64,000 nt of DNA from Streptomyces sp. NBC_00457 (GTDB lineage: Bacteria > Actinomycetota > Actinomycetes > Streptomycetales > Streptomycetaceae). The DNA lies in NCBI RefSeq assembly GCF_036014015.1, contig NZ_CP107905.1:7564001-7628000 (forward strand). Direction: 5' to 3'. Each line of letters starts with the position of its first letter. Within the stretch, counting starts at the first letter, position 1. The notes beneath the pieces were generated by a model. The model worked only from the letters and a program-made list of their open reading frames with translations. It did not search any database and was not told where the DNA came from. Below, in pieces: positions 1 through 64,000 of this stretch. The translations under genes and the position numbers were made by a program.

Positions 1-80
1 TGGCGCTGATCACCAAGATCGCGGCGCTGCTGATGCTGGGGCTCGGGGTGTGGAGTCTCTGGGAAGCGGTGGCCGGGTGA
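1..80 (+). CDS. C-terminal end of an unidentified membrane protein (partial)
   Basis: An open frame enters from the left edge and stops at TGA 78-80. Its last 25 residues are very hydrophobic and end ...GVWSLWEAVAG, which reads as a terminal membrane helix with a short tail. Too little is present to name a family. The downstream HAD gene begins about 200 bp later on the same strand. Confidence 0.5.
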   Translation, partial: ALITKIAALLMLGLGVWSLWEAVAG

Positions 81-276
81 GCTGAACGGTCGGTGAACGC
101 TTCTCGAAGGTGGTGGCGGGAACGGGTCCGATTTTGTACCGTGGAGAAACAAAGTGGCTCCGCCCGTTTTCCCTGACCGGCGGGCGGGCCCGCTTTGTTC
201 TTGTCGTTCTTCGGGGGCCAGCCTTCCCTTTCTCCTTCTCCTTCTGCTCTTCCTCTTCCGCGCCTTGGAGTTGCCG

Positions 277-936
277 ATGACGGCCACGACCGTGCTCACC
301 GCCCGTGCCCTGCTGCTCGACATGGACGGCACCCTCGTCAACTCCGATGCCGTCGTCGAGCGGATCTGGCGGCGCTGGGCCGAGCGGAACGGGCTCGATG
401 GGGACGAGGTCATGAAGGTCGCGCACGGTCGGCAGGGGCACGCCACGATGGCGTTGCTGCTGCCGGAGCGGGCGGTGGAGCGTAACCATGCGGACAATGC
501 GCGCATGCTCGCCGAGGAGACGGCTGATGTGGACGGCGTCGTCGCGATTCCGGGCGCGTACGAGTTTCTGGCCTCGCTGCGGGGGTTGCCGCATGCGCTT
601 GTCACCTCTGCGGACGTTGCGCTGTCCACGGCTCGGATGACTGCGGCGGGTCTTGCTCTGCCCGATGTGCGGGTCACTGCCGAGTCTGTCGGCGCGAGTA
701 AGCCCGATCCGGAGGGGTTCCTCAAGGGTGCGGCGGAGTTGGGTGTTGCCCCTGCCGACTGCATTGTCTTCGAGGACTCGGGGGCGGGTATTCAGGCGGG
801 GCGGGCTGCGGGGATGCGGGTTGTGGGGGTCGGGGCGCGGGCCGGGGTCCATGGGCCGGATGTGGTGGTGCGGGACCTTACGCAGGTGCGTGTGGAGGGC
901 GTGGGGGACGGGACGCTGCGGGTGTACGTCGGGTAG
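277..936 (+). CDS. HAD-superfamily sugar-phosphatase-like hydrolase
   Basis: A 219-residue protein of the beta-phosphoglucomutase/glycerol-3-phosphatase branch of the HAD superfamily, expected to be a cytoplasmic Mg-dependent phosphatase on a small phosphorylated sugar or polyol. Motif I is DMDGT at residues about 15-19 (nucleophile and acid/base Asp). Motif II is the VTSAD stretch near 110, motif III the Lys of SKPDP near 143, and motif IV FEDSGAG near 167. A helical cap lies between motifs I and II. I chose ATG 277 because GGAG at 267-270 is correctly spaced; a frame open from 154 adds a Leu-rich stretch of unlikely composition. The substrate cannot be told from sequence. Confidence 0.9.
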
Positions 937-1208
937 GGCGCCGGTGCTGTGAGGTGCGCGGGTTGCAGTGGGCCGGGGGTGGGTCGCGCTGCCCGGCGCT
1001 GACGGGGTGCCGCCTGCGCCCACCCGTGCCGCCCCAGGCGGCACGACTGCCCGCAGCTTGGCGGGAGGGCGGGAGCCGCAGCTGGGCGGGACGGCTGCCC
1101 GCAGCTTGGTGGGTGGGCGCCGCCCCAGGCGGCACGGCTGCCCGCAGCTTGGTGGGTGGGCGCTGCCCCTTGCGGCGCGGCTGCCTGCAGGGTGAGTCGG
1201 TCTACGAG
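937..1208. repeat. Intergenic GC-rich repeat cluster
   Basis: This gap between two convergent genes holds no convincing gene. Positions about 966-1056 form a copy of an element that recurs at 27735-27824 (shared run GTGCCGCCTGCGCCCACC and what follows). From about 1036 to 1180 a unit containing CTGCCCGCAGCTTGG repeats three times with small changes. Open frames called here are products of the repeat's composition. Confidence 0.75.
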
Positions 1209-2195
1209 TTACGGCTCCTGTGTCTCTGACTCCAGGCGTTCCCGTGTCTCGAGGTCGTAGACGCCGTAGTCCTTCGGGACGATGCCCCGCCACAGCTGGT
1301 ATTGGCGGACCGCGTCCTCGACGCCCTCGTTGTAGGTGCCCTTGGCTTCCCTCGTGTAGACGTCGGCCTGGGTCAGGCGTAGTTCGAGTTCGAGTACCTC
1401 TGGGCCCTCGTCGCCGCGGCTGAGGACGGGGGGTTCGGCTTCGCGGCCGTTTTCCGGGGCGCCGGCGGAGTTGGTCGGGGTGGCTGTCGGGGCGGTGGTG
1501 GGCGTCGGGTCGGGGGCGCCGGTCGGGGTCGGTGCGGGGGTGTTCGGGCGGGTCGGGGTCGGTGAGGGGGAGCCGTTTCCCGTGGGGTTGGGGGACGGTG
1601 CCGCGGACGTCGGGGTTGCGGATGGCGTGCTCGCGGACGGTGACTCGGACGAGGGTGTCGTGTCCGGCACGCTCGCCCGGACCTCCTCGGGCGCGGCCTG
1701 GTCCCGGGTGGGGGTGTCGTACGAGAAGACGCCGCTTGCCAGGCCCGCCGCGGTGACGACGGTGACGAGGACGCCCGCGACGCCGAACATGAGGGTGCGG
1801 CGGGGGCGGCGGGGCTGTTCCTCGTCCAGGGCGTCAAGGGCGTCCAGGGCGTCCGGGGTGCCCTCGAAGGCGCCCGGCCCGCCTGTGAACAGGCTCAGGT
1901 CGGCGTCACTGGGCTCGGTGCCAGCCGGTGCCGGTGCCGGTGGAGTCGGCGGTACGGCCGGCAGCGGCATCGTGACGTGCGGGTCCGCGGCTCTGGGTGG
2001 GACCTCCGCCGCGCCCTCCAGTTCGACGTACGGCCGGATGCGCAGCGGATCGAAGTCCTCCGCCGCGGCCGCCTCCGCCGTACGCACATCGCGCAGCGCC
2101 TCGGCCGCGCGCTCGGTGCAGGCGCAGGACGGGGTGTTGTCGGGTCCCCTGGGCGCCCCGCATTCCGGGCATTGGTGACCCTTTGACTCTGCCAC
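1209..2195 (-). CDS. Membrane-anchored peptidoglycan-binding-domain protein with zinc ribbon
   Basis: A 328-residue protein. Residues about 9-28 carry a CPECG...CAC pattern that looks like a small zinc ribbon. A cytoplasmic acidic/proline-rich stretch follows, then one membrane helix (about 133-158), a long Pro/Thr/Ser linker (about 160-255) and a C-terminal PG_binding_1-like domain (about 258-320, GDEGPEVLELELRL... with the aromatic QYQLW). It should sit in the membrane with the binding domain in the wall. The start is GTG 2195 with GGGGAGG nine bases upstream. No catalytic domain is present, so it may be a wall sensor or scaffold. Confidence 0.8.
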   Translation of the reverse strand: MAESKGHQCPECGAPRGPDNTPSCACTERAAEALRDVRTAEAAAAEDFDPLRIRPYVELEGAAEVPPRAADPHVTMPLPAVPPTPPAPAPAGTEPSDADLSLFTGGPGAFEGTPDALDALDALDEEQPRRPRRTLMFGVAGVLVTVVTAAGLASGVFSYDTPTRDQAAPEEVRASVPDTTPSSESPSASTPSATPTSAAPSPNPTGNGSPSPTPTRPNTPAPTPTGAPDPTPTTAPTATPTNSAGAPENGREAEPPVLSRGDEGPEVLELELRLTQADVYTREAKGTYNEGVEDAVRQYQLWRGIVPKDYGVYDLETRERLESETQEP

Positions 2196-2333
2196 GCTTT
2201 CGTTCCTCCCCTTGCGAACTCAAGCGATTATGCAGACCCTTCCTCCACACGTCCCACACACGCCCCGGAATAACTCATTCCACCTGGATTGAACAGGCCA
2301 TAACCGGTCACACCGGCCAGGATGGAGGAGTAA

Positions 2334-4436
<2,103 letters not shown>

Positions 4437-4502
4437 TCGCCGGCGGCGGTTCGTGTCCTAGGCTGATCGCCACGCTGTCTCCTGGAGGGGGTGGAGGGGT
4501 TC

Positions 4503-5096
4503 GTGGTGGGTAGCGGCGATGGCGGTCCGGAGTTCACGGGCCGTGGCGAACATGTGCTTGAAGTTCCGGACGGGCTGTCCGGTGGATCCGGTGGACGCGT
4601 GATCCTGGAGGCGTGGGCCGGATTCTTGGCCCCTGGTTTCCAGATGTACGTAGTGCGGGAGAACGGCCGACAGCGGAAAGAGGAATTCCTCGGGCGCTCG
4701 GGGGTGGGGCGTGGGCGGGCCCACGTTCTGTTCCCCGTGGGGATCTACCCCCGTATCCGTATCGACGGAGGGGTACGCAGTCCGGGGCGCTGGAATGTTC
4801 GCTTTCTCGCCCTGGATTCCCTGCCCGAACTGGCCTCGGAGAATACGGCGGAAGCGTCGCGGTTCTTCTCCGTCGGCGTGCCCGGTGTCGAGGTTTCCGT
4901 CGAATTCGGATCGGCCGGCGGTTGTCTTGCCCTCTACAGTTTTGAGGGCAAGGAACGGCAGGTGCTGACAAGACACTCGGGACGTTTCGAGGATGTCGTC
5001 ACGATTCCTCGCGCCGGGCTTCTCGCGGTCGAAGGTGAAGATCTCGCGTGGGGGGCGATGACGTCCTGGTCGCTGCGGGTACGGAAGTCCGCGTAG
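4503..5096 (+). CDS. Hypothetical beta-rich protein
   Basis: About 197 residues, not recognised. Alternating hydrophobic strands (VILEAWAGFL, RWNVRFLALD, VEVSVEFGSAGGCLALYSF) suggest a beta-sandwich, with no signal peptide or membrane helix. GTG 4503 or 4506 fits GGAGG at 4493-4497; the frame is open from GTG 4491. The opposite-strand frame here is Arg/Pro-rich and starts in a dispersed repeat, so I treat it as a shadow. The gene lies alone between the exporter and the convergent GNAT gene. Confidence 0.65.
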   Translation: MVGSGDGGPEFTGRGEHVLEVPDGLSGGSGGRVILEAWAGFLAPGFQMYVVRENGRQRKEEFLGRSGVGRGRAHVLFPVGIYPRIRIDGGVRSPGRWNVRFLALDSLPELASENTAEASRFFSVGVPGVEVSVEFGSAGGCLALYSFEGKERQVLTRHSGRFEDVVTIPRAGLLAVEGEDLAWGAMTSWSLRVRKSA

Positions 5097-5144
5097 CGGG
5101 GCGGGGGGGCTTTCTGTGCGTCGGCGGCTGCGGGTTCGTCGTGG

Positions 5145-5178
5145 CTGGTCGCGCAGTTCCCCGCGCCCCTTAGGGCGT
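5145..5178. repeat. Dispersed repeat, copy A (CTGGTCGCGCAG family)
   Basis: First of four copies of a 26-bp core that starts CTGGTCGCGCAGTTCCCC and ends GCGCCCCT. The others are at 25801, 30003 and 46523. The element ends in a GCGCCCC/GGGGCGC-type hairpin, degenerate in this copy. The TAA stop of the convergent GNAT gene (5170-5172) lies inside this copy. Confidence 0.9.
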
Positions 5179-5688
5179 GCAGTCACCCTTGAGTTTCTTG
5201 CTGAACCAATGCTCGGCGTACGTGTCGTCGTTGTACGGCTCCGTCTCCTCGTAGCCGAGGCGCGTGTAGAGGGTGCGGGCCTCGACCAAGTCGTGGCGGG
5301 TGTCCAGGATCATGCGTTCGGCGCCCAGGGCTGCGGCGGCATCCTCCGCGGCCCGCACTAGGAGTGGGGCGCCGCCCTTGCCCCGCATGTCCTCGCGCAC
5401 GAAGACCCGTTTCAGCTCGGCGGTCGTTGAGTCCAGCAGTCGTATGCCTGCTGTTCCCGCGAGCTCGCCCTCGTATCGGGCAACGAGCAACTGGCCAGTC
5501 GGCGGGACGAGTTCGGCGCCCGTATCCGCGGCGATCTCTCGCTCCAGTTCTGCCGGGTCGGTGCGGTGGCCCTCGTGGAGGAGGTACCAGCGGTCGCTGA
5601 CCTCTGTGTAGTACGCCCGCCAGAGCGCGGCGGCGGTGGGGGAGTCGACGGGTTCGGGGGCGACGGTCCAGGAGGTCATGGCTGTCAT
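5170..5688 (-). CDS. GNAT-family N-acetyltransferase
   Basis: A 172-residue GCN5-related acetyltransferase that would transfer acetyl from acetyl-CoA to an amine of an unknown acceptor. Strand beta-4 with ELKRVFVREDMRGKGGAPLL (residues about 90-110) carries the R/Q-x-x-G-x-G/A pyrophosphate loop (RGKGGA). LYTRLGYEE near the C terminus is the usual GNAT beta-6/beta-7 region. ATG 5688 (MTAMTSW...) is preferred; ATG 5679 is an alternative and neither has a strong Shine-Dalgarno. The frame upstream is low-quality sequence. The stop codon is supplied by dispersed repeat copy A. Confidence 0.85.
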   Translation of the reverse strand: MTAMTSWTVAPEPVDSPTAAALWRAYYTEVSDRWYLLHEGHRTDPAELEREIAADTGAELVPPTGQLLVARYEGELAGTAGIRLLDSTTAELKRVFVREDMRGKGGAPLLVRAAEDAAAALGAERMILDTRHDLVEARTLYTRLGYEETEPYNDDTYAEHWFSKKLKGDCTP

Positions 5689-5786
5689 TGTCGGGGGCCG
5701 CCGTTTGAGGTGGGGGGTTGGGGCAACTCGGGCTGTGGACCGGCTCGTAGGGAGAGTCGGGTGGGTCGAGAACCCGGAAGGCATTC

Positions 5787-6365
5787 ATGTCTGGCGTGAT
5801 CATCGCTCTGATCGTGATCGTGGCGGTCGCCGTCATCGGCGCGGCCGTCTATCTGACCCTGCGCGGCCGGGGTGCGTTCGGCGGCGGCAGGGATCTCAAG
5901 AAGCGCTTCGGGCCCGAGTACGACAGGACCGTGGCCCGGCACGACGGGGACAGGCAGGCCGCCGAGCGCGAGCTGGCCGAGCGGGTGGAGCGGCACGGTG
6001 CGCTGCGGGAGCAGCCGCTGGAGCCTGCCGTGCGTGACCAGTACGCGGCCCGCTGGACGGCCGTACAGGAGCACTTCGTCGAATCGCCGCGCGTGGCGGT
6101 CACCGAGGCCGATCGGCTGCTGGCCGAGATCGCGGCCGTCCGCGGATTCCCGGACGGCAAGCACTACGACGAACAGCTCGCCGCGCTGTCCGTGCACCAC
6201 GCGGACCATGTGCACGGCTACCGGCGCATCCACCGCGTCGCGAACGCCAGCGTGGGCACCGACGGCGACGCCCGCGCCGGCACGGAGGAGATGCGGGAGG
6301 CCCTGATCGAGGCGCGGAAGCTGTTCGAGGACCTCGTCGACACGCACCAGCTGCAAAGGAGTTGA
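5787..6365 (+). CDS. Small membrane-anchored helical protein
   Basis: A 192-residue protein with one N-terminal helix (VIIALIVIVAVAVIGAAVYLTL, residues about 4-25) followed by a basic stop-transfer RGRG and a charged, largely helical cytoplasmic body. It resembles conserved actinobacterial 'secreted' proteins of unknown function. ATG 5787 follows GGAAGG. Its stop at 6363-6365 is four bases before the next gene, so the two are co-transcribed. No catalytic motif is visible. Confidence 0.8.
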   Translation: MSGVIIALIVIVAVAVIGAAVYLTLRGRGAFGGGRDLKKRFGPEYDRTVARHDGDRQAAERELAERVERHGALREQPLEPAVRDQYAARWTAVQEHFVESPRVAVTEADRLLAEIAAVRGFPDGKHYDEQLAALSVHHADHVHGYRRIHRVANASVGTDGDARAGTEEMREALIEARKLFEDLVDTHQLQRS

Positions 6366-6369
6366 GGAC

Positions 6370-6696
6370 TTGAAGAACATGCCGGAAGCGACAACCGCGA
6401 CATCCGCGACAACCCCGCTCCTCCCGCACGACGAGCGTGACAAGCTCACGGAGCGCCTTCAGCACGCGGTCTCCGGATTCGTCGACGCGCCCCGGGCCTC
6501 CGTCGAGGAGGTCGACCGGGTGGTCGAGGAGATCACCGGCCGAGTCACCGACTCCCTGACCCAGCGGCGGCGCACCCTGCGCAGGACCTGGCAGTCCGCC
6601 GAGGCCGAGGAGTCCGTGGCCAGCACCGACACCGAGCAACTGCGTCTCGCCCTGCGCGACTACCGCGAGCTCGCGGAACGGCTCCTACGCATCTGA
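6370..6696 (+). CDS. Hypothetical helical protein, partner of the preceding gene
   Basis: A 108-residue, charged, helix-rich protein without signal peptide. It resembles the cytoplasmic body of its upstream neighbour (both have the SPR/APRASV-x-EVDR/EADRLL-type stretch), so the pair may be an ancient duplication. The likely start is TTG 6370 because AAGGAG at 6356-6361 is eight bases upstream; ATG 6379 is the alternative. Its end overlaps the end of the convergent DUF1992 gene by 12 bp. Confidence 0.75.
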   Translation: MKNMPEATTATSATTPLLPHDERDKLTERLQHAVSGFVDAPRASVEEVDRVVEEITGRVTDSLTQRRRTLRRTWQSAEAEESVASTDTEQLRLALRDYRELAERLLRI

Positions 6697-7122
6697 GGTA
6701 TCTGAGTCGACTGAGCCATCCGCCGTTCGGCGCTCCCGCCACTGCCGTGCGACGTCCTCGACGTCGTACGGCTTCATCCCGAGCGGGGGACCGGGCGGCG
6801 GCTTGTACATCATTTCGCGGATCTTGACGTTGACGTCCGTGATGATCTTCCGGGCGATCCGCTCCGACGGTGCGACCAGCGCGGACGCCAGCGCGTCCTC
6901 CGCCTCCTTGCGCAGCGCGAGGCTCGGCGGCAGCACCGACCATCCCTCGCGGGCCATCTTCTCCTTGATCCACCACAGTTCGTCGTACGTGGTGTCGTAA
7001 CCCGACGGCAACGGCTTGCCCGCGCCGGGCAGTTGGGCGAACTCGCCGCGCCCCTCGGCGTCTCGGATCTGCTTGTCGACCCAGGACTCGAACGGCACAC
7101 CCGGTGGCTTTCGCTCGGTCAT
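6685..7122 (-). CDS. DUF1992-domain protein
   Basis: A 145-residue protein matching the DUF1992 family (shared with the conserved domain of eukaryotic DNAJC28). The hallmark reads FESWVDKQIRDAEGRGEFAQLPGAGKP near the N terminus, followed by a helical ELWWIKEKMAREG segment. No J domain is present. The function in bacteria is unknown. ATG 7122 is the natural start. It is convergent with the preceding small-protein operon. Confidence 0.85.
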   Translation of the reverse strand: MTERKPPGVPFESWVDKQIRDAEGRGEFAQLPGAGKPLPSGYDTTYDELWWIKEKMAREGWSVLPPSLALRKEAEDALASALVAPSERIARKIITDVNVKIREMMYKPPPGPPLGMKPYDVEDVARQWRERRTADGSVDSDTSDA

Positions 7123-7203
7123 GAGTCCATTGTGCCGGACGCGGTGGGGCCGGGCGATTTATCATTCGGCGGCCAGGTAGGGACACTTCACGAGGAGCGC
7201 GAC

Positions 7204-7596
7204 GTGCTCGAACTCACCATGGCCGCCGTTTCCGCGGCGGACGCGGGCGCCACGGCCGGCATGCTCATGGCCGACTCGCCCAGTGACCCGGGCGCCGTGC
7301 TGCGGGTGGGCCGGGACAAGTCGGTGTGCAGGCTGTCGACGCCCGACGACTGGCTGTTCGTCTCCCGGGTCCACCTGGAGTTCCTGTGCGGCCCGGACGG
7401 CTCCTGGCAGGTGACCTGGCTGCGCGGCTCGCAGCCCGATCCGTCCTCCGAGGTGCGGCTGACGGTCGGCGAGCATGCGCAGCCGCTGGGCTACGGCGGG
7501 ACCGTGCCGCTGCCGAGGGGCGGCAGCGGCGAGTTGATCATCGTGGACCGCACCGCCCCCCGCAGCGTCAACGTCGGCTTCTATCACGAGGCCTGA
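7204..7596 (+). CDS. FHA-like domain protein
   Basis: A 130-residue single-domain protein. AVLRVGRDKSVCRL (residues about 35-48) and WLFVSRVHLEF (about 53-63) match the GR...SR.H signature of forkhead-associated domains, which bind phosphothreonine peptides. It would therefore be a small cytoplasmic adaptor for Ser/Thr kinase signalling. I chose GTG 7204 because GAGGAG at 7192-7197 is six bases upstream; the frame open from 7033 overlaps the divergent DUF1992 gene. No kinase gene is adjacent. Confidence 0.75.
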   Translation: MLELTMAAVSAADAGATAGMLMADSPSDPGAVLRVGRDKSVCRLSTPDDWLFVSRVHLEFLCGPDGSWQVTWLRGSQPDPSSEVRLTVGEHAQPLGYGGTVPLPRGGSGELIIVDRTAPRSVNVGFYHEA

Positions 7597-7610
7597 GCGC
7601 CGGACAGGCC

Positions 7611-8282
7611 CTACGCGAGCACGCGCGCCAGCGCGAAACCGTCGTAACCCTTGCTGCCCACCGTCTGGATCGCCGTGCCGCTGAGCCTCGGGTGGGAGCC
7701 GATGAGTTCGAGGGCGGCGCGGGTGCCGCGGACGTCCGGGGAGGTGTCGTCGGCGTCGGCGACACGGCCGCCGCGGACGACGTTGTCGACGATGATCAGG
7801 CTGCCCGCGCGGGTCAGCTTGAGTGCCCACTCCACGTAGCCCGGGTTGTTGGCCTTGTCGGCGTCGATGAAGACCAGGTCGAAGGGGGCCGGGTTCTCGT
7901 CGGCGAGGTGGGGCAGCGAGTCCAGGGCCGGGCCTACCCGCACCTCGACGATCTTGTCGAGGCCCGCGCGGGCGATGTTGCGCGTGGCGACCTCGGCGTG
8001 CTTGGGGCTGTACTCGAGCGAGACCAGGCGGCCGTCGGAGGGGAGCGCGCGGGCCAGCCAGATGGTGCTGTAGCCGCCGAGCGTGCCGATCTCCAGGATG
8101 GTCCGGGCGCCCTGGATCTCGGCCAGGAGCTGGAGCAGCTTGCCCTGCGGCGCCGTGACGCTGACATGCGGGAGCTCGGCGGCCTCGCTGTCGCGCAGGG
8201 CGGCGTGCAGGACGTCGTCGTCCGGTGAGAGGTGGGTGGAGAAGTAGAAGTCGACGTCGTCCCAGCGCTGCGACTCGCTCAT
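7611..8282 (-). CDS. SAM-dependent O-methyltransferase (class I, caffeoyl-CoA OMT-like)
   Basis: A 223-residue methyltransferase of the Methyltransf_3 family. The SAM-binding loop is LEIGTLGGYSTIWLA (residues about 63-77), the acidic loop SLEY binds the ribose, and FDLVFIDADKANN (about 132-144) gives the metal-coordinating Asp and Asn. It should methylate a catechol-type hydroxyl with a divalent metal. ATG 8282 is preceded by a purine-rich stretch. A perfect 17-bp tandem duplication at 8314-8347 lies in its leader. No acceptor-producing gene is next to it. Confidence 0.88.
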   Translation of the reverse strand: MSESQRWDDVDFYFSTHLSPDDDVLHAALRDSEAAELPHVSVTAPQGKLLQLLAEIQGARTILEIGTLGGYSTIWLARALPSDGRLVSLEYSPKHAEVATRNIARAGLDKIVEVRVGPALDSLPHLADENPAPFDLVFIDADKANNPGYVEWALKLTRAGSLIIVDNVVRGGRVADADDTSPDVRGTRAALELIGSHPRLSGTAIQTVGSKGYDGFALARVLA

Positions 8283-8313
8283 GCGCCTGCTGCCTTCCCT
8301 AGGGCTGTTCAGA

Positions 8314-8347
8314 ATGAACCACGGGTTTCCATGAACCACGGGTTTCC
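8314..8347. repeat. 17-bp tandem duplication upstream of the methyltransferase
   Basis: ATGAACCACGGGTTTCC occurs twice head to tail (8314-8330 and 8331-8347) in the region between the methyltransferase start and the end of the DUF2330 gene. It is probably a replication-slippage event in the leader or promoter. Confidence 0.9.
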
Positions 8348-8374
8348 CTGCCAGTGTGATCCCGGCCCCACGCT

Positions 8375-9535
8375 TCAGTCGACCGGCCCAGGTGCGTGCG
8401 TCGGCATGGGGGGCGCGTCCGGCGGCAGCGGCAGCGGGCGCCGCCTGGAGCGTCGTACGGCGATCAGGACCAGGGCCGTGACGACCGCGCCCACCGCGCC
8501 GACGACCGTCAGCAGCCAGGCCGGGATGCCGGCGACCGTGCGCAGGCGGTCCTCGTAGATCACCTGCTGGAAGGCGGTGTCGGCCGGGGCCTGCCGCAGG
8601 ACGTGGTCGCCGGAGATGGCGGCGGGCCGCGGGAACTCCTGGCCGATGGCGGTGAGGAACGGGGTGCCTTCGGCGAGTTCGGCGAGCGGGCCGGTCCGTG
8701 CGGTGACGCGGCCGGCGTGGAGGACGCGGGGGCGGGAGCCGCCGATCGCGGAGGCCGGTTCCATGCGGTGGGCGGCGAGGACGTACAGGCCCAGCGACTG
8801 CGGGGTCGCCGCTGTGCGGGACAGGCGCATGGGGTAGACGGGCTCGTCGGCGGCGAAGGTGAGGTGGAGGGGGTCCAGGGCGCCGCTCAGGGGTGCGTCG
8901 GCGGTCCTGGGGGTGAGGCGGACCGCCACGTACTCCCAGCGGCGGTCGACGTACGGGTGCAGTTCGCTCTCCAGGCCGGCGGGGAGGGCGAAGCCGTTGG
9001 TGTCCAGCCAGTCGCCGAGCGCGTCCGGGTCGCGGGCGGTCAGCCGGGCCACGTCGAACGGGCCGAGGCGCTGGCGGTCGACCACACCGACGTCCTGGGG
9101 CGGTCCGGCCCCGGGGCCTCGCGGGGGGCCGCCGGCTCCGTCGCCGGTGACGAGCGGCCAGTCGCCGTCCTGGGGCCAGAAGTGGTGGCGGTCGCGGTGC
9201 ACGGGGGCCGTCGCGCGGTCCAGCTCGTCGAAGAGCGAGGGGACGCCCAGGCGTACGGTCGCGCGCTGCGGGACCGGCATGATCCAGGCGGCACGCTCGG
9301 CGTCACCGGTCACCGTCAGCCGCATCACGATCTGCTCCCGCCGGCCGTCCCAGCTGACGACGGACACTTCCCGGTCGACGGCGACGTTCTGCTGTGCGCC
9401 CGGGATCAGCGCGCCGCAGCCGCAGGCGTACGCCGGGGCGAGCAGGGAGGCCGGCTGGAGGGTCAGCACGGCCAGGAGGACGGTGAGGACACGTGCGGTC
9501 GCCCATTCCTTTGGTCCAACTGGTCGAACCGCCAT
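8375..9535 (-). CDS. DUF2330-family membrane-anchored extracellular protein
   Basis: A 386-residue protein. A signal peptide ends near YACGCGALIPGA (residues about 36-47); the CGCG right after cleavage is typical of DUF2330. An extracellular body follows with AAWIMPVP, and a C-terminal helix (about 340-362, WLLTVVGAVGAVVTALVLIAV) precedes a basic RRSRRR tail. Function is unknown; the protein should face outward with a short cytoplasmic tail. The start is ATG 9535 with GGAGGGG eight bases upstream. Confidence 0.82.
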   Translation of the reverse strand: MAVRPVGPKEWATARVLTVLLAVLTLQPASLLAPAYACGCGALIPGAQQNVAVDREVSVVSWDGRREQIVMRLTVTGDAERAAWIMPVPQRATVRLGVPSLFDELDRATAPVHRDRHHFWPQDGDWPLVTGDGAGGPPRGPGAGPPQDVGVVDRQRLGPFDVARLTARDPDALGDWLDTNGFALPAGLESELHPYVDRRWEYVAVRLTPRTADAPLSGALDPLHLTFAADEPVYPMRLSRTAATPQSLGLYVLAAHRMEPASAIGGSRPRVLHAGRVTARTGPLAELAEGTPFLTAIGQEFPRPAAISGDHVLRQAPADTAFQQVIYEDRLRTVAGIPAWLLTVVGAVGAVVTALVLIAVRRSRRRPLPLPPDAPPMPTHAPGPVD

Positions 9536-9740
9536 GGTCTGTGCCCCTCCCCTTGTGCGACGAACCCGTCGCATTGTGATCCATCTCGCGCCCTGAAGAG
9601 GCAACCTCCCCACCCCCGGACTATCGTCTTGCAGACAAAAGAAGAAGAGACGTCAGGTGAAGTGGGGATGGCCTGCGTCCTTCTCCGGGGGCGGTGCGAG
9701 CCCCACAGGGTTCGCGAACGGGGCGGGAGGCCGACGAGGC

Positions 9741-11780
9741 GTGGCGAATGCGGAACACAGCGGGCGACCGGCGGGTGCGTTCGGAGCGACAGCCGTCGGT
9801 ACGGCCAGGGCACGCCTGCGCGCGGCCCGCCTGGGTCTGTGGCTGGTCGCCGCGATCCTCGCCGTACGGCAGGTGGCCGTCGTCCTCAGCACCCCGCGCG
9901 GAGAGCGGCTGACAGACCTCGAGACCTGGGTCGGCGACAACGGCGTCCTGCACGTGAAGGGCTCGCTGTACGACTCGACGCAGTTCACCGGCACCCCCGT
10001 GGTCGGTATGGTCCTCAAGCCCCTCACCCGGTCGGCCGAACAGGCGCTCGGCTGGGGCTGGACCTTCGGCACCCTGCTCCTGGTCGTCGCGCTCGGCCTG
10101 GTCGTGGCCCGCGCCCTGCCGAAGCCGGTGACCTGGCGGGCCTCCATCCTGGCCGCGCCGGTCGCGATCAGCCTACTGATGCTGTCGCTGCCGGTACGCA
10201 ACGCCTTCTGGCTCGGGCAGACCGGCATCATCCCCGTCCTGCTCGTCCTGGCCGGCTGCTTCGCGGTCCGCGGCGAGCGCGCCAGCGGCGTCCTGATCGG
10301 CCTCGCCGCCGCGCTCCAGCCGACCGTGCTGCTCTTCGCCCCGCTGCTGTGGTTCACCGGCAGACGCCGGGCCGCCCTGTCCACCGGGATCACGTTCGCC
10401 GCGTGCACGGCACTCGCATGGGCCGCGATGCCGCACGACTCGTACACCTACTGGGTCCACCACATGGCCGGCGTCGGCCTCGGTGGCGCCGCGGACGACC
10501 TCGCCAACCAGTCCCTGCACGGTGCGCTGCTGCGGCTGGGGCTGTCCGGGCCGCTGGAGATCGGCCTGTTCCTGGCGCTCGGCGCGACCGTCGCCGTCCT
10601 CGGTCTGCGCCGGGCAGTGCGCTACGCCCGTGACGGCCAGTTGCTCCTCGCGGTCGCGGTCACGGGCTGCACCGCGATCGCGGTCTCCCCGACGACCTGG
10701 CAGCACCAGCTCCTGTGGGTGCTCCTCGCGGTCGTCGGCCGGGTCGGCAAGCGGGCCTCGGACCGCTATGTCTGGCCGGTCGCCGTCGTCATCGTGATGA
10801 CCCTCCCGGCGAAGATGCTGCTGCCGAACATGTCGGCGGTGTACGCGCTGCGCGACAACGTGGTCCTGATCGCCGCCCTGGCCGCCGCCACCGCCATCCC
10901 GTTCCTGTCGAGGACATCCCCGTACTACCGCGCACCGATCCCCACAGAGTACGCCGCACCCGTCCCGGCCCGCTTCAAGCGCGTCCCCCTCCTGCCGTTC
11001 CTGCGCCGCGTCCTCACCCGCCCGAACCTGCTCCTTGAGCTGCTGCTCATCCGCGTCACCTACGCCGCCTACCAGAAGGTCCGCCTCGCGGCGACCGGCG
11101 GCAGCAATGCGGAGGGCCGGGCGACGGCCGAGCACCACGCCGACCAGATCCTGTCGCTCGAGCGGTTCCTGCACATGGACATCGAGCACTGGGCGAACCA
11201 CGCCGTGGTCAAGGTCGACTGGCTGCGGAACTTCTTCGACTTCTACTACACGTCGTTCCACTTCGTGGTCCCGCTGAGCGTGCTGGCCGTCCTGTACTGG
11301 CGCCGCCCGGTCGACTACCGCTGGGCCCGCGCCTCCATCGGCCTCACGACGCTGCTGGCCCTGGTCGGCTTCTGGCTCTACCCGCTCGCCCCGCCCCGCC
11401 TGATGCCGGGCCTCGGCATCATCGACACCGTCCACGGCGTCCAGGACTTCTCCAAGCCGGACTACGGCACCCTGACCGCGCTCACCAACCAGTACGCCGC
11501 GATGCCGTCGCTGCACTTCGGGTGGTCCCTGTGGTGCGGGCTCGTCATCGCGATCATCGCGCCGAAGTGGTGGATGAAGGGGCTGGGGCTGCTGCATCCG
11601 TTCTTCACGCTCACGGCGATCGTCGTCACCGGGAACCACTGGATCCTCGACGCGGTGGGTGGCGCGATGGTGGTCGGTGGCGGGTTCGGGCTGGCGTACG
11701 TGTTCCAGGGGCCGCGGGCGCGGATGGTGAAGGAGGCCGCTGTCGGGGAGGAACGGGAGCTGGTGAAACCGGGCGCGTGA
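9741..11780 (+). CDS. Bifunctional membrane protein: GT87-like mannosyltransferase fused to PAP2-type phosphatase/transferase
   Basis: About 679 residues, polytopic. The N-terminal half (to about 420) is a GT87/DUF2029-like polyprenyl-phosphate-dependent glycosyltransferase: an early acidic GERLTDLETWV loop, then about ten helices. The C-terminal half (about 440-670) is a PAP2 family domain with YPLAPPRL, the PSLH motif in YAAMPSLHFGWS, and NHWILDAVGG, giving catalytic His residues. Such fusions are known in actinobacteria and probably act in cell-envelope glycolipid or lipoglycan synthesis. GTG 9741 (MANAEHSG...) is my choice; the frame is open from GTG 9657 and the start is uncertain. Confidence 0.82.
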   Translation: MANAEHSGRPAGAFGATAVGTARARLRAARLGLWLVAAILAVRQVAVVLSTPRGERLTDLETWVGDNGVLHVKGSLYDSTQFTGTPVVGMVLKPLTRSAEQALGWGWTFGTLLLVVALGLVVARALPKPVTWRASILAAPVAISLLMLSLPVRNAFWLGQTGIIPVLLVLAGCFAVRGERASGVLIGLAAALQPTVLLFAPLLWFTGRRRAALSTGITFAACTALAWAAMPHDSYTYWVHHMAGVGLGGAADDLANQSLHGALLRLGLSGPLEIGLFLALGATVAVLGLRRAVRYARDGQLLLAVAVTGCTAIAVSPTTWQHQLLWVLLAVVGRVGKRASDRYVWPVAVVIVMTLPAKMLLPNMSAVYALRDNVVLIAALAAATAIPFLSRTSPYYRAPIPTEYAAPVPARFKRVPLLPFLRRVLTRPNLLLELLLIRVTYAAYQKVRLAATGGSNAEGRATAEHHADQILSLERFLHMDIEHWANHAVVKVDWLRNFFDFYYTSFHFVVPLSVLAVLYWRRPVDYRWARASIGLTTLLALVGFWLYPLAPPRLMPGLGIIDTVHGVQDFSKPDYGTLTALTNQYAAMPSLHFGWSLWCGLVIAIIAPKWWMKGLGLLHPFFTLTAIVVTGNHWILDAVGGAMVVGGGFGLAYVFQGPRARMVKEAAVGEERELVKPGA

Positions 11781-11793
11781 AGCGGCGGCGCGG

Positions 11794-12900
11794 TCACTCG
11801 CCGGGCAGTTCCCTTCTGGAGCCGGGGGAGCCGGGCTGCAGGTATCGCCGGGTCAGCTCGGCGATGTCCTGACGGCTCTCGCGCTTGCGGGCCCGGCTGA
11901 TGCCGCCCGCGTCGGGCGCGTACGGGTACGTGCCGAACCAGAGGTTCCCGTCGCGGTCCTGCATGATCGCCCGCACCAGGTTCTCCACCAGGCCGTTGTC
12001 GCGGGTGAACGACTCCCACGCCGTGCCGTCGAAGCGGCTGACGCCCCCTTCGGTGCCGAACCACATCTTGTCGTCCCGGTCGATGAACATCGCGTAGACC
12101 CGGTCGTCCACCAGACCGTCCATCATGGTCATCCGGTGCCAACTCCGGCCGTCGTAGACCGAGATGCCGCCGAGCGTGCCGAACCACATCCGGCCCTCGG
12201 GGTCCTCGAACATCGAGTACACGCAGTCGTTGATCAGCCCGTCCCGGCGCGTGAACCGCTGCCACGACCGGCCGTCCCAGCGGCCGACGCCGGCGCCGCG
12301 TCCGTGCTCGTAGGTCCCCACCCAGATGTGACCGCGCGAGTCCTCGAACACCTTCAGGATCTCCAGGCTCGGCAGGCCGTCCTTCTTGGAGACGGAATGC
12401 CAGCTCCGCCCGTCGAACCGGTGCAGACCGCCGCCCGAACTGGTCGCCCGCCAGCACCCCACCCACAGGTTCTGCGCGCGGTCGAAGCGGATGTTCAGGA
12501 TGCTCTTGCCGGTCAGTCCCGCCTTGACGAACCTGCCGCTCTCGGCGTCGAGGCGGTTCAGCCCGGCGTTCGTCCCCGCCCAGATCGTCCCCTGTGCGTC
12601 CTGGCCGAGGCAGGTCACTGCGTCGCTGGCCAGCCCGTGCCGACGGTCGTAGACCCGCCAGGTGCCGTGCTCGTAGAGGGCGAGACCGCCGCCCCAGGTG
12701 CCGGCCCAGATGCGTCCGGCGGAGTCCTGGAAGAGGTCGTAGATCCAGTTGTGCGGCAGTCCGTTGGCCGTGGTGAAGGAGTCCCATTCCAGGGTCTCGG
12801 CCTGCTCGTCCTCCTTGAGGAACTCCCTCATCAGGTCGCGTACGTCGCTACGGGCCGTCGGCCCGCGGGACGACCAGCGGCGCAGTGATTTGTCATTCAT
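11794..12900 (-). CDS. Free-standing seven-blade two-component-regulator (Reg_prop) beta-propeller
   Basis: A 368-residue protein built of seven repeats, each ending in a WxGT-like strand: WAGTWGGG, WAGTNAGL, WVGCWRA, WVGTYEHG, WFGTLGGI, WFGTEGGV, WFGTYPYA. These are Reg_prop blades usually found in the sensor part of giant hybrid histidine kinases. Here no kinase, GGDEF or HTH follows, and there is no signal peptide or membrane helix, so it is a cytoplasmic ligand- or protein-binding propeller. ATG 12900 overlaps the upstream gene's stop by 8 bp (ATGAATGA), implying translational coupling. A longer frame to 13419 runs antiparallel through the neighbour's codons and is rejected. Confidence 0.85.
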   Translation of the reverse strand: MNDKSLRRWSSRGPTARSDVRDLMREFLKEDEQAETLEWDSFTTANGLPHNWIYDLFQDSAGRIWAGTWGGGLALYEHGTWRVYDRRHGLASDAVTCLGQDAQGTIWAGTNAGLNRLDAESGRFVKAGLTGKSILNIRFDRAQNLWVGCWRATSSGGGLHRFDGRSWHSVSKKDGLPSLEILKVFEDSRGHIWVGTYEHGRGAGVGRWDGRSWQRFTRRDGLINDCVYSMFEDPEGRMWFGTLGGISVYDGRSWHRMTMMDGLVDDRVYAMFIDRDDKMWFGTEGGVSRFDGTAWESFTRDNGLVENLVRAIMQDRDGNLWFGTYPYAPDAGGISRARKRESRQDIAELTRRYLQPGSPGSRRELPGE

Positions 12901-13747
12901 CGGGGGTACCGTCCGATCCGTCGCGTGCGCTGTCGAGGAGTGCTTCCAGCCGGCGGCGGAGCTCCAGCACGTGCTCGGCCTCCTCGTCGATGGCCCGCCG
13001 GATCTGCTCGTTGCGCTGCCGCATCCGCAGCCGGGTCTCCTCCGGGTTGTGGACCTCGGCGTCGGTGACGTGCCGCCGGACGGCCCGCAGCCGCTCCTCC
13101 AGCCGCCGCGCCGCCGCCCGGTACTCGCCCAGCCGGGCCGCGGCCTCCTCCTGGAGCACGGTCCGCCCGGCGTCGTCCTCCACGCCGATCTCGCCCCGGT
13201 ACTGGATGACGAGGGCCTCCATGACGACGTAGTCCTTGGCCTTGTACGCGGAGTACGCCACGTCGAAGACCGCGAAGGACGCGTCCGAGGTGTCGGCGTG
13301 GACCGAGGGCAGGACGATGCGCTTGAAGTCCCGGACGATGCGTTTGCGCGCGGCGTCGTCCAGTCCGTCGTCGCCGTCGCCCGCACCCGGCTCGTCCTCG
13401 GCGTCGGGGACGGCACCATGCCGGGCCGCCTCCGCCGCGTCGTCCGGCTCCGCGGTGAGCACGGCGTGGACGTCGTCCTCGATCTCCTGGGCGCTCTCGT
13501 AGCCGTCCCGCTCGATCCGCGTACGGATCCGGTCGAGCTCCGCCTCCAGACGCCTGCGCTGCCCGATGATGTCGTGCAGCTGTTGCGCGGCGTGCAGCAC
13601 CTGCGCGCTGAACGTGTCCTCGAACTCCCGCATCCGGCCGGACAGTTCGATGTATGTGGCGAGCGCGCGCACGACCTGCTCCCGCACTTCGTTGGTTGCC
13701 TGGATCAGAGCCGCGGTGGTCTCAAACCGGGGGACGAGTCTGCTCAC
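12893..13747 (-). CDS. Coiled-coil protein with a J-like motif, coupled to the propeller
   Basis: A 284-residue cytoplasmic protein. Residues about 10-100 and 195-275 are strongly helical coiled coils. The middle (about 134-184) reads ARKRIVRDFKRIVLPSVHADTS then FAVFDVAYSAYKAKDY, which resembles helices II-III of a DnaJ J domain with HAD in place of the HPD tripeptide. An acidic Gly/Asp linker precedes it. It overlaps the propeller gene by 8 bp. I do not know this family. An Hsp70-type interaction is possible, but the Pro of HPD is missing, so activity of that kind is doubtful. Confidence 0.75.
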   Translation of the reverse strand: MSRLVPRFETTAALIQATNEVREQVVRALATYIELSGRMREFEDTFSAQVLHAAQQLHDIIGQRRRLEAELDRIRTRIERDGYESAQEIEDDVHAVLTAEPDDAAEAARHGAVPDAEDEPGAGDGDDGLDDAARKRIVRDFKRIVLPSVHADTSDASFAVFDVAYSAYKAKDYVVMEALVIQYRGEIGVEDDAGRTVLQEEAAARLGEYRAAARRLEERLRAVRRHVTDAEVHNPEETRLRMRQRNEQIRRAIDEEAEHVLELRRRLEALLDSARDGSDGTPDE

Positions 13748-13750
13748 GCC

Positions 13751-14167
13751 CTAACTCAACCGGTCTCCGGTCGGGACCCCTCCCGAAAGCTCGAACCACA
13801 CGGTCTTCCCACCGTCCGCCCGCCGATCCACGCCCCACTTGTCGACCACCGCATCGAGCAGCACCAGCCCACGCCCGCCCTCCGCCTCCGGCGGCAACTC
13901 GCTCCGCACAGACGGCAGTCGGGAGCACCCGTCGGACACCTCCACCCGCACTCCGGCCCCCGCCTGCCGCAGCACCACCAGCTGGCATCGCCGGTCCGGA
14001 ACATGCCGTACGACATTGGCGACCAGCTCGGTCACGGCCAGTTCGGCCGCGTCCGACAGCTCCGCCATCTCCCACTCGTGCAGCAACGAGCGGACGATAC
14101 GGCGGATATGGCGAGCCGAGTGTGCGCCGACGGTGAGGCGCATGGCGTACTGGATTGGTTCGTTCAC
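13751..14167 (-). CDS. Anti-sigma-factor-type ATP-binding protein (HATPase_c, RsbW-like)
   Basis: A 138-residue single-domain GHKL ATPase. The N box is AVTELVANVVRH (residues about 43-54), followed by VEVSDG (G1) and EGGRGLVLLDAVVDKWG (G2). In Streptomyces many such small kinases accompany XRE/DUF397 gene pairs, as here, and are thought to phosphorylate anti-anti-sigma factors or to hold sigma factors. It is transcribed divergently from the XRE gene; the short shared promoter region (14168-14241) suggests linked control. Confidence 0.88.
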   Translation of the reverse strand: MNEPIQYAMRLTVGAHSARHIRRIVRSLLHEWEMAELSDAAELAVTELVANVVRHVPDRRCQLVVLRQAGAGVRVEVSDGCSRLPSVRSELPPEAEGGRGLVLLDAVVDKWGVDRRADGGKTVWFELSGGVPTGDRLS

Positions 14168-14241
14168 ACTACGAGGTTGGCCTGGCGCAACTACTCTGGG
14201 CTACCGAACGGATACAACTAGCTCTGCAGTGGGGGCTGTTA

Positions 14242-15090
14242 GTGACGCACATCAATGTCCTGGATCCCGGGGCCTCACCGCTCGACTACTACGGCTTCGA
14301 GCTGCGCCGCCACCGGGAGGTCGCCGGTCTGACGCAGAAGCAGCTCGGGGACATCCTCAACTACACCGGTTCGATGGTCGGCCAGATCGAGACGGCCCGG
14401 AAGCTCCCGACGCCGGAGTTCAGCCAGCGGGCGGATGCGGCGCTGGAGACGGGCGGGTTGCTGTACCGGCTGGTCGATCTGGTGCTGCGGAGTCAACTGC
14501 CGGCCTGGTTTCAGCAGGTGGCGGAACTGGAGGCGCGGGCGATCGAGATCTGCTCCTTCCAGGACCACATGGTTCTCGGTCTGCTTCAGACCAAGGCTTA
14601 CGCACGTGCCGTGCTCGGCGCCCTGGACGAGAGCAACCTGGAAGATCGCACCGCTGTACGGCTGGCCCGTCAGCGCCTCTTCGAGAAGTCGGACCCGCCG
14701 GTCTTCTGGGCGATCCTCAGTGAGGCGGCCCTATACCAGGGGATCGGCGGCTCCGAGACGATGAGGGGCCAACTAGCCCAACTGTTGTCCTTCGAGAACA
14801 ACCCTCGGATCAACATCCAGGTGCTGCCGTTCTCGGCGGGGGCGCACGCGGGGTTGACAGGCTCGTTCGACCTCTATCGCTTCGCGAGCGACCCGACCAT
14901 TGTCTATACCGAGGGGTACGGCAGCGGACATCCGACCGCCAATCCGGACACCGTCAAGGACTGCTCGCTCCGTTACGATCATCTTCAAGCCGCCGCGCTC
15001 TCCCTCAGGGATTCGGCGGACCTGATCCGGTGCGTAATGGAGGAACGCTATGGCGAGCAATGCGATTCCGGCAGGGGTCCAGTGGCGTAA
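14242..15090 (+). CDS. XRE-family regulator with DUF5753 domain (WhiJ/AbaA-like)
   Basis: A 282-residue protein. The helix-turn-helix lies at about residues 20-60 (ELRRHREVAGLTQKQLGDILNYTGSMVGQIETARKL). The rest is the DUF5753 domain (LEARAIEICSFQDHMVLGLLQTKAYARAVL ... GGSETMRGQLAQLL ... PFSAGAHAGLTGSFDLYRF). This architecture is abundant in Streptomyces and tied to development and antibiotic control. The start is GTG 14242; the frame open from 14155 overlaps the divergent ATPase gene. It overlaps the DUF397 gene by 41 bp, so the two are translated together. Confidence 0.9.
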   Translation: MTHINVLDPGASPLDYYGFELRRHREVAGLTQKQLGDILNYTGSMVGQIETARKLPTPEFSQRADAALETGGLLYRLVDLVLRSQLPAWFQQVAELEARAIEICSFQDHMVLGLLQTKAYARAVLGALDESNLEDRTAVRLARQRLFEKSDPPVFWAILSEAALYQGIGGSETMRGQLAQLLSFENNPRINIQVLPFSAGAHAGLTGSFDLYRFASDPTIVYTEGYGSGHPTANPDTVKDCSLRYDHLQAAALSLRDSADLIRCVMEERYGEQCDSGRGPVA

Positions 15091-15334
15091 GTCCAGCTAC
15101 AGCAGTGACCAGGGGGGCCAGTGCGTCGAGTGCTCGCCTCTGGGGCCCTTGGCCTGGCGCAAGTCCACACACAGCAGTGACCAAGGCGGCGAGTGCGTAG
15201 AGATCGCCGAAGCCCCCACCTGCGTAGCCATCCGCGACTCCAAGAACCCGGCGGGACCGATGCTCACCCTCGATCCCGCCGCGTTCACGACCTTCATCTC
15301 CTGGACGTCCGGAGCACTGATCAGGAGCCGATGA
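15050..15334 (+). CDS. DUF397 protein with duplicated N-terminal motif
   Basis: A 94-residue small acidic protein of the DUF397 family that partners XRE/DUF5753 regulators. The typical W-R-K-S-S-x-S-x-x-x-G-x-C-V-E motif appears twice: WRKSSYSSDQGGQCVEC at about 12-28 and WRKSTHSSDQGGECVEI at about 36-52. Only the second is followed by the usual VAIRDSKNPAGP and FISW parts. It is thus a DUF397 unit with an extra half-copy in front. ATG 15050 lies within the XRE gene. Confidence 0.88.
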   Translation: MASNAIPAGVQWRKSSYSSDQGGQCVECSPLGPLAWRKSTHSSDQGGECVEIAEAPTCVAIRDSKNPAGPMLTLDPAAFTTFISWTSGALIRSR

Positions 15335-15932
15335 TGCTGCGTGCCTTGGCAACGCGCTCTCGGGTGCGGGTGACGTCGGCCTCGGTGTAGACGGTGTTGT
15401 GACGCACCAGCTCCTGGTAGGTGCGCACAGCTGATTCACCGATCTGTTCGACCACTTCGCGGACATCGGTGATCCCGTCGAGTGCACCGCCACCGATGTC
15501 CACCCGTAGGGCCTGAGACCCGAACTCCCGCACCAAGCCTGCACTGAGCAGGACGTAGCGGGATCGGGCGTCGGCGTTCAGGGCAATCCGTTCCTTGGCC
15601 AGGGGGTCCGTGAGGCAGGAGTACACGGCGGTGGGACGAGCGTTCGTGGGGTCCAGCCGGCCGTACACCTGGCAGGCCTGGAGCGCGCACAGCCAGGCCA
15701 TCGAGACTTCGCCGGTCTTCACGCGGAGCTCAGCCAGGTTGTAGTAGACGGAGCCCAATACCGCTTGGTCCTGGTCGCTTTCTCCCGCCTGGGCGACCTT
15801 GACCGCATGGTGGCTGGCCTTCCCATAGTGGTGCAGGGCAAGGTCCCACTGGCCGCGAGCGATCGCGTCGTCGCCGAGTCGGATGGCGCCGGTGACCGTC
15901 CGTCGTTCACCATTAAGCGATCGCCAGCGCAT
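15321..15932 (-). CDS. TPR-like helical protein
   Basis: A 203-residue helical protein resembling the TPR part of actinobacterial regulators. Repeat-like segments are GDDAIARGQWDLALHHYGKASHH, GSVYYNLAELRVKTGEVSMAWLCALQACQVY and the later helices. There is no DNA-binding domain or signal peptide. ATG 15932 has GGGGAGGGG a few bases upstream; the frame open from 15998 adds a Cys-rich stretch of no family resemblance. It is convergent with the DUF397 gene (14 bp overlap). A role as a protein-interaction partner in the adjacent regulatory cluster is inference. Confidence 0.7.
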   Translation of the reverse strand: MRWRSLNGERRTVTGAIRLGDDAIARGQWDLALHHYGKASHHAVKVAQAGESDQDQAVLGSVYYNLAELRVKTGEVSMAWLCALQACQVYGRLDPTNARPTAVYSCLTDPLAKERIALNADARSRYVLLSAGLVREFGSQALRVDIGGGALDGITDVREVVEQIGESAVRTYQELVRHNTVYTEADVTRTRERVAKARSIIGS

Positions 15933-16283
15933 CGAGCCCCCTCCCCCGCATCGGTGTTGCGGCGAGGCTGCCAAGCAGGATGAGGGGCATCTGTGCATGC
16001 ACCGCTCTACAGCTGGTCATTTGCCTTCCCTGAGGTAGTTGTGGTCCAGATGCTCACCTTCGGTGCCCGGTCCGGCGGTAGCGCGACAGTAGCGGTACCC
16101 CTGGGTGGCAGGTCGGGGTCGTCGGCAGCGCGAGTGTGGTGAATGTGGGTCCCAGCCGCTGCGACGGCCGGCGCCGGTGGTCTGTGCGAGTCATCGGAAG
16201 ACATCTCGCGGACGATACCGACGCCGGCCCGGGACCGGTCCCAAGTCGCATCCGTCGCTTCGAGCGAGGTTCAGAAACAGCTT
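15933..16283. other. Intergenic region without recognisable gene
   Basis: 351 bp between the TPR-like gene's start and the GH92 stop, both on the minus strand. All open frames here are continuations of shadows. I see no strong hairpin or operator. It must contain the promoter of the TPR-like gene. Confidence 0.5.
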
Positions 16284-19211
16284 TTATGACCCCTGCGTCG
16301 CGACGTCGAAGACGTGCATCACCCCCCGATCGCTGCCCTCCGGCAGGAGAACCGCGTCCACGACCTTCCCGGGGGCGAGCGCAGCCGGACTCGTCGCGAA
16401 CACGCGGAACGTGCCGTCGGTGCTCGGTCCGGCCGTGTTGTTGCGGCCCGTCACGGTGACGAGCGCCGTGTTGCCTGCCGACGCGGGCGCGGCCCAGTCG
16501 CCGAGTTCGAGGGGGACCCGCTGAGTCGAGCCGTCCGTGTAGACCACCGTCGCCGTTCCCGCCGCAGGGCCGTTCGTCGCCAGGCCGAGGAAGGAGACGC
16601 TGTCGGCCCGTGCGTTCGGCAGGTCGATGCGCTGGCCGTGCGGGATCCAGTTGTCCGGCGTGCCCGGCGCGGTGTCGGGCCAGGTGAACGTGATCCCCGT
16701 ACCGGCGAGCGGGAGCCGGGCGCCGGGAGACGCACCGGCCGCCGCGAGGCTCTCGCGGGAGAGGGACCAGTCGCTGAGGTCGAGTGAGCCGAGGTCGCCC
16801 CGCCCGTCGGGGGTCGTACCGGCGTTGTTGCGCGCGTCGGTGCCGTCGGCGTAGGAGGGCGGCACGTCGCCGGCACCGGTGCCCCATGTCCCCGGAGTGG
16901 CCGCCATCGAGAAGTCGAGCGTGCCCCCGGAGCGCACGAACCCCGCATCGATCCAAGTCGCGCTCTGCGCCGCCCGGTTGACGCGCAGCCCGGTGGTGTA
17001 CCGCTTCCCGTCCTCGACGCCCTTGGCCCTGATCCTGATGTCCCGGCGGTCCACGCCCACGGGATCGATGGTGATCCTCTCGAACATCGGCGCGCTGACG
17101 ACGAGGTCACCGGTGCCGTAGATCGTCGGGGACACACCGAGGTGGGCGAAGACGTACCACGCGCTCAGCGAACCCTGGTCGTCGTTGCCCGGCAGGCCGG
17201 ACGGCGAGGTGTCGTACAGCTCCTCAACCGCTCGGTACAGCACGTCCGTTGTCTTCTCGGGTGCCCGCAGCCAGTTGTAGACCCAGGGGGTGCTGAACGC
17301 CGGCTGGTTGGAGAGGTAGTTCCCGGTCTGGGTGTACGCGCCCGCGTCCAGCTGCTCCATCAGGACGTCGAGCGCCGCCGTCGACGCCTCGATCCCGCCG
17401 CGCTTCTCGATGAGCGCCGCGAGATTGTGCGGGACGAGCCAGCCGTACTGGTAGCCGGTGGACTGGTTGAACTGGCCGCGCCCCGCGCCGTCCTCACGTA
17501 CCCGCAGGTCGAAGTTCCGGTCGAAGCCGGTGCGTTCGCGCGGGCGGATGTGCCGGGTCTGCGGATCGAAGACGTTCATCCAGTTCTGGGCACGCGCCAT
17601 GAAGACGTCGTACGACCGCTTGTCGCCGAGCCGCTGGGCCAGCTGGGCGATCGCGAAGTCGTCGATGGAGTACTCCAGGACCCGTGAGGTCGCGAAGTCA
17701 CCCTTGCGGTTCTCGATCATCCCGGTGGCGAGGTACTGGTAGCCGTCCGTGCGGGTCGTCCGCGTCGCCGGGAGCCGCTGCGTGGAGACCATGGACTTCA
17801 GCGCGGCCTCGCGGTCGTAGTCGGTCGCCCCCATGTCGTCGAGGGTCGACACGATCACCTGGAGGTTGTCCCCCTGCATACGGGCCGCTCCAGGCGCCCA
17901 GGAGCCCGTCTGCCGGGTGAGCTGCACGATCGACTGGTTGATGTCGCTCGCGACCTTCGGGAACGTGAGCCCGATGAGCTGCGCCTGGCTGCGGTACATG
18001 TCCCAGCCGGAGCCCGCGAAGTTCTTGTAGAAGTGACGGCCGCGCTCGACGGTGTGGACCTTGTTGTCGTAGCCGAGGTACTCGCCGTTCACGTCGTCGC
18101 GGATGTTCGGGTGCAGGAAGGCGTGGTAGAGGGCCGTGTAGAACGTCGTACGCCGCTCGTCGGTGCCGCCGTCGACGTCGATCGTGCCGAGCGCGTCCTT
18201 CCACAGGCGTGCCGCCCGGTCCCGGACCGTGCCGAAGCCCGCCCTGCCGACTTCCCGGTCACGGTTCTCGGCGGCGTTCTCGACGCTGACGTAGCTGAGG
18301 CCGGTCTTCGAGGTCACCTTGGCGCCGTCGGCGAAGGTGATCCAGGCGCCGGTGTCGTGCCGGTAGTCGACGCCCACGTCGTCCGTGCTCTTCAGGACGT
18401 GCGTCGCGCCGGCGGTCATCGCGCCGTCCTTCCAGACGCCGTACGACGCGAAGTCCCTGTCGTACGTGGTCGAGAAGTACGCCTTGTAGTAGTTGCCGTT
18501 GTCGCACACGTCGACGCCGTACGTCCATCCGCTCACGGTGCGGGTCTCGGGGTCGATCGTCACCTCGCTGCCGAAGGTGCGGTTGTTCGGCCCCGACACG
18601 TCGAGGAGGAGCGTCGAATCGCCGCTCCTGGGGAAGTCGAAGGTGCTCACGGACGTGCGCGCGCTCGCCGTGAGTCCGGCGGTGACGCCGTTGTCCAGGT
18701 CGACCGAGTAGTAGCCGGGTTCGGCGGTCTCGTTCGCGTGGTCGAAGCCGAGGTAGTAGTCCTTGATGTTCGTCGAGGGATCGACCGGCAGGACATCGTT
18801 GTCGAGGTTTCCGGCGAAGGGGATCACCGGGAACTCGTAGCCGCCGTAGCGGCCCGTGCAGCCGGAGCCCGAGTACCGCGTCATGCCGAATCCGCGGATG
18901 AGGTCGGCCGTGTATTCGTACCCGCCCTTCTCACCGACGAGCGCCGGGCCCGGCTTGTACGTGGTCGGGCTCGACTGCACCATCCCGAACGGCACCGCGG
19001 CGCCCGGGTAGGTGTTGCCGTACGCGTCGTTGCTCTTGTTCTGGGTCGTGTCCATCTCGGTGCCGATGAACTGGTCGACGGCCTCGAAGGGCGCGAGCTC
19101 CGAGGCCGCGGCGGTCGGGGCGGCGACGAGCGACGTCGACAGCAGTGCGGCCAGGGAGCAGGCCGCGCGCACGGGCAGGCGCCACGTGCGCGCGGATTTC
19201 CGGAAGGGCAT
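16284..19211 (-). CDS. Secreted GH92-family alpha-mannosidase
   Basis: A 975-residue exo-acting alpha-1,2-mannosidase-type enzyme, Ca-dependent in the family. A twin-Arg-free Sec signal (about 1-37, ending TAAASELAP) is followed by the GH92 N-terminal beta-domain (FIGTEMDT...GNTYPGAAVPFGMVQ). The (alpha/alpha)6 domain follows, with GSGWDMYRSQAQL and GNDDQGSLSAWYVFAHLG (about 668-685), the latter holding the conserved acidic catalytic region. A C-terminal sugar-binding-like beta-domain (about 800-975) ends the protein. It should release mannose from high-mannose glycans or mannoproteins outside the cell. It stands alone on the minus strand. Confidence 0.93.
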   Translation of the reverse strand: MPFRKSARTWRLPVRAACSLAALLSTSLVAAPTAAASELAPFEAVDQFIGTEMDTTQNKSNDAYGNTYPGAAVPFGMVQSSPTTYKPGPALVGEKGGYEYTADLIRGFGMTRYSGSGCTGRYGGYEFPVIPFAGNLDNDVLPVDPSTNIKDYYLGFDHANETAEPGYYSVDLDNGVTAGLTASARTSVSTFDFPRSGDSTLLLDVSGPNNRTFGSEVTIDPETRTVSGWTYGVDVCDNGNYYKAYFSTTYDRDFASYGVWKDGAMTAGATHVLKSTDDVGVDYRHDTGAWITFADGAKVTSKTGLSYVSVENAAENRDREVGRAGFGTVRDRAARLWKDALGTIDVDGGTDERRTTFYTALYHAFLHPNIRDDVNGEYLGYDNKVHTVERGRHFYKNFAGSGWDMYRSQAQLIGLTFPKVASDINQSIVQLTRQTGSWAPGAARMQGDNLQVIVSTLDDMGATDYDREAALKSMVSTQRLPATRTTRTDGYQYLATGMIENRKGDFATSRVLEYSIDDFAIAQLAQRLGDKRSYDVFMARAQNWMNVFDPQTRHIRPRERTGFDRNFDLRVREDGAGRGQFNQSTGYQYGWLVPHNLAALIEKRGGIEASTAALDVLMEQLDAGAYTQTGNYLSNQPAFSTPWVYNWLRAPEKTTDVLYRAVEELYDTSPSGLPGNDDQGSLSAWYVFAHLGVSPTIYGTGDLVVSAPMFERITIDPVGVDRRDIRIRAKGVEDGKRYTTGLRVNRAAQSATWIDAGFVRSGGTLDFSMAATPGTWGTGAGDVPPSYADGTDARNNAGTTPDGRGDLGSLDLSDWSLSRESLAAAGASPGARLPLAGTGITFTWPDTAPGTPDNWIPHGQRIDLPNARADSVSFLGLATNGPAAGTATVVYTDGSTQRVPLELGDWAAPASAGNTALVTVTGRNNTAGPSTDGTFRVFATSPAALAPGKVVDAVLLPEGSDRGVMHVFDVATQGS

Positions 19212-19311
19212 GCGCGTTCCCTTTCACGCGGGGATCGGAATCGCGCAAGTATCCGGCCCGAAGGCGTTGTTCGTCCGACGTCCGGTTGACCCGCAGGTCA
19301 ACGACCGGTGG

Positions 19312-20673
<1,362 letters not shown>

Positions 20674-20717
20674 CTACTTGTAGAACCCGTTACTACCTTC
20701 ACGGCGATTCCCCATTA

Positions 20718-20732
20718 CTGATGGACCGTCAG
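20718..20732. promoter_or_regulatory. Second inverted-repeat operator (CTGATG-N3-CGTCAG) before the CYP gene
   Basis: CTGATGGACCGTCAG ends 16 bp before the CYP ATG, overlapping the expected leader. The same 15-bp architecture is found at 32336, 51689 and, as CTGACA-N3-TGTCAG, at 61111. Confidence 0.6.
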
Positions 20733-20748
20733 ATGGCCGGAGCCGCCG

Positions 20749-21984
20749 ATGTCCTGTCCAGCGCTTCCCGACGGGTTCGACTTCACCGACCCCGATCTGC
20801 TGCAACACCGAGTCCCGCTGCCGGAGTTCGCCGAGCTGCGCCGTGCCGAACCGGTCCGCTGGATCCCCCAGGCGTCCAACCTGGCGGGTTTCCAGGACGA
20901 GGGGTACTGGGCCGTCACCCGGCACGCGGATGTCAAGTACGTCTCCACGCACCCCGAGCTCTACTCCTCCACCCTCAACACCGCGATCATCCGCTTCAAC
21001 GAGCACATCGAGCGGGACGCGATCGACGCCCAGCGCCTGATCCTGCTCAACATGGATCCGCCGGAGCACACCCGGGTCCGCCAGATCGTCCAGCGGGTCT
21101 TCACACCGCGCGCCATACGGGCGTTGGAGGACCGGCTGAGGGCGAGGGCGGGCTCCATCGTGGCGGAGGCCCGCGCCCACCCCGGCCCCTTCGACTTCGT
21201 CACCTCCGTCGCCTGCGAACTGCCCCTCCAGGCCATCGCCGAGCTGATCGGCATCCCGCAGGACGACCGGGCCAAGATCTTCGACTGGTCCAACAAGATG
21301 ATCTCGTACGACGATCCGGAGTACGCGATCACCGAGGAGGTCGGCCAGGAGTCGGCCACCGAGCTCATCGCCTACGCGATGAACATGGCCGCCGACCGCA
21401 AGCAGTGTCCCGCGAAGGACATCGTGACGACCCTGGTGTCGGCCGAGGACGAAGGCAACCTCAACTCGGACGAGTTCGGGTTCTTCGTGCTGATGCTGGC
21501 CGTGGCGGGCAACGAGACCACACGCAACGCCATCACCCACGGCATGCACGCCTTCCTCACGAACCCCGAGCAGTGGGAGCTGTACAAGGCGGAGCGTCCC
21601 GCGACGGCCGCCGAGGAGATCGTCCGCTGGGCGACCCCGGTCAACTCCTTCCAGCGCACGGCCACCCAGGACACGGAGCTGGGGGGCAAGCAGATCAAGA
21701 AGGGCGACCGCGTAGGCCTCTTCTACGCCGCCGCCAACCACGACCCCGAGGTGTTCGACAATCCCGACACCTTCGACATCACCCGCGACCCGAACCCGCA
21801 CCTCGGCTTCGGCGGGGGAGGCCCGCACTACTGCCTCGGCAAGTCCCTGGCCGTCCTGGAGATCGACCTGATCTTCAACGCGATCGCCGACGCGATGCCG
21901 GATCTACGGCTGGTGGGTGACCCGCGGCGGCTGCGCTCGGCGTGGATCAACGGCGTGAAGGAACTCCAGGTGAGCCTGGCCTGA
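20749..21984 (+). CDS. Cytochrome P450, CYP125-like (steroid C26/C27 monooxygenase)
   Basis: A 411-residue soluble P450. The I-helix oxygen-binding motif is AGNETTRN (about 250-257), the ExxR is EEIVR, and the heme loop FGGGGPHYCLG places the axial thiolate at Cys362. Stretches such as STHPELYSSTLNTAIIRFNEHIERD and LLNMDPPEHTRVRQIVQR match mycobacterial CYP125, which oxidises the terminal methyl of the cholesterol side chain. ATG 20749 has GGAG at 20739-20742. No reductase is adjacent; the ferredoxin at 33853 could be its donor. Two putative operators precede it and a double hairpin follows. Confidence 0.9.
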   Translation: MSCPALPDGFDFTDPDLLQHRVPLPEFAELRRAEPVRWIPQASNLAGFQDEGYWAVTRHADVKYVSTHPELYSSTLNTAIIRFNEHIERDAIDAQRLILLNMDPPEHTRVRQIVQRVFTPRAIRALEDRLRARAGSIVAEARAHPGPFDFVTSVACELPLQAIAELIGIPQDDRAKIFDWSNKMISYDDPEYAITEEVGQESATELIAYAMNMAADRKQCPAKDIVTTLVSAEDEGNLNSDEFGFFVLMLAVAGNETTRNAITHGMHAFLTNPEQWELYKAERPATAAEEIVRWATPVNSFQRTATQDTELGGKQIKKGDRVGLFYAAANHDPEVFDNPDTFDITRDPNPHLGFGGGGPHYCLGKSLAVLEIDLIFNAIADAMPDLRLVGDPRRLRSAWINGVKELQVSLA

Positions 21985-21989
21985 CGCTC

Positions 21990-22071
21990 GGGCCGGCGGC
22001 TGCTCCCGGCGCGCCGCCGGCCCGTCCCGAGGGAGGCAGGAGCATCCCCCTACGCCCCGTTCCTGCCTCCC
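21990..22071 (+). terminator. Tandem hairpin terminators after the CYP gene
   Basis: Two perfect 11-bp stems in series: GGGCCGGCGGC (21990-22000) with GCCGCCGGCCC (22013-22023), and GGGAGGCAGGA (22031-22041) with TCCTGCCTCCC (22061-22071). There is no T-run, as usual in Streptomyces. Confidence 0.75.
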
Positions 22072-22175
22072 CCGCGACAGCGACATCTCACAGGACGTAG
22101 CGAGGGCATGACTCGCGGAGATTTGGCAACTCGGTGACCCACCCTTTGCCAGCCCGTGACCGAAAGCGCCGGAAC

Positions 22176-23294
22176 ATGACCGCAACCTCAACCACTGCTG
22201 CGCCCACAGCGGAGCCCCTCGCCTCCCCGGTCAATTCCCACAATGAGTGGGACCCGCTGGAGGAGGTCGTCGTCGGACGTGTCGACGGCGCCACCATCCC
22301 CTCCGGCCACCCGGTCGTGACCTGCAACATCCCGGGGTGGGCGGCACGGATGCAGGGGATCGCCGCCGGCCTGCGGTATCCGCGAAGGTTGATCGAGCCG
22401 GCCCAGCAGGAACTCGATCAGTTCGTCGAGCTGCTGCGCTCCCTCGGCATCACGGTCACCCGCCCCGACCCGGTCGACCAGCGGCGGCGCTTCGGCACCC
22501 CCGACTGGTCGTCGTACGGCTTCTGCACCAGCTGCCCGCGCGACAGCATGCTCGTGATCGGCGACGAGATCATCGAGACGCCAATGGCCTGGCCGTGCCG
22601 GTATTTCGAGACCCACCCCTACCGCACGCTCCTGAAGGACTACTTCCGGCGCGGCGCGCGCTGGACGGCGGCCCCGAAGCCGCAGCTCACCGACGACCTC
22701 TTCGACCCGGACTTCCGCGTCCCGAGGCCCGGCGAGCCGATGCGCTACATCCTCACCGAGTTTGAACCGGTCTTCGACGCGGCCGACTTCGTACGCGCGG
22801 GACGGGACATCTTCGTCACCCGGAGCAACGTCACCAACCGCATGGGCATCGAGTGGCTGCGCCGCCATCTCGGCCCCGGCTACCGCATCCACGAGATCGA
22901 GAGCCGCTGCCGCACGCCGATGCACATCGACACGACCTTCCTCCCGCTGGCGCCGGGAAAGGTCCTGGTCAACCCCGAGTACATCGACGTGGACCACCTC
23001 CCCGACGTCCTGAAGTCCTGGGACGTCCTCATCGCCCCCGAGCCGGACCCGATCGACGAGCGCCTGCTCAAGGTCACCTCGATGTGCGGCAAGTGGCTCA
23101 GCATGAACGTCCTCGTGCTCGACGGCACCCGCGTGATCGCGGAACGCCACCACACCAGGATGCTGCGCGCCCTCGAATCCTGGGGCTTCGAGCCGGTCCC
23201 GTCCGACCTGATGCACTACGCCCCGTTCGGCGGCTCGTTCCACTGCGCCACCCTCGACATCCGCCGCCGCGGCACGCTGGAGTCCTACGAGTGA
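22176..23294 (+). CDS. Glycine amidinotransferase-like enzyme (AGAT/StrB family)
   Basis: A 372-residue amidinotransferase expected to move the amidino group of arginine to an amine, as in guanidinoacetate or streptidine formation. Catalytic residues are visible: Cys357 in GGSFHCATLDIRR, His250 and Asp252 in PMHIDTTFLPL, and the N-terminal NEWDPLEEVVVGR. CNIPGWAARM and SSYGFCTSCPRD are typical of the family. ATG 22176 is preferred; GTG 22134 is in frame. No aminoglycoside or arginine-consuming pathway gene is nearby, so the acceptor is unknown. A strong bidirectional terminator follows. Confidence 0.9.
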   Translation: MTATSTTAAPTAEPLASPVNSHNEWDPLEEVVVGRVDGATIPSGHPVVTCNIPGWAARMQGIAAGLRYPRRLIEPAQQELDQFVELLRSLGITVTRPDPVDQRRRFGTPDWSSYGFCTSCPRDSMLVIGDEIIETPMAWPCRYFETHPYRTLLKDYFRRGARWTAAPKPQLTDDLFDPDFRVPRPGEPMRYILTEFEPVFDAADFVRAGRDIFVTRSNVTNRMGIEWLRRHLGPGYRIHEIESRCRTPMHIDTTFLPLAPGKVLVNPEYIDVDHLPDVLKSWDVLIAPEPDPIDERLLKVTSMCGKWLSMNVLVLDGTRVIAERHHTRMLRALESWGFEPVPSDLMHYAPFGGSFHCATLDIRRRGTLESYE

Positions 23295-23308
23295 GGAAAA
23301 GCGGGTAC

Positions 23309-23353
23309 GGCGAAGGCGGCGGCCCCGGGGATCGGGGGGCCGCCGCCTTCGCC
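23309..23353. terminator. Bidirectional hairpin between convergent genes
   Basis: An 18-bp perfect stem (23309-23326 with 23336-23353; left arm begins GGCGAAGGCGGC) with a nine-base loop, placed between the ends of the amidinotransferase and transglycosylase-like genes. It can terminate both. Confidence 0.85.
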
Positions 23354-23370
23354 TGCTGTGGGGGCCGGGA

Positions 23371-23790
23371 TCAGTACCAGCCGTTGGCCTGCCAGAAGTT
23401 CCAGGCGCCGACCGGGCTGCCGTAGCGGTCGTTCATGTAGTCGAGGCCCCACTCGATCTGGGTCTTGGCGTTGGTCTTCCAATCGGAGCCGGCCGAGGCC
23501 ATCTTCGAGCCCGGCAGGGCCTGGACCAGGCCGTAGGCGCCGGAGGAGGCGTTCATCGCGTCGACGTCCCAGCCGCTCTCGTGCTCGACGATCTTGCTGA
23601 AGGCGTTGTACTGAGCGGTGCTCGGGATCATCTGCTTCGCGATCGCCTTCGCCTGGGCGGCGGAGGAAGCGGGCGCCGCGTGCGCCGGGGCCGCGGTCAG
23701 GACCAGGCCGGTGGCGGCAGCGGCCACGGCGGCGGTCGTGAGGGCCTTCTTCGGGGACGCGATGCGGCGAGCGATGCGGGAGACAGACAC
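23371..23790 (-). CDS. Secreted transglycosylase-SLT-like cell-wall hydrolase
   Basis: A 139-residue secreted protein. The signal peptide (about 1-40) has a basic start (SVSRIARRIASPKK) and ends AHAAPA. The catalytic domain reads KIVEHESGWDVDAMN, giving the catalytic Glu in HESGW as in SLT/lysozyme-like folds, then SGAYGLVQALPGSKM and a C-terminal AWNFWQANGWY. It should cleave glycan strands of peptidoglycan. The start is GTG 23790 with AAAGG upstream. I looked for a c-di-AMP riboswitch in its leader, as found for other Streptomyces wall hydrolases, and did not see one. Confidence 0.88.
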   Translation of the reverse strand: MSVSRIARRIASPKKALTTAAVAAAATGLVLTAAPAHAAPASSAAQAKAIAKQMIPSTAQYNAFSKIVEHESGWDVDAMNASSGAYGLVQALPGSKMASAGSDWKTNAKTQIEWGLDYMNDRYGSPVGAWNFWQANGWY

Positions 23791-24127
23791 GGAGAACCTT
23801 TTTCTTCGGGGACAGTGCGCCGCGGACATGCCGGTGCCGCACGGAGGCGGGGGGAGCATGCGTCGGCGCCGCGGCCCTGAGGGGCACGTCGGCGCCGTGC
23901 GACGTCATCCAGAAGAACAGGCCGGGAGGGGGTCCGCAATGACCCCTTTTACTAGTTGTGGTCGCATCTGGGGTGATCGTGGTCCGTGTGACGTGGCTCT
24001 CTATGTGCAGGTCAGAGGGTGGAATGGCGTGGGCATGGCATCCGATTTGTCCGACTAAGCGGGATCGTAGGTGATCTGAGTCATGTGGGGTGGTTCACCG
24101 CCTCGCTGACAGACGGTCCACGCCTTC
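23791..24127. other. Leader/promoter region of the wall hydrolase, no gene seen
   Basis: 337 bp between the hydrolase start and the stop of the ECF substrate-binding gene. It has an AT-richer patch around 23938-23960 (CCCCTTTTACTAGTTGTGG) that may hold a promoter reading leftward. No conserved RNA element was recognised. Confidence 0.45.
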
Positions 24128-24985
24128 TCACCCTGGGGGTACCTCCCAGGCCCTTAAGGCACTGGGGGAGGGAGCGTCGAATGTGACCGGCGCCTCGAAA
24201 GCCGCCCGCCGCGTGGCCCGGCGCAGCGCCCTGAGGATCACCGGGCCGAGCGTGACGGTGAGAACGACCGTGACGAGCGCACGGCCCAGGTCCCAGCCGA
24301 GCGACGTGGCCACGCAGTACGCGATGAAGCGGGCCAGGTTCGCGGGGACGGCCGCGTCCGGGTCGAAGGCGATGTTCGAGGCGAGCGCACCCATGAAGGG
24401 CCAGCCCGCCAGGTTCATCACCGTGCCGTAGGCGAAGGCCGCCAGGAATCCGTACGCGGCGAGGAGGACGATTTCGCTACGGCCCCGCAGACGCCCGGCG
24501 CCCGGCAGCAGCCCCGCGCCCATCGTGAACCAGCCCATCGCCAGCATCTGGAACGGCATCCACGGGCCCACCCCACCCGTGAGCAGCGCCGACGCGAACA
24601 TGGTCACCGAGCCGAGGACGAAGCCGAAGCCGGGGCCGAGGACGCGGCCGCTCAGCACCATGAGGAAGAACATCGGCTCGAGGCCCGCCGTCCCGGCGCC
24701 GAGGGGCCGGAGAGCCGCCCCGGTCGCGGCGAGCACACCGAGCATCGCCACCGCCTTCGGGCCGAGCCCCGACTCGGAGATCGTCGCCGCCACGACCGCG
24801 ACGAGGAGCACCAGCAGGCCCGCGAACAGCCAGGGGGCGTCCTGGGCGTGGGCACTGACCTGGGAAGTGGGCGGCGCGAGGAAGGGCCAGCCGAACGCGA
24901 TCACTCCCACCGCGCTGACGAGGGCGAGGGCGGTGAGGGAGCGGGGGCCGAGGGGGACCACTCGTGCACTCATGCCAGGACTCAT
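24128..24985 (-). CDS. ECF transporter substrate-binding (S) component
   Basis: A 285-residue membrane protein with about six to seven helices, the S component of an energy-coupling-factor importer. Typical features are the hydrophobic helices with FFLMVLSGRVLGPGFGFVLGSVTMFASALLTGGVGPWMPFQMLAMGW. ATG 24985 overlaps the ATPase stop by four bases (ATGA); ATG 24973 is possible. Because the operon is under a cobalamin riboswitch, the substrate is probably cobalamin or a precursor. The C-terminal tail SPSALRAWEVPPG is encoded by a dispersed CTCCCCCA...GGGAGGTACCCCCA element rather than by family-conserved sequence. Confidence 0.85.
   Translation of the reverse strand: MSPGMSARVVPLGPRSLTALALVSAVGVIAFGWPFLAPPTSQVSAHAQDAPWLFAGLLVLLVAVVAATISESGLGPKAVAMLGVLAATGAALRPLGAGTAGLEPMFFLMVLSGRVLGPGFGFVLGSVTMFASALLTGGVGPWMPFQMLAMGWFTMGAGLLPGAGRLRGRSEIVLLAAYGFLAAFAYGTVMNLAGWPFMGALASNIAFDPDAAVPANLARFIAYCVATSLGWDLGRALVTVVLTVTLGPVILRALRRATRRAAFEAPVTFDAPSPSALRAWEVPPG
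24133..24170. repeat. Dispersed element framed by CTCCCCCA / GGGAGGTACCCCCA
   Basis: On the minus strand this reads CTCCCCCAGTGCCTTAAGG followed by GCCTGGGAGGTACCCCCAG. The same end sequences frame a longer element at about 42960-43060. It supplies the last residues of the S component. Confidence 0.65.
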
Positions 24986-26661
24986 GCCAGGGCCTCCCTC
25001 ACCTGCGTGACCGTGAGCCACCGCTGCGGGGCCAGGATCTTCGTGACCTGCGGGGCGAAGGAGGGGGACGACACGACGACGTCGGCTGTCGGACCGTCGG
25101 CGATCACCTCGCCCTCTGCCAGGAGGACCACCCGGTGCGCGAGTTCGGCGGCGAGTTCCACGTCGTGGGTGGCGAGGATGATCGCGTGGCCCTTCGCGGC
25201 CAGGTCGCGCAGGAGCGTGACCAGGCGGGCCTTCGCCGCGTAGTCGAGGCCGCGGGTCGGCTCGTCGAGGAGCAGGAGGTGCGGGCGGGCGGTGAGGACG
25301 ACCGCCAGCGCGAGCGTGAGGCGCTGGCCCTCGGACAGGTCGCGCGGGTGCGTGTCGTCCGGGATGCCGGGGAGGAGTTCGGAGACGAGGGTGCGGCAGG
25401 TTCCCGGCTCTGCGCTTGCGTCGGCGTCTGCGGCTGTGCACTCGCCGGCGACTGTGTCGGCGTAGAGGAGGTCTCGGGGTTCCTGGGGGACCAGGCCGAC
25501 GTCTCCGCCGGTGGTGACGGTTCCCTCCGTGGGTTTTACGAGGCCGACCAGGGTGTTGAGGAGGGTGGATTTTCCGGCGCCGTTGCGGCCCATGAGGGCG
25601 ATGGTTTCGCCGGGGGTGACGGTGAGGGTGATGTGGTGGAGGGCGTGGGTGTGGTCGCGGGTTACGGAGAGGGCGCGGACGTCGGCTGCGTGAGGGGATT
25701 GGGGGGTGGGGGTGCGTTTGCGGTGGAACCAGCGGTGGGGGGTGGGGGCGCCCACGGGGGTGGGGGGTGTGGGTTGTTGGCGGGTGCGGGTTGTGTGTGG
25801 CTGGTCGCGCAGTTCCCCGCGCCCCTTTGGGGCGATGCTGTCCCGTTCTTCAAGTTGTTGCCGTAGGTCCGCCGCCCGTCGGCGTGCGTCTCGGACCGTC
25901 AGGGGGAGTGGGGACCAACCTGCCAGTCGGCCCAGGCTTACCACCGGCGGGTACACCGGCGACACGGCCATCACCTCTGCCGGGGTGCCCAGGATCGGGG
26001 TCGTGCCCGGGGAGGGGAAGAGGGCGATCTGGTCGGCGTACTGGACGACGCGCTCCAGGCGGTGTTCGGCCATGAGGACTGTGGTGCCTAGGTCGTGGAC
26101 CAGGCGTTGCAGGACTGCGAGGACCTCTTCGGCGGCTGCTGGGTCGAGGGCGGAGGTCGGTTCGTCGAGGACGAGGACCTTGGGGTGGGGGGTGAGGACC
26201 GAGCCGATGGCTACGCGTTGTTGCTGGCCGCCGGAGAGGGTGGAGATCGGGCGGTTGCGAAGGTCGGCCAGGCCCAGGAGGTCCAGGGTTTCTTCGACTC
26301 GGCGGCGCATCACGTCCGGGGGCAGGCCCAACGACTCCATGCCGTAGGCGAGTTCGTCCTCGACGATGTCCGTCACGAAGTGGGAGAGGGGATCCTGGCC
26401 CACCGTGCCGACCACGTCGGCGAGTTCGCGTGGCTTGTGGGTGCGGGTGTCGCGGCCGGCCACCGTGACCCTGCCGTGGAGGGTGCCGCCGGTGAAGTGC
26501 GGGACGAGGCCGCTGACCGTGCCGAGGACGGTCGACTTGCCGACGCCTGACGGGCCGACGAGCAGGACCAGTTCCCCCTCGGGGACCTCGAAGTCGACGC
26601 CGGTGATGGTGGGTTCGGCCGCTCCGTCGTACGTCACGGAGACATCGTCGAAGCGGATCAT
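24982..26661 (-). CDS. ECF transporter ATPase, two fused ABC domains (EcfA1-EcfA2)
   Basis: A 559-residue double ATPase that powers the importer. Domain 1 has Walker A GPSGVGKST (about 34-42), signature LSGGQQQR and Walker B VLVLDEPTSALD. Domain 2 has Walker A GRNGAGKST, signature-equivalent LSEGQRLTL and Walker B LLLLDEPTRGLD. The linker is about 60 residues of basic, Pro-rich sequence, of which APKGRGELRDQP is the translation of dispersed repeat copy B (25801-25826, antisense). ATG 26661 overlaps the EcfT stop (ATGA) with AAGGA upstream. The LSEGQ variant in domain 2 is a mild departure. Confidence 0.93.
   Translation of the reverse strand: MIRFDDVSVTYDGAAEPTITGVDFEVPEGELVLLVGPSGVGKSTVLGTVSGLVPHFTGGTLHGRVTVAGRDTRTHKPRELADVVGTVGQDPLSHFVTDIVEDELAYGMESLGLPPDVMRRRVEETLDLLGLADLRNRPISTLSGGQQQRVAIGSVLTPHPKVLVLDEPTSALDPAAAEEVLAVLQRLVHDLGTTVLMAEHRLERVVQYADQIALFPSPGTTPILGTPAEVMAVSPVYPPVVSLGRLAGWSPLPLTVRDARRRAADLRQQLEERDSIAPKGRGELRDQPHTTRTRQQPTPPTPVGAPTPHRWFHRKRTPTPQSPHAADVRALSVTRDHTHALHHITLTVTPGETIALMGRNGAGKSTLLNTLVGLVKPTEGTVTTGGDVGLVPQEPRDLLYADTVAGECTAADADASAEPGTCRTLVSELLPGIPDDTHPRDLSEGQRLTLALAVVLTARPHLLLLDEPTRGLDYAAKARLVTLLRDLAAKGHAIILATHDVELAAELAHRVVLLAEGEVIADGPTADVVVSSPSFAPQVTKILAPQRWLTVTQVREALA
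25801..25834. repeat. Dispersed repeat, copy B, inside the ATPase coding sequence
   Basis: Identical 26-bp core to copies A, C and D (CTGGTCGCGCAGTTCCCC...GCGCCCCT) lying within the linker of the ECF ATPase gene. It is read antisense and in frame as KGRGELRDQ. Confidence 0.95.
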
Positions 26662-27848
26662 GGACGTTCCTTCGGGGTGGGGACCAGGAAAGCGGGGAGC
26701 AGGGCGAGGAGTACGGCCCCCGCTGGCCAGAGGGGGAGGGTGGGGGCGACCAGGGGGACGAGGCCGGGGTGGAGTGCGGCCGGGTCGTTGGACGCGGCGA
26801 CGGTGAGGGCCGCGGCCACGGCCGCGCCGGACGCGGTGACCAGCCAGGCGTGCGCGCCCCATGGATCCGGGCGGTAGCGGGTGCGCGGGGAGCGGCGGCC
26901 GCCGAGGTGGAGTCCGGCGAGGGCCGCGGCGACTCCGGCGAGCAGCACCGGGAGTCCGTACGTGCCGCCTTCGGCGGTGAGTAGTCCGTACGTTCCCGCG
27001 CAGACGCCGAGCAGGCCGCCGAGGGTGAGGGCGGTGGTCGTACGGCGGACGGCGGGCGGGACGTCGGCGGTACGGCCGTAGCCGCGGGCGTCCATCGCGG
27101 CGGCGAGGGCGACGGAGCGTTCCAACGCGCCCTCCAGGACCGGGAGTCCGACGGTGGCGAGGCCCCGTATGCCCTTGTCGGGGCGGCCACGCAGGCGGCG
27201 GGCGGCTCGGCGGCGCTGGACGTCGGCGATGAGGTTCGGCGCGAAGGTGAGGGCTACGACCACTGCGACGCCCATCTCGTACAGCGCGCCGGGGAGGGAC
27301 TTGAGGAGGCGGGACGGGTTGGCGAGGGCGTTCGCCGCGCCTACGCAGATGAGGAGGGTGGCGAGGCGTAGGCCGTCGTAGAGGGCGGCGAGCAGGGATT
27401 CGGCGGTGACCCGGCCGCCCAGGCGGATGCCCTGTGCCCAGTCCGGGAGGGGGACTTCGGGGAGGGTGACGAGGGTGTGCGTGCCGGGGATGGGGGAGCC
27501 GAGGACGATCGCGAAGAGGAGGCGGATGGCTATGACGGCGAGGGCGAGTTTGACGAACGCGGTGTAGGAGCGGGCGGTGGGGGTGTTGGCGCGGCAGGTG
27601 GCTACGACGTAGGCGGATGCGGCGATGAGGAGGGTGAGGAGGAGGGGGTTGGTGGTGCGGGTGGCGGCGGTGCCGAGGGAGAGGGACCAGAGCCACCAGG
27701 CGCCGGGGTGGAGCTGGGGGCGGGGGCGGGGGCGGTGCTGGGCGGGGGTGGGTTCGCTTACCGGCGCTGGCCGGGTGCCGCCTGCGCCCACCCGTGCCGC
27801 CCCAGCGGCACGACTGCCCGCAGGCTCTGCAGACTGGTGACTAGCCAT
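26658..27848 (-). CDS. ECF transporter transmembrane (T) component, CbiQ/EcfT-like
   Basis: A 396-residue membrane protein. The core (about 55-320) has the EcfT helices NPLLLTLLIAASAYVV and IRLLFAIVLG, and the coupling-helix motifs RRRAARRLRGR and ERSVALAAAMDARGYGR (Ala-Arg-Gly type) that contact the ATPases. Additional helices lie at the C terminus. The first 46 residues (MASHQSAEPAGSRAAG...) do not belong to the family: they are translated from the dispersed repeat also seen at 966-1056. ATG 27848 overlaps the upstream stop by 8 bp. Confidence 0.88.
   Translation of the reverse strand: MASHQSAEPAGSRAAGAARVGAGGTRPAPVSEPTPAQHRPRPRPQLHPGAWWLWSLSLGTAATRTTNPLLLTLLIAASAYVVATCRANTPTARSYTAFVKLALAVIAIRLLFAIVLGSPIPGTHTLVTLPEVPLPDWAQGIRLGGRVTAESLLAALYDGLRLATLLICVGAANALANPSRLLKSLPGALYEMGVAVVVALTFAPNLIADVQRRRAARRLRGRPDKGIRGLATVGLPVLEGALERSVALAAAMDARGYGRTADVPPAVRRTTTALTLGGLLGVCAGTYGLLTAEGGTYGLPVLLAGVAAALAGLHLGGRRSPRTRYRPDPWGAHAWLVTASGAAVAAALTVAASNDPAALHPGLVPLVAPTLPLWPAGAVLLALLPAFLVPTPKERP
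27735..27824. repeat. Second copy of the 966-1056 repeat, in the EcfT N-terminal codons
   Basis: About 90 bp nearly identical to 966-1056, including GTGCCGCCTGCGCCCACC and GGCACGACTGCCCGCAG. It lies in the extreme 5' end of the EcfT gene (minus strand). Confidence 0.85.
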
Positions 27849-28497
27849 TCCTGCGCCGCCTTGCTTGCCACACCGCCGCCGCGCCCAGCAGAGCCACCAC
27901 CCCCGCGCCCGCGAGCAGGCCCACCGACGGGCCGCCGTCGTTCTCCTTGCCCTCTGTCTCTGTCGGCTTCGAGGCGTTGTCGTTGCTGTCGTTCTCCTTC
28001 GTCACCGGCTCCCCGCACCCCGTCTTCGGGTAGCCCGCGATGGCGCAGAGGAGGGCGTTGGTGTTGTAGCGGAGGGGTTTGGCGACCGTGGCGAGGGCCT
28101 CGGCGGAGGTTGCGTCCGGGGAGACCGACGCGCAAGCCGTACGGGGCCGCGGTGGGGTTTGTCCCTCGGGTGCGTCCGTCGTCGTGCCGAAGTCGAGGAC
28201 CAGGGCGATCCGCTTCTTGCCGTCCTTCGGTGGGGTGTTGGCGCAGATCGAGGCGAAGTCGGCCGTGCTACGGGGCTTGGTCGCGTCTGCCGAGTCCTCG
28301 CTGACCGCGAAGCGGAAGCCCTGGACGTCGCCGTCGGAGGGGACTGCGGTGGACGGGCCCTGCGTGGCGTATGTCCACGTGTTTGCGTCCCGGTCCCAGA
28401 ACGACCAGTAGCGGTAGCCGACGGCTTGCGCCTGCCCGGTGCCGAGCGCCAGGACGAGCGACGTCAGCAGCAGGGCCGCGGCACGGCGGAGCCTCAC
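27841..28497 (-). CDS. Surface-anchored protein of the riboswitch operon
   Basis: A 218-residue exported protein: signal peptide (about 1-27, ending GQAQA), an extracellular body starting VGYRYWSFWDRDANTWTYATQGP, a Lys/Glu/Asn-rich spacer (TKENDSNDNASKPTETEGKEN), then a membrane helix (GLLAGAGVVALLGAAAVWQA) and a basic RRRRNG tail. It resembles a conserved Streptomyces family found beside cobalamin-controlled ECF genes (I recall it as the SCO2322 family, not checked). GTG 28497 overlaps the upstream stop by four bases (GTGA). It may be the small partner domain of the neighbouring intrinsic-factor-like protein. Confidence 0.8.
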   Translation of the reverse strand: MRLRRAAALLLTSLVLALGTGQAQAVGYRYWSFWDRDANTWTYATQGPSTAVPSDGDVQGFRFAVSEDSADATKPRSTADFASICANTPPKDGKKRIALVLDFGTTTDAPEGQTPPRPRTACASVSPDATSAEALATVAKPLRYNTNALLCAIAGYPKTGCGEPVTKENDSNDNASKPTETEGKENDGGPSVGLLAGAGVVALLGAAAVWQARRRRNG

Positions 28498-29705
28498 GGC
28501 TGCTGCCTCTTCTTGCGGCCGCTGAGCAGGAAGCCGATGCCGATACCGGCGACGAGGCCGACGCCGACGATCCACCAGACGTTGGTGGAGGAGTCGTCGT
28601 CGCTCTTCTCGGCGGGCGCGGCGGCCTGCTTGGTGGTCTGCGGGGCGGGGCCCGTCGCGTTGAGCTGCTTGACCAGGTCCGTGCCGCCGAAGTCGCGGGG
28701 GTCGGCGCCGGTGGCGTGGGCGGCGAGGATCAGCTGGGCGTAGGCGGCGGGGCCGTTCTGCTCGGCCCAGGTCGCGGAGTTCTGCTCGAGCCAGGTCAGC
28801 GGCTTCTGTGCGGTCTTCGGTCCGCCCGTCACGGCTAGGGCGACGACCGCGTCCGCGGTGTTGCCGTAGTCGGGCTGGTCCTTGGCTCCGGCGAGCGCGG
28901 ACTTCAGGTGGCCGTCCCTGGCTACGGTCTCGGCCAGGTAGGACGCGCCGTTGGCGGCGGCCCGGTCCGGGGTGGGCCGGGTGGCGTCGGCGCAGGCGAG
29001 GTCCGTGTCGGCGGCGGTCTTCGCCGACTCCATGCTCATGCCCTTCATGGCGAGCACGGCCGCGGCCGTCGCGTCCGCGTTGGCAGTCAGCTTGCCCTTC
29101 TTGTCCGGCTGGTAGGCGAAGGCGCCGCCGTCGGTGCAGGGCAGGGCCAGTTCGCGGAGGGCGTCGTAGGGGGACTTGCCGTCGGTCGCCGCGGTCTCGG
29201 GGTCCTGGCCGATGGCGCTGAGGGCGCCGATGACGACGGAGGTCGAGTTGGCGTCGCTGGGTCCGCCGGGGGCGTAGCCCCAGCCGCCGTCCTTGTTCTG
29301 CACGGACTTCAGCCACTGTGCCGCCTTCATGGCGACGTCCATGTGGTCGCCGTCGCCGGCCAGGGACAGGGCCTGGGCCGCGGCGGCCGTGCTGTTGGTG
29401 TCGACCATGACCTTGGCGTCGCAGGCCTTGGCGGGTTCGGCGCGGAAGGCCGCGAACGCCCCGTTCGCACACTGTTGCTTGAGCAGCCAGTCGATGGCCT
29501 TGGCCGCGGGCTTCACGTCCGACTTGATCTGCGCGATCAGGGCCAGCGACTGGCGCCAGACACCGTCGTACGTCGGGTCGGTGCTGCCGTACAGCCCGTC
29601 CGGTACCGCCGCCGACGGGGAGGGGGACGGGGCGGCGACGGCGGGCGTGGCCGCGCCGATCGCGACGAGGGCGGCCAGGACCGCGGCGCTGCGGCGGACG
29701 TTCAT
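28494..29705 (-). CDS. Surface-anchored alpha/alpha-barrel (prenyltransferase-repeat) protein, intrinsic-factor-like
   Basis: A 403-residue exported protein. After a signal peptide (about 1-25, ending PAVAAPS) come about five squalene-cyclase/prenyltransferase-type helical repeats: IDWLLKQQCANGAF, AAQWLKSVQNKDGGWGY, LRELALPCTDGGAFAYQ, ASYLAETVARDGHL, LTWLEQNSATW. A spacer, one membrane helix (VWWIVGVGLVAGIGIGFLL) and a basic RKKRQQP tail follow. Animal intrinsic factor and transcobalamin use the same alpha/alpha barrel to bind cobalamin. Under a cobalamin riboswitch and ahead of an ECF importer, a cobalamin-capture role is a reasonable inference. It lacks the DDTAE-type cyclase motif. Confidence 0.82.
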   Translation of the reverse strand: MNVRRSAAVLAALVAIGAATPAVAAPSPSPSAAVPDGLYGSTDPTYDGVWRQSLALIAQIKSDVKPAAKAIDWLLKQQCANGAFAAFRAEPAKACDAKVMVDTNSTAAAAQALSLAGDGDHMDVAMKAAQWLKSVQNKDGGWGYAPGGPSDANSTSVVIGALSAIGQDPETAATDGKSPYDALRELALPCTDGGAFAYQPDKKGKLTANADATAAAVLAMKGMSMESAKTAADTDLACADATRPTPDRAAANGASYLAETVARDGHLKSALAGAKDQPDYGNTADAVVALAVTGGPKTAQKPLTWLEQNSATWAEQNGPAAYAQLILAAHATGADPRDFGGTDLVKQLNATGPAPQTTKQAAAPAEKSDDDSSTNVWWIVGVGLVAGIGIGFLLSGRKKRQQP

Positions 29706-29759
29706 GATCGGCGGATGCCTCTCCCTGCGGGGAGCCGGGCAGCACACGGGGACACCCCG

Positions 29760-29955
29760 GGCGGCTCGGCTCCGTATACCTCGACGGTGCCGTGCACCGG
29801 CCGGTTGCCGGTACACCTGAGCCGGTCACGATCCGCACGGGGCAGTCCGGCTCACCGGCCTTCGACGACCGGTTCACGGTTGCGGGTCAGCGCCGGATTC
29901 GCACCGGCTTCCCCCCGTACGGGTGTGATGACGACCTGCCCACTCTACCGGCCTG
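29760..29955 (-). promoter_or_regulatory. Cobalamin (B12) riboswitch
   Basis: Reading leftward, the leader contains the class-I cobalamin core: GGGAAGCCGGTGCGAATCCG (P3/J area and the GGUG box), GCTGACCCGCAACCGTGA, and CCGGTGAGCCGGACTGCCC (the receptor-loop side of the B12 box). It ends about 50-60 bp before the ATG at 29705. A stem GGAGCCG/CGGCTCC just above the ribosome-binding region may form the expression platform. It should switch off the downstream five-gene operon when adenosylcobalamin is plentiful. Confidence 0.93.
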
Positions 29956-29985
29956 TATTCGAACGGCTGAGGGGCGGTTCTGAGC

Positions 29986-30036
29986 CTGCGGGCCGGTGGG
30001 GGCTGGTCGCGCAGTTCCCCGCGCCCCTTCGGGGCG
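29986..30036. repeat. Dispersed repeat, copy C
   Basis: A 43-bp run identical to copy D (46506-46548), starting CTGCGGGCCGGTGGGGG and containing the CTGGTCGCGCAG core. Here it ends in a perfect hairpin GCGCCCC-TTC-GGGGCGC. It lies between the riboswitch promoter region and the phosphotransferase gene. Confidence 0.93.
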
Positions 30037-30058
30037 CACTTCCGCCTAGGCTCGATGC

Positions 30059-30721
30059 ATGCAGCCACCGGGGAGACTGATCGGCTCCGGCCGGGACGCC
30101 GACGTGTACGAGATCGACGCGGCGTGGGTCCTGCGCCGCAGCCGGCAGGGATGGGGGGACCAGGCCGCCGAGGGCGTCGTAATGGAGCATGTGCGCGCGT
30201 ACGGCTACCCGGTCCCGCGCGTGCGGCTGTCCGACTCCTCACGGACCGACCTGGTGATGGAACGCCTGTCGGGTCCGACGATGCTGGAGGCGTTCGTCGC
30301 CGGTTCGCTGGGTCCGCAGGAAGGCGGTGCCATCCTCGCCCGCCTCCTCCGCGACCTGCACGCCATCCCCGCCCGCCGCTCCGGCACGGCCCGCATCCTT
30401 CACCTGGACCTGCACCCCGAGAACGTCATCCTCACCGCCGACGGCCCCCGAGTGATCGACTGGACCAACACGGAGGAGGGCGAACCGGCCCTGGACTGGG
30501 CCATCTCGTCAATGATCCTCGCCCAGGTGGCCGTCACCGACACCCCCCTCACCGCCCCCGCCACCACCCTCCTCACAAACCTCCTCACCGACCCCTCCCA
30601 CGTCACCGAGAACGCGTTGACAGAGGCCCGACGACGGCGCGCGGCCAACCCGACGATGAGCCGGACAGAGGTCGAACTCCTCGGCGACGCAGAGGACTTG
30701 ATCCGGTCTCTCATGCCCTAG
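30059..30721 (+). CDS. Aminoglycoside phosphotransferase-fold kinase-like protein
   Basis: A 220-residue short APH/choline-kinase-fold protein. The Brenner motif is LHLDLHPENVIL (catalytic Asp in HLDLHPEN, about residue 119) and the metal-binding Asp is in VIDWTN (about 138). The N-lobe is short, with SGRDADVYEID as the Gly-rich loop and WVLRRSRQ supplying the strand where a Lys would be expected. The substrate is unknown; resistance should not be assumed. ATG 30059 follows repeat copy C by about 20 bp, so it is probably leaderless or starts close by. It overlaps the convergent NTF2-like gene by 11 bp. Confidence 0.82.
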   Translation: MQPPGRLIGSGRDADVYEIDAAWVLRRSRQGWGDQAAEGVVMEHVRAYGYPVPRVRLSDSSRTDLVMERLSGPTMLEAFVAGSLGPQEGGAILARLLRDLHAIPARRSGTARILHLDLHPENVILTADGPRVIDWTNTEEGEPALDWAISSMILAQVAVTDTPLTAPATTLLTNLLTDPSHVTENALTEARRRRAANPTMSRTEVELLGDAEDLIRSLMP

Positions 30722-31154
30722 GCGTCGGCCCGACGAAGGCGAGGAAGAGGGTCCGGGACGTCAGCAGCCAGGTGCCTTCGGCGGACCTGCGGAAGGCGTC
30801 TTCGTAGTGGCCGACCTGGACCGGGGGACCCGCCGGTGCCATGCCGCCCTTGTGGCCGTCGATGCGGTGGGTGGTGAAGTACGAGGTCGCGGTCGCCGTG
30901 TCCGGGGACGTCACCGTCACCAGGACGTTGGTCATCAGGCGCCGGGACAGCCGGTCGGCGGGGCGGGAGCCGAAGTACTCCCGCAACGCGTCCCGCCCCT
31001 CGATCACCCGCTCGCCCTCCGGCCACTCCCACCTGCCGTCCTCGGTGAACAGGTCGGCGACGGACGACGGTTCACCGAGGTCGAGGCGGTGGACGAAGTC
31101 GATGATCAGGCGTTCACAGGCGCGCTCGGCGGCCAGAAGGTCATCCATGGTCAT
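30711..31154 (-). CDS. NTF2-like (SnoaL-type) protein
   Basis: A 147-residue cone-shaped NTF2/SnoaL-fold protein: LIIDFVHRLDLGEPSSVADLFTEDGRWEW, then ERVIEGRDALREYF and YFTTHRIDGHK...GHYEDAFRR. Members are isomerases, dehydratases or lyases on polyketides and steroids. It follows the MBL gene by 26 bp on the same strand, so it belongs to the same operon and, by the upstream operator, probably to the sterol regulon. Start ATG 31154 (or 31148); no clear ribosome site. Confidence 0.82.
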   Translation of the reverse strand: MTMDDLLAAERACERLIIDFVHRLDLGEPSSVADLFTEDGRWEWPEGERVIEGRDALREYFGSRPADRLSRRLMTNVLVTVTSPDTATATSYFTTHRIDGHKGGMAPAGPPVQVGHYEDAFRRSAEGTWLLTSRTLFLAFVGPTPRA

Positions 31155-31180
31155 CGACTAAATCTACGCACGCCGGCAGA

Positions 31181-32221
31181 TCACACGGCCACATACGCCA
31201 CCGGATCCGTCCCCGTCACCGCCTCCGCCCGCCCCAGCTTCACCAGGCGGCGCAGATGGGCCTCGGCCTCCGACACGGCGATGTTCCTTGAGCCGTACGG
31301 GATTTGGTCCCAGGGGCGGTTCCACTCCATGCGTACGGCGAGTTGCCAGGGGGTGAGGGGTTCGGCGAGGAGGGTGAGGAGGCTGGTGAGGCGGTCCTCG
31401 TGGTGGGTGAGCAACTCCCGTACGCGGGCGGGTGCGTCGGTGAAGGTGTGCTGGTGGGCGGGGAGGACCTCGGCGGGGGCCAGGCGGCCTACGCGTTCGA
31501 GGGAGTCGAGGTAGTCACCGAGGGGGTCGGTGACGGTGGCGTCCTCGGGATCCTCGTACAGGCCGATGTGCGGGGTGATCTCGGGGAGCAGATGGTCGCC
31601 TGAGAACAGGCGTCCGTGGCCGGGGAGTTGGGAGGGGTGTTCCTCTTCCAGGTGCAGGCAGACATGGCCCGGTGTGTGGCCCGGCGTCCAGATCGCGCGC
31701 AGGCGGCGGCCGGGGAGGTCGAGGAGTTCGCCGGGGACGATCTCGCGGTCGGGCAGGGCGGGGGAGAGGCCGGGGACGCCGGAGCGGAGGCGGGGGGAGC
31801 GCAGGGGCGCGATGTGTTCCTCGGGGGCGCCGACCGCGGTGAGTTTGCCGGTCATGTACGAGGCCCAGCGCCCGGGGCCGGTCGAGCGGGCCCGTCGTAC
31901 GAGTGCCGTGTCCGCCTCGTGCATCGCGATCCACGCACCGGACGCCTCGAGGACCTTGGCGGACAGGCCGTGGTGGTCGGGATGGTGATGCGTGATGACC
32001 ACGCCGTGAATGCCGGCGGGTGACGTCCCGCAGGCCGCGAGCCCGTCGGCGAGGGTGTCCCAGGACGTCGGGTCGTCCCAGCCGGTGTCGATCAGGACCG
32101 GTCCGCGGTCGGTGTCGACGACGTACACGAGCGTGTGCCCGAGGGGATTGTCGGGGATGGGGACCTGGATCGACCGCACGCCACCGCCGTGATCGGACAC
32201 CTGCGCCATGAGCTCCCCCAT
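31181..32221 (-). CDS. Metallo-beta-lactamase-fold hydrolase
   Basis: A 346-residue MBL-fold metalloenzyme. The zinc motif is VITHHHPDHHGL (HxHxDH type, about residues 76-87), with further ligands in TPGHTPGHVCLH and GDHLLPEITPH. A C-terminal helical winged-helix-like region (SEAEAHLRRLVKLGRAE) is as in LACTB2-like hydrolases. It may hydrolyse a thioester or lactone. ATG 32221 has GGAG six bases upstream. A KstR-like site lies 24 bp above the start; the divergent ALDH operon shares this region. Confidence 0.88.
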   Translation of the reverse strand: MGELMAQVSDHGGGVRSIQVPIPDNPLGHTLVYVVDTDRGPVLIDTGWDDPTSWDTLADGLAACGTSPAGIHGVVITHHHPDHHGLSAKVLEASGAWIAMHEADTALVRRARSTGPGRWASYMTGKLTAVGAPEEHIAPLRSPRLRSGVPGLSPALPDREIVPGELLDLPGRRLRAIWTPGHTPGHVCLHLEEEHPSQLPGHGRLFSGDHLLPEITPHIGLYEDPEDATVTDPLGDYLDSLERVGRLAPAEVLPAHQHTFTDAPARVRELLTHHEDRLTSLLTLLAEPLTPWQLAVRMEWNRPWDQIPYGSRNIAVSEAEAHLRRLVKLGRAEAVTGTDPVAYVAV

Positions 32222-32244
32222 CGCCGTCTCCGGGCCACTATAAC

Positions 32245-32258
32245 TAGAACGAGTTCCG
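32245..32258. promoter_or_regulatory. KstR-type operator between MBL and ALDH operons
   Basis: TAGAACGAGTTCCG fits TnnAACnnGTTnnA at every position except the last. It lies 24-37 bp above the MBL start and about 130 bp above ALDH. Confidence 0.6.
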
Positions 32259-32335
32259 AAGGTAGCCCGAGTCATCCGTCCCGGTGGTGTGAGATCCGTG
32301 GACTCCTCGGAATGGAACTGGTATCAGTTTCGTAT

Positions 32336-32350
32336 CTGATGAACCGTCAG
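32336..32350. promoter_or_regulatory. Second inverted-repeat operator before the ALDH gene
   Basis: CTGATGAACCGTCAG, differing at one spacer base from the CYP site at 20718, ends 40 bp before the ALDH start. Confidence 0.6.
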
Positions 32351-32390
32351 AAGCGTTAGCGTCAGAGTCAGCTCGCGGGAGGCGTCGGCC

Positions 32391-33848
32391 ATGACCGAGC
32401 TCGTGGAACACGGACAGCTGTTCATCGGCGGGGAGTTGACCGACCCCCTCGGCAAGGACGTCATCGAGGTGATCTCGCCGCATACGGAAGAGGTCATCGG
32501 ACGCGTCCCGCACGCGTCGCAGGCGGACGTGGACCGGGCCGTCGCCGTCGCGCGCACCGCGTTCGACGAGGGGCCCTGGCCGCGGATGTCGCTGGACGAG
32601 CGGATCGCGGTGGTCACCCGGATCAAGGACGCGATCGCCGTACGGCACGAGGAGATCGCCCGCGTGATCTCCTCCGAGAACGGATCGCCGTACTCCTGGA
32701 GCGTCCTCGCCCAGGCGCTCGGCGCGATGATGGTCTGGGACGCGGCGATCACGGTCGCGCGGGACTATGTGTACGAGGAGACGCGCACCGGCGTGCTCGG
32801 CCGCATCCTCGTGCGCCGCGAGCCCGTCGGGGTCGTCGCGGCCGTCGTCCCCTGGAACGTCCCGCAGTTCGTCGCCGCCGCCAAGCTCGCGCCCGCGCTG
32901 CTCACCGGCTGCACGGTCGTGCTCAAGCCGTCGCCCGAGTCGCCGCTGGACGCGTACATCCTCGGCGAGATCGCGAAGGAGGCCGGGCTGCCGGAGGGCG
33001 TGCTGTCGATCCTGCCGGCCGACCGCGAGGTCAGCGAGTACCTGGTCGGGCACCCCGGCGTCGACAAGGTCGCCTTCACCGGCTCGGTCGCCGCGGGCAA
33101 GCGCGTGATGGAGGTGGCCGCCCGCAACCTCACCCGCGTGACGCTGGAGCTGGGCGGCAAGTCGGCGGCGGTCGTGCTGCCGGACGCGGACGTCGAGACG
33201 ACGGTCGCCGGGATCGTCCCCGCCGCCTGGATGAACAACGGGCAGGCGTGTGTAGCCCAGAGTCGCATCCTGCTGCCGCGGTCCCGCTACGACGAGTTCG
33301 CCGAGGCCCTCGCCGCCGCCGCGGGCGCGCTGGTGGTCGGCGACCCGCTGGACACGGCCACCCAGGTCGGCCCGCTGGTGGCGAAGCGCCAGCAGCAGCG
33401 CAACCTCGACTACATCCGCATCGGCCAGGAGGAGGGCGCCAAGATCCTCACCGGCGGCGGACGTCCGGCGGGCCTCGAGCGTGGCTGGTACGTCGAGCCG
33501 ACGCTCTTCGGCGATGTCGACAACTCGATGCGGATAGCAAGGGAGGAGATCTTCGGGCCCGTGATCTGCCTGCTCCCCTACGGCGACGAGGACGAGGCCC
33601 TGAAGATCGCGAACGACTCCGACTACGGGCTGTCCGGCAGCGTCTGGACGGCGGACGTCGAGCACGGCATCGAGGTCGCGCGGCAGGTCCGTACCGGCAC
33701 GTACTCCGTGAACACCTTCAGCCTCGACATGCTGGGCCCCTTCGGCGGCTACAAGAACAGCGGGCTGGGCCGGGAGTTCGGGCCGGAGGGCTACGGCGAG
33801 TACCTCGAACACAAGATGATCCATCTCCCGGCGGGCTGGGAGGCGTAG
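32391..33848 (+). CDS. Aldehyde dehydrogenase (NAD(P)-dependent)
   Basis: A 485-residue ALDH-superfamily enzyme oxidising an aldehyde to an acid. The general base Glu lies in TLELGGKSAAV, the nucleophile Cys in NNGQACVAQSR, the cofactor loop in FTGSVAAGKRVM and PWNVPQF, and the EIFGPV element near the C-terminal third. ATG 32391 has GGGAGG upstream. It is four bases from the ferredoxin gene, a pairing seen around P450 steps. Oxidation of a side-chain aldehyde made by the P450 is plausible. Confidence 0.93.
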   Translation: MTELVEHGQLFIGGELTDPLGKDVIEVISPHTEEVIGRVPHASQADVDRAVAVARTAFDEGPWPRMSLDERIAVVTRIKDAIAVRHEEIARVISSENGSPYSWSVLAQALGAMMVWDAAITVARDYVYEETRTGVLGRILVRREPVGVVAAVVPWNVPQFVAAAKLAPALLTGCTVVLKPSPESPLDAYILGEIAKEAGLPEGVLSILPADREVSEYLVGHPGVDKVAFTGSVAAGKRVMEVAARNLTRVTLELGGKSAAVVLPDADVETTVAGIVPAAWMNNGQACVAQSRILLPRSRYDEFAEALAAAAGALVVGDPLDTATQVGPLVAKRQQQRNLDYIRIGQEEGAKILTGGGRPAGLERGWYVEPTLFGDVDNSMRIAREEIFGPVICLLPYGDEDEALKIANDSDYGLSGSVWTADVEHGIEVARQVRTGTYSVNTFSLDMLGPFGGYKNSGLGREFGPEGYGEYLEHKMIHLPAGWEA

Positions 33849-33852
33849 CGTC

Positions 33853-34086
33853 ATGGGCGACCGCTGGCAGGTCGAGGTCGACCGCTCCATCTGCATCGGC
33901 TCCGCCCAGTGCCTCCACCACGCCCCGGACGGCTTCCGCCTCGACTCCGGACGGCAGTCCCACCCCCTCGAGCCCGAGACGGACGCCAACGAGCAGATCC
34001 TGGCGGCGGCGGAGGGCTGCCCGGTGGAGGCCATCATGATCACCCTGCTGGGGAGCGGCGAGCCGGTGTTCCCGCCGGAGGATTAG
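33853..34086 (+). CDS. 3Fe-4S ferredoxin (P450 electron donor type)
   Basis: A 77-residue ferredoxin. The cluster ligands are CIGSAQC (Cx5C, about residues 13-19) and the later Cys of GCPVEAI, the three-Cys pattern of [3Fe-4S] ferredoxins that feed actinobacterial P450s. Its GGGAGG ribosome site lies in the end of the ALDH gene. There is no P450 next to it; the nearest is the CYP125-like gene at 20749, which carries the same two putative operators. Confidence 0.92.
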   Translation: MGDRWQVEVDRSICIGSAQCLHHAPDGFRLDSGRQSHPLEPETDANEQILAAAEGCPVEAIMITLLGSGEPVFPPED

Positions 34087-34110
34087 CCGGAAAATTTCCA
34101 TTTCAGGGGG

Positions 34111-34138
34111 TTGCATCGCCTCTTGGACGTTTTATCCT
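34111..34138 (+). promoter_or_regulatory. Probable promoter of the ram riboswitch transcript
   Basis: TTGCAT (34111-34116) and TATCCT (34133-34138) with a 16-bp spacer. The expected transcription start near 34145 coincides with the first base of the riboswitch P1 stem. Confidence 0.45.
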
Positions 34139-34147
34139 AGTAATAGG

Positions 34148-34331
34148 CCTACGGGACGAGTGAGGGAGTCCAACCGAAGTAGCCGACTCTGGCGGAAGAC
34201 GGAAGTCTCCGCCGTTGCCGACGTCGACGGTCGGGCTGAGAGGCCGGAAGGTCGTAGTAGTGGGACGATCGGAAGGCGACCCCCAGTCACCTGATCCGGG
34301 TCATACCGGCGAAGGGAACCCGTCTCGTAGG
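34148..34331 (+). promoter_or_regulatory. TPP (thiamine pyrophosphate) riboswitch aptamer
   Basis: The thi-box core is clear: GGGCTGAGAGG near 34233-34243, then ACCTGATCCGGGTCATACC and GGCGAAGGGAA at about 34290-34318. The ends pair: CCTACGGGACG (34148-34158) with CGTCTCGTAGG (34321-34331), 11 pairs including one G-U. The arm between P1 and CTGAGA is longer than usual and contains an extra hairpin (GGCGGA...TCCGCC), so P3 is expanded. It lies upstream of, and in the same direction as, ramC. Confidence 0.88.
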
Positions 34332-34407
34332 TCATTCGCATGCGGTCATTCATGTGTCCGGACCCGTGCGTTTCGCATGTCGGATTCATGACATGTGCGA
34401 CTGTCCG

Positions 34408-34453
34408 CCTCGCCGGGCGGCGTGGAACTCTCGAATCCACGCCGCCCCCGAGG
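34408..34453 (+). promoter_or_regulatory. Ribosome-site hairpin between riboswitch and ramC
   Basis: GGGCGGCGTGGA (34415-34426) pairs perfectly with TCCACGCCGCCC (34436-34447). An outer stem CCTCG/CGAGG pulls the 5' part of the GAGGAGG Shine-Dalgarno (34450-34456) into the structure. It could block translation or end transcription, so it is a candidate expression platform. Confidence 0.65.
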
Positions 34454-34460
34454 AGGGCCG

Positions 34461-37271
34461 ATGGACAGGCGCTACGAGATCTACTGTCTCGCCGACCGGA
34501 TCTTCTACGAGACACCGGACCGTCTGCCCGCCGTCGACGCCGGTACCGGCGCCGCCGCTCTCTACGAGGCCGCACAGCGGCCGGTCCCGGGAGGCTGGCG
34601 GAGCTTCACCTCCGGTGACTGGCTCCAGCTCGCCCCGGTCGACGAGCACGGCACGCCGTGCCCCGGGCTCCCCAGCCAGGGCTGGAAGATCCACGTCTCG
34701 GCCTGCCTCGACAACGCCGAGAAGACCGCCGCCAGACTGTGGGACTACTGCGTACCGCGCGGCATCCCCTTCAAGTTCGTGCCCGGCGCCCAGCCGCTGC
34801 TCCTGCGCAACTCCAAGTACGCCGCCCGCGGTGACAGCGGCAAGTTCGCCACGCTCTACCCGGCGGACGAGACCGAACTCCACCGGATCTTCCAGGAGTT
34901 GGGCGACCTGCTGGCCGGCGAACCGGGCCCCGCGATCCTCAGCGATCTGCGCTGGAACGAGGGCCCGCTGTATGTGCGCTACGGCGGCTTCACCGAACGC
35001 CACTGCGTCGACGAGAACGGCGTCGTCGTCCCCGCCGTCGAGGACCCGGACGGCCGGCTGGTCCCCGACCGGCGGGACCCCGCCTTCCGGCCCCCCGCGT
35101 GGGTGACACTCCCGGAGTTCCTGCGCCCGCACCTCGACGCGCGCAACGCCACCACCACCCGCGACCTGCCGTACCGCATCGAACGGGCGCTGCACTTCTC
35201 CAACGGGGGCGGGGTCTACGCCGGCACCGATGTGCGGACCGGCGAGGAGGTCGTGCTGAAGGAGGCCCGGCCGTACGCGGGACTCACCGTGGACGGAGCG
35301 GATGCCGTGACCCGGCTGGAACGGGAGAAGGCGGCTCTGGAGCGGCTCACCGGGCTGGGTGTCGCACCCGAGGTACGGGACTGGTTCACCCTCGGCGACC
35401 ACCGCTTCCTCGTGATGGATTTCCTGGCGGGCAGCACCCTCAACTCCGCGATCGTGCGACGTCATCCGCTGCTCCAGCCCGAACCGGACCCGGACGCCGT
35501 AGCCGCATACACCCGCTGGGCGTTAGAGGTGCACCGCGCCACCGAGACGGCCGTTGCCGCCGTGCACGAGCGCGGACTGGTCTTCAACGACCTGCACCCG
35601 CTCAACATCATGCTCGCGCCGGACGACCGGACCGTCCGCCTGCTCGACTTCGAGGCCGCCACGCCCGTCGGCGAACACCACGGCCAGACCATCGCCCACC
35701 CCGGCTTCGCCGCCCCCTCCGACCGCGCAGGCCACGACGTCGACCACTACGCCCTCGCCTGTCTGCGACTCGCACTCTTCCTGCCCATGACGTCCCTGCT
35801 CGTCATCGACCGCGGCAAGGCCGCGCACCTCGCGGAGATCGCGGCCGACCAGTTCCCGGACCTGCCGCGGCAGTTCCTGGACGAGGCGGTCCGTGTCATC
35901 ACGGGTGAGCGGCAGCCCGGCGGCGCGCCGGGTGCTCGCGATCGGGCTGCCGGCGGTGTGGGGCGCCCTGGCGGTGGCCGCGGACGGGGCGGCCTCCAGG
36001 ACCGGCGGTTCGATGCCGCGCCCGGCGCCGCGGCCAGGCTCCCCGCCGATCCCGCGGGCCGGCGGGAATCCCCGCAGGGCGGCGCGCCGGGTGCTCGCGA
36101 TCGGGCTGCCGGCGGTGTGGAGCGCCCCAGCGGTGCCCGCGGACGGGGCGGCCTCCAGGACCAGCGGTTCGATGCCGCGCCCGGCCCCGCCTCCATGGTG
36201 CGGGCGATCCTCCGTTCCGCCACGCCCGGCCGGGACGACCGGCTCGTGCCCGGTGACATCGCTCAGTTCTCCGAGGGGGGCGGCCTCGGTATGGCGTACG
36301 GCGCCGCCGGAGTCCTCTACGCGCTCGACGAGACGGGGAACGGGCGCTGGGAGGAGGGTGAGCAGTGGCTCCTGGACCACACCGATCCGCCGCCCGACGG
36401 GACACCGCCCGGCTTCTACGACGGCCTCGCCGGGGTGGCGTACCTTCTCGACCGCCTCGGACACACCGGCCGTGCGCTCGATCTCATGAGCCGCGTCCTC
36501 GACGAGCCATGGCAGCGGCTCGCCCCCGGCCTGCACGGCGGACTCGCGGGCCTCGGGCTCACCCTCGACCAGCTGGCCCGTACGACGGCGGAGCCGGGGC
36601 TGCGCGACCACGCGATGACGGCGGCCCGCATCCTCGCGGAACGGGACCACTCGGCGGGCAGGCGGGCGGGACTGCTGGACGGCGCGACCGGACCGGCGCT
36701 GTTCTTCCTGCGGCTGTACGAGTCCACCGGTGACCGCGGGCTCCTCGACCACGCGGCGTCCGCGCTCCGCGCCGACCTCGCCCGGTGCGTACGGGACGAC
36801 ACCGGCACCCTCGCCGTGGACGAGGGCTTCCGCACCATGCCGTACCTCGGGTCGGGCAGTGCCGGCATCGGCACGGTCATCGAGGACTACCTCGTCCACC
36901 GCCCCGACGACGAGGAGTTCGCCCGGGCCCGCAACGACATCGCGCCGGCGGCCCGATCCCGGTACTACGCGCAGCCCGGCCTCTTCCACGGGCGCGCGGG
37001 GATGATCTTGCACCTCGCCCGGACGGGGGCCGCACGTGCCGACCTGGACGCGCAGACCGCCGCACTCGGCTGGTACGCCATGCCGTACGAGGGCGAACTC
37101 GCCTTCCCCGGCGAGCAGATGATGCGCCTCTCCATGGACCTGGCCACCGGCACCGCGGGCTGCCTGCTCGCCACCACCGCGGCCCGCCCCGGCCGCACCG
37201 CGGCGCTCCCCTTCCTTCCGCCGCTGCCCGCCGCTGCGGCGGCCCACGAACCGGCCCGAGAAGGGTCGTGA
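34461..37271 (+). CDS. ramC: RamC-like class III lanthipeptide synthetase
   Basis: A 936-residue modifying enzyme for the SapB precursor. Residues 1-230 are the lyase-like RamC N-terminal region. The kinase domain follows with Lys267 in VLKEARPY, Asp377 and Asn382 in FNDLHPLNIML, and Asp396 in LLDFEAA; it phosphorylates Ser residues of RamS for elimination. The C-terminal third is a LanC-like cyclase fold (GLGMAYGAAGVLYAL, FHGRAGMILHLAR) lacking the zinc-binding Cys/His, as in class III. Between kinase and cyclase lie two copies of a 53-codon direct repeat (35919-36187). ATG 34461 has GAGGAGG. The leader holds a TPP-type riboswitch. Confidence 0.93.
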   Translation: MDRRYEIYCLADRIFYETPDRLPAVDAGTGAAALYEAAQRPVPGGWRSFTSGDWLQLAPVDEHGTPCPGLPSQGWKIHVSACLDNAEKTAARLWDYCVPRGIPFKFVPGAQPLLLRNSKYAARGDSGKFATLYPADETELHRIFQELGDLLAGEPGPAILSDLRWNEGPLYVRYGGFTERHCVDENGVVVPAVEDPDGRLVPDRRDPAFRPPAWVTLPEFLRPHLDARNATTTRDLPYRIERALHFSNGGGVYAGTDVRTGEEVVLKEARPYAGLTVDGADAVTRLEREKAALERLTGLGVAPEVRDWFTLGDHRFLVMDFLAGSTLNSAIVRRHPLLQPEPDPDAVAAYTRWALEVHRATETAVAAVHERGLVFNDLHPLNIMLAPDDRTVRLLDFEAATPVGEHHGQTIAHPGFAAPSDRAGHDVDHYALACLRLALFLPMTSLLVIDRGKAAHLAEIAADQFPDLPRQFLDEAVRVITGERQPGGAPGARDRAAGGVGRPGGGRGRGGLQDRRFDAAPGAAARLPADPAGRRESPQGGAPGARDRAAGGVERPSGARGRGGLQDQRFDAAPGPASMVRAILRSATPGRDDRLVPGDIAQFSEGGGLGMAYGAAGVLYALDETGNGRWEEGEQWLLDHTDPPPDGTPPGFYDGLAGVAYLLDRLGHTGRALDLMSRVLDEPWQRLAPGLHGGLAGLGLTLDQLARTTAEPGLRDHAMTAARILAERDHSAGRRAGLLDGATGPALFFLRLYESTGDRGLLDHAASALRADLARCVRDDTGTLAVDEGFRTMPYLGSGSAGIGTVIEDYLVHRPDDEEFARARNDIAPAARSRYYAQPGLFHGRAGMILHLARTGAARADLDAQTAALGWYAMPYEGELAFPGEQMMRLSMDLATGTAGCLLATTAARPGRTAALPFLPPLPAAAAAHEPAREGS
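35919..36187. repeat. 159-bp-period direct repeat inside ramC
   Basis: Two copies about 110 bp long start at 35919 and 36078 (GGCGGCGCGCCGGGTGCTCG...) and are in frame, giving GGAPGARDRAAGGV...GGLQD.RFDAAPG twice. They lie in the kinase-cyclase linker and are absent from what I know of RamC proteins. Confidence 0.88.
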
Positions 37272-37306
37272 CACACACAACCCGTCCCCACGAAAGGACG
37301 ACCGAC

Positions 37307-37435
37307 ATGGCACTGCTCGACCTGCAGACACTCGAAGTCCCCGAAGACGACGGCATGGACGGCGGCGGCGCGAACAGCAATCTCAGCGTCACCGGCTGCC
37401 CCGGCAAGAGCAGCCTGAGCCTGCTCAGCTGCTGA
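37307..37435 (+). CDS. ramS: RamS-like SapB precursor peptide
   Basis: A 42-residue class III lanthipeptide precursor. The leader MALLDLQTLEVPEDD matches the LLDLQ-type leader of RamS/AmfS recognised by the synthetase. The core has two SxxSxxxC units: Ser24-Ser27-Cys31 and Ser35-Ser38-Cys42, the pattern that forms the two rings of SapB, the amphiphilic surfactant for aerial hyphae. The two units are joined by PGK, and Cys is the very last residue. An AAAGGA lies upstream of ATG 37307. Confidence 0.95.
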   Translation: MALLDLQTLEVPEDDGMDGGGANSNLSVTGCPGKSSLSLLSC

Positions 37436-37566
37436 GATCGAGGCACCGCCTCCCTGCCGGCCCCGGACGGCTTCTCCGCCGCCCGGGGCCGGTGCGATGC
37501 CGACAAAAGGACGATGAAAGGCCGCAGGAGGCCGACGGAAGGACGAAGCGGGTCAGGAGGGATCAC

Positions 37567-39279
37567 ATGTCTCAAGTCCCCGCCGTCTCACGGCGGTTCG
37601 TGCGGGACACCGTGCGGCAGGGCGCCGCGCCCGCCGTGACCGTACTGGTGGCCGGTGTGCTGCTGGCCGCCACCGCACTCGCACTGCCCGCCGTGACCGG
37701 GCGGGCCCTCGATCTGCTGCTGGCCGGACGGCACGGTGAGGCGGGCAGGTGGGTGGTGCTGTGCGCCGTCCTCACCGCGGTCGCCGTCCTGGCCGGGGCC
37801 GTGGAGGGCATGGTGACCGCCAGTGGCAGCGCGGGAGCGACGGCCCGGATCCGCACAACGGTGCTGCGGCATCTGCTCGATGCCGGGCCGCGGGCGGGCG
37901 AACGGTTCGCGCACGGGGACCTCGTGGCGCGGCTCGTCGGAAACGCCGCTCAGGCCGGGACCGTGCCCGTGGCGCTCGCCGCCGCGCTGGCTGCCGTCGT
38001 CACGCCGGTCGGCGGGCTGGTCGCCCTCGCCCTCACCGATGTCGTCACCGCCGGTGTGGTGCTGATCGGGATGCCCCTGCTCGTCCTGCTCGTCAAGGTC
38101 TTCGTCCGGACCTTCGGCGACCACACCGACCGCTATCTGCGCGCCCAGGGCGAGATGGCGGGACGCCTCACGGAGGCGCTGCGCGGGGCCCGTACCATCG
38201 CCGCGGCCGGTACCCGCGAACGGGACGCGGCCCGTATCCTCGCGCCGCTGCCCGAACTGTCCCGGCAGGGACACCTCGTCTGGCGGATCATGGGCCGCTC
38301 CACCGCGCAGGCCTCCCTGCTCCTGCCCCTGCTCGAACTCGCCGTCCTCGTCGTCGCCGGACTCCGCGTCGCGGCCGGAGAACTGAGCGTCGGCGGCATG
38401 CTGGCCGCATGGCGGTACGCCGTCCTGGCCACCGGCGCCGGCGGGATCGTCGAAGAGCTCAGCGGCCTGATCCGCGGCCGCGGCGCGGCGCTACGGCTCG
38501 GCGAGGTGCTCGACCAGCCCGTCACGGTGTACGGCACAGTCCGCGAACTTCCGCCGGGCGACGGCACTCTGGAGTTCCGCGGCGTCACTCTGCGCCACGC
38601 GGACCGGGAGGTGCTGCGCGGAATCGACCTGCGGCTGCCGGGCGGTACGGCGGTCGCCGTCGTCGGCCGCTCCGGCAGCGGCAAATCGGCCCTGGCCGCC
38701 CTCGCCGGGCGGCTCACCGACCCCGACACGGGCACGGTCCTCCTCGACGGTGTCCCGCTCCCCGCGCTGACCCGTCGGACACTGCGCCGCGAGACCGGGT
38801 ACGCCTTCGCGCGGCCGGCCCTGCTCGGCGGCACCGTCGGCGGCACCATCGCCTTCGGTGCGTACGACCCCGGCGAGCGGGCCGTCGCCGACGCGGCCCG
38901 CGCCGCCTGCGCCGACGACTACGTACGCCGGCTGCCCGACGGATACGGCACGGCCGTCGCCGACGCGCCGCTGTCCGGCGGGGAGGCCCAACGCCTGGGT
39001 CTGGCACGGGCGTTCGCGCACGCCGGGCGGCTGCTCGTGCTCGACGACGCCATGTCCAGCCTCGACGCCGTCACCGAACTGAAGGTGTCCCGCGCGCTCC
39101 TGCACGGCAGTGGCGCCCGCACCTGCCTGATCGTCGCCCACCGCGCCGCCACGGCCGCCCGCGCGCGGCAGGTGGTGTGGCTGGCGGACGGACGGGTCCG
39201 TGCGGTGGGAACGCATACGCAGCTGTGGCAACTCCCCTCCTACCGCGAGGTGTTCGCAGAGGAGGCCGTCGATGCCTGA
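37567..39279 (+). CDS. ramA: RamA-like ABC exporter half-transporter
   Basis: A 570-residue half-ABC exporter: six helices (about 1-310) and a nucleotide-binding domain. It has Walker A GRSGSGKSA, signature LSGGEAQR, and Walker B LLVLDDAMSSLD, where Asp replaces the usual catalytic Glu. With RamB it should form a heterodimer exporting modified RamS. ATG 37567 has AGGAGG upstream. Its stop overlaps the ramB start by 8 bp (ATGCCTGA). Confidence 0.92.
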   Translation: MSQVPAVSRRFVRDTVRQGAAPAVTVLVAGVLLAATALALPAVTGRALDLLLAGRHGEAGRWVVLCAVLTAVAVLAGAVEGMVTASGSAGATARIRTTVLRHLLDAGPRAGERFAHGDLVARLVGNAAQAGTVPVALAAALAAVVTPVGGLVALALTDVVTAGVVLIGMPLLVLLVKVFVRTFGDHTDRYLRAQGEMAGRLTEALRGARTIAAAGTRERDAARILAPLPELSRQGHLVWRIMGRSTAQASLLLPLLELAVLVVAGLRVAAGELSVGGMLAAWRYAVLATGAGGIVEELSGLIRGRGAALRLGEVLDQPVTVYGTVRELPPGDGTLEFRGVTLRHADREVLRGIDLRLPGGTAVAVVGRSGSGKSALAALAGRLTDPDTGTVLLDGVPLPALTRRTLRRETGYAFARPALLGGTVGGTIAFGAYDPGERAVADAARAACADDYVRRLPDGYGTAVADAPLSGGEAQRLGLARAFAHAGRLLVLDDAMSSLDAVTELKVSRALLHGSGARTCLIVAHRAATAARARQVVWLADGRVRAVGTHTQLWQLPSYREVFAEEAVDA

Positions 39280-41587
39280 GACCGTCCGGGCGGTGCTTCC
39301 GCAGCTGCGCCGCGCGCCGCGCGCCGTCGTACGGCTGCTCGCCTGGTCGGTCCTGGAGACCGGCCAGACCTTCCTGTTCGGGTACGCGCTCGCCCGTGCG
39401 CTCGACGACGGGTTCCTGCGGGGCGAATCCGGCACCGGGGTGCGCTGGCTCGCCGGGGCCGCGCTCGCGGTGGTGCTCGGGGCGTTCGGGACGGCCCGGG
39501 TCTACGCGGCGCTGGCCGGAATCGTGGAGCCGATGCGCGACGACCTCGTGTGCCGGATCGTGCACCGGGCGCTGCGGAACCCGGACGGGGCGGCGGTGTC
39601 CCGGCTGACCCATCAGGTGGAGATCGCCCGCGACACCCTGGCAGGCCTGCTGCTGGTCTCCCGCACCTTTCTGCTCGCGGCGGTCGCGGCGCTGGCCGGT
39701 CTGCTCGCACTGGCCCCCGTCCTGCTGCTGATCGTCGTACCGCCGCTGGTCGCCGGGCTCGCGCTGTTCGCGGCGACGCTGCGGCCGCTGGCCCGGCGGC
39801 AGACCGCCTTCCTCGTCGCCGACGAAGCCGTCACAGCCGACCTGGACGCGGCGCTGGCGGGGCTGCGGGACATCGCGGCGGCCGGCGCCCAGCCACGGGT
39901 GGAGGCCGACACCGCCCGCCGTATCGACGCGGAGCTCCGGGCCGCCCGTGCCCTGGCCCGCTGGGGCACCCTCCGGGAGCTGGCCGTGGGGATCGCGGGC
40001 CGCCTGCCGATCGTCCTGCTGCTGGCGAGCGCCCCCTGGCTGCTCGGCCACGGCGTCACCCCCGGCGCCCTGGTCGCCGCCCTCGCCTACCTCACCCAGT
40101 CCCTGCTCCCCGCCCTCCAGAGCCTCGTCCTCTCCCTCGGCACCGCCGCCGCCCGCCTCGCCGTCGTCCTGAACCGCCTGACCCCCGACGACACGGAACT
40201 GCCCGAGCCACGCCCGCCACTCGACCGGGACACGCCGGGTGCCCTGGCATCCCGGCCCGCTGTCTCGTCACGCGGCCTCACCTCCGCCACCCTCCCGCCC
40301 GGTCGGGACACACCCGGCGCCCCGGGGCCCCGGCCCGCCGTCTCGGTGCGCGGCCGCACCTTCGGCCCGGAGCCGGCCGAGTCTCGGCCTCCCCGCGCCT
40401 CCCTTCCGCCCGGTCGGGGCACGCCCGGCGCCGCGGCATCCCGGCCCGCCGTCTCGGTGCGCGGCCGCACCTTCGGCCCGGAGCCGGCCGAGTCTCGGCC
40501 TCCCCGCGCCTCCCTTCCGCCCGGTCGGGACACACCCGGCGCCGCGGCATCCCGGCCCGCCGTCTCGGTGCGCGGCCGCACCTTCGGCCCGGAGCCGGCC
40601 GAGTCTCGGCCTCCCCGCGCCTCCCTTCCGCCCGATCGGGGCACGCCCGGCACCGCGGGGCCCCTGCCCGCCGTCTCCTTGCGCGGCCTCACCTTCGCCT
40701 ACGGGTCTCATGCCGAGCCGGTGCTGCGCGGACTGGACCTCGATCTGGTTCCGGGTGGGCATCTCGCGGTGGCCGGGCCCAGCGGGATCGGGAAGTCGAC
40801 GCTGACCGCGCTGATCGCGGGGGTGCTGGAGCCGGACCGGGGTGAGGTGCGGCTGTCGGGCGTGCCGGTGAGCGGGCGGCGGCCGGAGGCGTCGGCGGCC
40901 CTGCGGGTGCTCGTGCCGCAGGAGGCGTACGTGTTCACGGGGACGGTGCGCGAGAACGTCGCCTATCTGTGTCCCGAGCCGCCCTCCGATGCCGCAGTCC
41001 TGGCCTCGTGCGCCGCCGTCGGCGCGGACGGGCTCGTCGCCCGTCTGGGCGGGCCGGACGGACAGGTGGCTCCCGGGTCCCTGTCCGCGGGGGAACGGCA
41101 GTTGCTGGCGCTGGCGCGGGCCCATCTCGCCCCCGCGCCCCTCGTCCTGCTCGACGAGGCGACCTGCCATCTCGATCCCGCGGCCGAAGCCCGTGCGGAG
41201 CGTTCGTTCGCCGAGCGCGGGCGGGCGCGGGCCGGGGGCGCCCTGGTCGTCGTCGCACACCGCATCAGCTCGGCACGCCGCGCCGACCGCATCCTGGTGA
41301 TGGACGGCGCGCACACCGACTGCGGTACACACGAGGAACTGCTCGCACGGTCCGCCCTCTATCGGGATCTCGCCGGGAGCTGGGCGGAAGGGGCGCACCC
41401 GGACGTGGAGGCACACCCGGATACGGCGTCACACCCAGCCCTCTGCCCGGCAGATCCGGATGGCGTCGATCCGATTGCGGGCCCCGGTCTTGCGGGTGAT
41501 GGCCGCCATGTAGTTGCGCACGGTCCCGTTGGACAGATGGAGGCTGCTCGCGATCTCGGCGAACGAGGCGCCCGCGGCGGCCAGTGA
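39272..41587 (+). CDS. ramB: RamB-like ABC exporter half-transporter with linker repeats
   Basis: A 771-residue half-transporter, long for the family. Helices occupy about 1-300. Then comes a 150-residue Arg/Pro-rich linker of three perfect or near-perfect 37-residue repeats (VSVRGRTFGPEPAESRPPR...). The nucleotide-binding domain follows with Walker A GPSGIGKST, signature LSAGERQ and Walker B LVLLDEATCHLD with the catalytic Glu kept. The repeat unit looks like copies of the NBD's first strand (VSLRGLTFAYG). The last 53 codons run antisense into ramR and have no family resemblance, so the natural stop may have been lost. Confidence 0.88.
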   Translation: MPETVRAVLPQLRRAPRAVVRLLAWSVLETGQTFLFGYALARALDDGFLRGESGTGVRWLAGAALAVVLGAFGTARVYAALAGIVEPMRDDLVCRIVHRALRNPDGAAVSRLTHQVEIARDTLAGLLLVSRTFLLAAVAALAGLLALAPVLLLIVVPPLVAGLALFAATLRPLARRQTAFLVADEAVTADLDAALAGLRDIAAAGAQPRVEADTARRIDAELRAARALARWGTLRELAVGIAGRLPIVLLLASAPWLLGHGVTPGALVAALAYLTQSLLPALQSLVLSLGTAAARLAVVLNRLTPDDTELPEPRPPLDRDTPGALASRPAVSSRGLTSATLPPGRDTPGAPGPRPAVSVRGRTFGPEPAESRPPRASLPPGRGTPGAAASRPAVSVRGRTFGPEPAESRPPRASLPPGRDTPGAAASRPAVSVRGRTFGPEPAESRPPRASLPPDRGTPGTAGPLPAVSLRGLTFAYGSHAEPVLRGLDLDLVPGGHLAVAGPSGIGKSTLTALIAGVLEPDRGEVRLSGVPVSGRRPEASAALRVLVPQEAYVFTGTVRENVAYLCPEPPSDAAVLASCAAVGADGLVARLGGPDGQVAPGSLSAGERQLLALARAHLAPAPLVLLDEATCHLDPAAEARAERSFAERGRARAGGALVVVAHRISSARRADRILVMDGAHTDCGTHEELLARSALYRDLAGSWAEGAHPDVEAHPDTASHPALCPADPDGVDPIAGPGLAGDGRHVVAHGPVGQMEAARDLGERGARGGQ
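40331..40663. repeat. Three 111-bp tandem repeats inside ramB
   Basis: Units start at 40331, 40442 and 40553, each beginning CGGCCCGCCGTCTCGGTGCG, 111 bp apart and in frame. Degenerate half-copies flank them at about 40250 and 40664; the latter is the true start of the nucleotide-binding domain. Confidence 0.95.
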
Positions 41588-42058
41588 CAGCACGGTCAAC
41601 TCCCGCTGCGTCAGCGGGATCTGCGCGGCCCTGAGGAAGGTGAAGCCGAGCGAGGTGTCGACGAAACGCTCCCCCTTCGCGACGGCCCGGACGGCGGTCA
41701 CCAACTGCTCCGGCGACCCCTCCTTGTTGAGGTAGCCGAGGGCCCGCGCCTCGACCGCCCGTCTCAGCGGCCCCGGTCTGTTCGCGGTGCCGAGCACCAG
41801 CAGCCGGCAGGGTCCGGGATCCGGAGGGGGCCGGTCGGGGGCGCCGAGCCCCAGCGGCAGCTCCTCCAGCGGAGGCATGTCGTACGGGTCGGAGCAGCTC
41901 AGGTCCGCCACGCACACGTCCGGGGACAGGGACCGCACACACTTCGATGCCATGTGCCACGGCGCGTCGAAGACGTCCAGGTCCCCTTCCCGCGCCAGCC
42001 AGTCCGCGAGCGCCGAGCGTAAGAGACACTCGTCGTGCACCAGGAATACCCGGATCAC
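41429..42058 (-). CDS. ramR: RamR-like orphan response regulator
   Basis: A 209-residue NarL/FixJ-family regulator that activates the ram operon in Streptomyces. The receiver starts MIRVFLVHDECLLRSALADWL, with a phospho-acceptor-like Asp in VADLSC and Lys in GYLNKEGS, but the acidic pair is partly lost (HDE). The LuxR-type helix-turn-helix is PLTQRELTVLSLAAAGASFAEIASSLHLSNGTVRNYM. No kinase is adjacent. It is convergent with ramB, and its last 159 bp overlap the ramB 3' end. ATG 42058. Confidence 0.9.
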   Translation of the reverse strand: MIRVFLVHDECLLRSALADWLAREGDLDVFDAPWHMASKCVRSLSPDVCVADLSCSDPYDMPPLEELPLGLGAPDRPPPDPGPCRLLVLGTANRPGPLRRAVEARALGYLNKEGSPEQLVTAVRAVAKGERFVDTSLGFTFLRAAQIPLTQRELTVLSLAAAGASFAEIASSLHLSNGTVRNYMAAITRKTGARNRIDAIRICRAEGWV

Positions 42059-42213
42059 GTCCCGCTCCTTCGGTCCCGTGGTTCCGTGTACCGGTCACTT
42101 CGTCCGGTGTGCTGCTGTCCATCCTGGCGGGCGATTACCCGCGGCGTCGGCGAACATGGGCCCAAATCTGGACATGCAAAGGGAGACAGGGAAGTTGGGC
42201 GGGTTCCCCGGGC

Positions 42214-42247
42214 GGTTCGGTCGTCAGGTCGGTTCGGTCGTCAGGTC
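42214..42247. repeat. 17-bp tandem duplication setting the kstR stop
   Basis: GGTTCGGTCGTCAGGTC occurs twice head to tail (42214-42230, 42231-42247). The kstR stop codon (42224-42226) lies in the distal copy; because 17 is not a multiple of three, the duplication changes the reading frame and creates the end DLTTEPT. Confidence 0.85.
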
Positions 42248-42838
42248 GATCAGCCTGCACACCGTCTCGATGTCGATCTTCACCTGGGCGATGGACGCAC
42301 GGCCCGATAGCCAGGTGATCAGCGCCGAGTGCCAGGTGTGCTCGATGACGCGGACGGCGGAGAGCTGCTCGGGCGTGGGGTTCTCCAGGCCCATCGCGTC
42401 AAGGATGATCACGGTCGTCTGACGGGAGACCTGGTCGACCTCGGGCGAGACACTGCGGTCCGCGAAAGTGAGCGCGCGGACCATCGCGTCGGCGAGATGC
42501 GGCTCGCGCTGCAGCGCGCGGAACGCCCGCATCAGGGTCTCCGCGACCCGCTCCGCCGCCGTCTCCCCGGCCGGCGGCTTTTTCCGCAGGGTGCCGTGCA
42601 TGTGCTCCAACTGGTCCTGCATCGTGGCGACCAGCAGATGCACCTTGGACGGGAAGTACCGGTACAGCGTGCCGAGCGCCACCTGCGAGGACTCCGCGAC
42701 CTCCCGCATCTGCACCGCGTCGAAACCACCCCGGCTCGCCAGCTGCGCGCTCGCGTGCAGGATGCGACGACGGCGTGCCTCCTGCCGCTCGGTGAGGGGC
42801 GGAGAGGCGGGGTGCGAGGTACTGGCGTCCGCAGGCAT
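42224..42838 (-). CDS. kstR: KstR-like TetR-family repressor
   Basis: A 204-residue TetR regulator. The helix-turn-helix region RRRRILHASAQLASRGGF, DAVQMREVAESSQVALGTLY and RYFPSKVHLLVA (about 20-70) is strikingly like mycobacterial KstR, the repressor of cholesterol catabolism, whose ligand is a 3-oxo-cholestenoyl-CoA thioester. The ligand domain keeps MVRALTFADRSVSPEVDQV. Matches to the KstR operator consensus at four other places in the window support the call. It lies between ramR and the glycosyltransferase operon; its own start is far (388 bp) from the nearest site. Confidence 0.88.
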   Translation of the reverse strand: MPADASTSHPASPPLTERQEARRRRILHASAQLASRGGFDAVQMREVAESSQVALGTLYRYFPSKVHLLVATMQDQLEHMHGTLRKKPPAGETAAERVAETLMRAFRALQREPHLADAMVRALTFADRSVSPEVDQVSRQTTVIILDAMGLENPTPEQLSAVRVIEHTWHSALITWLSGRASIAQVKIDIETVCRLIDLTTEPT

Positions 42839-42959
42839 GGGTCCCGTTCCGTGACAGTCCGTGAGGGCGTGCGATCAGACAGCATGGCAGGCCCAGTACC
42901 TGCCCGGCGGATCATGTCGCAGACGCGGGGTCTGGCACGCACATCTGCGGCGTTGTCGT

Positions 42960-43060
42960 CGGTCGCCGACGCTCCGCGTCGACTCCCTCCTCCGCCTTGC
43001 AGCTGCACGCTCCCCCACGCTCGAACCGGCTTCGCTCGGCTCGCGCGGGAGGTACCCCCA
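42960..43060. repeat. Dispersed Streptomyces element
   Basis: Runs from GGTCGCCGACGCTCCGCG through CTTGCAGCTGCACGCTCC to GGGAGGTACCCCCA. Its distal part has the same ends as the short element at 24133-24170. I believe similar sequences are frequent between Streptomyces genes. Confidence 0.5.
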
Positions 43061-43225
43061 TCGCCCCCGCTCAGCCGCGCTGAGCAGGCGCCGCGGCTTT
43101 CCTGCGACCTGATCCGCCGGACAGGCACTGGTGGGGGTCGCGCCGTCGTGGCGTGAATCACCTGATCCTCCGCTCACAGCAGCCCTACCTGCCGGTAGAT
43201 TCAGAGCCTCTTGAACGATCAAGTC

Positions 43226-43239
43226 TGAAACTTGTTCTA
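43226..43239. promoter_or_regulatory. KstR-type operator before the glycosyltransferase operon
   Basis: TGAAACTTGTTCTA is an exact match to TnnAACnnGTTnnA. It lies 55 bp above the GTG at 43294 and 388 bp from the kstR start. Confidence 0.7.
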
Positions 43240-43293
43240 GATTAGCGTCCCGGCGTAATCTCGCGGGACAGTGCGTGGAGAAGGGGGCCCAGA

Positions 43294-44676
43294 GTGACCG
43301 CTGAGGCCAGTCAGGCGGGGTCCGATGAGGATCCGGCAGCCGACGGCGGGCGACCGCTCCGTATCGCGCTCCTCACCTACAAAGGGAACCCGTTCTGCGG
43401 CGGCCAGGGCGTCTACGTACGACACCTCTCCCGCGAACTCGCCCGCCTCGGTCACCGCGTCGAGGTCATCGGCGCCCAGCCGTACCCGGTCCTGGACGAG
43501 GGTTACGACGCCCTGAGCCTCACGGAACTCCCCAGCCTCGACCTCTACCGCCACCCGGACCCCTTCCGGAACCCCAGGCCCGGCGAGTACCGCGACTGGA
43601 TCGACGCGCTCGAGGTCGCGACGATGTGGACCGGCGGCTTCCCCGAACCCCTCACCTTCTCCCTCCGCGCCCGGCGTCATCTGCGCGCCCGGCGCGGCGA
43701 GTTCGACGTCGTCCACGACAACCAGACCCTGGGCTACGGCCTGTTGGGCGACGTGGGCGCACCCCTCGTCACCACCATCCACCACCCGATCACCGTGGAC
43801 CGCCGCCTGGAGCTGGACGCGGCCGAGGGCTGGCAGCAGCGGTGGTCCAAGCGCCGCTGGTACGGCTTCACCCGCATGCAGAAGCGCGTCGCGCGCCGCC
43901 TGCCGTCCGTGCTCACCGTCTCCGGTACGTCGCGCCAGGAGATCATCGACGATCTCGGCGTCCGTGAGGACCGTATCCACGTCGTCCATATCGGCGCCGA
44001 CACCGACCTGTTCTCGCCGAATCCCGCGGTACGGCAGGTACCGGGGCGGATCGTGACGACGTCGAGCGCGGACGTTCCGCTGAAGGGCCTGGTGTTCCTG
44101 GTCGAGGCGCTGGCGAAGGTCCGTACGGAACACCCCGACGCGCACCTCGTCGTCGTCGGCAAGCGTCCCACGGAGGGACCGGTCGCCCAGGCCGTCGAGC
44201 GGTACGGCCTCGAAGGCGCCGTCGAGTTCGTCAAGGGCATCTCCGACGCCGAACTCGTCGACCTCATCCGCTCCGCCCAGGTCGCCTGTGTGCCGTCCCT
44301 CTACGAGGGCTTCTCCCTTCCCGCCGCCGAGGCGATGGCCACGGGGACGCCGCTGCTCGCCACGACCGGCGGCGCGATCCCGGAGGTCGCCGGGCGCGAC
44401 GGAGAGACGTGCCTCGCGGTGCCGCCGGGCGACCCGGGAGCGCTGGCCTCCGGCCTGAACCGGCTGCTCGGGGACCCGGAGTTGAGAGCACGGCTGGGGC
44501 GCGCCGGCCGTGAGCGGGTGCTGAAGCACTTCACCTGGGCGCGGGCCGCCGAGGGGACGGTGTCCCGTTACCGCGAGGCGATGACGCCCTCTGCCGCCAC
44601 GCCTCCCGGCCGCTCCGCCGCCGCAGAAGCTGTTGACGTCGTTGTATCCGATCGCGAAAGCAGGGCCACGTGCTGA
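43294..44676 (+). CDS. GT4-family glycosyltransferase
   Basis: A 460-residue GT-B retaining glycosyltransferase. N-terminal Rossmann domain: ALLTYKGNPFCGGQGVYVRHLSRELARLGHRVEVIG with the GG-x-G donor/acceptor loop. C-terminal domain: EGFSLPAAEAMATGTPLLATTGGAIPEV, the EX7E-type sugar-nucleotide site. The substrate is unknown. GTG 43294; the next gene's start overlaps its stop by 7 bp. It is the first gene of a three-gene operon preceded by an exact KstR-type site. Confidence 0.92.
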   Translation: MTAEASQAGSDEDPAADGGRPLRIALLTYKGNPFCGGQGVYVRHLSRELARLGHRVEVIGAQPYPVLDEGYDALSLTELPSLDLYRHPDPFRNPRPGEYRDWIDALEVATMWTGGFPEPLTFSLRARRHLRARRGEFDVVHDNQTLGYGLLGDVGAPLVTTIHHPITVDRRLELDAAEGWQQRWSKRRWYGFTRMQKRVARRLPSVLTVSGTSRQEIIDDLGVREDRIHVVHIGADTDLFSPNPAVRQVPGRIVTTSSADVPLKGLVFLVEALAKVRTEHPDAHLVVVGKRPTEGPVAQAVERYGLEGAVEFVKGISDAELVDLIRSAQVACVPSLYEGFSLPAAEAMATGTPLLATTGGAIPEVAGRDGETCLAVPPGDPGALASGLNRLLGDPELRARLGRAGRERVLKHFTWARAAEGTVSRYREAMTPSAATPPGRSAAAEAVDVVVSDRESRATC

Positions 44677-45419
44677 CCGTCGACTTCTCCCGGTTCCCGC
44701 TCGCCCCCGGCGACCGTGTGCTGGACCTCGGCTGCGGTGCCGGCCGGCACGCGTTCGAGTGTTATCGGCGGGGTGCGCAGGTCGTGGCCCTGGATCAGAA
44801 CGCCGAGGAGATCAGCGAGGTCGCGAAGTGGTTCGCGGCGATGAAGGAGGCGGGGGAGGCACCGGAGGGGGCCACCGCGACCGCCATGGAGGGCGACGCC
44901 CTCGCGCTGCCCTTCCCGGACGAGTCCTTCGACGTCGTCATCATCTCCGAGGTGATGGAGCACATCCCGGACGACAAGGGCGTACTCGCGGAGATGGTGC
45001 GGGTGTTGAAGCCCGGCGGGCGGATCGCGGTCACCGTCCCCCGCTACGGCCCCGAGAAGGTCTGCTGGGCCCTGTCCGACGCCTACCACGAGGTCGAGGG
45101 CGGCCACATCCGCATCTACAAGGCGGACGAACTGGTCGGCAAGATCAAGGAGGCGGGGCTCAAGCCGTACGGCAGTCACCACGCCCACGCCCTCCACAGC
45201 CCCTACTGGTGGCTCAAGTGCGCGTTCGGCGTCGACAACGACAAGGCGCTGCCGGTCAAGGCGTACCACAAGCTGCTGGTCTGGGACATCATGAAGAAAC
45301 CCCTGGCGACCAGGGTCGCCGAGCAGGCGCTGAACCCGCTGATCGGCAAGAGTTTCGTGGTCTACGCGACCAAGCCCCACCTTCCGCGTCTCGCCGAAGC
45401 CGAGGTGGCCGCCAAGTGA
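44670..45419 (+). CDS. Class I SAM-dependent methyltransferase
   Basis: A 249-residue methyltransferase of the Methyltransf_11 type. SAM loop: VLDLGCGAGRHAFEC (residues about 17-31); ribose-binding VVALDQN; post-II motif FPDESFDVVIISEVMEHI. The C-terminal part (HSPYWWLKCAFGVDNDKALPVKAYHKLLVWDIM) is aromatic and may hold a hydrophobic substrate. GTG 44670 overlaps the upstream gene; its own stop overlaps the next start (GTGA). Confidence 0.92.
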   Translation: MLTVDFSRFPLAPGDRVLDLGCGAGRHAFECYRRGAQVVALDQNAEEISEVAKWFAAMKEAGEAPEGATATAMEGDALALPFPDESFDVVIISEVMEHIPDDKGVLAEMVRVLKPGGRIAVTVPRYGPEKVCWALSDAYHEVEGGHIRIYKADELVGKIKEAGLKPYGSHHAHALHSPYWWLKCAFGVDNDKALPVKAYHKLLVWDIMKKPLATRVAEQALNPLIGKSFVVYATKPHLPRLAEAEVAAK

Positions 45420-46486
45420 CCACCCCCCGGACAGAACACCTCGTCCTGCCCGGGGTCCTCACCGCGGAGGAGGCCGCCGCGACCGTCGCCGGCATCCTCG
45501 CCGTGCAGCGGGAGGACGGCGCGATCCCGTGGTTCCGGGGGCATCACCTCGACCCCTGGGACCACGTCGAGGCGGCGATGGGCCTGGACGCGGCCGGTGA
45601 ACACGAGGCCGCCGAGCGGGCGTACCTGTGGCTGGCGGCCCATCAGAAAGAGGACGGCTCGTGGTACGCGGCGTACCACGACGGCGACGCCCGCGCGGTC
45701 ACCGACCGGGGCCGCGAGACGAACTTCGTCGCCTACGCGGCCGTAGGCGTCTGGCACCACTACCTCGCGACCGGCGACGACACGTTCCTGGACCGCATGT
45801 GGCCCGTCGTCTACGCGGCGATCGAGTTCGTGCTGTGCCTCCAGCAGCCGGGCGGCCAGATCGGCTGGAAGCGCGAGGACGACGGCACGGGCGTCAACGA
45901 CGCGCTACTCACCGGGAGTTCGTCGATCCACCAGGCGCTGCGCTGCGCTCTCGCCATCGCCGAGCAGCGTGAAGAGCCGCAGCCCGACTGGGAGTTGGCG
46001 GTCGGCGCGCTGCGGCACGCGATCCGCCGGCACCCCGAGCGGTTCCTCGACAAGGACCGCTACTCGATGGACTGGTACTACCCGGTGCTGGGCGGCGCGT
46101 TGACGGACGCGGAGGCCAAGTCCCGGATCGAGGCCGACTGGGACCGCTTCGTCGTGCCGGGCCTCGGGGTGCGCTGTGTCGTCCCCAACCCGTGGGTGAC
46201 GGGCGGGGAGTCGGCCGAACTCGCCCTGGCGCTCTGGGCGATGGGCGAGTCCGACCACGCGCTGGACATCCTGCAGTCCATCCAGCACCTGCGGGACCCG
46301 GAGACCGGCCTCTACTGGACGGGCTACGTGTTCGAGGACCGCAAGGTCTGGCCCCGCGAGCTGACCACCTGGACAGCCGGCTCCCTTCTTCTCGCGGTAG
46401 CCGCACTGGGCGGCGACGAGGCAACGTGCGCGGTGTTCAGTGGGGACCGCCTGCCGCGGGGGCTGGACCCGGATTGCTGTGGCTGA
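45416..46486 (+). CDS. Prenyltransferase/squalene-cyclase-fold protein
   Basis: A 356-residue (alpha/alpha)6-toroid protein without signal peptide. Repeats such as AVQREDGAIPWFRG, WLAAHQKEDGSWYAAYHDG and LRDPETGLYWTGYVFED resemble QW motifs. There is no DxDD or other clear cyclase acid motif, so it may be a glycosidase-like or non-catalytic member. GTG 45416 overlaps the methyltransferase stop by four bases. Co-expression with a glycosyltransferase and a methyltransferase suggests a joint role in making or modifying a glycolipid or terpenoid glycoside (inference). Confidence 0.8.
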   Translation: MTTPRTEHLVLPGVLTAEEAAATVAGILAVQREDGAIPWFRGHHLDPWDHVEAAMGLDAAGEHEAAERAYLWLAAHQKEDGSWYAAYHDGDARAVTDRGRETNFVAYAAVGVWHHYLATGDDTFLDRMWPVVYAAIEFVLCLQQPGGQIGWKREDDGTGVNDALLTGSSSIHQALRCALAIAEQREEPQPDWELAVGALRHAIRRHPERFLDKDRYSMDWYYPVLGGALTDAEAKSRIEADWDRFVVPGLGVRCVVPNPWVTGGESAELALALWAMGESDHALDILQSIQHLRDPETGLYWTGYVFEDRKVWPRELTTWTAGSLLLAVAALGGDEATCAVFSGDRLPRGLDPDCCG

Positions 46487-46505
46487 GCTGTGCGTGGTGC
46501 TTCGT

Positions 46506-46558
46506 CTGCGGGCCGGTGGGGGCTGGTCGCGCAGTTCCCCGCGCCCCTATGGGGCGCG
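46506..46558. repeat. Dispersed repeat, copy D
   Basis: 43 bp identical to copy C (CTGCGGGCCGGTGGGGGCTG...GCGCCCCT), here ending GCGCCCCTATGGGGCGC, a short perfect hairpin that could terminate the operon on the left and the convergent small gene on the right. Confidence 0.93.
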
Positions 46559-46559
46559 C

Positions 46560-46847
46560 TCAGTGCTTGCTGATTCGGCCTGCTAGGGCGTGTCCCACGA
46601 ACAAGTACACGACCGCCGCTAGGCCGTAACCGCAGACCACCCGCGCCCATTGCTCGTCGAAGGTGAACAGGTCATGGGACCAGCCGGCGAGCCAGCGGGC
46701 CGCGTCATGGATGAACTGCACGAAGTCGTTCGCGCCGTTCGCATCCAGCAGATACATCAGGATCCACAGCCCGAGGATGCCGGCCATGACGTCCGCGACG
46801 AGGGCGATGACCCTCCCGGCCTGATTGGAGCCAGAGGTAGGAGACAT
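46560..46847 (-). CDS. Small two-helix membrane protein
   Basis: A 95-residue protein with two membrane helices (about 12-33 and 70-88) and an extracytoplasmic or cytoplasmic loop between them rich in aromatic residues (DAARWLAGWSHDLFTFDEQW). Not recognised beyond conserved actinobacterial hypothetical. AAGG lies before ATG 46847. Confidence 0.75.
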   Translation of the reverse strand: MSPTSGSNQAGRVIALVADVMAGILGLWILMYLLDANGANDFVQFIHDAARWLAGWSHDLFTFDEQWARVVCGYGLAAVVYLFVGHALAGRISKH

Positions 46848-46988
46848 ACCTTGCGGATTGCCCTTGAACTCTGAATCAAACCAAGTCGACTGCCGTTAAC
46901 CCCCCGTTCCACCGGAATCGGCCCTACCAGGGGCCTGTGTTAGAGATGATCACCGATGATCCTGCCCCCGGAGAGGGCAGGAGAGCCG

Positions 46989-48314
46989 GTGTCCGAAGCA
47001 GACAGACCGCACGCGACATCCGAAGCCGACAGACCACGCGCCGCAGCGGAACCACGACTCGCCACCCGCAGCAGGGAACGCCGCCGCCGGCGCTTACCCC
47101 TCCACGTCGCCATCGCCCTTCCACTCGCCCTGACCGGACTGATCGCCCTGCTCGTCACGGGCAACGCACTGCGCCCGTTCGACCGCGTCATCACCATCCA
47201 CGCCCGCATGGCCTCCAAGTCCGACTACTTCAAAGACCCCGAAGTACAGCGGCTGTTGCTGAAACACGGCATCCGCGTCGACATCAAACGGCTCGGCTCC
47301 CGCGGCATCGCCACACAGTCCCTGGACGGCATGGACGTGGTCTTCCCGTCCGGCCAGCCCGCGGCCAGACTGATCCTCAACCGGCAGGAACGATCGGTGG
47401 ATTCGGCACGCCCCTTCGTCACCCCGCTGGTGCTGGGCACGTTCCGGCAGTACGCCGAGACCCTGGAGAAGGCGGGCGTGGCCACCGCGCAGCCGACGAC
47501 GGACGGCAGCAAGACGCTCTACTACGACCTGAACATGGCCGGGTTCATGGAACTGCTCGACGGCCTGCACGAGGGACGCGAGATGGCCCACCAGGACAAG
47601 GACAGGATCAAGGAACGCGCCGACACCTGGAACGGCATCGGCTTCGACAAGACAGGCAACGGGCGCAGCAACGGCAACCGTGTCCTCGTCCGCACATCCG
47701 ACGTCTGCGAGTCCAACTCCGCGGGCAGTTACCTCAGCATCCTCGCCTTCGTCGCGAACGGTGACAGCACACCGGGTGCGGACGAGAACGACAAGGACGC
47801 CATCAAGGAGGCCGAGGAGGTCGCCCGCGAGATCAAGCCCCTCATCACCCTCCAGGGAATGTGGGACGACGAACAGGCCGACAGCTACTTCTCCGACGTC
47901 GGCGACACCGTCCCCATCGCCCTGATCTACGAGCACCAGTACCTGGCCCACCAGATCGACCACGTCAGCAAGAAGAAGCAGCGCGATTCCCGCCGCGTCC
48001 TGCTCTACCCCTCTCCCTCCGCCCTCACCAAGCCGCAGCTCATCTCCCTCAGCGAGAACGGAGACCGGCTGGTCGAGCTCATCAAGGAGGACCGCGACCT
48101 ACGTCGACGCGCCATCGAACTGGGCTTCCGCGTCCGGGCCTCCGGCGAGGACGGCACCGGCAAGCAACTCGACACGTATCTGCGCGAGCACGGGATACAG
48201 GCGCCGGTCGACAACCCCGACCAGACCGCGATGTACGAGCCCGACCTGGAGGTCCTGGAGCGGATCATCGATGACGTCGGCGGATGCTCGCCGCCCGAAC
48301 GGGACGCCCCATGA
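46989..48314 (+). CDS. Membrane-anchored periplasmic-binding-like protein (gene 1 of PBP/vWA operon)
   Basis: About 441 residues. An N-terminal Arg-rich cytoplasmic segment precedes one membrane helix (LPLHVAIALPLALTGLIALLVTG); the rest is extracellular and resembles a type-2 periplasmic binding fold (FDRVITIHARMASKSDYFKDPEVQRLLLKHGIRVDI ... DVVFPSGQPAARLI ... PIALIYEHQYLAHQI). No permease or ATPase is nearby, so it is not an ordinary importer. GTG 46989 is preferred because AGGAG at 46979-46983 is five bases upstream; ATG 46956 is in frame. It ends three bases before the next gene's start region. Confidence 0.7.
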   Translation: MSEADRPHATSEADRPRAAAEPRLATRSRERRRRRLPLHVAIALPLALTGLIALLVTGNALRPFDRVITIHARMASKSDYFKDPEVQRLLLKHGIRVDIKRLGSRGIATQSLDGMDVVFPSGQPAARLILNRQERSVDSARPFVTPLVLGTFRQYAETLEKAGVATAQPTTDGSKTLYYDLNMAGFMELLDGLHEGREMAHQDKDRIKERADTWNGIGFDKTGNGRSNGNRVLVRTSDVCESNSAGSYLSILAFVANGDSTPGADENDKDAIKEAEEVAREIKPLITLQGMWDDEQADSYFSDVGDTVPIALIYEHQYLAHQIDHVSKKKQRDSRRVLLYPSPSALTKPQLISLSENGDRLVELIKEDRDLRRRAIELGFRVRASGEDGTGKQLDTYLREHGIQAPVDNPDQTAMYEPDLEVLERIIDDVGGCSPPERDAP

Positions 48315-49885
48315 GCCGGTACGTCCGCACCCTCATCGCCTCCCTCACCCTCACCCTGGCCCTCCTCGCCACCCTCACCTCCTGCGGCACGGGCGAAGAG
48401 GACGTCACCCTGCGGGTCCTCGCCAGCCCCGAACTCGCCGACCTGGAACCCCTGTTGGGTGAGCTGAAGGACGACACCGGCGTCGAGCTGGAGATGGACT
48501 ACCGGGCCACGGCCGATCTCGCGGGCGCCCGGAAGCCGTCGTACGACCTGGCCTGGCCCACCTCCGACCGCTCCTTCCTGCTGCGCCTGGAGGATTCCGG
48601 CGAGCGGGCCACCCGGCCCGAGTCCACCCCGATCATGCGCTCGCCGGTGGTGGTCGGCCTCACCCCCGAGACCGCCAAGGCCCTGAAGGCGAAGGCGCCC
48701 GGCGGACGGCTGTCGTGGGCGGACCTCGCGGACGCGGCGGCCGACGGGACCGTACGGTTCGGGATGGCCGACCCACGCCGCAGCGACACCGGGCGCGCGG
48801 CCCTCGTCGGCGTTGCCACGGCGGCGGCGGGAACCGGCAGCGCGTTGCGCGAACAGGACGTCTCCTGCGACCGGTTGCGCGGTTTCCGCTCGGGCCAGAC
48901 CCTCACCGGCGCCAGCTCGCGGGAACTGCTCGACGCCTACGTACGCAATCAGAAGGACGCCGACGCGCTGATCGCGCACGAGTCCGAACTGCTGTCCCTG
49001 AACGCCACGGACAAGCTGCGCGAGCCGCTCCAGATCGTCCACCCCGAGGACGGCATGGTGCTGTCCGACTTCCCGCTGCTGCTCCTGAACTCCGACCAGC
49101 GGACCGCGTACGGCAAAGTCGTCGACTGGCTGCTGAGCGCCGACACGCAGCAGAAGCTGATGAAGCGCACCTGGCGCCGCCCCGTCAACCAGGACGTCAC
49201 GCCCACCCAACCCCTCCAGGCACCGGTCGGCAACGCGCTCGCCTTCCCCGACCGGCTGTCCATCGTCGAGCGACTCGTCGACGACTACGGCGATCCCGCG
49301 AGCGCCACCACCGACCAGGTGGTGTTCCTGCTCGACTTCTCCACCTCCATGCGCGGCGACCGCATCACCGACCTGCGCGCCGCCTTCGCCGACCTCAGCG
49401 GCGCCGACCCCACGTCCACCGGCAAGTTCGCCCGCTTCTACCGGGGCGAGCACCTCACAGTCGTACGATTCGGCGGCAGCGTCCTTCAGGAACGCACGGT
49501 GATCGTGCGCGGGGACGGCGATCTCCGCGTCCTGGACAAAGTGGTGGCCACCGACGACTTCGACGACGCCACCGCCGTATGGTCGGCCCTCGACCGCGGC
49601 TACCGCATCGCCGCGGCGGCCGTGAAGCAGGCGCCCGAACGGCCCGTGTCCATCGTGCTGATGACGGACGGCGAGAGCAACGCGGGCATCGGCTATGCGG
49701 AGTTCCTGCGCCGCCACTCCCGTCTAGCGCCCGACGCACGCGAAGTACCCACCTTCCCCGTCCACTTCGGCGAGGCCGACGCCGGAGCACTCAAAAAGGC
49801 CGCGACCGCGACCGGCGGCCGCATGGTCGACGCCGGCCTTTCCTCACTCTCCGACGCTTTCAAGGAGATCCGTGGGTGTCATTGA
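48311..49885 (+). CDS. Lipoprotein with substrate-binding-like domain and vWA domain
   Basis: A 524-residue lipoprotein: signal peptide with lipobox LTSC (Cys25), then a type-2 periplasmic-binding-like domain (about 30-300: VTLRVLASPELADLEPLL... SYDLAWPTSDRSFLL ... LLLLNSDQRTAYGKVVDWLL) and a C-terminal von Willebrand A domain. The metal site is visible: DFSTS with Asp342, Ser344 and Ser346, later Thr/Asp residues, and LMTDGESNAG. vWA domains bind proteins through Mg. It overlaps the stop of gene 1 (ATGA) and the start of gene 3 (14 bp). Confidence 0.85.
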   Translation: MSRYVRTLIASLTLTLALLATLTSCGTGEEDVTLRVLASPELADLEPLLGELKDDTGVELEMDYRATADLAGARKPSYDLAWPTSDRSFLLRLEDSGERATRPESTPIMRSPVVVGLTPETAKALKAKAPGGRLSWADLADAAADGTVRFGMADPRRSDTGRAALVGVATAAAGTGSALREQDVSCDRLRGFRSGQTLTGASSRELLDAYVRNQKDADALIAHESELLSLNATDKLREPLQIVHPEDGMVLSDFPLLLLNSDQRTAYGKVVDWLLSADTQQKLMKRTWRRPVNQDVTPTQPLQAPVGNALAFPDRLSIVERLVDDYGDPASATTDQVVFLLDFSTSMRGDRITDLRAAFADLSGADPTSTGKFARFYRGEHLTVVRFGGSVLQERTVIVRGDGDLRVLDKVVATDDFDDATAVWSALDRGYRIAAAAVKQAPERPVSIVLMTDGESNAGIGYAEFLRRHSRLAPDAREVPTFPVHFGEADAGALKKAATATGGRMVDAGLSSLSDAFKEIRGCH

Positions 49886-50651
49886 CAGTCAGTGGTGGAG
49901 CATGCGGTGGCCATGGATGGTCGTCTGGCTCCTGACGGCAGCCTGCTTCGGAGTTGTCCTCTGGTACGTGGTGAGACGCTTGGTGAAGGCCTGGCGCAGG
50001 AGGAACCCGCGTGGGCACGCGGTCTCCGGAAGGTGCTTCTATCTGGACGAGGAGCAGGTCGAGGACGACGCGGACGTGCTCCTGATACCGAGGTCGGATG
50101 CGCAGGTGTCCCACGAGGTCAAAGCCTCGCGCGGCGGAGGTGTGACCGGCACGGTTTCCGGCGTCAGCGGCAGACTGGAGCAGACCTCGGACTCCTCGAC
50201 CAAGATCGAGAGGCCGGATGTCAGCACGCCGATGAAGACCATCGCCCTGATCATGGACAGGCTGCGGGAGCAGGACAGGGTCGTGGACGCCGACCTTGCC
50301 AAGGGGCGGCTCGTCCTCACCGCCGCCCTCGCCGACGAGCTGCGGGACGCTGCCGCGGAGGGTGTGGCGCTGACGGACGTCAGAGGCGGTACCTACATCT
50401 CGGTCTCCGGCCTCTTCACGGTCCGCAGGACCGACGGCGACGACTTCGTGCTGCGCGCCCGCTATGGCACCGGCGGGACGGCCGCGCATGTGAAGATCAC
50501 GTGCGAGCAGCGCTGGATCCGCAGGAGGTTCCCGGTCGACAACTACTCGGAGGACGAGAAATTCCCCGCCACCTGTCTGGGCCTGGTGCGCTCATGGAAC
50601 GACAGGACGGCCGAACTCACGCTGGACCCGGTCGCCATTTTCCAGTGGTGA
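49872..50651 (+). CDS. Membrane-anchored protein, gene 3 of PBP/vWA operon
   Basis: A 259-residue protein with one N-terminal helix (WMVVWLLTAACFGVVLWYVV) and a cytoplasmic or extracytoplasmic body of unknown fold, including ERPDVSTPMKTIALIMDRLREQDRVVDADLAKGRLV and a beta-rich C-terminal half (GGTYISVSGLFTVRR). GTG 49872 has AAGGAG upstream and overlaps the vWA gene by 14 bp. Not recognised. It is probably a signalling or assembly partner of the two binding-type proteins. Confidence 0.7.
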   Translation: MGVIDSQWWSMRWPWMVVWLLTAACFGVVLWYVVRRLVKAWRRRNPRGHAVSGRCFYLDEEQVEDDADVLLIPRSDAQVSHEVKASRGGGVTGTVSGVSGRLEQTSDSSTKIERPDVSTPMKTIALIMDRLREQDRVVDADLAKGRLVLTAALADELRDAAAEGVALTDVRGGTYISVSGLFTVRRTDGDDFVLRARYGTGGTAAHVKITCEQRWIRRRFPVDNYSEDEKFPATCLGLVRSWNDRTAELTLDPVAIFQW

Positions 50652-50666
50652 ACACCCACCCCGTGC

Positions 50667-51677
50667 CTACGCGTTGAGCTCAGCCAAGACCCGCAAGGAC
50701 CGCCGGTCCGGCGCCAGCGCCAGCAGGTCCGTCACCGGCCCCTTCCGCCACAACTCCAGCCGCTCGGCGATCCGTTCGCGTGGCCCGACGAGGGAGATCT
50801 CGTCGGCGAAGGCGTCCGGAACGGCGAGTACGGCCTCCTCCCGCCGCCCCTCCAGGAACAGCCGCTGAATCCGCTGCGCCTCCTCCTCGTACCCCATCCG
50901 CGCCATCAGATCGGCGTGGAAGTTGCGGGAGGCGTGGCCCATGCCGCCGATGTAGAAGCCGAGCATCGTCTTGACGGGGAGGAGCCCTTCGGCGAGGTCG
51001 TCACAGACGTGCACCCGGGCCATGGGGGCGACGAGGAAGCCCTCGGGAAGGTCGGCCGGCGACGCCTCGTACGCCTCGGGCCGGGTCGGCGACCAGTACA
51101 GCGGCAGCCAGCCGTCGGCGATCCGGGTCGTTTGCGCGACGTTCTTCGGCCCTTCGGCGCCGAGCAGGATGGGGAGTTCGGCGCGCAGGGGATGCGTGAT
51201 GGGCTTGAGGGGCTTACCGAGCCCGGAACCGTCCTCGCCCCGATAGGGAAGCGAGTGAAATCGCCCGTCGAGCGCGACGGGGGCCTCGCGGCGCAGGACT
51301 TGCCGTACGACATCGACGTACTCCCGGGTCGCGGTCAGCGGCGACTTCGGGAACGGACGGCCGTACCACCCCTCCACCACCTGCGGCCCCGACAGCCCCA
51401 GCCCGAGCATCATCCGCCCACCGGAGAGATGGTCGAGCGTCAGCGCATGCATGGCGGTGGTGGTGGGCGACCGCGCCGCCATCTGCGCAACGGCCGTACC
51501 CAGCTTGATCCTCGACGTCTGCGCGGCGATCCAGGTGAGCGGCGTGAAAACGTCCGACCCCCACGATTCAGCCGTCCACACGGAGTCGTAGCCAAGCCGC
51601 TCGGCTTCCTGGGCGAGCGGCACATGGTCGGAGGAGGGACCACGCCCCCAGTAACCGAGTGCGAGACCGAGCCGCAT
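50667..51677 (-). CDS. LLM-class F420-dependent oxidoreductase (Rv3520c-like)
   Basis: A 336-residue luciferase-like (beta/alpha)8 enzyme that would use F420: MRLGLALGYWGRGPSSDHVPLAQEAERLGYDSVWTAE at the N terminus, SGGRMMLGLGLSGPQVVEGWYG, and LPILLGAEGPKNVAQTTRIADGWLP. It resembles the Rv3520c group, which lies in the KstR regulon of mycobacteria. ATG 51677 has a perfect AAGGAGG four bases upstream. An exact CTGACG-GAG-CGTCAG inverted repeat sits 12 bp above the start. Confidence 0.88.
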   Translation of the reverse strand: MRLGLALGYWGRGPSSDHVPLAQEAERLGYDSVWTAESWGSDVFTPLTWIAAQTSRIKLGTAVAQMAARSPTTTAMHALTLDHLSGGRMMLGLGLSGPQVVEGWYGRPFPKSPLTATREYVDVVRQVLRREAPVALDGRFHSLPYRGEDGSGLGKPLKPITHPLRAELPILLGAEGPKNVAQTTRIADGWLPLYWSPTRPEAYEASPADLPEGFLVAPMARVHVCDDLAEGLLPVKTMLGFYIGGMGHASRNFHADLMARMGYEEEAQRIQRLFLEGRREEAVLAVPDAFADEISLVGPRERIAERLELWRKGPVTDLLALAPDRRSLRVLAELNA

Positions 51678-51688
51678 ACGCCCTCCTT

Positions 51689-51703
51689 CTGACGGAGCGT
51701 CAG
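51689..51703. promoter_or_regulatory. Second-type operator before the F420 oxidoreductase
   Basis: CTGACGGAGCGTCAG is a perfect inverted repeat of six-base arms and a three-base spacer, just upstream of the ribosome-binding site of the minus-strand gene. Same architecture as 20718 and 32336. Confidence 0.65.
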
Positions 51704-51734
51704 CTGATGTGTGGGGGCTGCGACTGTACGACAA

Positions 51735-51764
51735 CGGCCCCTCACCGGGAAGGGTGAGGGGCCG
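51735..51764. terminator. Hairpin terminator
   Basis: CGGCCCCTCACC (51735-51746) pairs perfectly with GGTGAGGGGCCG (51753-51764) around a six-base loop. It follows the stop of the minus-strand membrane protein gene (51795) and precedes the F420 oxidoreductase promoter. Confidence 0.85.
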
Positions 51765-51794
51765 TAGTACGGCTGGTACGGCTACGTGCCGGTC

Positions 51795-52607
51795 TCAGCC
51801 GCGCTGAATCCCGGAGGTGTCCTGCAGCACACCCCGACGGCCGTCCTGCGTCTGAGCGACCAGCCCCGGACCGCGCTGCTCGACAGCCAGGTACCAGGTC
51901 CCCGGCGCCAGTTCGGCGATCGGCTGCTGCGAACCGTCCTCCGCGAAGAGGGGGCGCGGCACGGGCACGGCGAACCAGAACGGCGAGAAGTCACCGCCGG
52001 GCTGAGCCTGGGGCTGCGGTGCCTGGGGCTGCGGGGCTTGCGGCTGCTGGGCACCGTAGGGCTGGCCCGCCTGCGGCTGACCACCGTAGGGCTGACCCGG
52101 CTGGCCGGGCTGCGGGGCACCGGCACCCGGGTAGCCGTAATCGCCGGGGGGCTGGGCGCCGTAGGGCTGCGGGGCGGCGGGGCGGGGGGCCGGGAGGAGG
52201 GCGGCTTGGAGCGGCGGGAGCAGGGGGCTGGCGATGGCGCCGGCGGCGAGGAGCAGGGCGGCGATGAAGCCGAGGATGAGACCGGAGCCGGCCTCGATGC
52301 CTTCGGGGACGTCCACCAGGGTCCAGAAGAGGATCCACGTGACCAGAACAGAGAAGCCTGCCCCGACCGTCCCGAGGTCCAGACCGGCGACCTTGCGCGG
52401 CTGCGGCAGGACGCGGTTGGCAACGATCAAGGCGGCACCGATGAATCCGCCCAGGTAGACGCCCATGCCGGTGTCGAGGTTTTCCCACGCGTTCGGGGCG
52501 TCACTGACGCCCTCGGCGGTATAGAAGCTGAGGAACGACGCGATGAAGAGCAACACCGCTGCTCCGATCACCACGCCGTCGCCTCGAGTGAGGGAGCGGA
52601 TATTCAC
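51795..52607 (-). CDS. Four-helix membrane protein with Pro/Gln-rich linker
   Basis: A 270-residue protein. Four membrane helices in the first 130 residues (IGAAVLLFIASFLSFY, VYLGGFIGAALIVANRVL, TVGAGFSVLVTWILFWTLV, LILGFIAALLLAAGAIASPLL) resemble DUF5336-like proteins. A low-complexity PQP/YGAQ linker (about 140-205) and a small C-terminal domain (WFAVPVPRPLFAEDGSQQPIAELAPGTWYLAVEQRG) follow. The last domain looks like a conserved actinobacterial unit of unknown role. ATG 52607. The linker's repeats are trinucleotide-rich. Confidence 0.8.
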   Translation of the reverse strand: MNIRSLTRGDGVVIGAAVLLFIASFLSFYTAEGVSDAPNAWENLDTGMGVYLGGFIGAALIVANRVLPQPRKVAGLDLGTVGAGFSVLVTWILFWTLVDVPEGIEAGSGLILGFIAALLLAAGAIASPLLPPLQAALLPAPRPAAPQPYGAQPPGDYGYPGAGAPQPGQPGQPYGGQPQAGQPYGAQQPQAPQPQAPQPQAQPGGDFSPFWFAVPVPRPLFAEDGSQQPIAELAPGTWYLAVEQRGPGLVAQTQDGRRGVLQDTSGIQRG

Positions 52608-52765
52608 TTCAGGTCCTTCGTAGGTCGTCTCGTCGTAGGTAGAGGCGTCGCTGTCACCATGTCGCCTTAAGGCCCCGGTGTGAAGCGCGGGGGTGGCCCC
52701 TCATCGTAAGGACGACACTATCGTCCGCCCGACCAGGGTGTCCGCAGGGATCAGCCCGCTGAGCA

Positions 52766-53713
52766 CTACCCCCGCAGGAAACTCACAATCCCCTCAGAGA
52801 TCCCCTGCGCCGCCTTCTGTCGCCACGCGCCGCTGGTGAGCAGCGCCTCGTCCTTGCTATCGCGCATGTTGCCGCACTCGATGAACACCTTGGGAACCGT
52901 TGACAGATTGAGACCGCCAAGGTCCTTACGCGTGACGACTCCGGTGCCGTCGCCGACGTAGTTGGAGGGTGGGGAGCCCGTGAAGCGCACGAAGTTGCCC
53001 GCGATGCGCTCACCGAGGTCGCGGGAGGGGGCGACGATGGGGCGGGTGTCGGCGGCACCGGCGTTCACCGAGCCGGGCAGGATCACGTGGAAGCCGCGGT
53101 TGCCGGTTCCGGAGCCGTCCGCGTGGACGGAGACGACGGCGTCGGCGCGGGCGTCGTTGCCGATGCGGGCGCGTTCGTCGATGCAGGGGCCGTAGGGACG
53201 GTCGGCGTCCTGGGTCAACTTCACGGTGGCGCCCTGTGCTTGGAGCAGGGCCCGCATGCGGTGGGCGACGTCGAGCGTGAACTTGGCTTCCGTGTAACCG
53301 GCGTTGGTGGAAGTGCCCGTAGTGTCGCACTCCTTCAAGCCTGTCCCGATATCCACCTTGCGGTTGATCTCGGATGTGTGCTGGAAGTTGCCGGGGTTGT
53401 GGCCGGGGTCGATGACGACGACCTTGCCCGCGAGGGGTCCGGAGGAGTCGGCGGGCGTGGGCACCGGGCTCGGCTCCTCGCCGTCCTCGGTCGGGGAGGC
53501 GGTGTCCGCGGCCGGGGGAGCGGCGGCCGGCGCGCTCGTCGAGGACGCCTGCGGGCGGTCGTCCTCGCCGCCACCCCCCGTACCGCCCACCGCCTCAAAC
53601 ACCAGCCACCCCAGCAGCGCACCCGGCACGAGCGCGGCAACAGCGACGGTCAGGGGCCCGCGCCGGGAGCGGCGGGGGCGGGGCGGTTCGAAGTCAGGGC
53701 CTACGTACGACAC
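52766..53713 (-). CDS. N-acetylmuramoyl-L-alanine amidase (Amidase_3)
   Basis: A 315-residue zinc amidase. A short N-terminal cytoplasmic segment and one membrane helix (LTVAVAALVPGALLGWLVFEAVG) anchor it; a Pro/Ser linker leads to the catalytic domain from about residue 95. Zinc ligands are His in VIDPGHNPGN, Glu in YTEAKFTLDVAHRM and His in VSVHADG; the catalytic Glu is in VFIECGNMRD. It cuts the lactoyl-peptide bond in peptidoglycan. GTG 53713. It follows the methyltransferase gene by 22 bp on the same strand. Confidence 0.93.
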   Translation of the reverse strand: MSYVGPDFEPPRPRRSRRGPLTVAVAALVPGALLGWLVFEAVGGTGGGGEDDRPQASSTSAPAAAPPAADTASPTEDGEEPSPVPTPADSSGPLAGKVVVIDPGHNPGNFQHTSEINRKVDIGTGLKECDTTGTSTNAGYTEAKFTLDVAHRMRALLQAQGATVKLTQDADRPYGPCIDERARIGNDARADAVVSVHADGSGTGNRGFHVILPGSVNAGAADTRPIVAPSRDLGERIAGNFVRFTGSPPSNYVGDGTGVVTRKDLGGLNLSTVPKVFIECGNMRDSKDEALLTSGAWRQKAAQGISEGIVSFLRG

Positions 53714-53735
53714 GTCTGCGACTCTAACCGGGCCC

Positions 53736-54386
53736 TCAGATCCCTGCTCCGGTTCGCCGCAGCACGCGCAGCGAGTCGGTCACCGAGACCTCCGTGAAGG
53801 CGCCGGACGCGAGAGCGCGGAGGTAGACGCGGTACGGGGCCTGGCCGGTGAACTCGTCAGCCGGGTTCGGGAAGACGTCGTGGATGAGGAGCAGGCCGCC
53901 GTGGGCCACATGGGGGGCCCAGCCCTCGTAGTCGGCGCCCGCGTGCTCGTCGGTGTGGCCGCCGTCGATGAAGACCAGGCCGAGGGGGGAGTTCCAGATC
54001 CGCGCGATCTGCGGGGAACGGCCGACCAGCGCGACGACGTGGTCCTCCAGTCCCGCCCCGCGCAGCGTGCGGCGGAACGTCGGCAGCGTGTCCATCACGC
54101 CGAGCTCGGGGTCGACCGTCTCCGGGTCGTGGTAATCCCAGCCGGGCTGCTGCTCCTCGCTGCCGCGGTGGTGGTCGACGGTGAGCGCGGTGACGCCCGC
54201 CTGGCGGGCCGCGTCGGCGAGCAGGATCGTGGAGCGGCCGCAGTACGTCCCGACCTCGAGGATCGGCAGTCCGAGCCGCCCGGCTTCCAGCGCCGCTGCG
54301 TACAGGGCGAGGCCCTCGGTCGTAGGCATGAACCCCTTCGCCGCCTCGAACGCGGCCAGGATCGCGGGCTTGGGCGCCGGGGTCAT
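53736..54386 (-). CDS. Class I SAM-dependent methyltransferase (CmcI/Methyltransf_24-like)
   Basis: A 216-residue enzyme: ILEVGTYCGRSTILLADAA (SAM loop, residues about 42-60), TVDHHRGSEEQQPG, LVFIDGGHTDEHAGADYEGW (metal/acid site) and LLLIHDVFPNP. The sequence is like sugar- or cephamycin-type O-methyltransferases. ATG 54386. A strong terminator (54433-54470) isolates it from the MFS gene upstream on the same strand. Confidence 0.88.
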   Translation of the reverse strand: MTPAPKPAILAAFEAAKGFMPTTEGLALYAAALEAGRLGLPILEVGTYCGRSTILLADAARQAGVTALTVDHHRGSEEQQPGWDYHDPETVDPELGVMDTLPTFRRTLRGAGLEDHVVALVGRSPQIARIWNSPLGLVFIDGGHTDEHAGADYEGWAPHVAHGGLLLIHDVFPNPADEFTGQAPYRVYLRALASGAFTEVSVTDSLRVLRRTGAGI

Positions 54387-54432
54387 GGGCGGGGCCTTCC
54401 GGTCGTACGTGCGTCTGGGCGGCCCCCATGGT

Positions 54433-54470
54433 GCCGTACCCCCTGGTCGGCGGGCGACAGGGGGTACGGC
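54433..54470 (-). terminator. Hairpin terminator after the MFS gene
   Basis: GCCGTACCCCCT (54433-54444) pairs perfectly with AGGGGGTACGGC (54459-54470), immediately after the stop of the minus-strand MFS gene (54479). Confidence 0.85.
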
Positions 54471-54478
54471 GGGGTCGC

Positions 54479-56215
54479 TCAGGGTGCGGCGACCGGCTCA
54501 CCAGGCAGCGCGAGGTCCACGTCGACCGGGCGCTCGTCGCCCGTGTGGGTCGCCGCCGAGGCGAGCGGGCCGTGGCCGGTGGCGCGGGCGGCGAGGACGT
54601 AGGCGCCCTGAGTGGGGACGGTCAGGGCGTAGCTGCCGTCGTCGGCGGAGAGCGTCGCGCCCGCCTGGCGGCCCCGGCGGTCGATCAGGGTGACCTTCGC
54701 GCGGGCGACCGGAGCGCCGTCGGCGTCCAGGACCCGGCCGCGGAATCCGCGGAGTGCCTCCTCGGCGCGGGCCAGGTTCTCCTCCTCCTCGCTGCTCGCG
54801 CGCAGCTGGGGCGCGCGGTTCGGCTTCGGCAGGAACAGAGCCATCAGCAGGCCTACGGCCACGGCGCCCGTGGCGATCAGGAAGGAGACGCGGAAGCCGT
54901 GCATGGTCGGGACGGCGACGCCGTTCACGTTGTTCGCGGTGTTGGCGAGCACCATGCCGACCACGGCGCTCGACACCGACGTACCGATGGAACGCATCAG
55001 GGTGTTGAGGCCGTTCGCGGCGCCCGTCTCCGAGGCCGGGACCGCGCCGACGATCAGCGCGGGGAGCGAGGAGTACGCGAGGCCGATGCCCGCGCCCAGG
55101 ATCACCGCGATGACCAGGGACTGCCAGGCGGCGCTCATCAGGCCGAGCCCGGCACCGTAGCCGATCGCGATGATCAGCATGCCGAGGATGAGGGTGGTCT
55201 TGGGGCCGTACTTCGCCGAGAGGCGGGCGTAGACGGGGGCCGTGAACATCATCGTCAGGCCGAGCGGGGCCACGAGCAGTCCCGCTACGACCATGGACTG
55301 GCCGAGGCCGTAGCCGGTGTCCTTCGGGAGCTGGAGCAGCTGGGGAAGGACGAGCGAGACGACGTAGAAGGAGACACCGACCATGATCGAAGCCAGGTTG
55401 GTGAAGAGGACGGCCGGGCGGGCGGTGGTGCGCAGGTCGACCAGGGGGGCCGCGGTGCGCAGCTCGTAGACGCCCCACAGGAGCAGGACGACGACGGCGC
55501 CCGCGAACAGGCCCAGGGTGGTGCCCGACGTCCAGCCCCAGTCGCTGCCCTTGGTGATGGGGAGCAGGAAGAGGACCAGGCCGAGGGAGAGACCGAACGC
55601 GCCGGGCAGGTCGAAGGAGCCCTTGGCGCGCATCGGGGACTCGGGTACGACGAGGAGGGTGAGGACGATCGCGAGGACGCCGACGCCTGCGGCGCCGAAG
55701 AAGAGGGCGTGCCAGTTCGTGTGCTGGGCGACCAGGGCCGCGGCGGGCAGAGCGAGGCCGCCGCCGACGCCGATCGAGGAGCTCATCAGGGCCATCGCCG
55801 AGCCGAGCTTCTCGCGGGGCAGCATGTCGCGCATCAGGCCGATGCCGAGCGGGATCGCGCCCATCGCGAAGCCCTGGAGCGCACGGCCGACGATCATCGG
55901 AAGCAGATCGCTGGTGACGGCGCTGATCAGCGCACCGACCACCATCACGGCCAGGCTGAAGATCAGCATCCGCCGCTTGCCGAACAGGTCACCGAGCCGG
56001 CCCATGATCGGCGTGGCCACGGCTCCCGAGAGAAGCGTCGAGGTCAGGACCCAGGTGGCGTTGCTGGGTGAGGTGTCCAGCAGTTGTGGCAGATCCTTGA
56101 TGACCGGCACGAGCAGGGTCTGCATCACCGCGACCACGATGCCCGCGAAGGCGAGGACCGGGACGACGGCCCTGCCGGCTCTCGGGGTGGGCTGGTCGGT
56201 CGGCGTTAGGTTCAT
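54479..56215 (-). CDS. MFS drug transporter with C-terminal carboxypeptidase-regulatory-like domain
   Basis: About 578 residues. Residues 1-470 are a 14-helix DHA2-type exporter (GRLGDLFGKRRMLI in the 2-3 loop; GVGGGLALPAAALV). Residues about 495-575 form a CarboxypepD_reg/Ig-like beta-sandwich: RGFRGRVLDADGAPVARAKVTLIDRRGRQAG, DDGSYALTVPTQGAYVLAARATGHGP. This domain is normally extracellular, yet the expected topology puts it in the cytoplasm. The start is uncertain (56224, 56221 or 56215). It is divergent from another DHA2 exporter. Confidence 0.86.
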   Translation of the reverse strand: MNLTPTDQPTPRAGRAVVPVLAFAGIVVAVMQTLLVPVIKDLPQLLDTSPSNATWVLTSTLLSGAVATPIMGRLGDLFGKRRMLIFSLAVMVVGALISAVTSDLLPMIVGRALQGFAMGAIPLGIGLMRDMLPREKLGSAMALMSSSIGVGGGLALPAAALVAQHTNWHALFFGAAGVGVLAIVLTLLVVPESPMRAKGSFDLPGAFGLSLGLVLFLLPITKGSDWGWTSGTTLGLFAGAVVVLLLWGVYELRTAAPLVDLRTTARPAVLFTNLASIMVGVSFYVVSLVLPQLLQLPKDTGYGLGQSMVVAGLLVAPLGLTMMFTAPVYARLSAKYGPKTTLILGMLIIAIGYGAGLGLMSAAWQSLVIAVILGAGIGLAYSSLPALIVGAVPASETGAANGLNTLMRSIGTSVSSAVVGMVLANTANNVNGVAVPTMHGFRVSFLIATGAVAVGLLMALFLPKPNRAPQLRASSEEEENLARAEEALRGFRGRVLDADGAPVARAKVTLIDRRGRQAGATLSADDGSYALTVPTQGAYVLAARATGHGPLASAATHTGDERPVDVDLALPGEPVAAP

Positions 56216-56412
56216 GTGCATCATGAACCCGGTGTGCCCGGGCAACTATTCCGATGCTTTGGCGTACTAACGAATTCTTGACCGACTCATGACGAACTGA
56301 TCGCCCGTCAGTGGTGCGACGGTGTGCGAGCTACCGCAGCGGTCCTACGACCTGCGACCGAGGGACGGGTGGCGCGAAATCCCGATGCAAGGGGCGTAAC
56401 CCGGTTGAGAGC

Positions 56413-57867
56413 ATGACGCCCATGCTCCGAGCCGCAGACACCACCCCCATAGCCGGCCGTAACTCTCCTCCCGCCTGGCTGGTGGTGGCGCTCGCCTGTG
56501 CCGGGCAGTTCCTCGTCGTGCTCGACATCTCCGTCGTGAACGTGGCGCTGCCCTCGATGCGGGCCGACCTGGGGCTGAGCGCTCCCGGCCTGCAGTGGGT
56601 GGTGAACGCCTACGCCATCGCCTTCGCCGGGTTCATGCTGCTCGGCGGACGGGCCGGCGACCTGTACGGCCGCAAGCGGATGTTCCTGGCGGGACTCGGC
56701 CTGTTCACGCTGGCCTCCCTGGGCGGCGGACTGGCCCAGGAGGAGTGGCAACTGCTGCTGGCGCGGGCCGTGCAGGGCCTGGGCGCGGCGGTACTGGCGC
56801 CCGCGACGCTGACGATCGTGACGTCGGCGGTGCCGGAAGGGCCCGCGCGGGCGCGGGCGATCGCGACGTGGACCGCGGTCGGCGCGGGCGGGGGAGCGGC
56901 GGGCGGCCTCGTCGGCGGCGTGCTGGTGGAAGCCCTGTCGTGGCGGTGGGTGCTGCTGATCAATGTGCCGGTGGGCGCGGTGGTACTGCTCGGTTCCCTG
57001 CGGTGGCTGGTGGAGAGCCGGGCCGGGGACGGACGGCGCCTCGACCTGCCCGGCGCGCTGCTGGTGACCGGAGGGCTGGCGAGTCTGGCGTACGGCATTT
57101 CACAGACCGAGGCGGCGGGCTGGACGGCGTCGGCCACCCTCATCCCCCTGCTCGCCGGGCTCGCGCTGATCGGGCTGTTCCTCGTCGTCGAGGCGCGTAC
57201 GACGGCTCCGCTGATGCCGCTCGGACTGCTGCGGGTGCGGTCGGTGGCCGCGGCGAACGTGGCGATGTTCCTGAGCGGCTCGGCGATGTTCGGCATGTGG
57301 TTCTTCATGACGCTGTACGCGCAGAACGTACGGGGCTACTCGCCGCTGGAGGCCGGGCTCGCGCTGGTACCGAGCTCCCTGGCCGTGATCCTCGCCTCGA
57401 AGCTCGCGCCCCGCTTCATGCCCGTGATCGGGGCGCGCGGCCTGGCCGTCCTGGGCACGCTGGTGGGAGCCGCCGGGTTCGGCTGGCAGTCGACGCTGAC
57501 CACGGACGGGTCGTACCTCACCGCCATCATGCTCCCGGGAATCCTGATGATGCTGGGCGCGGGCCTCGCGATCACGCCGCTCGCCTCGCTGGCCACGTCG
57601 GGGGCGGCGCCGGGGGAGGCCGGACTGGTCTCCGGGCTGGTCAACACCTCGCGGACGATGGGGGGTTCGCTCGGACTCGCGGTCATGTCGACGATCGCGG
57701 CGGCGCGTTCGGCGGGAAGCGTCGCGCCTCAGGCACTGACGGAGGGGTACGCGCTGGCGTTCCGGGTGAGTGCGGGGGTGCTGGTGGCGGGGGCGGTGCT
57801 GATGATGGTGTGGCTGCCCGGGGAGAAAAACCGGGCACTGAATCCGCGCACTGAATCCGCGCACTGA
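56413..57867 (+). CDS. DHA2-family MFS exporter
   Basis: A 484-residue 14-helix EmrB/QacA-type exporter: LDISVVNVALPSMRADLG in helix 1, GGRAGDLYGRKRMFL loop, VGAGGGAAGGLVGGVL motif C. It is probably a drug or metabolite efflux pump. ATG 56413; the frame from 56311 is open but has no family similarity. Its last residues (ALNPRTESAH) and stop are set by a 13-bp tandem repeat (57835-57870). A weak inverted repeat (CTGATCGCCCGTCAG, 56298-56312) lies before it. Confidence 0.92.
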   Translation: MTPMLRAADTTPIAGRNSPPAWLVVALACAGQFLVVLDISVVNVALPSMRADLGLSAPGLQWVVNAYAIAFAGFMLLGGRAGDLYGRKRMFLAGLGLFTLASLGGGLAQEEWQLLLARAVQGLGAAVLAPATLTIVTSAVPEGPARARAIATWTAVGAGGGAAGGLVGGVLVEALSWRWVLLINVPVGAVVLLGSLRWLVESRAGDGRRLDLPGALLVTGGLASLAYGISQTEAAGWTASATLIPLLAGLALIGLFLVVEARTTAPLMPLGLLRVRSVAAANVAMFLSGSAMFGMWFFMTLYAQNVRGYSPLEAGLALVPSSLAVILASKLAPRFMPVIGARGLAVLGTLVGAAGFGWQSTLTTDGSYLTAIMLPGILMMLGAGLAITPLASLATSGAAPGEAGLVSGLVNTSRTMGGSLGLAVMSTIAAARSAGSVAPQALTEGYALAFRVSAGVLVAGAVLMMVWLPGEKNRALNPRTESAH

Positions 57868-57870
57868 ATC
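57835..57870. repeat. 13-bp tandem repeat at the MFS 3' end
   Basis: GCACTGAATCCGC occurs at 57835 and 57848, with a partial third copy GCACTGAATCT at 57861. Thirteen is not a multiple of three, so copy number changes the reading frame and position of the stop. Confidence 0.88.
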
Positions 57871-57952
57871 TGGGCGCTGAGAGAAGAACGTGCTCGTCCG
57901 AGGCAACGGTTCGCGCGGCCCATGGACTCCTTTGAATATCTAGGAGGTGCCC

Positions 57953-58492
57953 ATGGGGGATCGCAAGGAGGCTCGGGACACGGAGTTCCAGAGCTTTGTC
58001 ACCGGCCGCTGGCCGCGGCTGATGCGTACGGCATTTCTCCTCACGGGGGAGCAGCACGCCGCGGAGGACTTGGTCCAGTCCACGCTCGAGCGTGTCTATG
58101 TCGCCTGGCGCAAGGTCGGTTCGGCCGACGACCCGGAGGCGTATGTACGACGCGTGATGGTCAACGCCCATGCGCGCAGACATCGCCGGCGGCTGAAGGA
58201 GTATCTGGCGCCGAAGGACGACTCGGGCCTGGTGCGCGAGGAGCCCGACAGCGGAGACCGCATCGCCCAGGCCGACGACCGCAACGAGTTGCTGAAGGCG
58301 CTCGCTCAACTGCCGCCACGGCAGCGGGAGGCGGTGGTCCTGCGGTACTGGGAGGACCTGACGGAGACCCAGACCGCCGAGGTGATGCGCTGTTCCGTCG
58401 GCGCGGTGAAGAGCAACGCGGCCAAGGGGATCGCGAAACTCCGGGCCATACCGGGGCTGGCGGAGACGGTGACGCAGGGAGGGCGGAAGTGA
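57953..58492 (+). CDS. SigE-family ECF RNA polymerase sigma factor
   Basis: A 179-residue ECF sigma factor of the 'SigE-type' actinobacterial group. Region 2: RLMRTAFLLTGEQHAAEDLVQSTLERVYVAW; region 4: LLKALAQLPPRQREAVVLRYWEDLTETQTAEVMRCSVGAVKSNAAKGIAKL. ATG 57953 has AGGAGG at 57942-57947, a strong site. Its TGA overlaps the start of the partner gene by one base (TGATG), so sigma and partner are coupled. Confidence 0.93.
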   Translation: MGDRKEARDTEFQSFVTGRWPRLMRTAFLLTGEQHAAEDLVQSTLERVYVAWRKVGSADDPEAYVRRVMVNAHARRHRRRLKEYLAPKDDSGLVREEPDSGDRIAQADDRNELLKALAQLPPRQREAVVLRYWEDLTETQTAEVMRCSVGAVKSNAAKGIAKLRAIPGLAETVTQGGRK

Positions 58493-59325
58493 TGAGCGCG
58501 GACCGGGAGACGAACCACGACATGACGAACACGGACATCACCCTCCTGCTGGCCGACGCCGCGGACGAGGTCGAGATCGGTATAGCCCCCTACCAGGCGG
58601 TCATCCGCGGCGGCCGGCGACGCAGGGCGCGGCGCTGGGCGGTGGTCGCTGCGACGGCGCTGGCGCTGACCGGTTCGGCGGGGACGCTGGCCATCGCGGG
58701 GATGCCGGGCGGCGACCGGGACCGGGGCTCGGTGGTGGCGACTCAGCCGCCGACACCGACGCCGACTCCATCGGCGACCGAGACTCGGAGCGCGGTCGTG
58801 CCCCAGGAGACCCTGCTGGCGGTCGGCACGGACCAGGGCAAGGAGTGGCGGGTCGCCATCGACGTCTGGCCGGCGGCACGCGACAAGACGGAGGCGCAGC
58901 TCCAGCTGAGCGCGATGAACGAGAGGTATCCGACTGGCATGCGCCAGGCCGCCGAGCTGATCGGCAAGAGCACGTACATCCTGTACCGGAGCGTCGGCGA
59001 CGGAGATCCGATTCTGTCTATGGAAGCGCAGTTCACCCAGGACGACACCATGTCGGTCGCGGGCATCCAGTCCGGCGCGCTCCCCCTGACGAACGGCCCC
59101 GACACCTCCCAGCGACTGGTCGTCGGCCAGGTCGCCCCCATCGTCCAGCGCGTCACCTGCACCTGGACCAACGGCACGACCACCGAGGTCCACCGGGTGC
59201 CGAAGGGGTACGACGTGAACAGCGACGACCAGGTGATCCGCCCGGTGGACGGAATGCCCGTGAACTGGTTCGTGTGCTTGGCACCGGAGGGGACGGAGTA
59301 CCAGGAAGTGAAGGTGACGAAGTAG
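58492..59325 (+). CDS. Membrane partner of the ECF sigma factor (probable anti-sigma factor)
   Basis: A 277-residue protein: cytoplasmic N terminus (about 1-45, [35 protein letters not shown]), one membrane helix (WAVVAATALALTGSAGTLAIAG), a Pro/Thr linker and an extracellular beta-rich domain (about 105-277). The layout is that of membrane anti-sigma factors in this sigma group, with the outer domain as sensor. No zinc-binding HxxxCxxC is seen, so it is not a ZAS-type. Translation is coupled to the sigma gene. Confidence 0.8.
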   Translation: MSADRETNHDMTNTDITLLLADAADEVEIGIAPYQAVIRGGRRRRARRWAVVAATALALTGSAGTLAIAGMPGGDRDRGSVVATQPPTPTPTPSATETRSAVVPQETLLAVGTDQGKEWRVAIDVWPAARDKTEAQLQLSAMNERYPTGMRQAAELIGKSTYILYRSVGDGDPILSMEAQFTQDDTMSVAGIQSGALPLTNGPDTSQRLVVGQVAPIVQRVTCTWTNGTTTEVHRVPKGYDVNSDDQVIRPVDGMPVNWFVCLAPEGTEYQEVKVTK

Positions 59326-59403
59326 GGGAGCGGCCGCCTGCTGCGATCTACGATCACCGGATGGACGAGGAGGTGGACCCGGATGGACCGGCACATACGC
59401 ACG

Positions 59404-59560
59404 TTGACATCCTCCCCGTCTTAAAAGAGGGAGATTCCAACCCTGGTGGGTTGAGGTTCACGGGCGCTCGAACGGCTGGTGGCCGCTGTCACCCCTCCGG
59501 CACCGGCTGAGCGCCGGGGGCGGGGGATCCCGCCCTGTCCTGCCGCGACGTTGATGCTTG
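59404..59560 (-). ncRNA. Predicted TnpB omega RNA (reRNA) with element right end
   Basis: Reading leftward the 3' end of tnpB runs into the IS200/IS605 right-end hairpin CTCCCTCTTTTAAGACGGGG then AGGATGTCAA, with the tnpB stop inside it. TnpB proteins are known to use an RNA of this region as guide scaffold. The boundary is 59404, so the natural guide would be the flanking bases, beginning CGTGCGTATGTGCCGG (complement of 59403 downward). Confidence 0.6.
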
Positions 59561-60719
59561 CGTTCTCATCGGCGTTGCAGGTGAACCCGCAGGACACACA
59601 GACGAAGTCGGCTTGGCTCTTGCGCGACTTCTTCTCGATCCATCCGCAGGCGGAGCAACGCAGAGACGTGAAGGGTGCGGGGATGTCCTCGACCCGGCCC
59701 GGAGCCTTGTCCTGCGTGCGTCGCCGGAGCAGCCCCCAGCCCTGGGCGAGGATCGCCCGGTTCAGCCCGGCCTTTTGGCGTACGTTCTTGCCGGGCTGCT
59801 CGACAGTCCCCGTCGCCGAGCGGGTCATGTTCTTGATGTTCAGCTTCTCGAACCGCACCAGATCGTACGTCTTGGCGATCATGGTGCTGGTCTTCTCGCA
59901 CCAGTCCTTGCGCCGGGCAGCTTCGCGCGCCTTGAGCTTGGCGGCCTTGGCGTACTCGGTGGCCTTGGCCTCGCTGCCTCTGGGGGCGCGGGCAGCACGC
60001 CGCTGGTGCTTGCGGATCTGTGCGCGCTCCTTGACCGTGAGCTGCGGGCAGTTCAGTTTCCGCCCGTCCGAGAGGGCGGCGGTGATCTTCACTCCCCGGT
60101 CGATGCCAATGACCTCACCCGTGCCGGGTGGGTCAGCCGGCTCGGGAACGACGGCGAACGCGAGATGCCACTGCCCGTTGCGGAAGGTGACCCGGAACGT
60201 CTTCGCCGCGGGCAGGCGGGCACCCTTGCCCTTGCGGGACAGGCGCAAGCGCACCCAGCCGCAGCCGGGCACCTTCACCTGCGCCCAGCGCCGGTTCAGC
60301 TTCTGCACCACGACCGACCGGCCCATGACGTGCTTGCCCTTGGCATTCAGCTTCGGGGTGCCGTCCGCCTCGAACTCCGGTACGCGGTCGGTGCCGATGA
60401 CACGGAAGCCTTCATGCCGGAACTTCTTACGCCAGGTCGGTTCACCGAACCCGGAGGCGAACCGGGCGTTCTTGGCCTTGGCGAAGTCCTTCAGGGCCTG
60501 CTGCTGGACGTCCGCGTTACCAGCGCGCAGCCATGCGTTGTCATGCCGGGCCTCGGTGAGCTGGCGGCACTGCTCAGCGAATCCGGGCGCGGCCCCGCGC
60601 CCCTTGTACCAGTGCGAGTGCTGCTCGACGGCGAGGTTCCAGACGTAGCGGGCGTGCGCGCAGTGGTCAAGCATGATGCTCGCCTGCTCGCTCGTCGGGT
60701 ACATCCGGAAGCGTGACAT
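59421..60719 (-). mobile_element. tnpB: IS200/IS605-family TnpB (RNA-guided endonuclease-type accessory protein)
   Basis: A 432-residue TnpB. Catalytic RuvC residues: Asp in IGIDRGVKITAAL, Glu in VRFEKLNIKNM and Asp in NADENASINVA. The zinc ribbon is CSACGWIEKK...CVSCGF. An N-terminal MYPTSEQASIMLDHCAHARYVWNLAVEQ helix-turn-helix region is typical. No TnpA (Y1 transposase) is adjacent, so the element is a tnpB-only IS1341-like unit and would need help to move. ATG 60719; a GTG at 60746 is in frame. All catalytic residues are intact. Confidence 0.93.
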
Positions 60720-60830
60720 GCTCGTGAACCTAGCCCTCACGTTCACCGACCGGGCAGGCTATCGATCACCATCACCCGTGCGAGTGACCGCTCCCGGCTG
60801 CCGACCCGGCCGCCACCGGCCATAGGGCCC

Positions 60831-61013
60831 TCAACTCCCCGTCACCAGATCGAGCCCGTCGACTGCCCGTACCGCACCGAAGGTCTTGACCGCCCCCATG
60901 AAGAACACGGCCACCTCCGTGAACGACACGGCCACCTCCGTGAACGACACGGCCACCTCCGTAAAGGACACAGCCGCCCCTGCGAAGACCCCGGCATGTT
61001 CTGTCTGCGTCAT
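60831..61013 (-). pseudogene. Truncated N terminus of an ABC-transporter ATPase (DrrA-like)
   Basis: A 60-residue frame starting MTQTEHAGVF and ending VKTFGAVRAVDGLDLVTGS. The last part matches the first strand-turn-strand of DrrA-like drug-exporter ATPases, which should continue into a Walker A; instead a stop follows at 60831 and no Walker A can be found in any nearby frame. The middle is three tandem VSFTEVA units coded by 21-bp repeats. It is probably a broken gene, possibly damaged when the tnpB element arrived next door. Confidence 0.6.
60904..60966. repeat. Three 21-bp tandem repeats in the broken ATPase gene
   Basis: Units of GACACGGCCACCTCCGTGAAC at 60904-60924, 60925-60945 and 60946-60966, with small changes in the first and last. 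They encode VSFTEVA on the minus strand. Confidence 0.93.
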
Positions 61014-61110
61014 GACCTCGACGCTACGGACCCGCGACACCGGCAGGGCAGATGCGCTTGTACGGACTCCCACGGGACAAATGTCATAGCCCGCCCGGCC
61101 CGACATGCGT

Positions 61111-61125
61111 CTGACACCCTGTCAG
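61111..61125. promoter_or_regulatory. Inverted repeat related to the second operator type
   Basis: CTGACACCCTGTCAG is a perfect inverted repeat of six-base arms and a three-base spacer, a CTGACA variant of the CTGACG sites. It is 154 bp above the MaoC start. Confidence 0.5.
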
Positions 61126-61172
61126 GAGTCTTCACAACTACAGAGCCCTGGGCTATACAGAGGGCGCCGGAC

Positions 61173-61186
61173 TGGAACGCGTTCTA
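61173..61186. promoter_or_regulatory. KstR-type operator before the MaoC-ADH-SDR operon
   Basis: TGGAACGCGTTCTA is an exact match to TnnAACnnGTTnnA, within CTGGAACG/CGTTCTAG arms with one mismatch. It lies 94 bp above the MaoC start. Confidence 0.75.
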
Positions 61187-61279
61187 GGTCGGCCAGTGAA
61201 CGACCTCGGTGCGGCCGACGGTGCGGACGGCCGCGCCGAGGTTCTCTGCCCGGGAGAGTCGTCAGGAGTCCTGAGCCCT

Positions 61280-62167
61280 ATGCCCATCGACGCAGCCAAG
61301 GCGCTCGCCGCCGAACCCCGTTCCGGCGAGATCGCCTGGGACCACAAGGATGTGCAGCTGTACCACCTGGGGGTGGGCGCCGGCGTGAATCCGGACAAGG
61401 AGAACCCCGCCACGGACCCCGACGAACTGCGCTACACCCTGGAATCCCGGCTGCACGTCCTGCCGAGCTTCGCCACCGTCGCGGGCAGCGGCTCACCCGG
61501 CGTGATCAGCAGCTTGTCCATGCCCGGCGTCGAGGTCGACCTGGCCCGTGTCCTGCACGGCGGCCAGTCCCTGACCCTGCACCGCCCGATCCCGGTCAAG
61601 GGCACCGCCACCGCCATCGGCCGGATCGCCGCCGTCTACGACAAGGGCAAGGCCGCCGTCCTCGTCATGCGCACCGAAGTCACCGACGCCGAGGGCCCGT
61701 TGTGGACCAACGACGCGCAGATCTTCGTACGGGGAGAAGGCGGGTGGGGCGGCGACCGCGGGCCGTCCGCGCGCCTCGAACCGCCCGCCGGTGAGCCGGA
61801 CAAGGTCGTCGAGCGGCCGATCCGTCAGGACCAGGCCCTCCTCTACCGCCTCTCCGGCGACTGGAACCCGCTGCACGCCGACCCGGAGTTCGCCAAGGTC
61901 GCCGGGTTCGAGCGGCCCATCCTGCACGGGCTGTGCACCTACGGCATGACGCTCAAGGCGGTCGTCGACACGCTGCTCGGCGGCGACACCGCCCGCGTGC
62001 GGTCGTACGCCACACGGTTCGCCGGGGTCGTTTACCCGGGCGAGACCCTGCGCATCCGCATGTGGCGCGAGGGCGCAGATGCCGTCCGGGTCGCCGTCAG
62101 CGCGGTCGAGCGGGACGACGCGCCCGTCCTCGCCGACACAGTCGTCACCATCGCCGAACACCCGTGA
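61280..62167 (+). CDS. MaoC-family double-hotdog enoyl-CoA hydratase (sterol side-chain type)
   Basis: A 295-residue hydratase-2 with two hotdog domains. The catalytic motif in the C-terminal half is YRLSGDWNPLHADPEFAKVAGFERPILHGLCTYGM (Asp and His of the R-hydratase motif). The N-terminal half begins EIAWDHKDVQLYHLGVGAG. It resembles the 24-enoyl-CoA hydratases of cholesterol and bile-acid degradation (Hsd4B/MFE-2 type). ATG 61280; the frame from 61196 is open. First gene of an operon below a KstR-type site. Confidence 0.88.
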   Translation: MPIDAAKALAAEPRSGEIAWDHKDVQLYHLGVGAGVNPDKENPATDPDELRYTLESRLHVLPSFATVAGSGSPGVISSLSMPGVEVDLARVLHGGQSLTLHRPIPVKGTATAIGRIAAVYDKGKAAVLVMRTEVTDAEGPLWTNDAQIFVRGEGGWGGDRGPSARLEPPAGEPDKVVERPIRQDQALLYRLSGDWNPLHADPEFAKVAGFERPILHGLCTYGMTLKAVVDTLLGGDTARVRSYATRFAGVVYPGETLRIRMWREGADAVRVAVSAVERDDAPVLADTVVTIAEHP

Positions 62168-62216
62168 GCACCGTCCAGCACTCGTGAGCCAAGAGCCTTC
62201 CGAGGGGAGCCGCACC

Positions 62217-63293
62217 ATGCGCGCAGCCGTACTGCACGAGATCGGCCAGGACAAACTCGACGTCCTCGACGACGTCGAGGCGGTGGGCTTCGGCCCCGGA
62301 CGGGTCAGGGTCCGGGTGCGGGCCACCGGGCTGTGCCACTCGGACCTGTCCGCGATGAACGGCGTACTGCCCCAGCCCGCGCCCTTCGTGCCGGGCCACG
62401 AGGGCGCGGGCGAGGTCCTCGAAGTCGGCGACGGTGTAACCGACTTGAGCGTCGGCGACCGGGTGGTCCTGTGCTGGCTGCCCGCCTGCGGCACCTGCCC
62501 CGCCTGCAAGCGCGGACAGACCGAGCTGTGTCTGGCCGGGTTCATGAACGCGGGCACCCCCAACTTCAAGCGCCCCGGCGGTGACGTCTTCGGCATGGCG
62601 GGCACCGGAACCTTCACCGAGGAGGTCGTCGTCGACGCCCGGTGCGCGGTGCCGATCCCGGACGACGTGCCCTTCGACATCGCCGCGCTCATCGGCTGCG
62701 GCGTGACGACTGGGCTGGGCGCGGCTCTCAACACGGCCGATGTGGAGGCCGGTTCGTCGGTCGCCGTGATCGGGTGCGGCGGGGTCGGGGTCTCCGCCAT
62801 CCAGGGGGCCCGGCTGAAGGGCGCCGCCGAGATAGTCGCCGTGGACCCGGTCGCCTCGCGCCGCGAGTCCGCGCTCAAGTTCGGTGCCACGAAGGCCGTT
62901 TCGCCGGACGAGCTGCCCGACGTCAAGCAGCACGTCACCGCCGGCGAGGGCTTCGACTACGTCTTCGAGGTCGTCGGCAAGGCCGCCACCGCCCGCACCG
63001 CCTACGAGAACACCCGGCGCGGCGGCACCCTCGTCGTCGTCGGCGCGGGCGCCATGGACGACTTCCTCCAGCTCAACATGTTCGAGCTGTTCTTCGACGA
63101 GAAGCGCATCCTGCCGTCCCTGTACGGCGGCGGCGACGTCCTGCGCTCCTACGAGCGGACGATCTCCCTCTGGCGGGCCGGCCGGATCGACCTGGAGGGA
63201 CTGATCACGCACCGCGTCCCGTTCGCCGACATCAACGAGGCCCTCGACCAGATGCGGACGGGCACGGCACTGCGCACGTGCATCGAGATCTGA
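62217..63293 (+). CDS. Zinc-dependent alcohol dehydrogenase (class III-like)
   Basis: A 358-residue MDR alcohol dehydrogenase. Catalytic zinc: Cys in GLCHSDLSA and His in GHEGAGEV; structural zinc: CGTCPACKRGQTELC; NAD loop: VIGCGGVGVSAIQGA. It should oxidise an alcohol to an aldehyde or ketone in side-chain degradation. GAGGGG lies upstream of ATG 62217. It follows MaoC by 49 bp and precedes the SDR by 33 bp. Confidence 0.92.
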   Translation: MRAAVLHEIGQDKLDVLDDVEAVGFGPGRVRVRVRATGLCHSDLSAMNGVLPQPAPFVPGHEGAGEVLEVGDGVTDLSVGDRVVLCWLPACGTCPACKRGQTELCLAGFMNAGTPNFKRPGGDVFGMAGTGTFTEEVVVDARCAVPIPDDVPFDIAALIGCGVTTGLGAALNTADVEAGSSVAVIGCGGVGVSAIQGARLKGAAEIVAVDPVASRRESALKFGATKAVSPDELPDVKQHVTAGEGFDYVFEVVGKAATARTAYENTRRGGTLVVVGAGAMDDFLQLNMFELFFDEKRILPSLYGGGDVLRSYERTISLWRAGRIDLEGLITHRVPFADINEALDQMRTGTALRTCIEI

Positions 63294-63326
63294 GCAACGT
63301 CTGTAGCCCTTCGCGAAAGGACCTTG

Positions 63327-64000
63327 ATGTCACTGCCACTTGAGGGCCTGTCGGCCGTCGTCACCGGCGCCGGACGCGGTCTGGGCCGGGCCGAGGCGCT
63401 GGAACTCGCCCGGCTCGGCGCGGCCGTCGTCGTCAACGACTACGGACAGCCCGGCCGCGACGGCTCCGGCGAGGCGTCCGCCGCCCCCGCCGAGGAGGTC
63501 GCCGCCGAGATCCGCAAGGCGGGCGGCACGGCACTCGCCCACACCGCGGACGTCGCCGACTTCCAACAGGCCCGCGCACTCGTGGAGTTGGCGGTCGAGG
63601 AGTTCGGCAAGCTGGACATCCTCGTCAACAACGCGGGCATCCTGCGCGACCGTATGGTCTTCTCCATGACCGAGGACGAGTGGGACTCGGTGATACGGGT
63701 CCACCTCAAGGGCCACTTCAACACCACCCACTTCGCCTCCGCACACTGGCGCGAGCGCTCCAAGGCGGCCGGCGGGCCGGTGTACGGGCGGATCGTGAAC
63801 ACCTCCTCGGAGGCCTTCCTCGCCGGCTCCGCGGGACAGCCCAACTACGCGGCCGCAAAGGGCGGAATCGTCGGCCTCACCACCTCCACCGCCCTCGCCC
63901 TGGCCAAGTACGGCGTGACGGCCAACGCGATCTGCCCGCGCGCCCGCACCCGGATGACGGAGGACGTCTTCCCCGACGTGTCCGACGGCGGTCTCGACCC
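63327..64000 (+). CDS. Short-chain dehydrogenase, peroxisomal MFE-2/Hsd4A-like (partial)
   Basis: The first 224 residues of an SDR, cut by the window edge. Rossmann loop TGAGRGLGR (about 13-21), NNAGILRDRM (about 92-101), and the catalytic Ser-Tyr-Lys: NTSSE with Ser near 147, then YAAAK near 161-165. The sequence VHLKGHFNTTHFA and ITG-like ends match hydroxyacyl-CoA dehydrogenases of sterol degradation. ATG 63327 has AAAGGA upstream. Third gene of the operon; more genes may follow. Confidence 0.9.
   Translation, partial: MSLPLEGLSAVVTGAGRGLGRAEALELARLGAAVVVNDYGQPGRDGSGEASAAPAEEVAAEIRKAGGTALAHTADVADFQQARALVELAVEEFGKLDILVNNAGILRDRMVFSMTEDEWDSVIRVHLKGHFNTTHFASAHWRERSKAAGGPVYGRIVNTSSEAFLAGSAGQPNYAAAKGGIVGLTTSTALALAKYGVTANAICPRARTRMTEDVFPDVSDGGLD

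Follow-up and report, generated by a model that had tools for sequence, protein, structure and literature searches.

A TPP-type aptamer at 34147–34332 in Streptomyces sp. NBC_00457 is, we think, likely to be a stand-alone non-coding RNA gene and not the leader of ramC, the gene that follows it. The window analyzed is a 64,000-nt stretch of that genome. A riboswitch is usually assumed to control the gene that follows it, and the original prediction read this one as thiamine-responsive control of the SapB (ram) operon. The features discussed are these (window coordinates, strand):

34090–34138, +, conserved putative promoter of the RNA (positional profile from 86 P1-aligned loci)
34147–34332, +, predicted stand-alone TPP-aptamer RNA, whole conserved unit (189.8 bits with model R1, which has the window sequence among its 30; 38.5 bits with RF00059)
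34147–34158, +, P1 5′ strand, paired to 34321–34332 (sequence; helix covariation)
34164–34166, +, P2 5′ strand, paired to 34282–34284 (Rfam alignment)
34167–34237, +, extended P3 arm, kept in members without the TPP core
34179–34187 and 34217–34228, +, near-invariant strands of the P3 arm, GTAGCCGAC and GCCGACGTCGAC respectively (family comparison)
34236–34241, +, CTGAGA, in all 104 core-bearing members
34243–34277, +, P3a hairpin, variable in length (family comparison)
34289–34318, +, P4/P5 half of the aptamer, ACCTGATCCGGGTCATACCGGCGAAGGGAA, with ACCTGAT in 101 of the 104 core-bearing members
34321–34332, +, P1 3′ strand, T-rich just 3′ of it in most relatives, weakly so in the window
34361–34407, +, block conserved ahead of ramC, outside the RNA (aligned with 21 other ramC leaders)
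34415–34447, +, 12-bp hairpin next to the ribosome site of ramC at 34450–34457 (sequence, predicted fold)
34461–37271, +, ramC, class III lanthionine synthetase with RamC_N domain (PF25816; NF038151 1094.9 bits, cut-off 575)
37307–37435, +, 42-codon ORF, read from the sequence, that we take to be a ramS-like precursor
42224–42838, −, KstR-like TetR regulator (NF033703 KstR 201.8 bits, under the cut-off of 280)

The TPP aptamer of the window

The aptamer itself had been correctly predicted. P1 has 11 bp with one G-U (34148–34158 with 34321–34331, read from the sequence), the core sequences CTGAGA, then CCTGAT/CGGCG.AGGGA, are present in TPP order, and an Rfam search of 34050–34480 matched RF00059 at 34152–34334 (38.5 bits, E 3.8e-6). 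This Rfam check, proposed with the original prediction, was favorable in its E-value and fell short in its score: the gathering score of RF00059 is 54.3, and the gathering-threshold Rfam scan of the window therefore returned no entry. A whole-genome search with other boundaries gave 31.5 bits. Sub-threshold scores are ordinary in this genome, judging by its other TPP matches: 63.4 bits ahead of a thiO-like gene, 46.9 ahead of a tbpA-like gene and 38.8 ahead of a thiC-like gene (genes named by eye), the last also under the gathering cut-off and scoring 24.9 bits in the whole-genome search. No other Rfam family could be assigned to 34050–34480, where the only matches under E 10 were TPP and a chance CRISPR-DR9 (8.2). 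The predicted fold of 34141–34340 beats those of shuffled sequences (z −2.4; equally good in 3/200). We take CTGAGA to be the pyrimidine-binding loop of TPP aptamers and the P4/P5 half to be the pyrophosphate side. Judged by its sequence, the window RNA is a TPP-type aptamer with its ligand-binding core intact, and TPP binding is predicted.

Distribution of the RNA

Model R1 was built from 30 sequences, whose own R1 scores are therefore not independent. At E 1e-10 it found a conserved RNA of ~110–210 nt in 133 of 384 Streptomyces genomes, about a third of those searched, with one copy each. R1 also found the RNA in other Streptomycetaceae genera, one genome of which (G463) has three copies; a palindrome was seen near other-genus copies, a sighting made without a background control. 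A sample of 296 genomes from the class gave one strong relative outside the family, in G739 (107 bits); the remaining non-family R1 matches scored 38–47 bits, as ordinary TPP riboswitches do. A second model, R2, made from members lacking the TPP core, was used to seek arm-only RNAs in genomes that R1 missed; it matched 115 of 376 genomes, all within R1's 133, and therefore added no carriers. Comparison of 23 related loci with Rfam gave a TPP match to the RNA in 17 and a match to another family in none: four of eight in a first set (E ≤ 0.1; the unmatched L067, L069, L073 and L081 lack the core) and 13 of 15 in a second (E ≤ 0.01; L202 and L204 unmatched).

Fold and conserved motifs

In an alignment of 80 sequences, fitted to the structure and so favoring pairing, 95.1% of cells were paired and 40 of 53 pairs had two-sided changes; none of 500 shuffles came as high. 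For P1 alone the figures were 97.1% and eight of 14 pairs, and across P1, P2, P4 and P5 (helices 1, 2, 11 and 12) 97.1–99.5% of cells were paired, with two-sided changes in each. P1 strands are near-invariant in sequence across relatives. Length differences in the arm are not multiples of three, which speaks against a protein-coding reading.

Motifs were counted in 121 distinct sequences, left from 133 rows after five ordinary TPP matches and duplicates were dropped. All three TPP core motifs stand in correct order in 100 of the 104 core-bearing members. About 15 members without the core still have P1 and the near-invariant arm, and the arm pattern was found in 16 of 17 core-less members. Classes were set by pattern, and among the 18 loci classed as having core and no arm at least L105 has the arm by eye. 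Parsimony on a midpoint-rooted tree of 46 loci, its support values not read, gives four losses of the TPP core. Some members lack P4/P5. The proposed output arm is not universal, since most of L082–L100 and most other-genus copies seen do not share it.

These losses bear on whether the RNA is a TPP buffer or a decayed riboswitch with no regulatory output. Such an RNA would fit the lack of any target gene in common among the loci; we nonetheless hold it to be very unlikely, as the arm and P1 are near-invariant where the TPP pocket has gone, and buffering or decay would predict the reverse.

Gene neighborhoods

We examined 80 flanked loci (80 of the 133 carrier genomes, with all carriers under 170 bits included and seven repeat genomes), calling genes with a simple script that relies on GC3. 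In 61 of the 80 the first ORF downstream is encoded on the opposite strand. Twelve loci have a downstream ORF on the RNA's own strand no more than 150 nt away; eight of the twelve share one such gene, for an NAD(P)H-binding/DUF2867 protein, a possible cis target in that sub-group. The RNA occurs in several unrelated neighborhoods. No thiamine metabolism or transport gene lies right behind it in the 80 neighborhoods (nearest genes, few of them domain-scanned); likewise, the earlier statement that no thiamine gene lies between aptamer and ramC or nearby holds for the neighboring ORFs examined, which cover part of the window. A cysteine-desulfurase-like gene on the opposite strand is the convergent neighbor in 13 of the 80 loci; a cysteine desulfurase of S. 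lividans has been labeled 'thiamine metabolism' (PMC8079986).

The commonest gene order is aldh-fdx-[RNA]-kstR-glycosyltransferase, and the KstR-like regulator is the commonest convergent neighbor. In the window the ram cluster sits between the RNA and kstR, and for that reason the adjacency of RNA and ramC appears to have arisen through gene arrangement. An aldh-(fdx)-ram-kstR-GT order occurs in seven genomes, with an eighth ending at a contig edge; R1 matched in none of these eight stretches.

With fdx so often upstream, the RNA might be a 3′-end element of the aldh-fdx mRNA, a terminator or stability element and no separate gene. A same-strand fdx match lies upstream in 31 of the 80 loci at a median distance of 80 nt. 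This origin is very unlikely, however: the other 49 have no fdx match at E 1e-12 (a short protein, and some contigs end nearby), and promoter-like positions are preserved right before the RNA across different neighborhoods.

Upstream region and 3′ end

The 86-locus profile shows an A-tract at about −55, a G-run at about −40, TT at −36/−35 and a −10 box, TATCCT, at 34133–34138, which would place the transcription start about at P1. Fifteen loci of a second sub-group, which has its own conserved upstream sequence, were excluded from this profile. A simple scan of 34050–34500 for sigma-70 promoters gave none. Conservation reaches about 57 nt upstream of P1 and stops just past P1 downstream. At least three T occur within 8 nt past P1 in 75 of 101 loci; among background windows 147 of 1010 have as many. 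The copy in NBC_00457 has just two.

Could P1 instead be the terminal inverted repeats of a mobile or repetitive element? Its near-invariant strands, the changing neighborhoods and the three copies in G463 would agree with that. We regard it as very unlikely, given that Streptomyces carriers have a single copy each at E 1e-10, that conservation continues upstream past the would-be end, that the helices covary, and that most members keep the TPP pocket.

ramC and its leader

The gene directly behind the aptamer is indeed ramC, a RamC_N-domain synthetase starting at 34461, 128 nt from the RNA on the same strand. As a cis-acting switch, TPP would stabilize P1 and the leader hairpin would alter ribosome-site access or read-through, linking thiamine to SapB. 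The 12-bp hairpin is present as described, and its outer stem can take in the ramC ribosome site; read-through into ramC is possible because the T-run past P1 is weak in the window; and Streptomyces sp. GESEQ-4, with a 99% identical RNA, has ramC behind it too. Even so, cis control of ramC appears very unlikely. RamC was found in the flanks (about 1.5–4 kb, less at contig ends) of 0 of 161 other RNA loci, which exclude NBC_00457 and GESEQ-4, repeat some genomes and cover the 133 carriers in part; only in those two strains was the RNA seen beside ramC.

Between aptamer and gene, moreover, lies the 34361–34407 block, common by eye to 21 other ramC leaders, of which 20 have no R1 match in their stretches, and blastn gave matches confined to this block. 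From this comparison the block is probably ramC's own promoter/operator, expression of ramC is most likely driven by conserved upstream sequence of its own, and its transcription probably starts downstream of 34331, a start that the original prediction had named as counting against it. The hairpin had been proposed as the expression platform; similar hairpins are seen by eye in six of the 20 RNA-less ramC leaders (L177, L178, L180, L181, L182 and L184), and P1 and hairpin separate in predicted folds. As a warning, a riboswitch beside a developmental operon may be there through gene arrangement alone.

Proposed action of the RNA

For the stand-alone RNA we propose that the conserved promoter-like region ending at P1 drives transcription from P1, and that the transcript ends just past P1, with P1 and the T-rich stretch as terminator. 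Comparison across loci shows a closed P1-P2-P3-P3a-P4-P5 fold with an intact TPP pocket and the long near-invariant P3 arm. Arm and P1 together would be the output, working in trans on an RNA or a protein and modulated by TPP bound at the junction; we assign these roles because in four lineages the arm persisted after the aptamer was lost. On this reading the RNA combines an output arm with an optional TPP sensor and probably acts in trans. That this amounts to a dedicated Streptomycetaceae regulatory RNA gene, its sensor lost about four times and its kept arm working in trans, a passage from riboswitch to small RNA within one family, we suggest only tentatively. A widespread TPP-aptamer RNA that has a promoter to itself, usually no gene following it and a conserved, separable arm would be an uncommon instance of a riboswitch aptamer put to new use as an RNA in its own right. 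Natural copies that have or lack the TPP core, sitting at the same locus, offer a direct test of what the sensor adds.

Relation to known RNAs

Titles and abstracts in open-licence PMC yielded no published description of a TPP RNA at ramC or of a stand-alone Streptomyces TPP RNA; supplementary sRNA tables, outside that search, may already list an unnamed sRNA from this locus. The cobalamin Rli55 of Listeria is one trans-acting riboswitch RNA. Others are Listeria SreA and SreB, which are reported to act in trans on prfA (PMC7266159; PMC3738593). Like these, the Streptomyces RNA would be expected to have its effect at a distance from where it is encoded. The Listeria RNAs differ in ligand class; they also control the gene next to them or are produced when transcription terminates ahead of a gene (PMC7266159), whereas an opposite-strand gene usually comes next in Streptomyces. 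A short transcript of the Agrobacterium thiC TPP riboswitch accumulates, and the authors of that study suggest seeking trans targets (PMC3738593); it too is a short TPP-aptamer RNA with putative trans targets, though one in the ordinary position upstream of thiC.

With RF00059 the RNA has in common the CTGAGA loop, the ACCTGATCCGG...CCGGCG.AGGGAA half and the P1-P2-P3-P4-P5 layout. It departs from that family in its sequence-conserved P1, long conserved P3 arm and own promoter-like region, in members without P4/P5, and in having neither a shared downstream gene nor, among the neighbors examined, a thiamine gene downstream. The three other TPP riboswitches that NBC_00457 carries (L001, L002 and L004; thiO-like, tbpA-like and thiC-like) have the same aptamer core and similar Rfam scores, but lie ahead of thiamine genes (by eye) and score only 31.1, 30.5 and 19.4 bits with R1.

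The aptamer and its Rfam score

The original prediction was a TPP riboswitch acting in cis upstream of the ramC (SapB) operon. Every part of the aptamer that it named is present in the window sequence where it was placed, within 34147–34332 (+); the gene that follows has the domains of ramC and is classed by profile scan as a class III lanthionine synthetase. The Rfam TPP model does match (38.5 bits, E 3.8e-6), falling short of its gathering score of 54.3. The same model finds three other matches in this genome, upstream of genes named by eye from their translations as thiO-like (63.4 bits), tbpA-like (46.9) and thiC-like (38.8); judged against these, the low score stems from the length of the P3 and P3a inserts and not from a poor core. 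The thiC-like riboswitch (L004) is itself below the cut-off, so TPP riboswitches in Streptomyces can escape scans that apply it.

The aptamer class is known, and a stand-alone TPP RNA of this type is not described in the literature searched. Among the rows listed in a re-annotation of S. lividans are two TPP riboswitches, 5′ of genes for the biosynthesis and the transport of thiamine (PMC8079986), and a word search of the main text of a three-species ncRNA survey (PMC3765725) finds neither TPP nor thiamin.

Distribution

When 34085–34470 was used as blastn query against 392 Streptomyces genomes, many matches broke off close to the aptamer's 3′ end, and some separate matches covered the ramC part alone. 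R1, a covariance model built from 30 aptamer sequences including that of the window, was positive at E <= 1e-10 in 133 of 384 Streptomyces genomes, with a single copy in each; 80 of these loci were taken with about 4 kb per side where the contig allowed, and the RNA was re-found in all 80. Among 112 genomes of other genera, part of 150 drawn from the family Streptomycetaceae, 23 from seven genera reached at least 60 bits (hand count from the table), with a maximum of three copies per genome; the overall family tally of 133/150 takes in matches of about 35–46 bits that we regard as ordinary TPP riboswitches. In a sample drawn from the class, a strong match beyond the family was found in one genome only. 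Contig 1 of G463, a genome of another genus, holds three copies (133984, 193855 and 209940) inside 77 kb.

Gene neighborhood

The proposed tie to ramC is not borne out: RamC is near none of the 80 flanked RNA loci, nor near any of 161 from genomes other than those of the window and Streptomyces sp. GESEQ-4. The most frequent neighbors are a convergent downstream KstR-like regulator (37/80) and an upstream fdx match (31/80), followed by a cysteine-desulfurase-like gene, convergent and downstream (13/80); 23 loci lack kstR, fdx, cysteine desulfurase, aldh and mnmA alike. At 61 of the 80 loci, the first ORF downstream lies on the opposite strand. A same-strand ORF lies within 150 nt at 12, and at eight of these (L082, L083, L084, L085, L087, L090, L091 and L093) it is the same NAD(P)H-binding/DUF2867 gene directly 3′ of the RNA; this gene is therefore a possible cis target in that sub-group. 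Cobalamin riboswitch matches occur in the flanks of two loci (L067, 824–881; L069, 7818–7890).

The leader of ramC

Of 21 other ramC leaders, 20 come from stretches where R1 has no match at E 0.01, the exception being Streptomyces sp. GESEQ-4, which has the same arrangement as the window. What the window aligns with in all 21 is a block at about 34361–34407, and a hairpin near the ramC ribosome site was seen by eye in six of them. The ramC promoter probably sits in this block, a placement that we infer from sequence since no mapped ramC transcription start was found in the literature searched.

Origin of the adjacency

The window order is aldh-fdx-RNA-ramCSAB, followed by two genes that elsewhere come directly after the RNA and here only after the ram cluster:

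about 42239–42829, − strand, kstR, beyond the ram cluster
43294–44583, glycosyltransferase, following kstR beyond the ram cluster

This KstR-like protein, which scores 201.8 bits against the NCBI KstR model (cut-off 280), is the sole match in the genome at E <= 1e-20. Eight other genomes have aldh-(fdx)-ramC at the same place with no R1 match; past the ram cluster, seven have kstR and the glycosyltransferase (one of them with no fdx match), and in one the contig end comes first. The RNA and ram may formerly have been together more widely, each then being lost separately. A tree of three flanking proteins from 46 loci, drawn without support values, places the window among RNA-bearing, ram-free loci and apart from the ram-only loci. 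Gain of the ram cluster next to the RNA gene, in the lineage of the window, would explain the arrangement most simply. We are highly confident that the RNA stands alone rather than serving as a switch of ramC.

Probable promoter and 3′ end, and fold

Alignment of 86 loci on P1, the closing helix, reveals an A-tract near −55, a G-run near −40, T at −35 and a TA...T-type box at −14 to −9, with conservation dropping within a few bases 3′ of P1. This profile excludes 15 loci of a second sub-group, whose separate shared upstream sequence has GTAACGTAAATAACA-like letters 5′ of P1 in many cases. No promoter was reported at the RNA when the window was scanned with a simple sigma-70 search. At least three T within 8 nt after P1 were found at 75/101 loci vs 147/1010 background windows. 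In the covariation analysis, whose alignment was fitted to the structure and so favors high pairing figures, 95.1% of cells were paired, as against 36–45% with slid partners; two-sided changes occurred in 40 of 53 pairs, and none of 500 shuffles scored as high.

Two sub-families

The P4/P5 core is found in 104 of 121 distinct RNAs, with CTGAGA in all 104 and ACCTGAT in 101. Among the 17 that miss the core pattern, 16 have the pattern of the extended P3 arm (34167–34237 in the window). By eye, L094 differs by a small P5 deletion and L072 by altered core bases, which leaves about 15, with lengths down to 110 nt, that truly lack P4/P5; these retain P1 and arm strands that are GTAGCCGAC-like and GCCGAC(G/A)TCGAC-like. 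On the flanking-protein tree four core losses are needed at the kstR locus, and L086, at a cysteine desulfurase locus, is an additional case. Another 18 of 101 loci have the core without the arm by pattern (the arm of one, L105, was seen by eye), and so do most copies in other genera. The RNA therefore comprises two sub-families, the arm described here belonging to that of the window.

Within the arm, 34173–34232 has GCCGAC in both strands, which would pair with C-A mismatches, and the resulting helix, irregular and nearly invariant, would include a tandem G-A/A-G step in most members. Such a helix is a candidate motif for protein or tertiary contacts.

Comparison of sequences shows an RNA that is conserved, resembles a transcription unit and combines an intact TPP pocket with a conserved arm separable from it. 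It would be transcribed from its own promoter, end after P1 and sense TPP where the core is retained, while the arm would act in trans. Chances are about even that it acts in trans with TPP as modulator.

Upstream palindrome in another genus

Seven of nine copies examined in genus g14 (L206, L208, L210, L211, L214, L244 and L245) have a GGGCCN4GGCCC-like palindrome 50–53 nt before P1, with 0–1 mismatch and four perfect, a count made without background control. We take the palindrome to resemble a DevR/DosR site. Some g14 neighbors are universal stress, cold-shock and S30AE ribosome-hibernation-type proteins, and Hsp20 and S30AE are also close to the g12 copy. In the window, the ramB-like ABC transporter ORF (39200–41587) carries a 111-bp unit repeated 3.8 times at 40273–40697, before the ATPase part.
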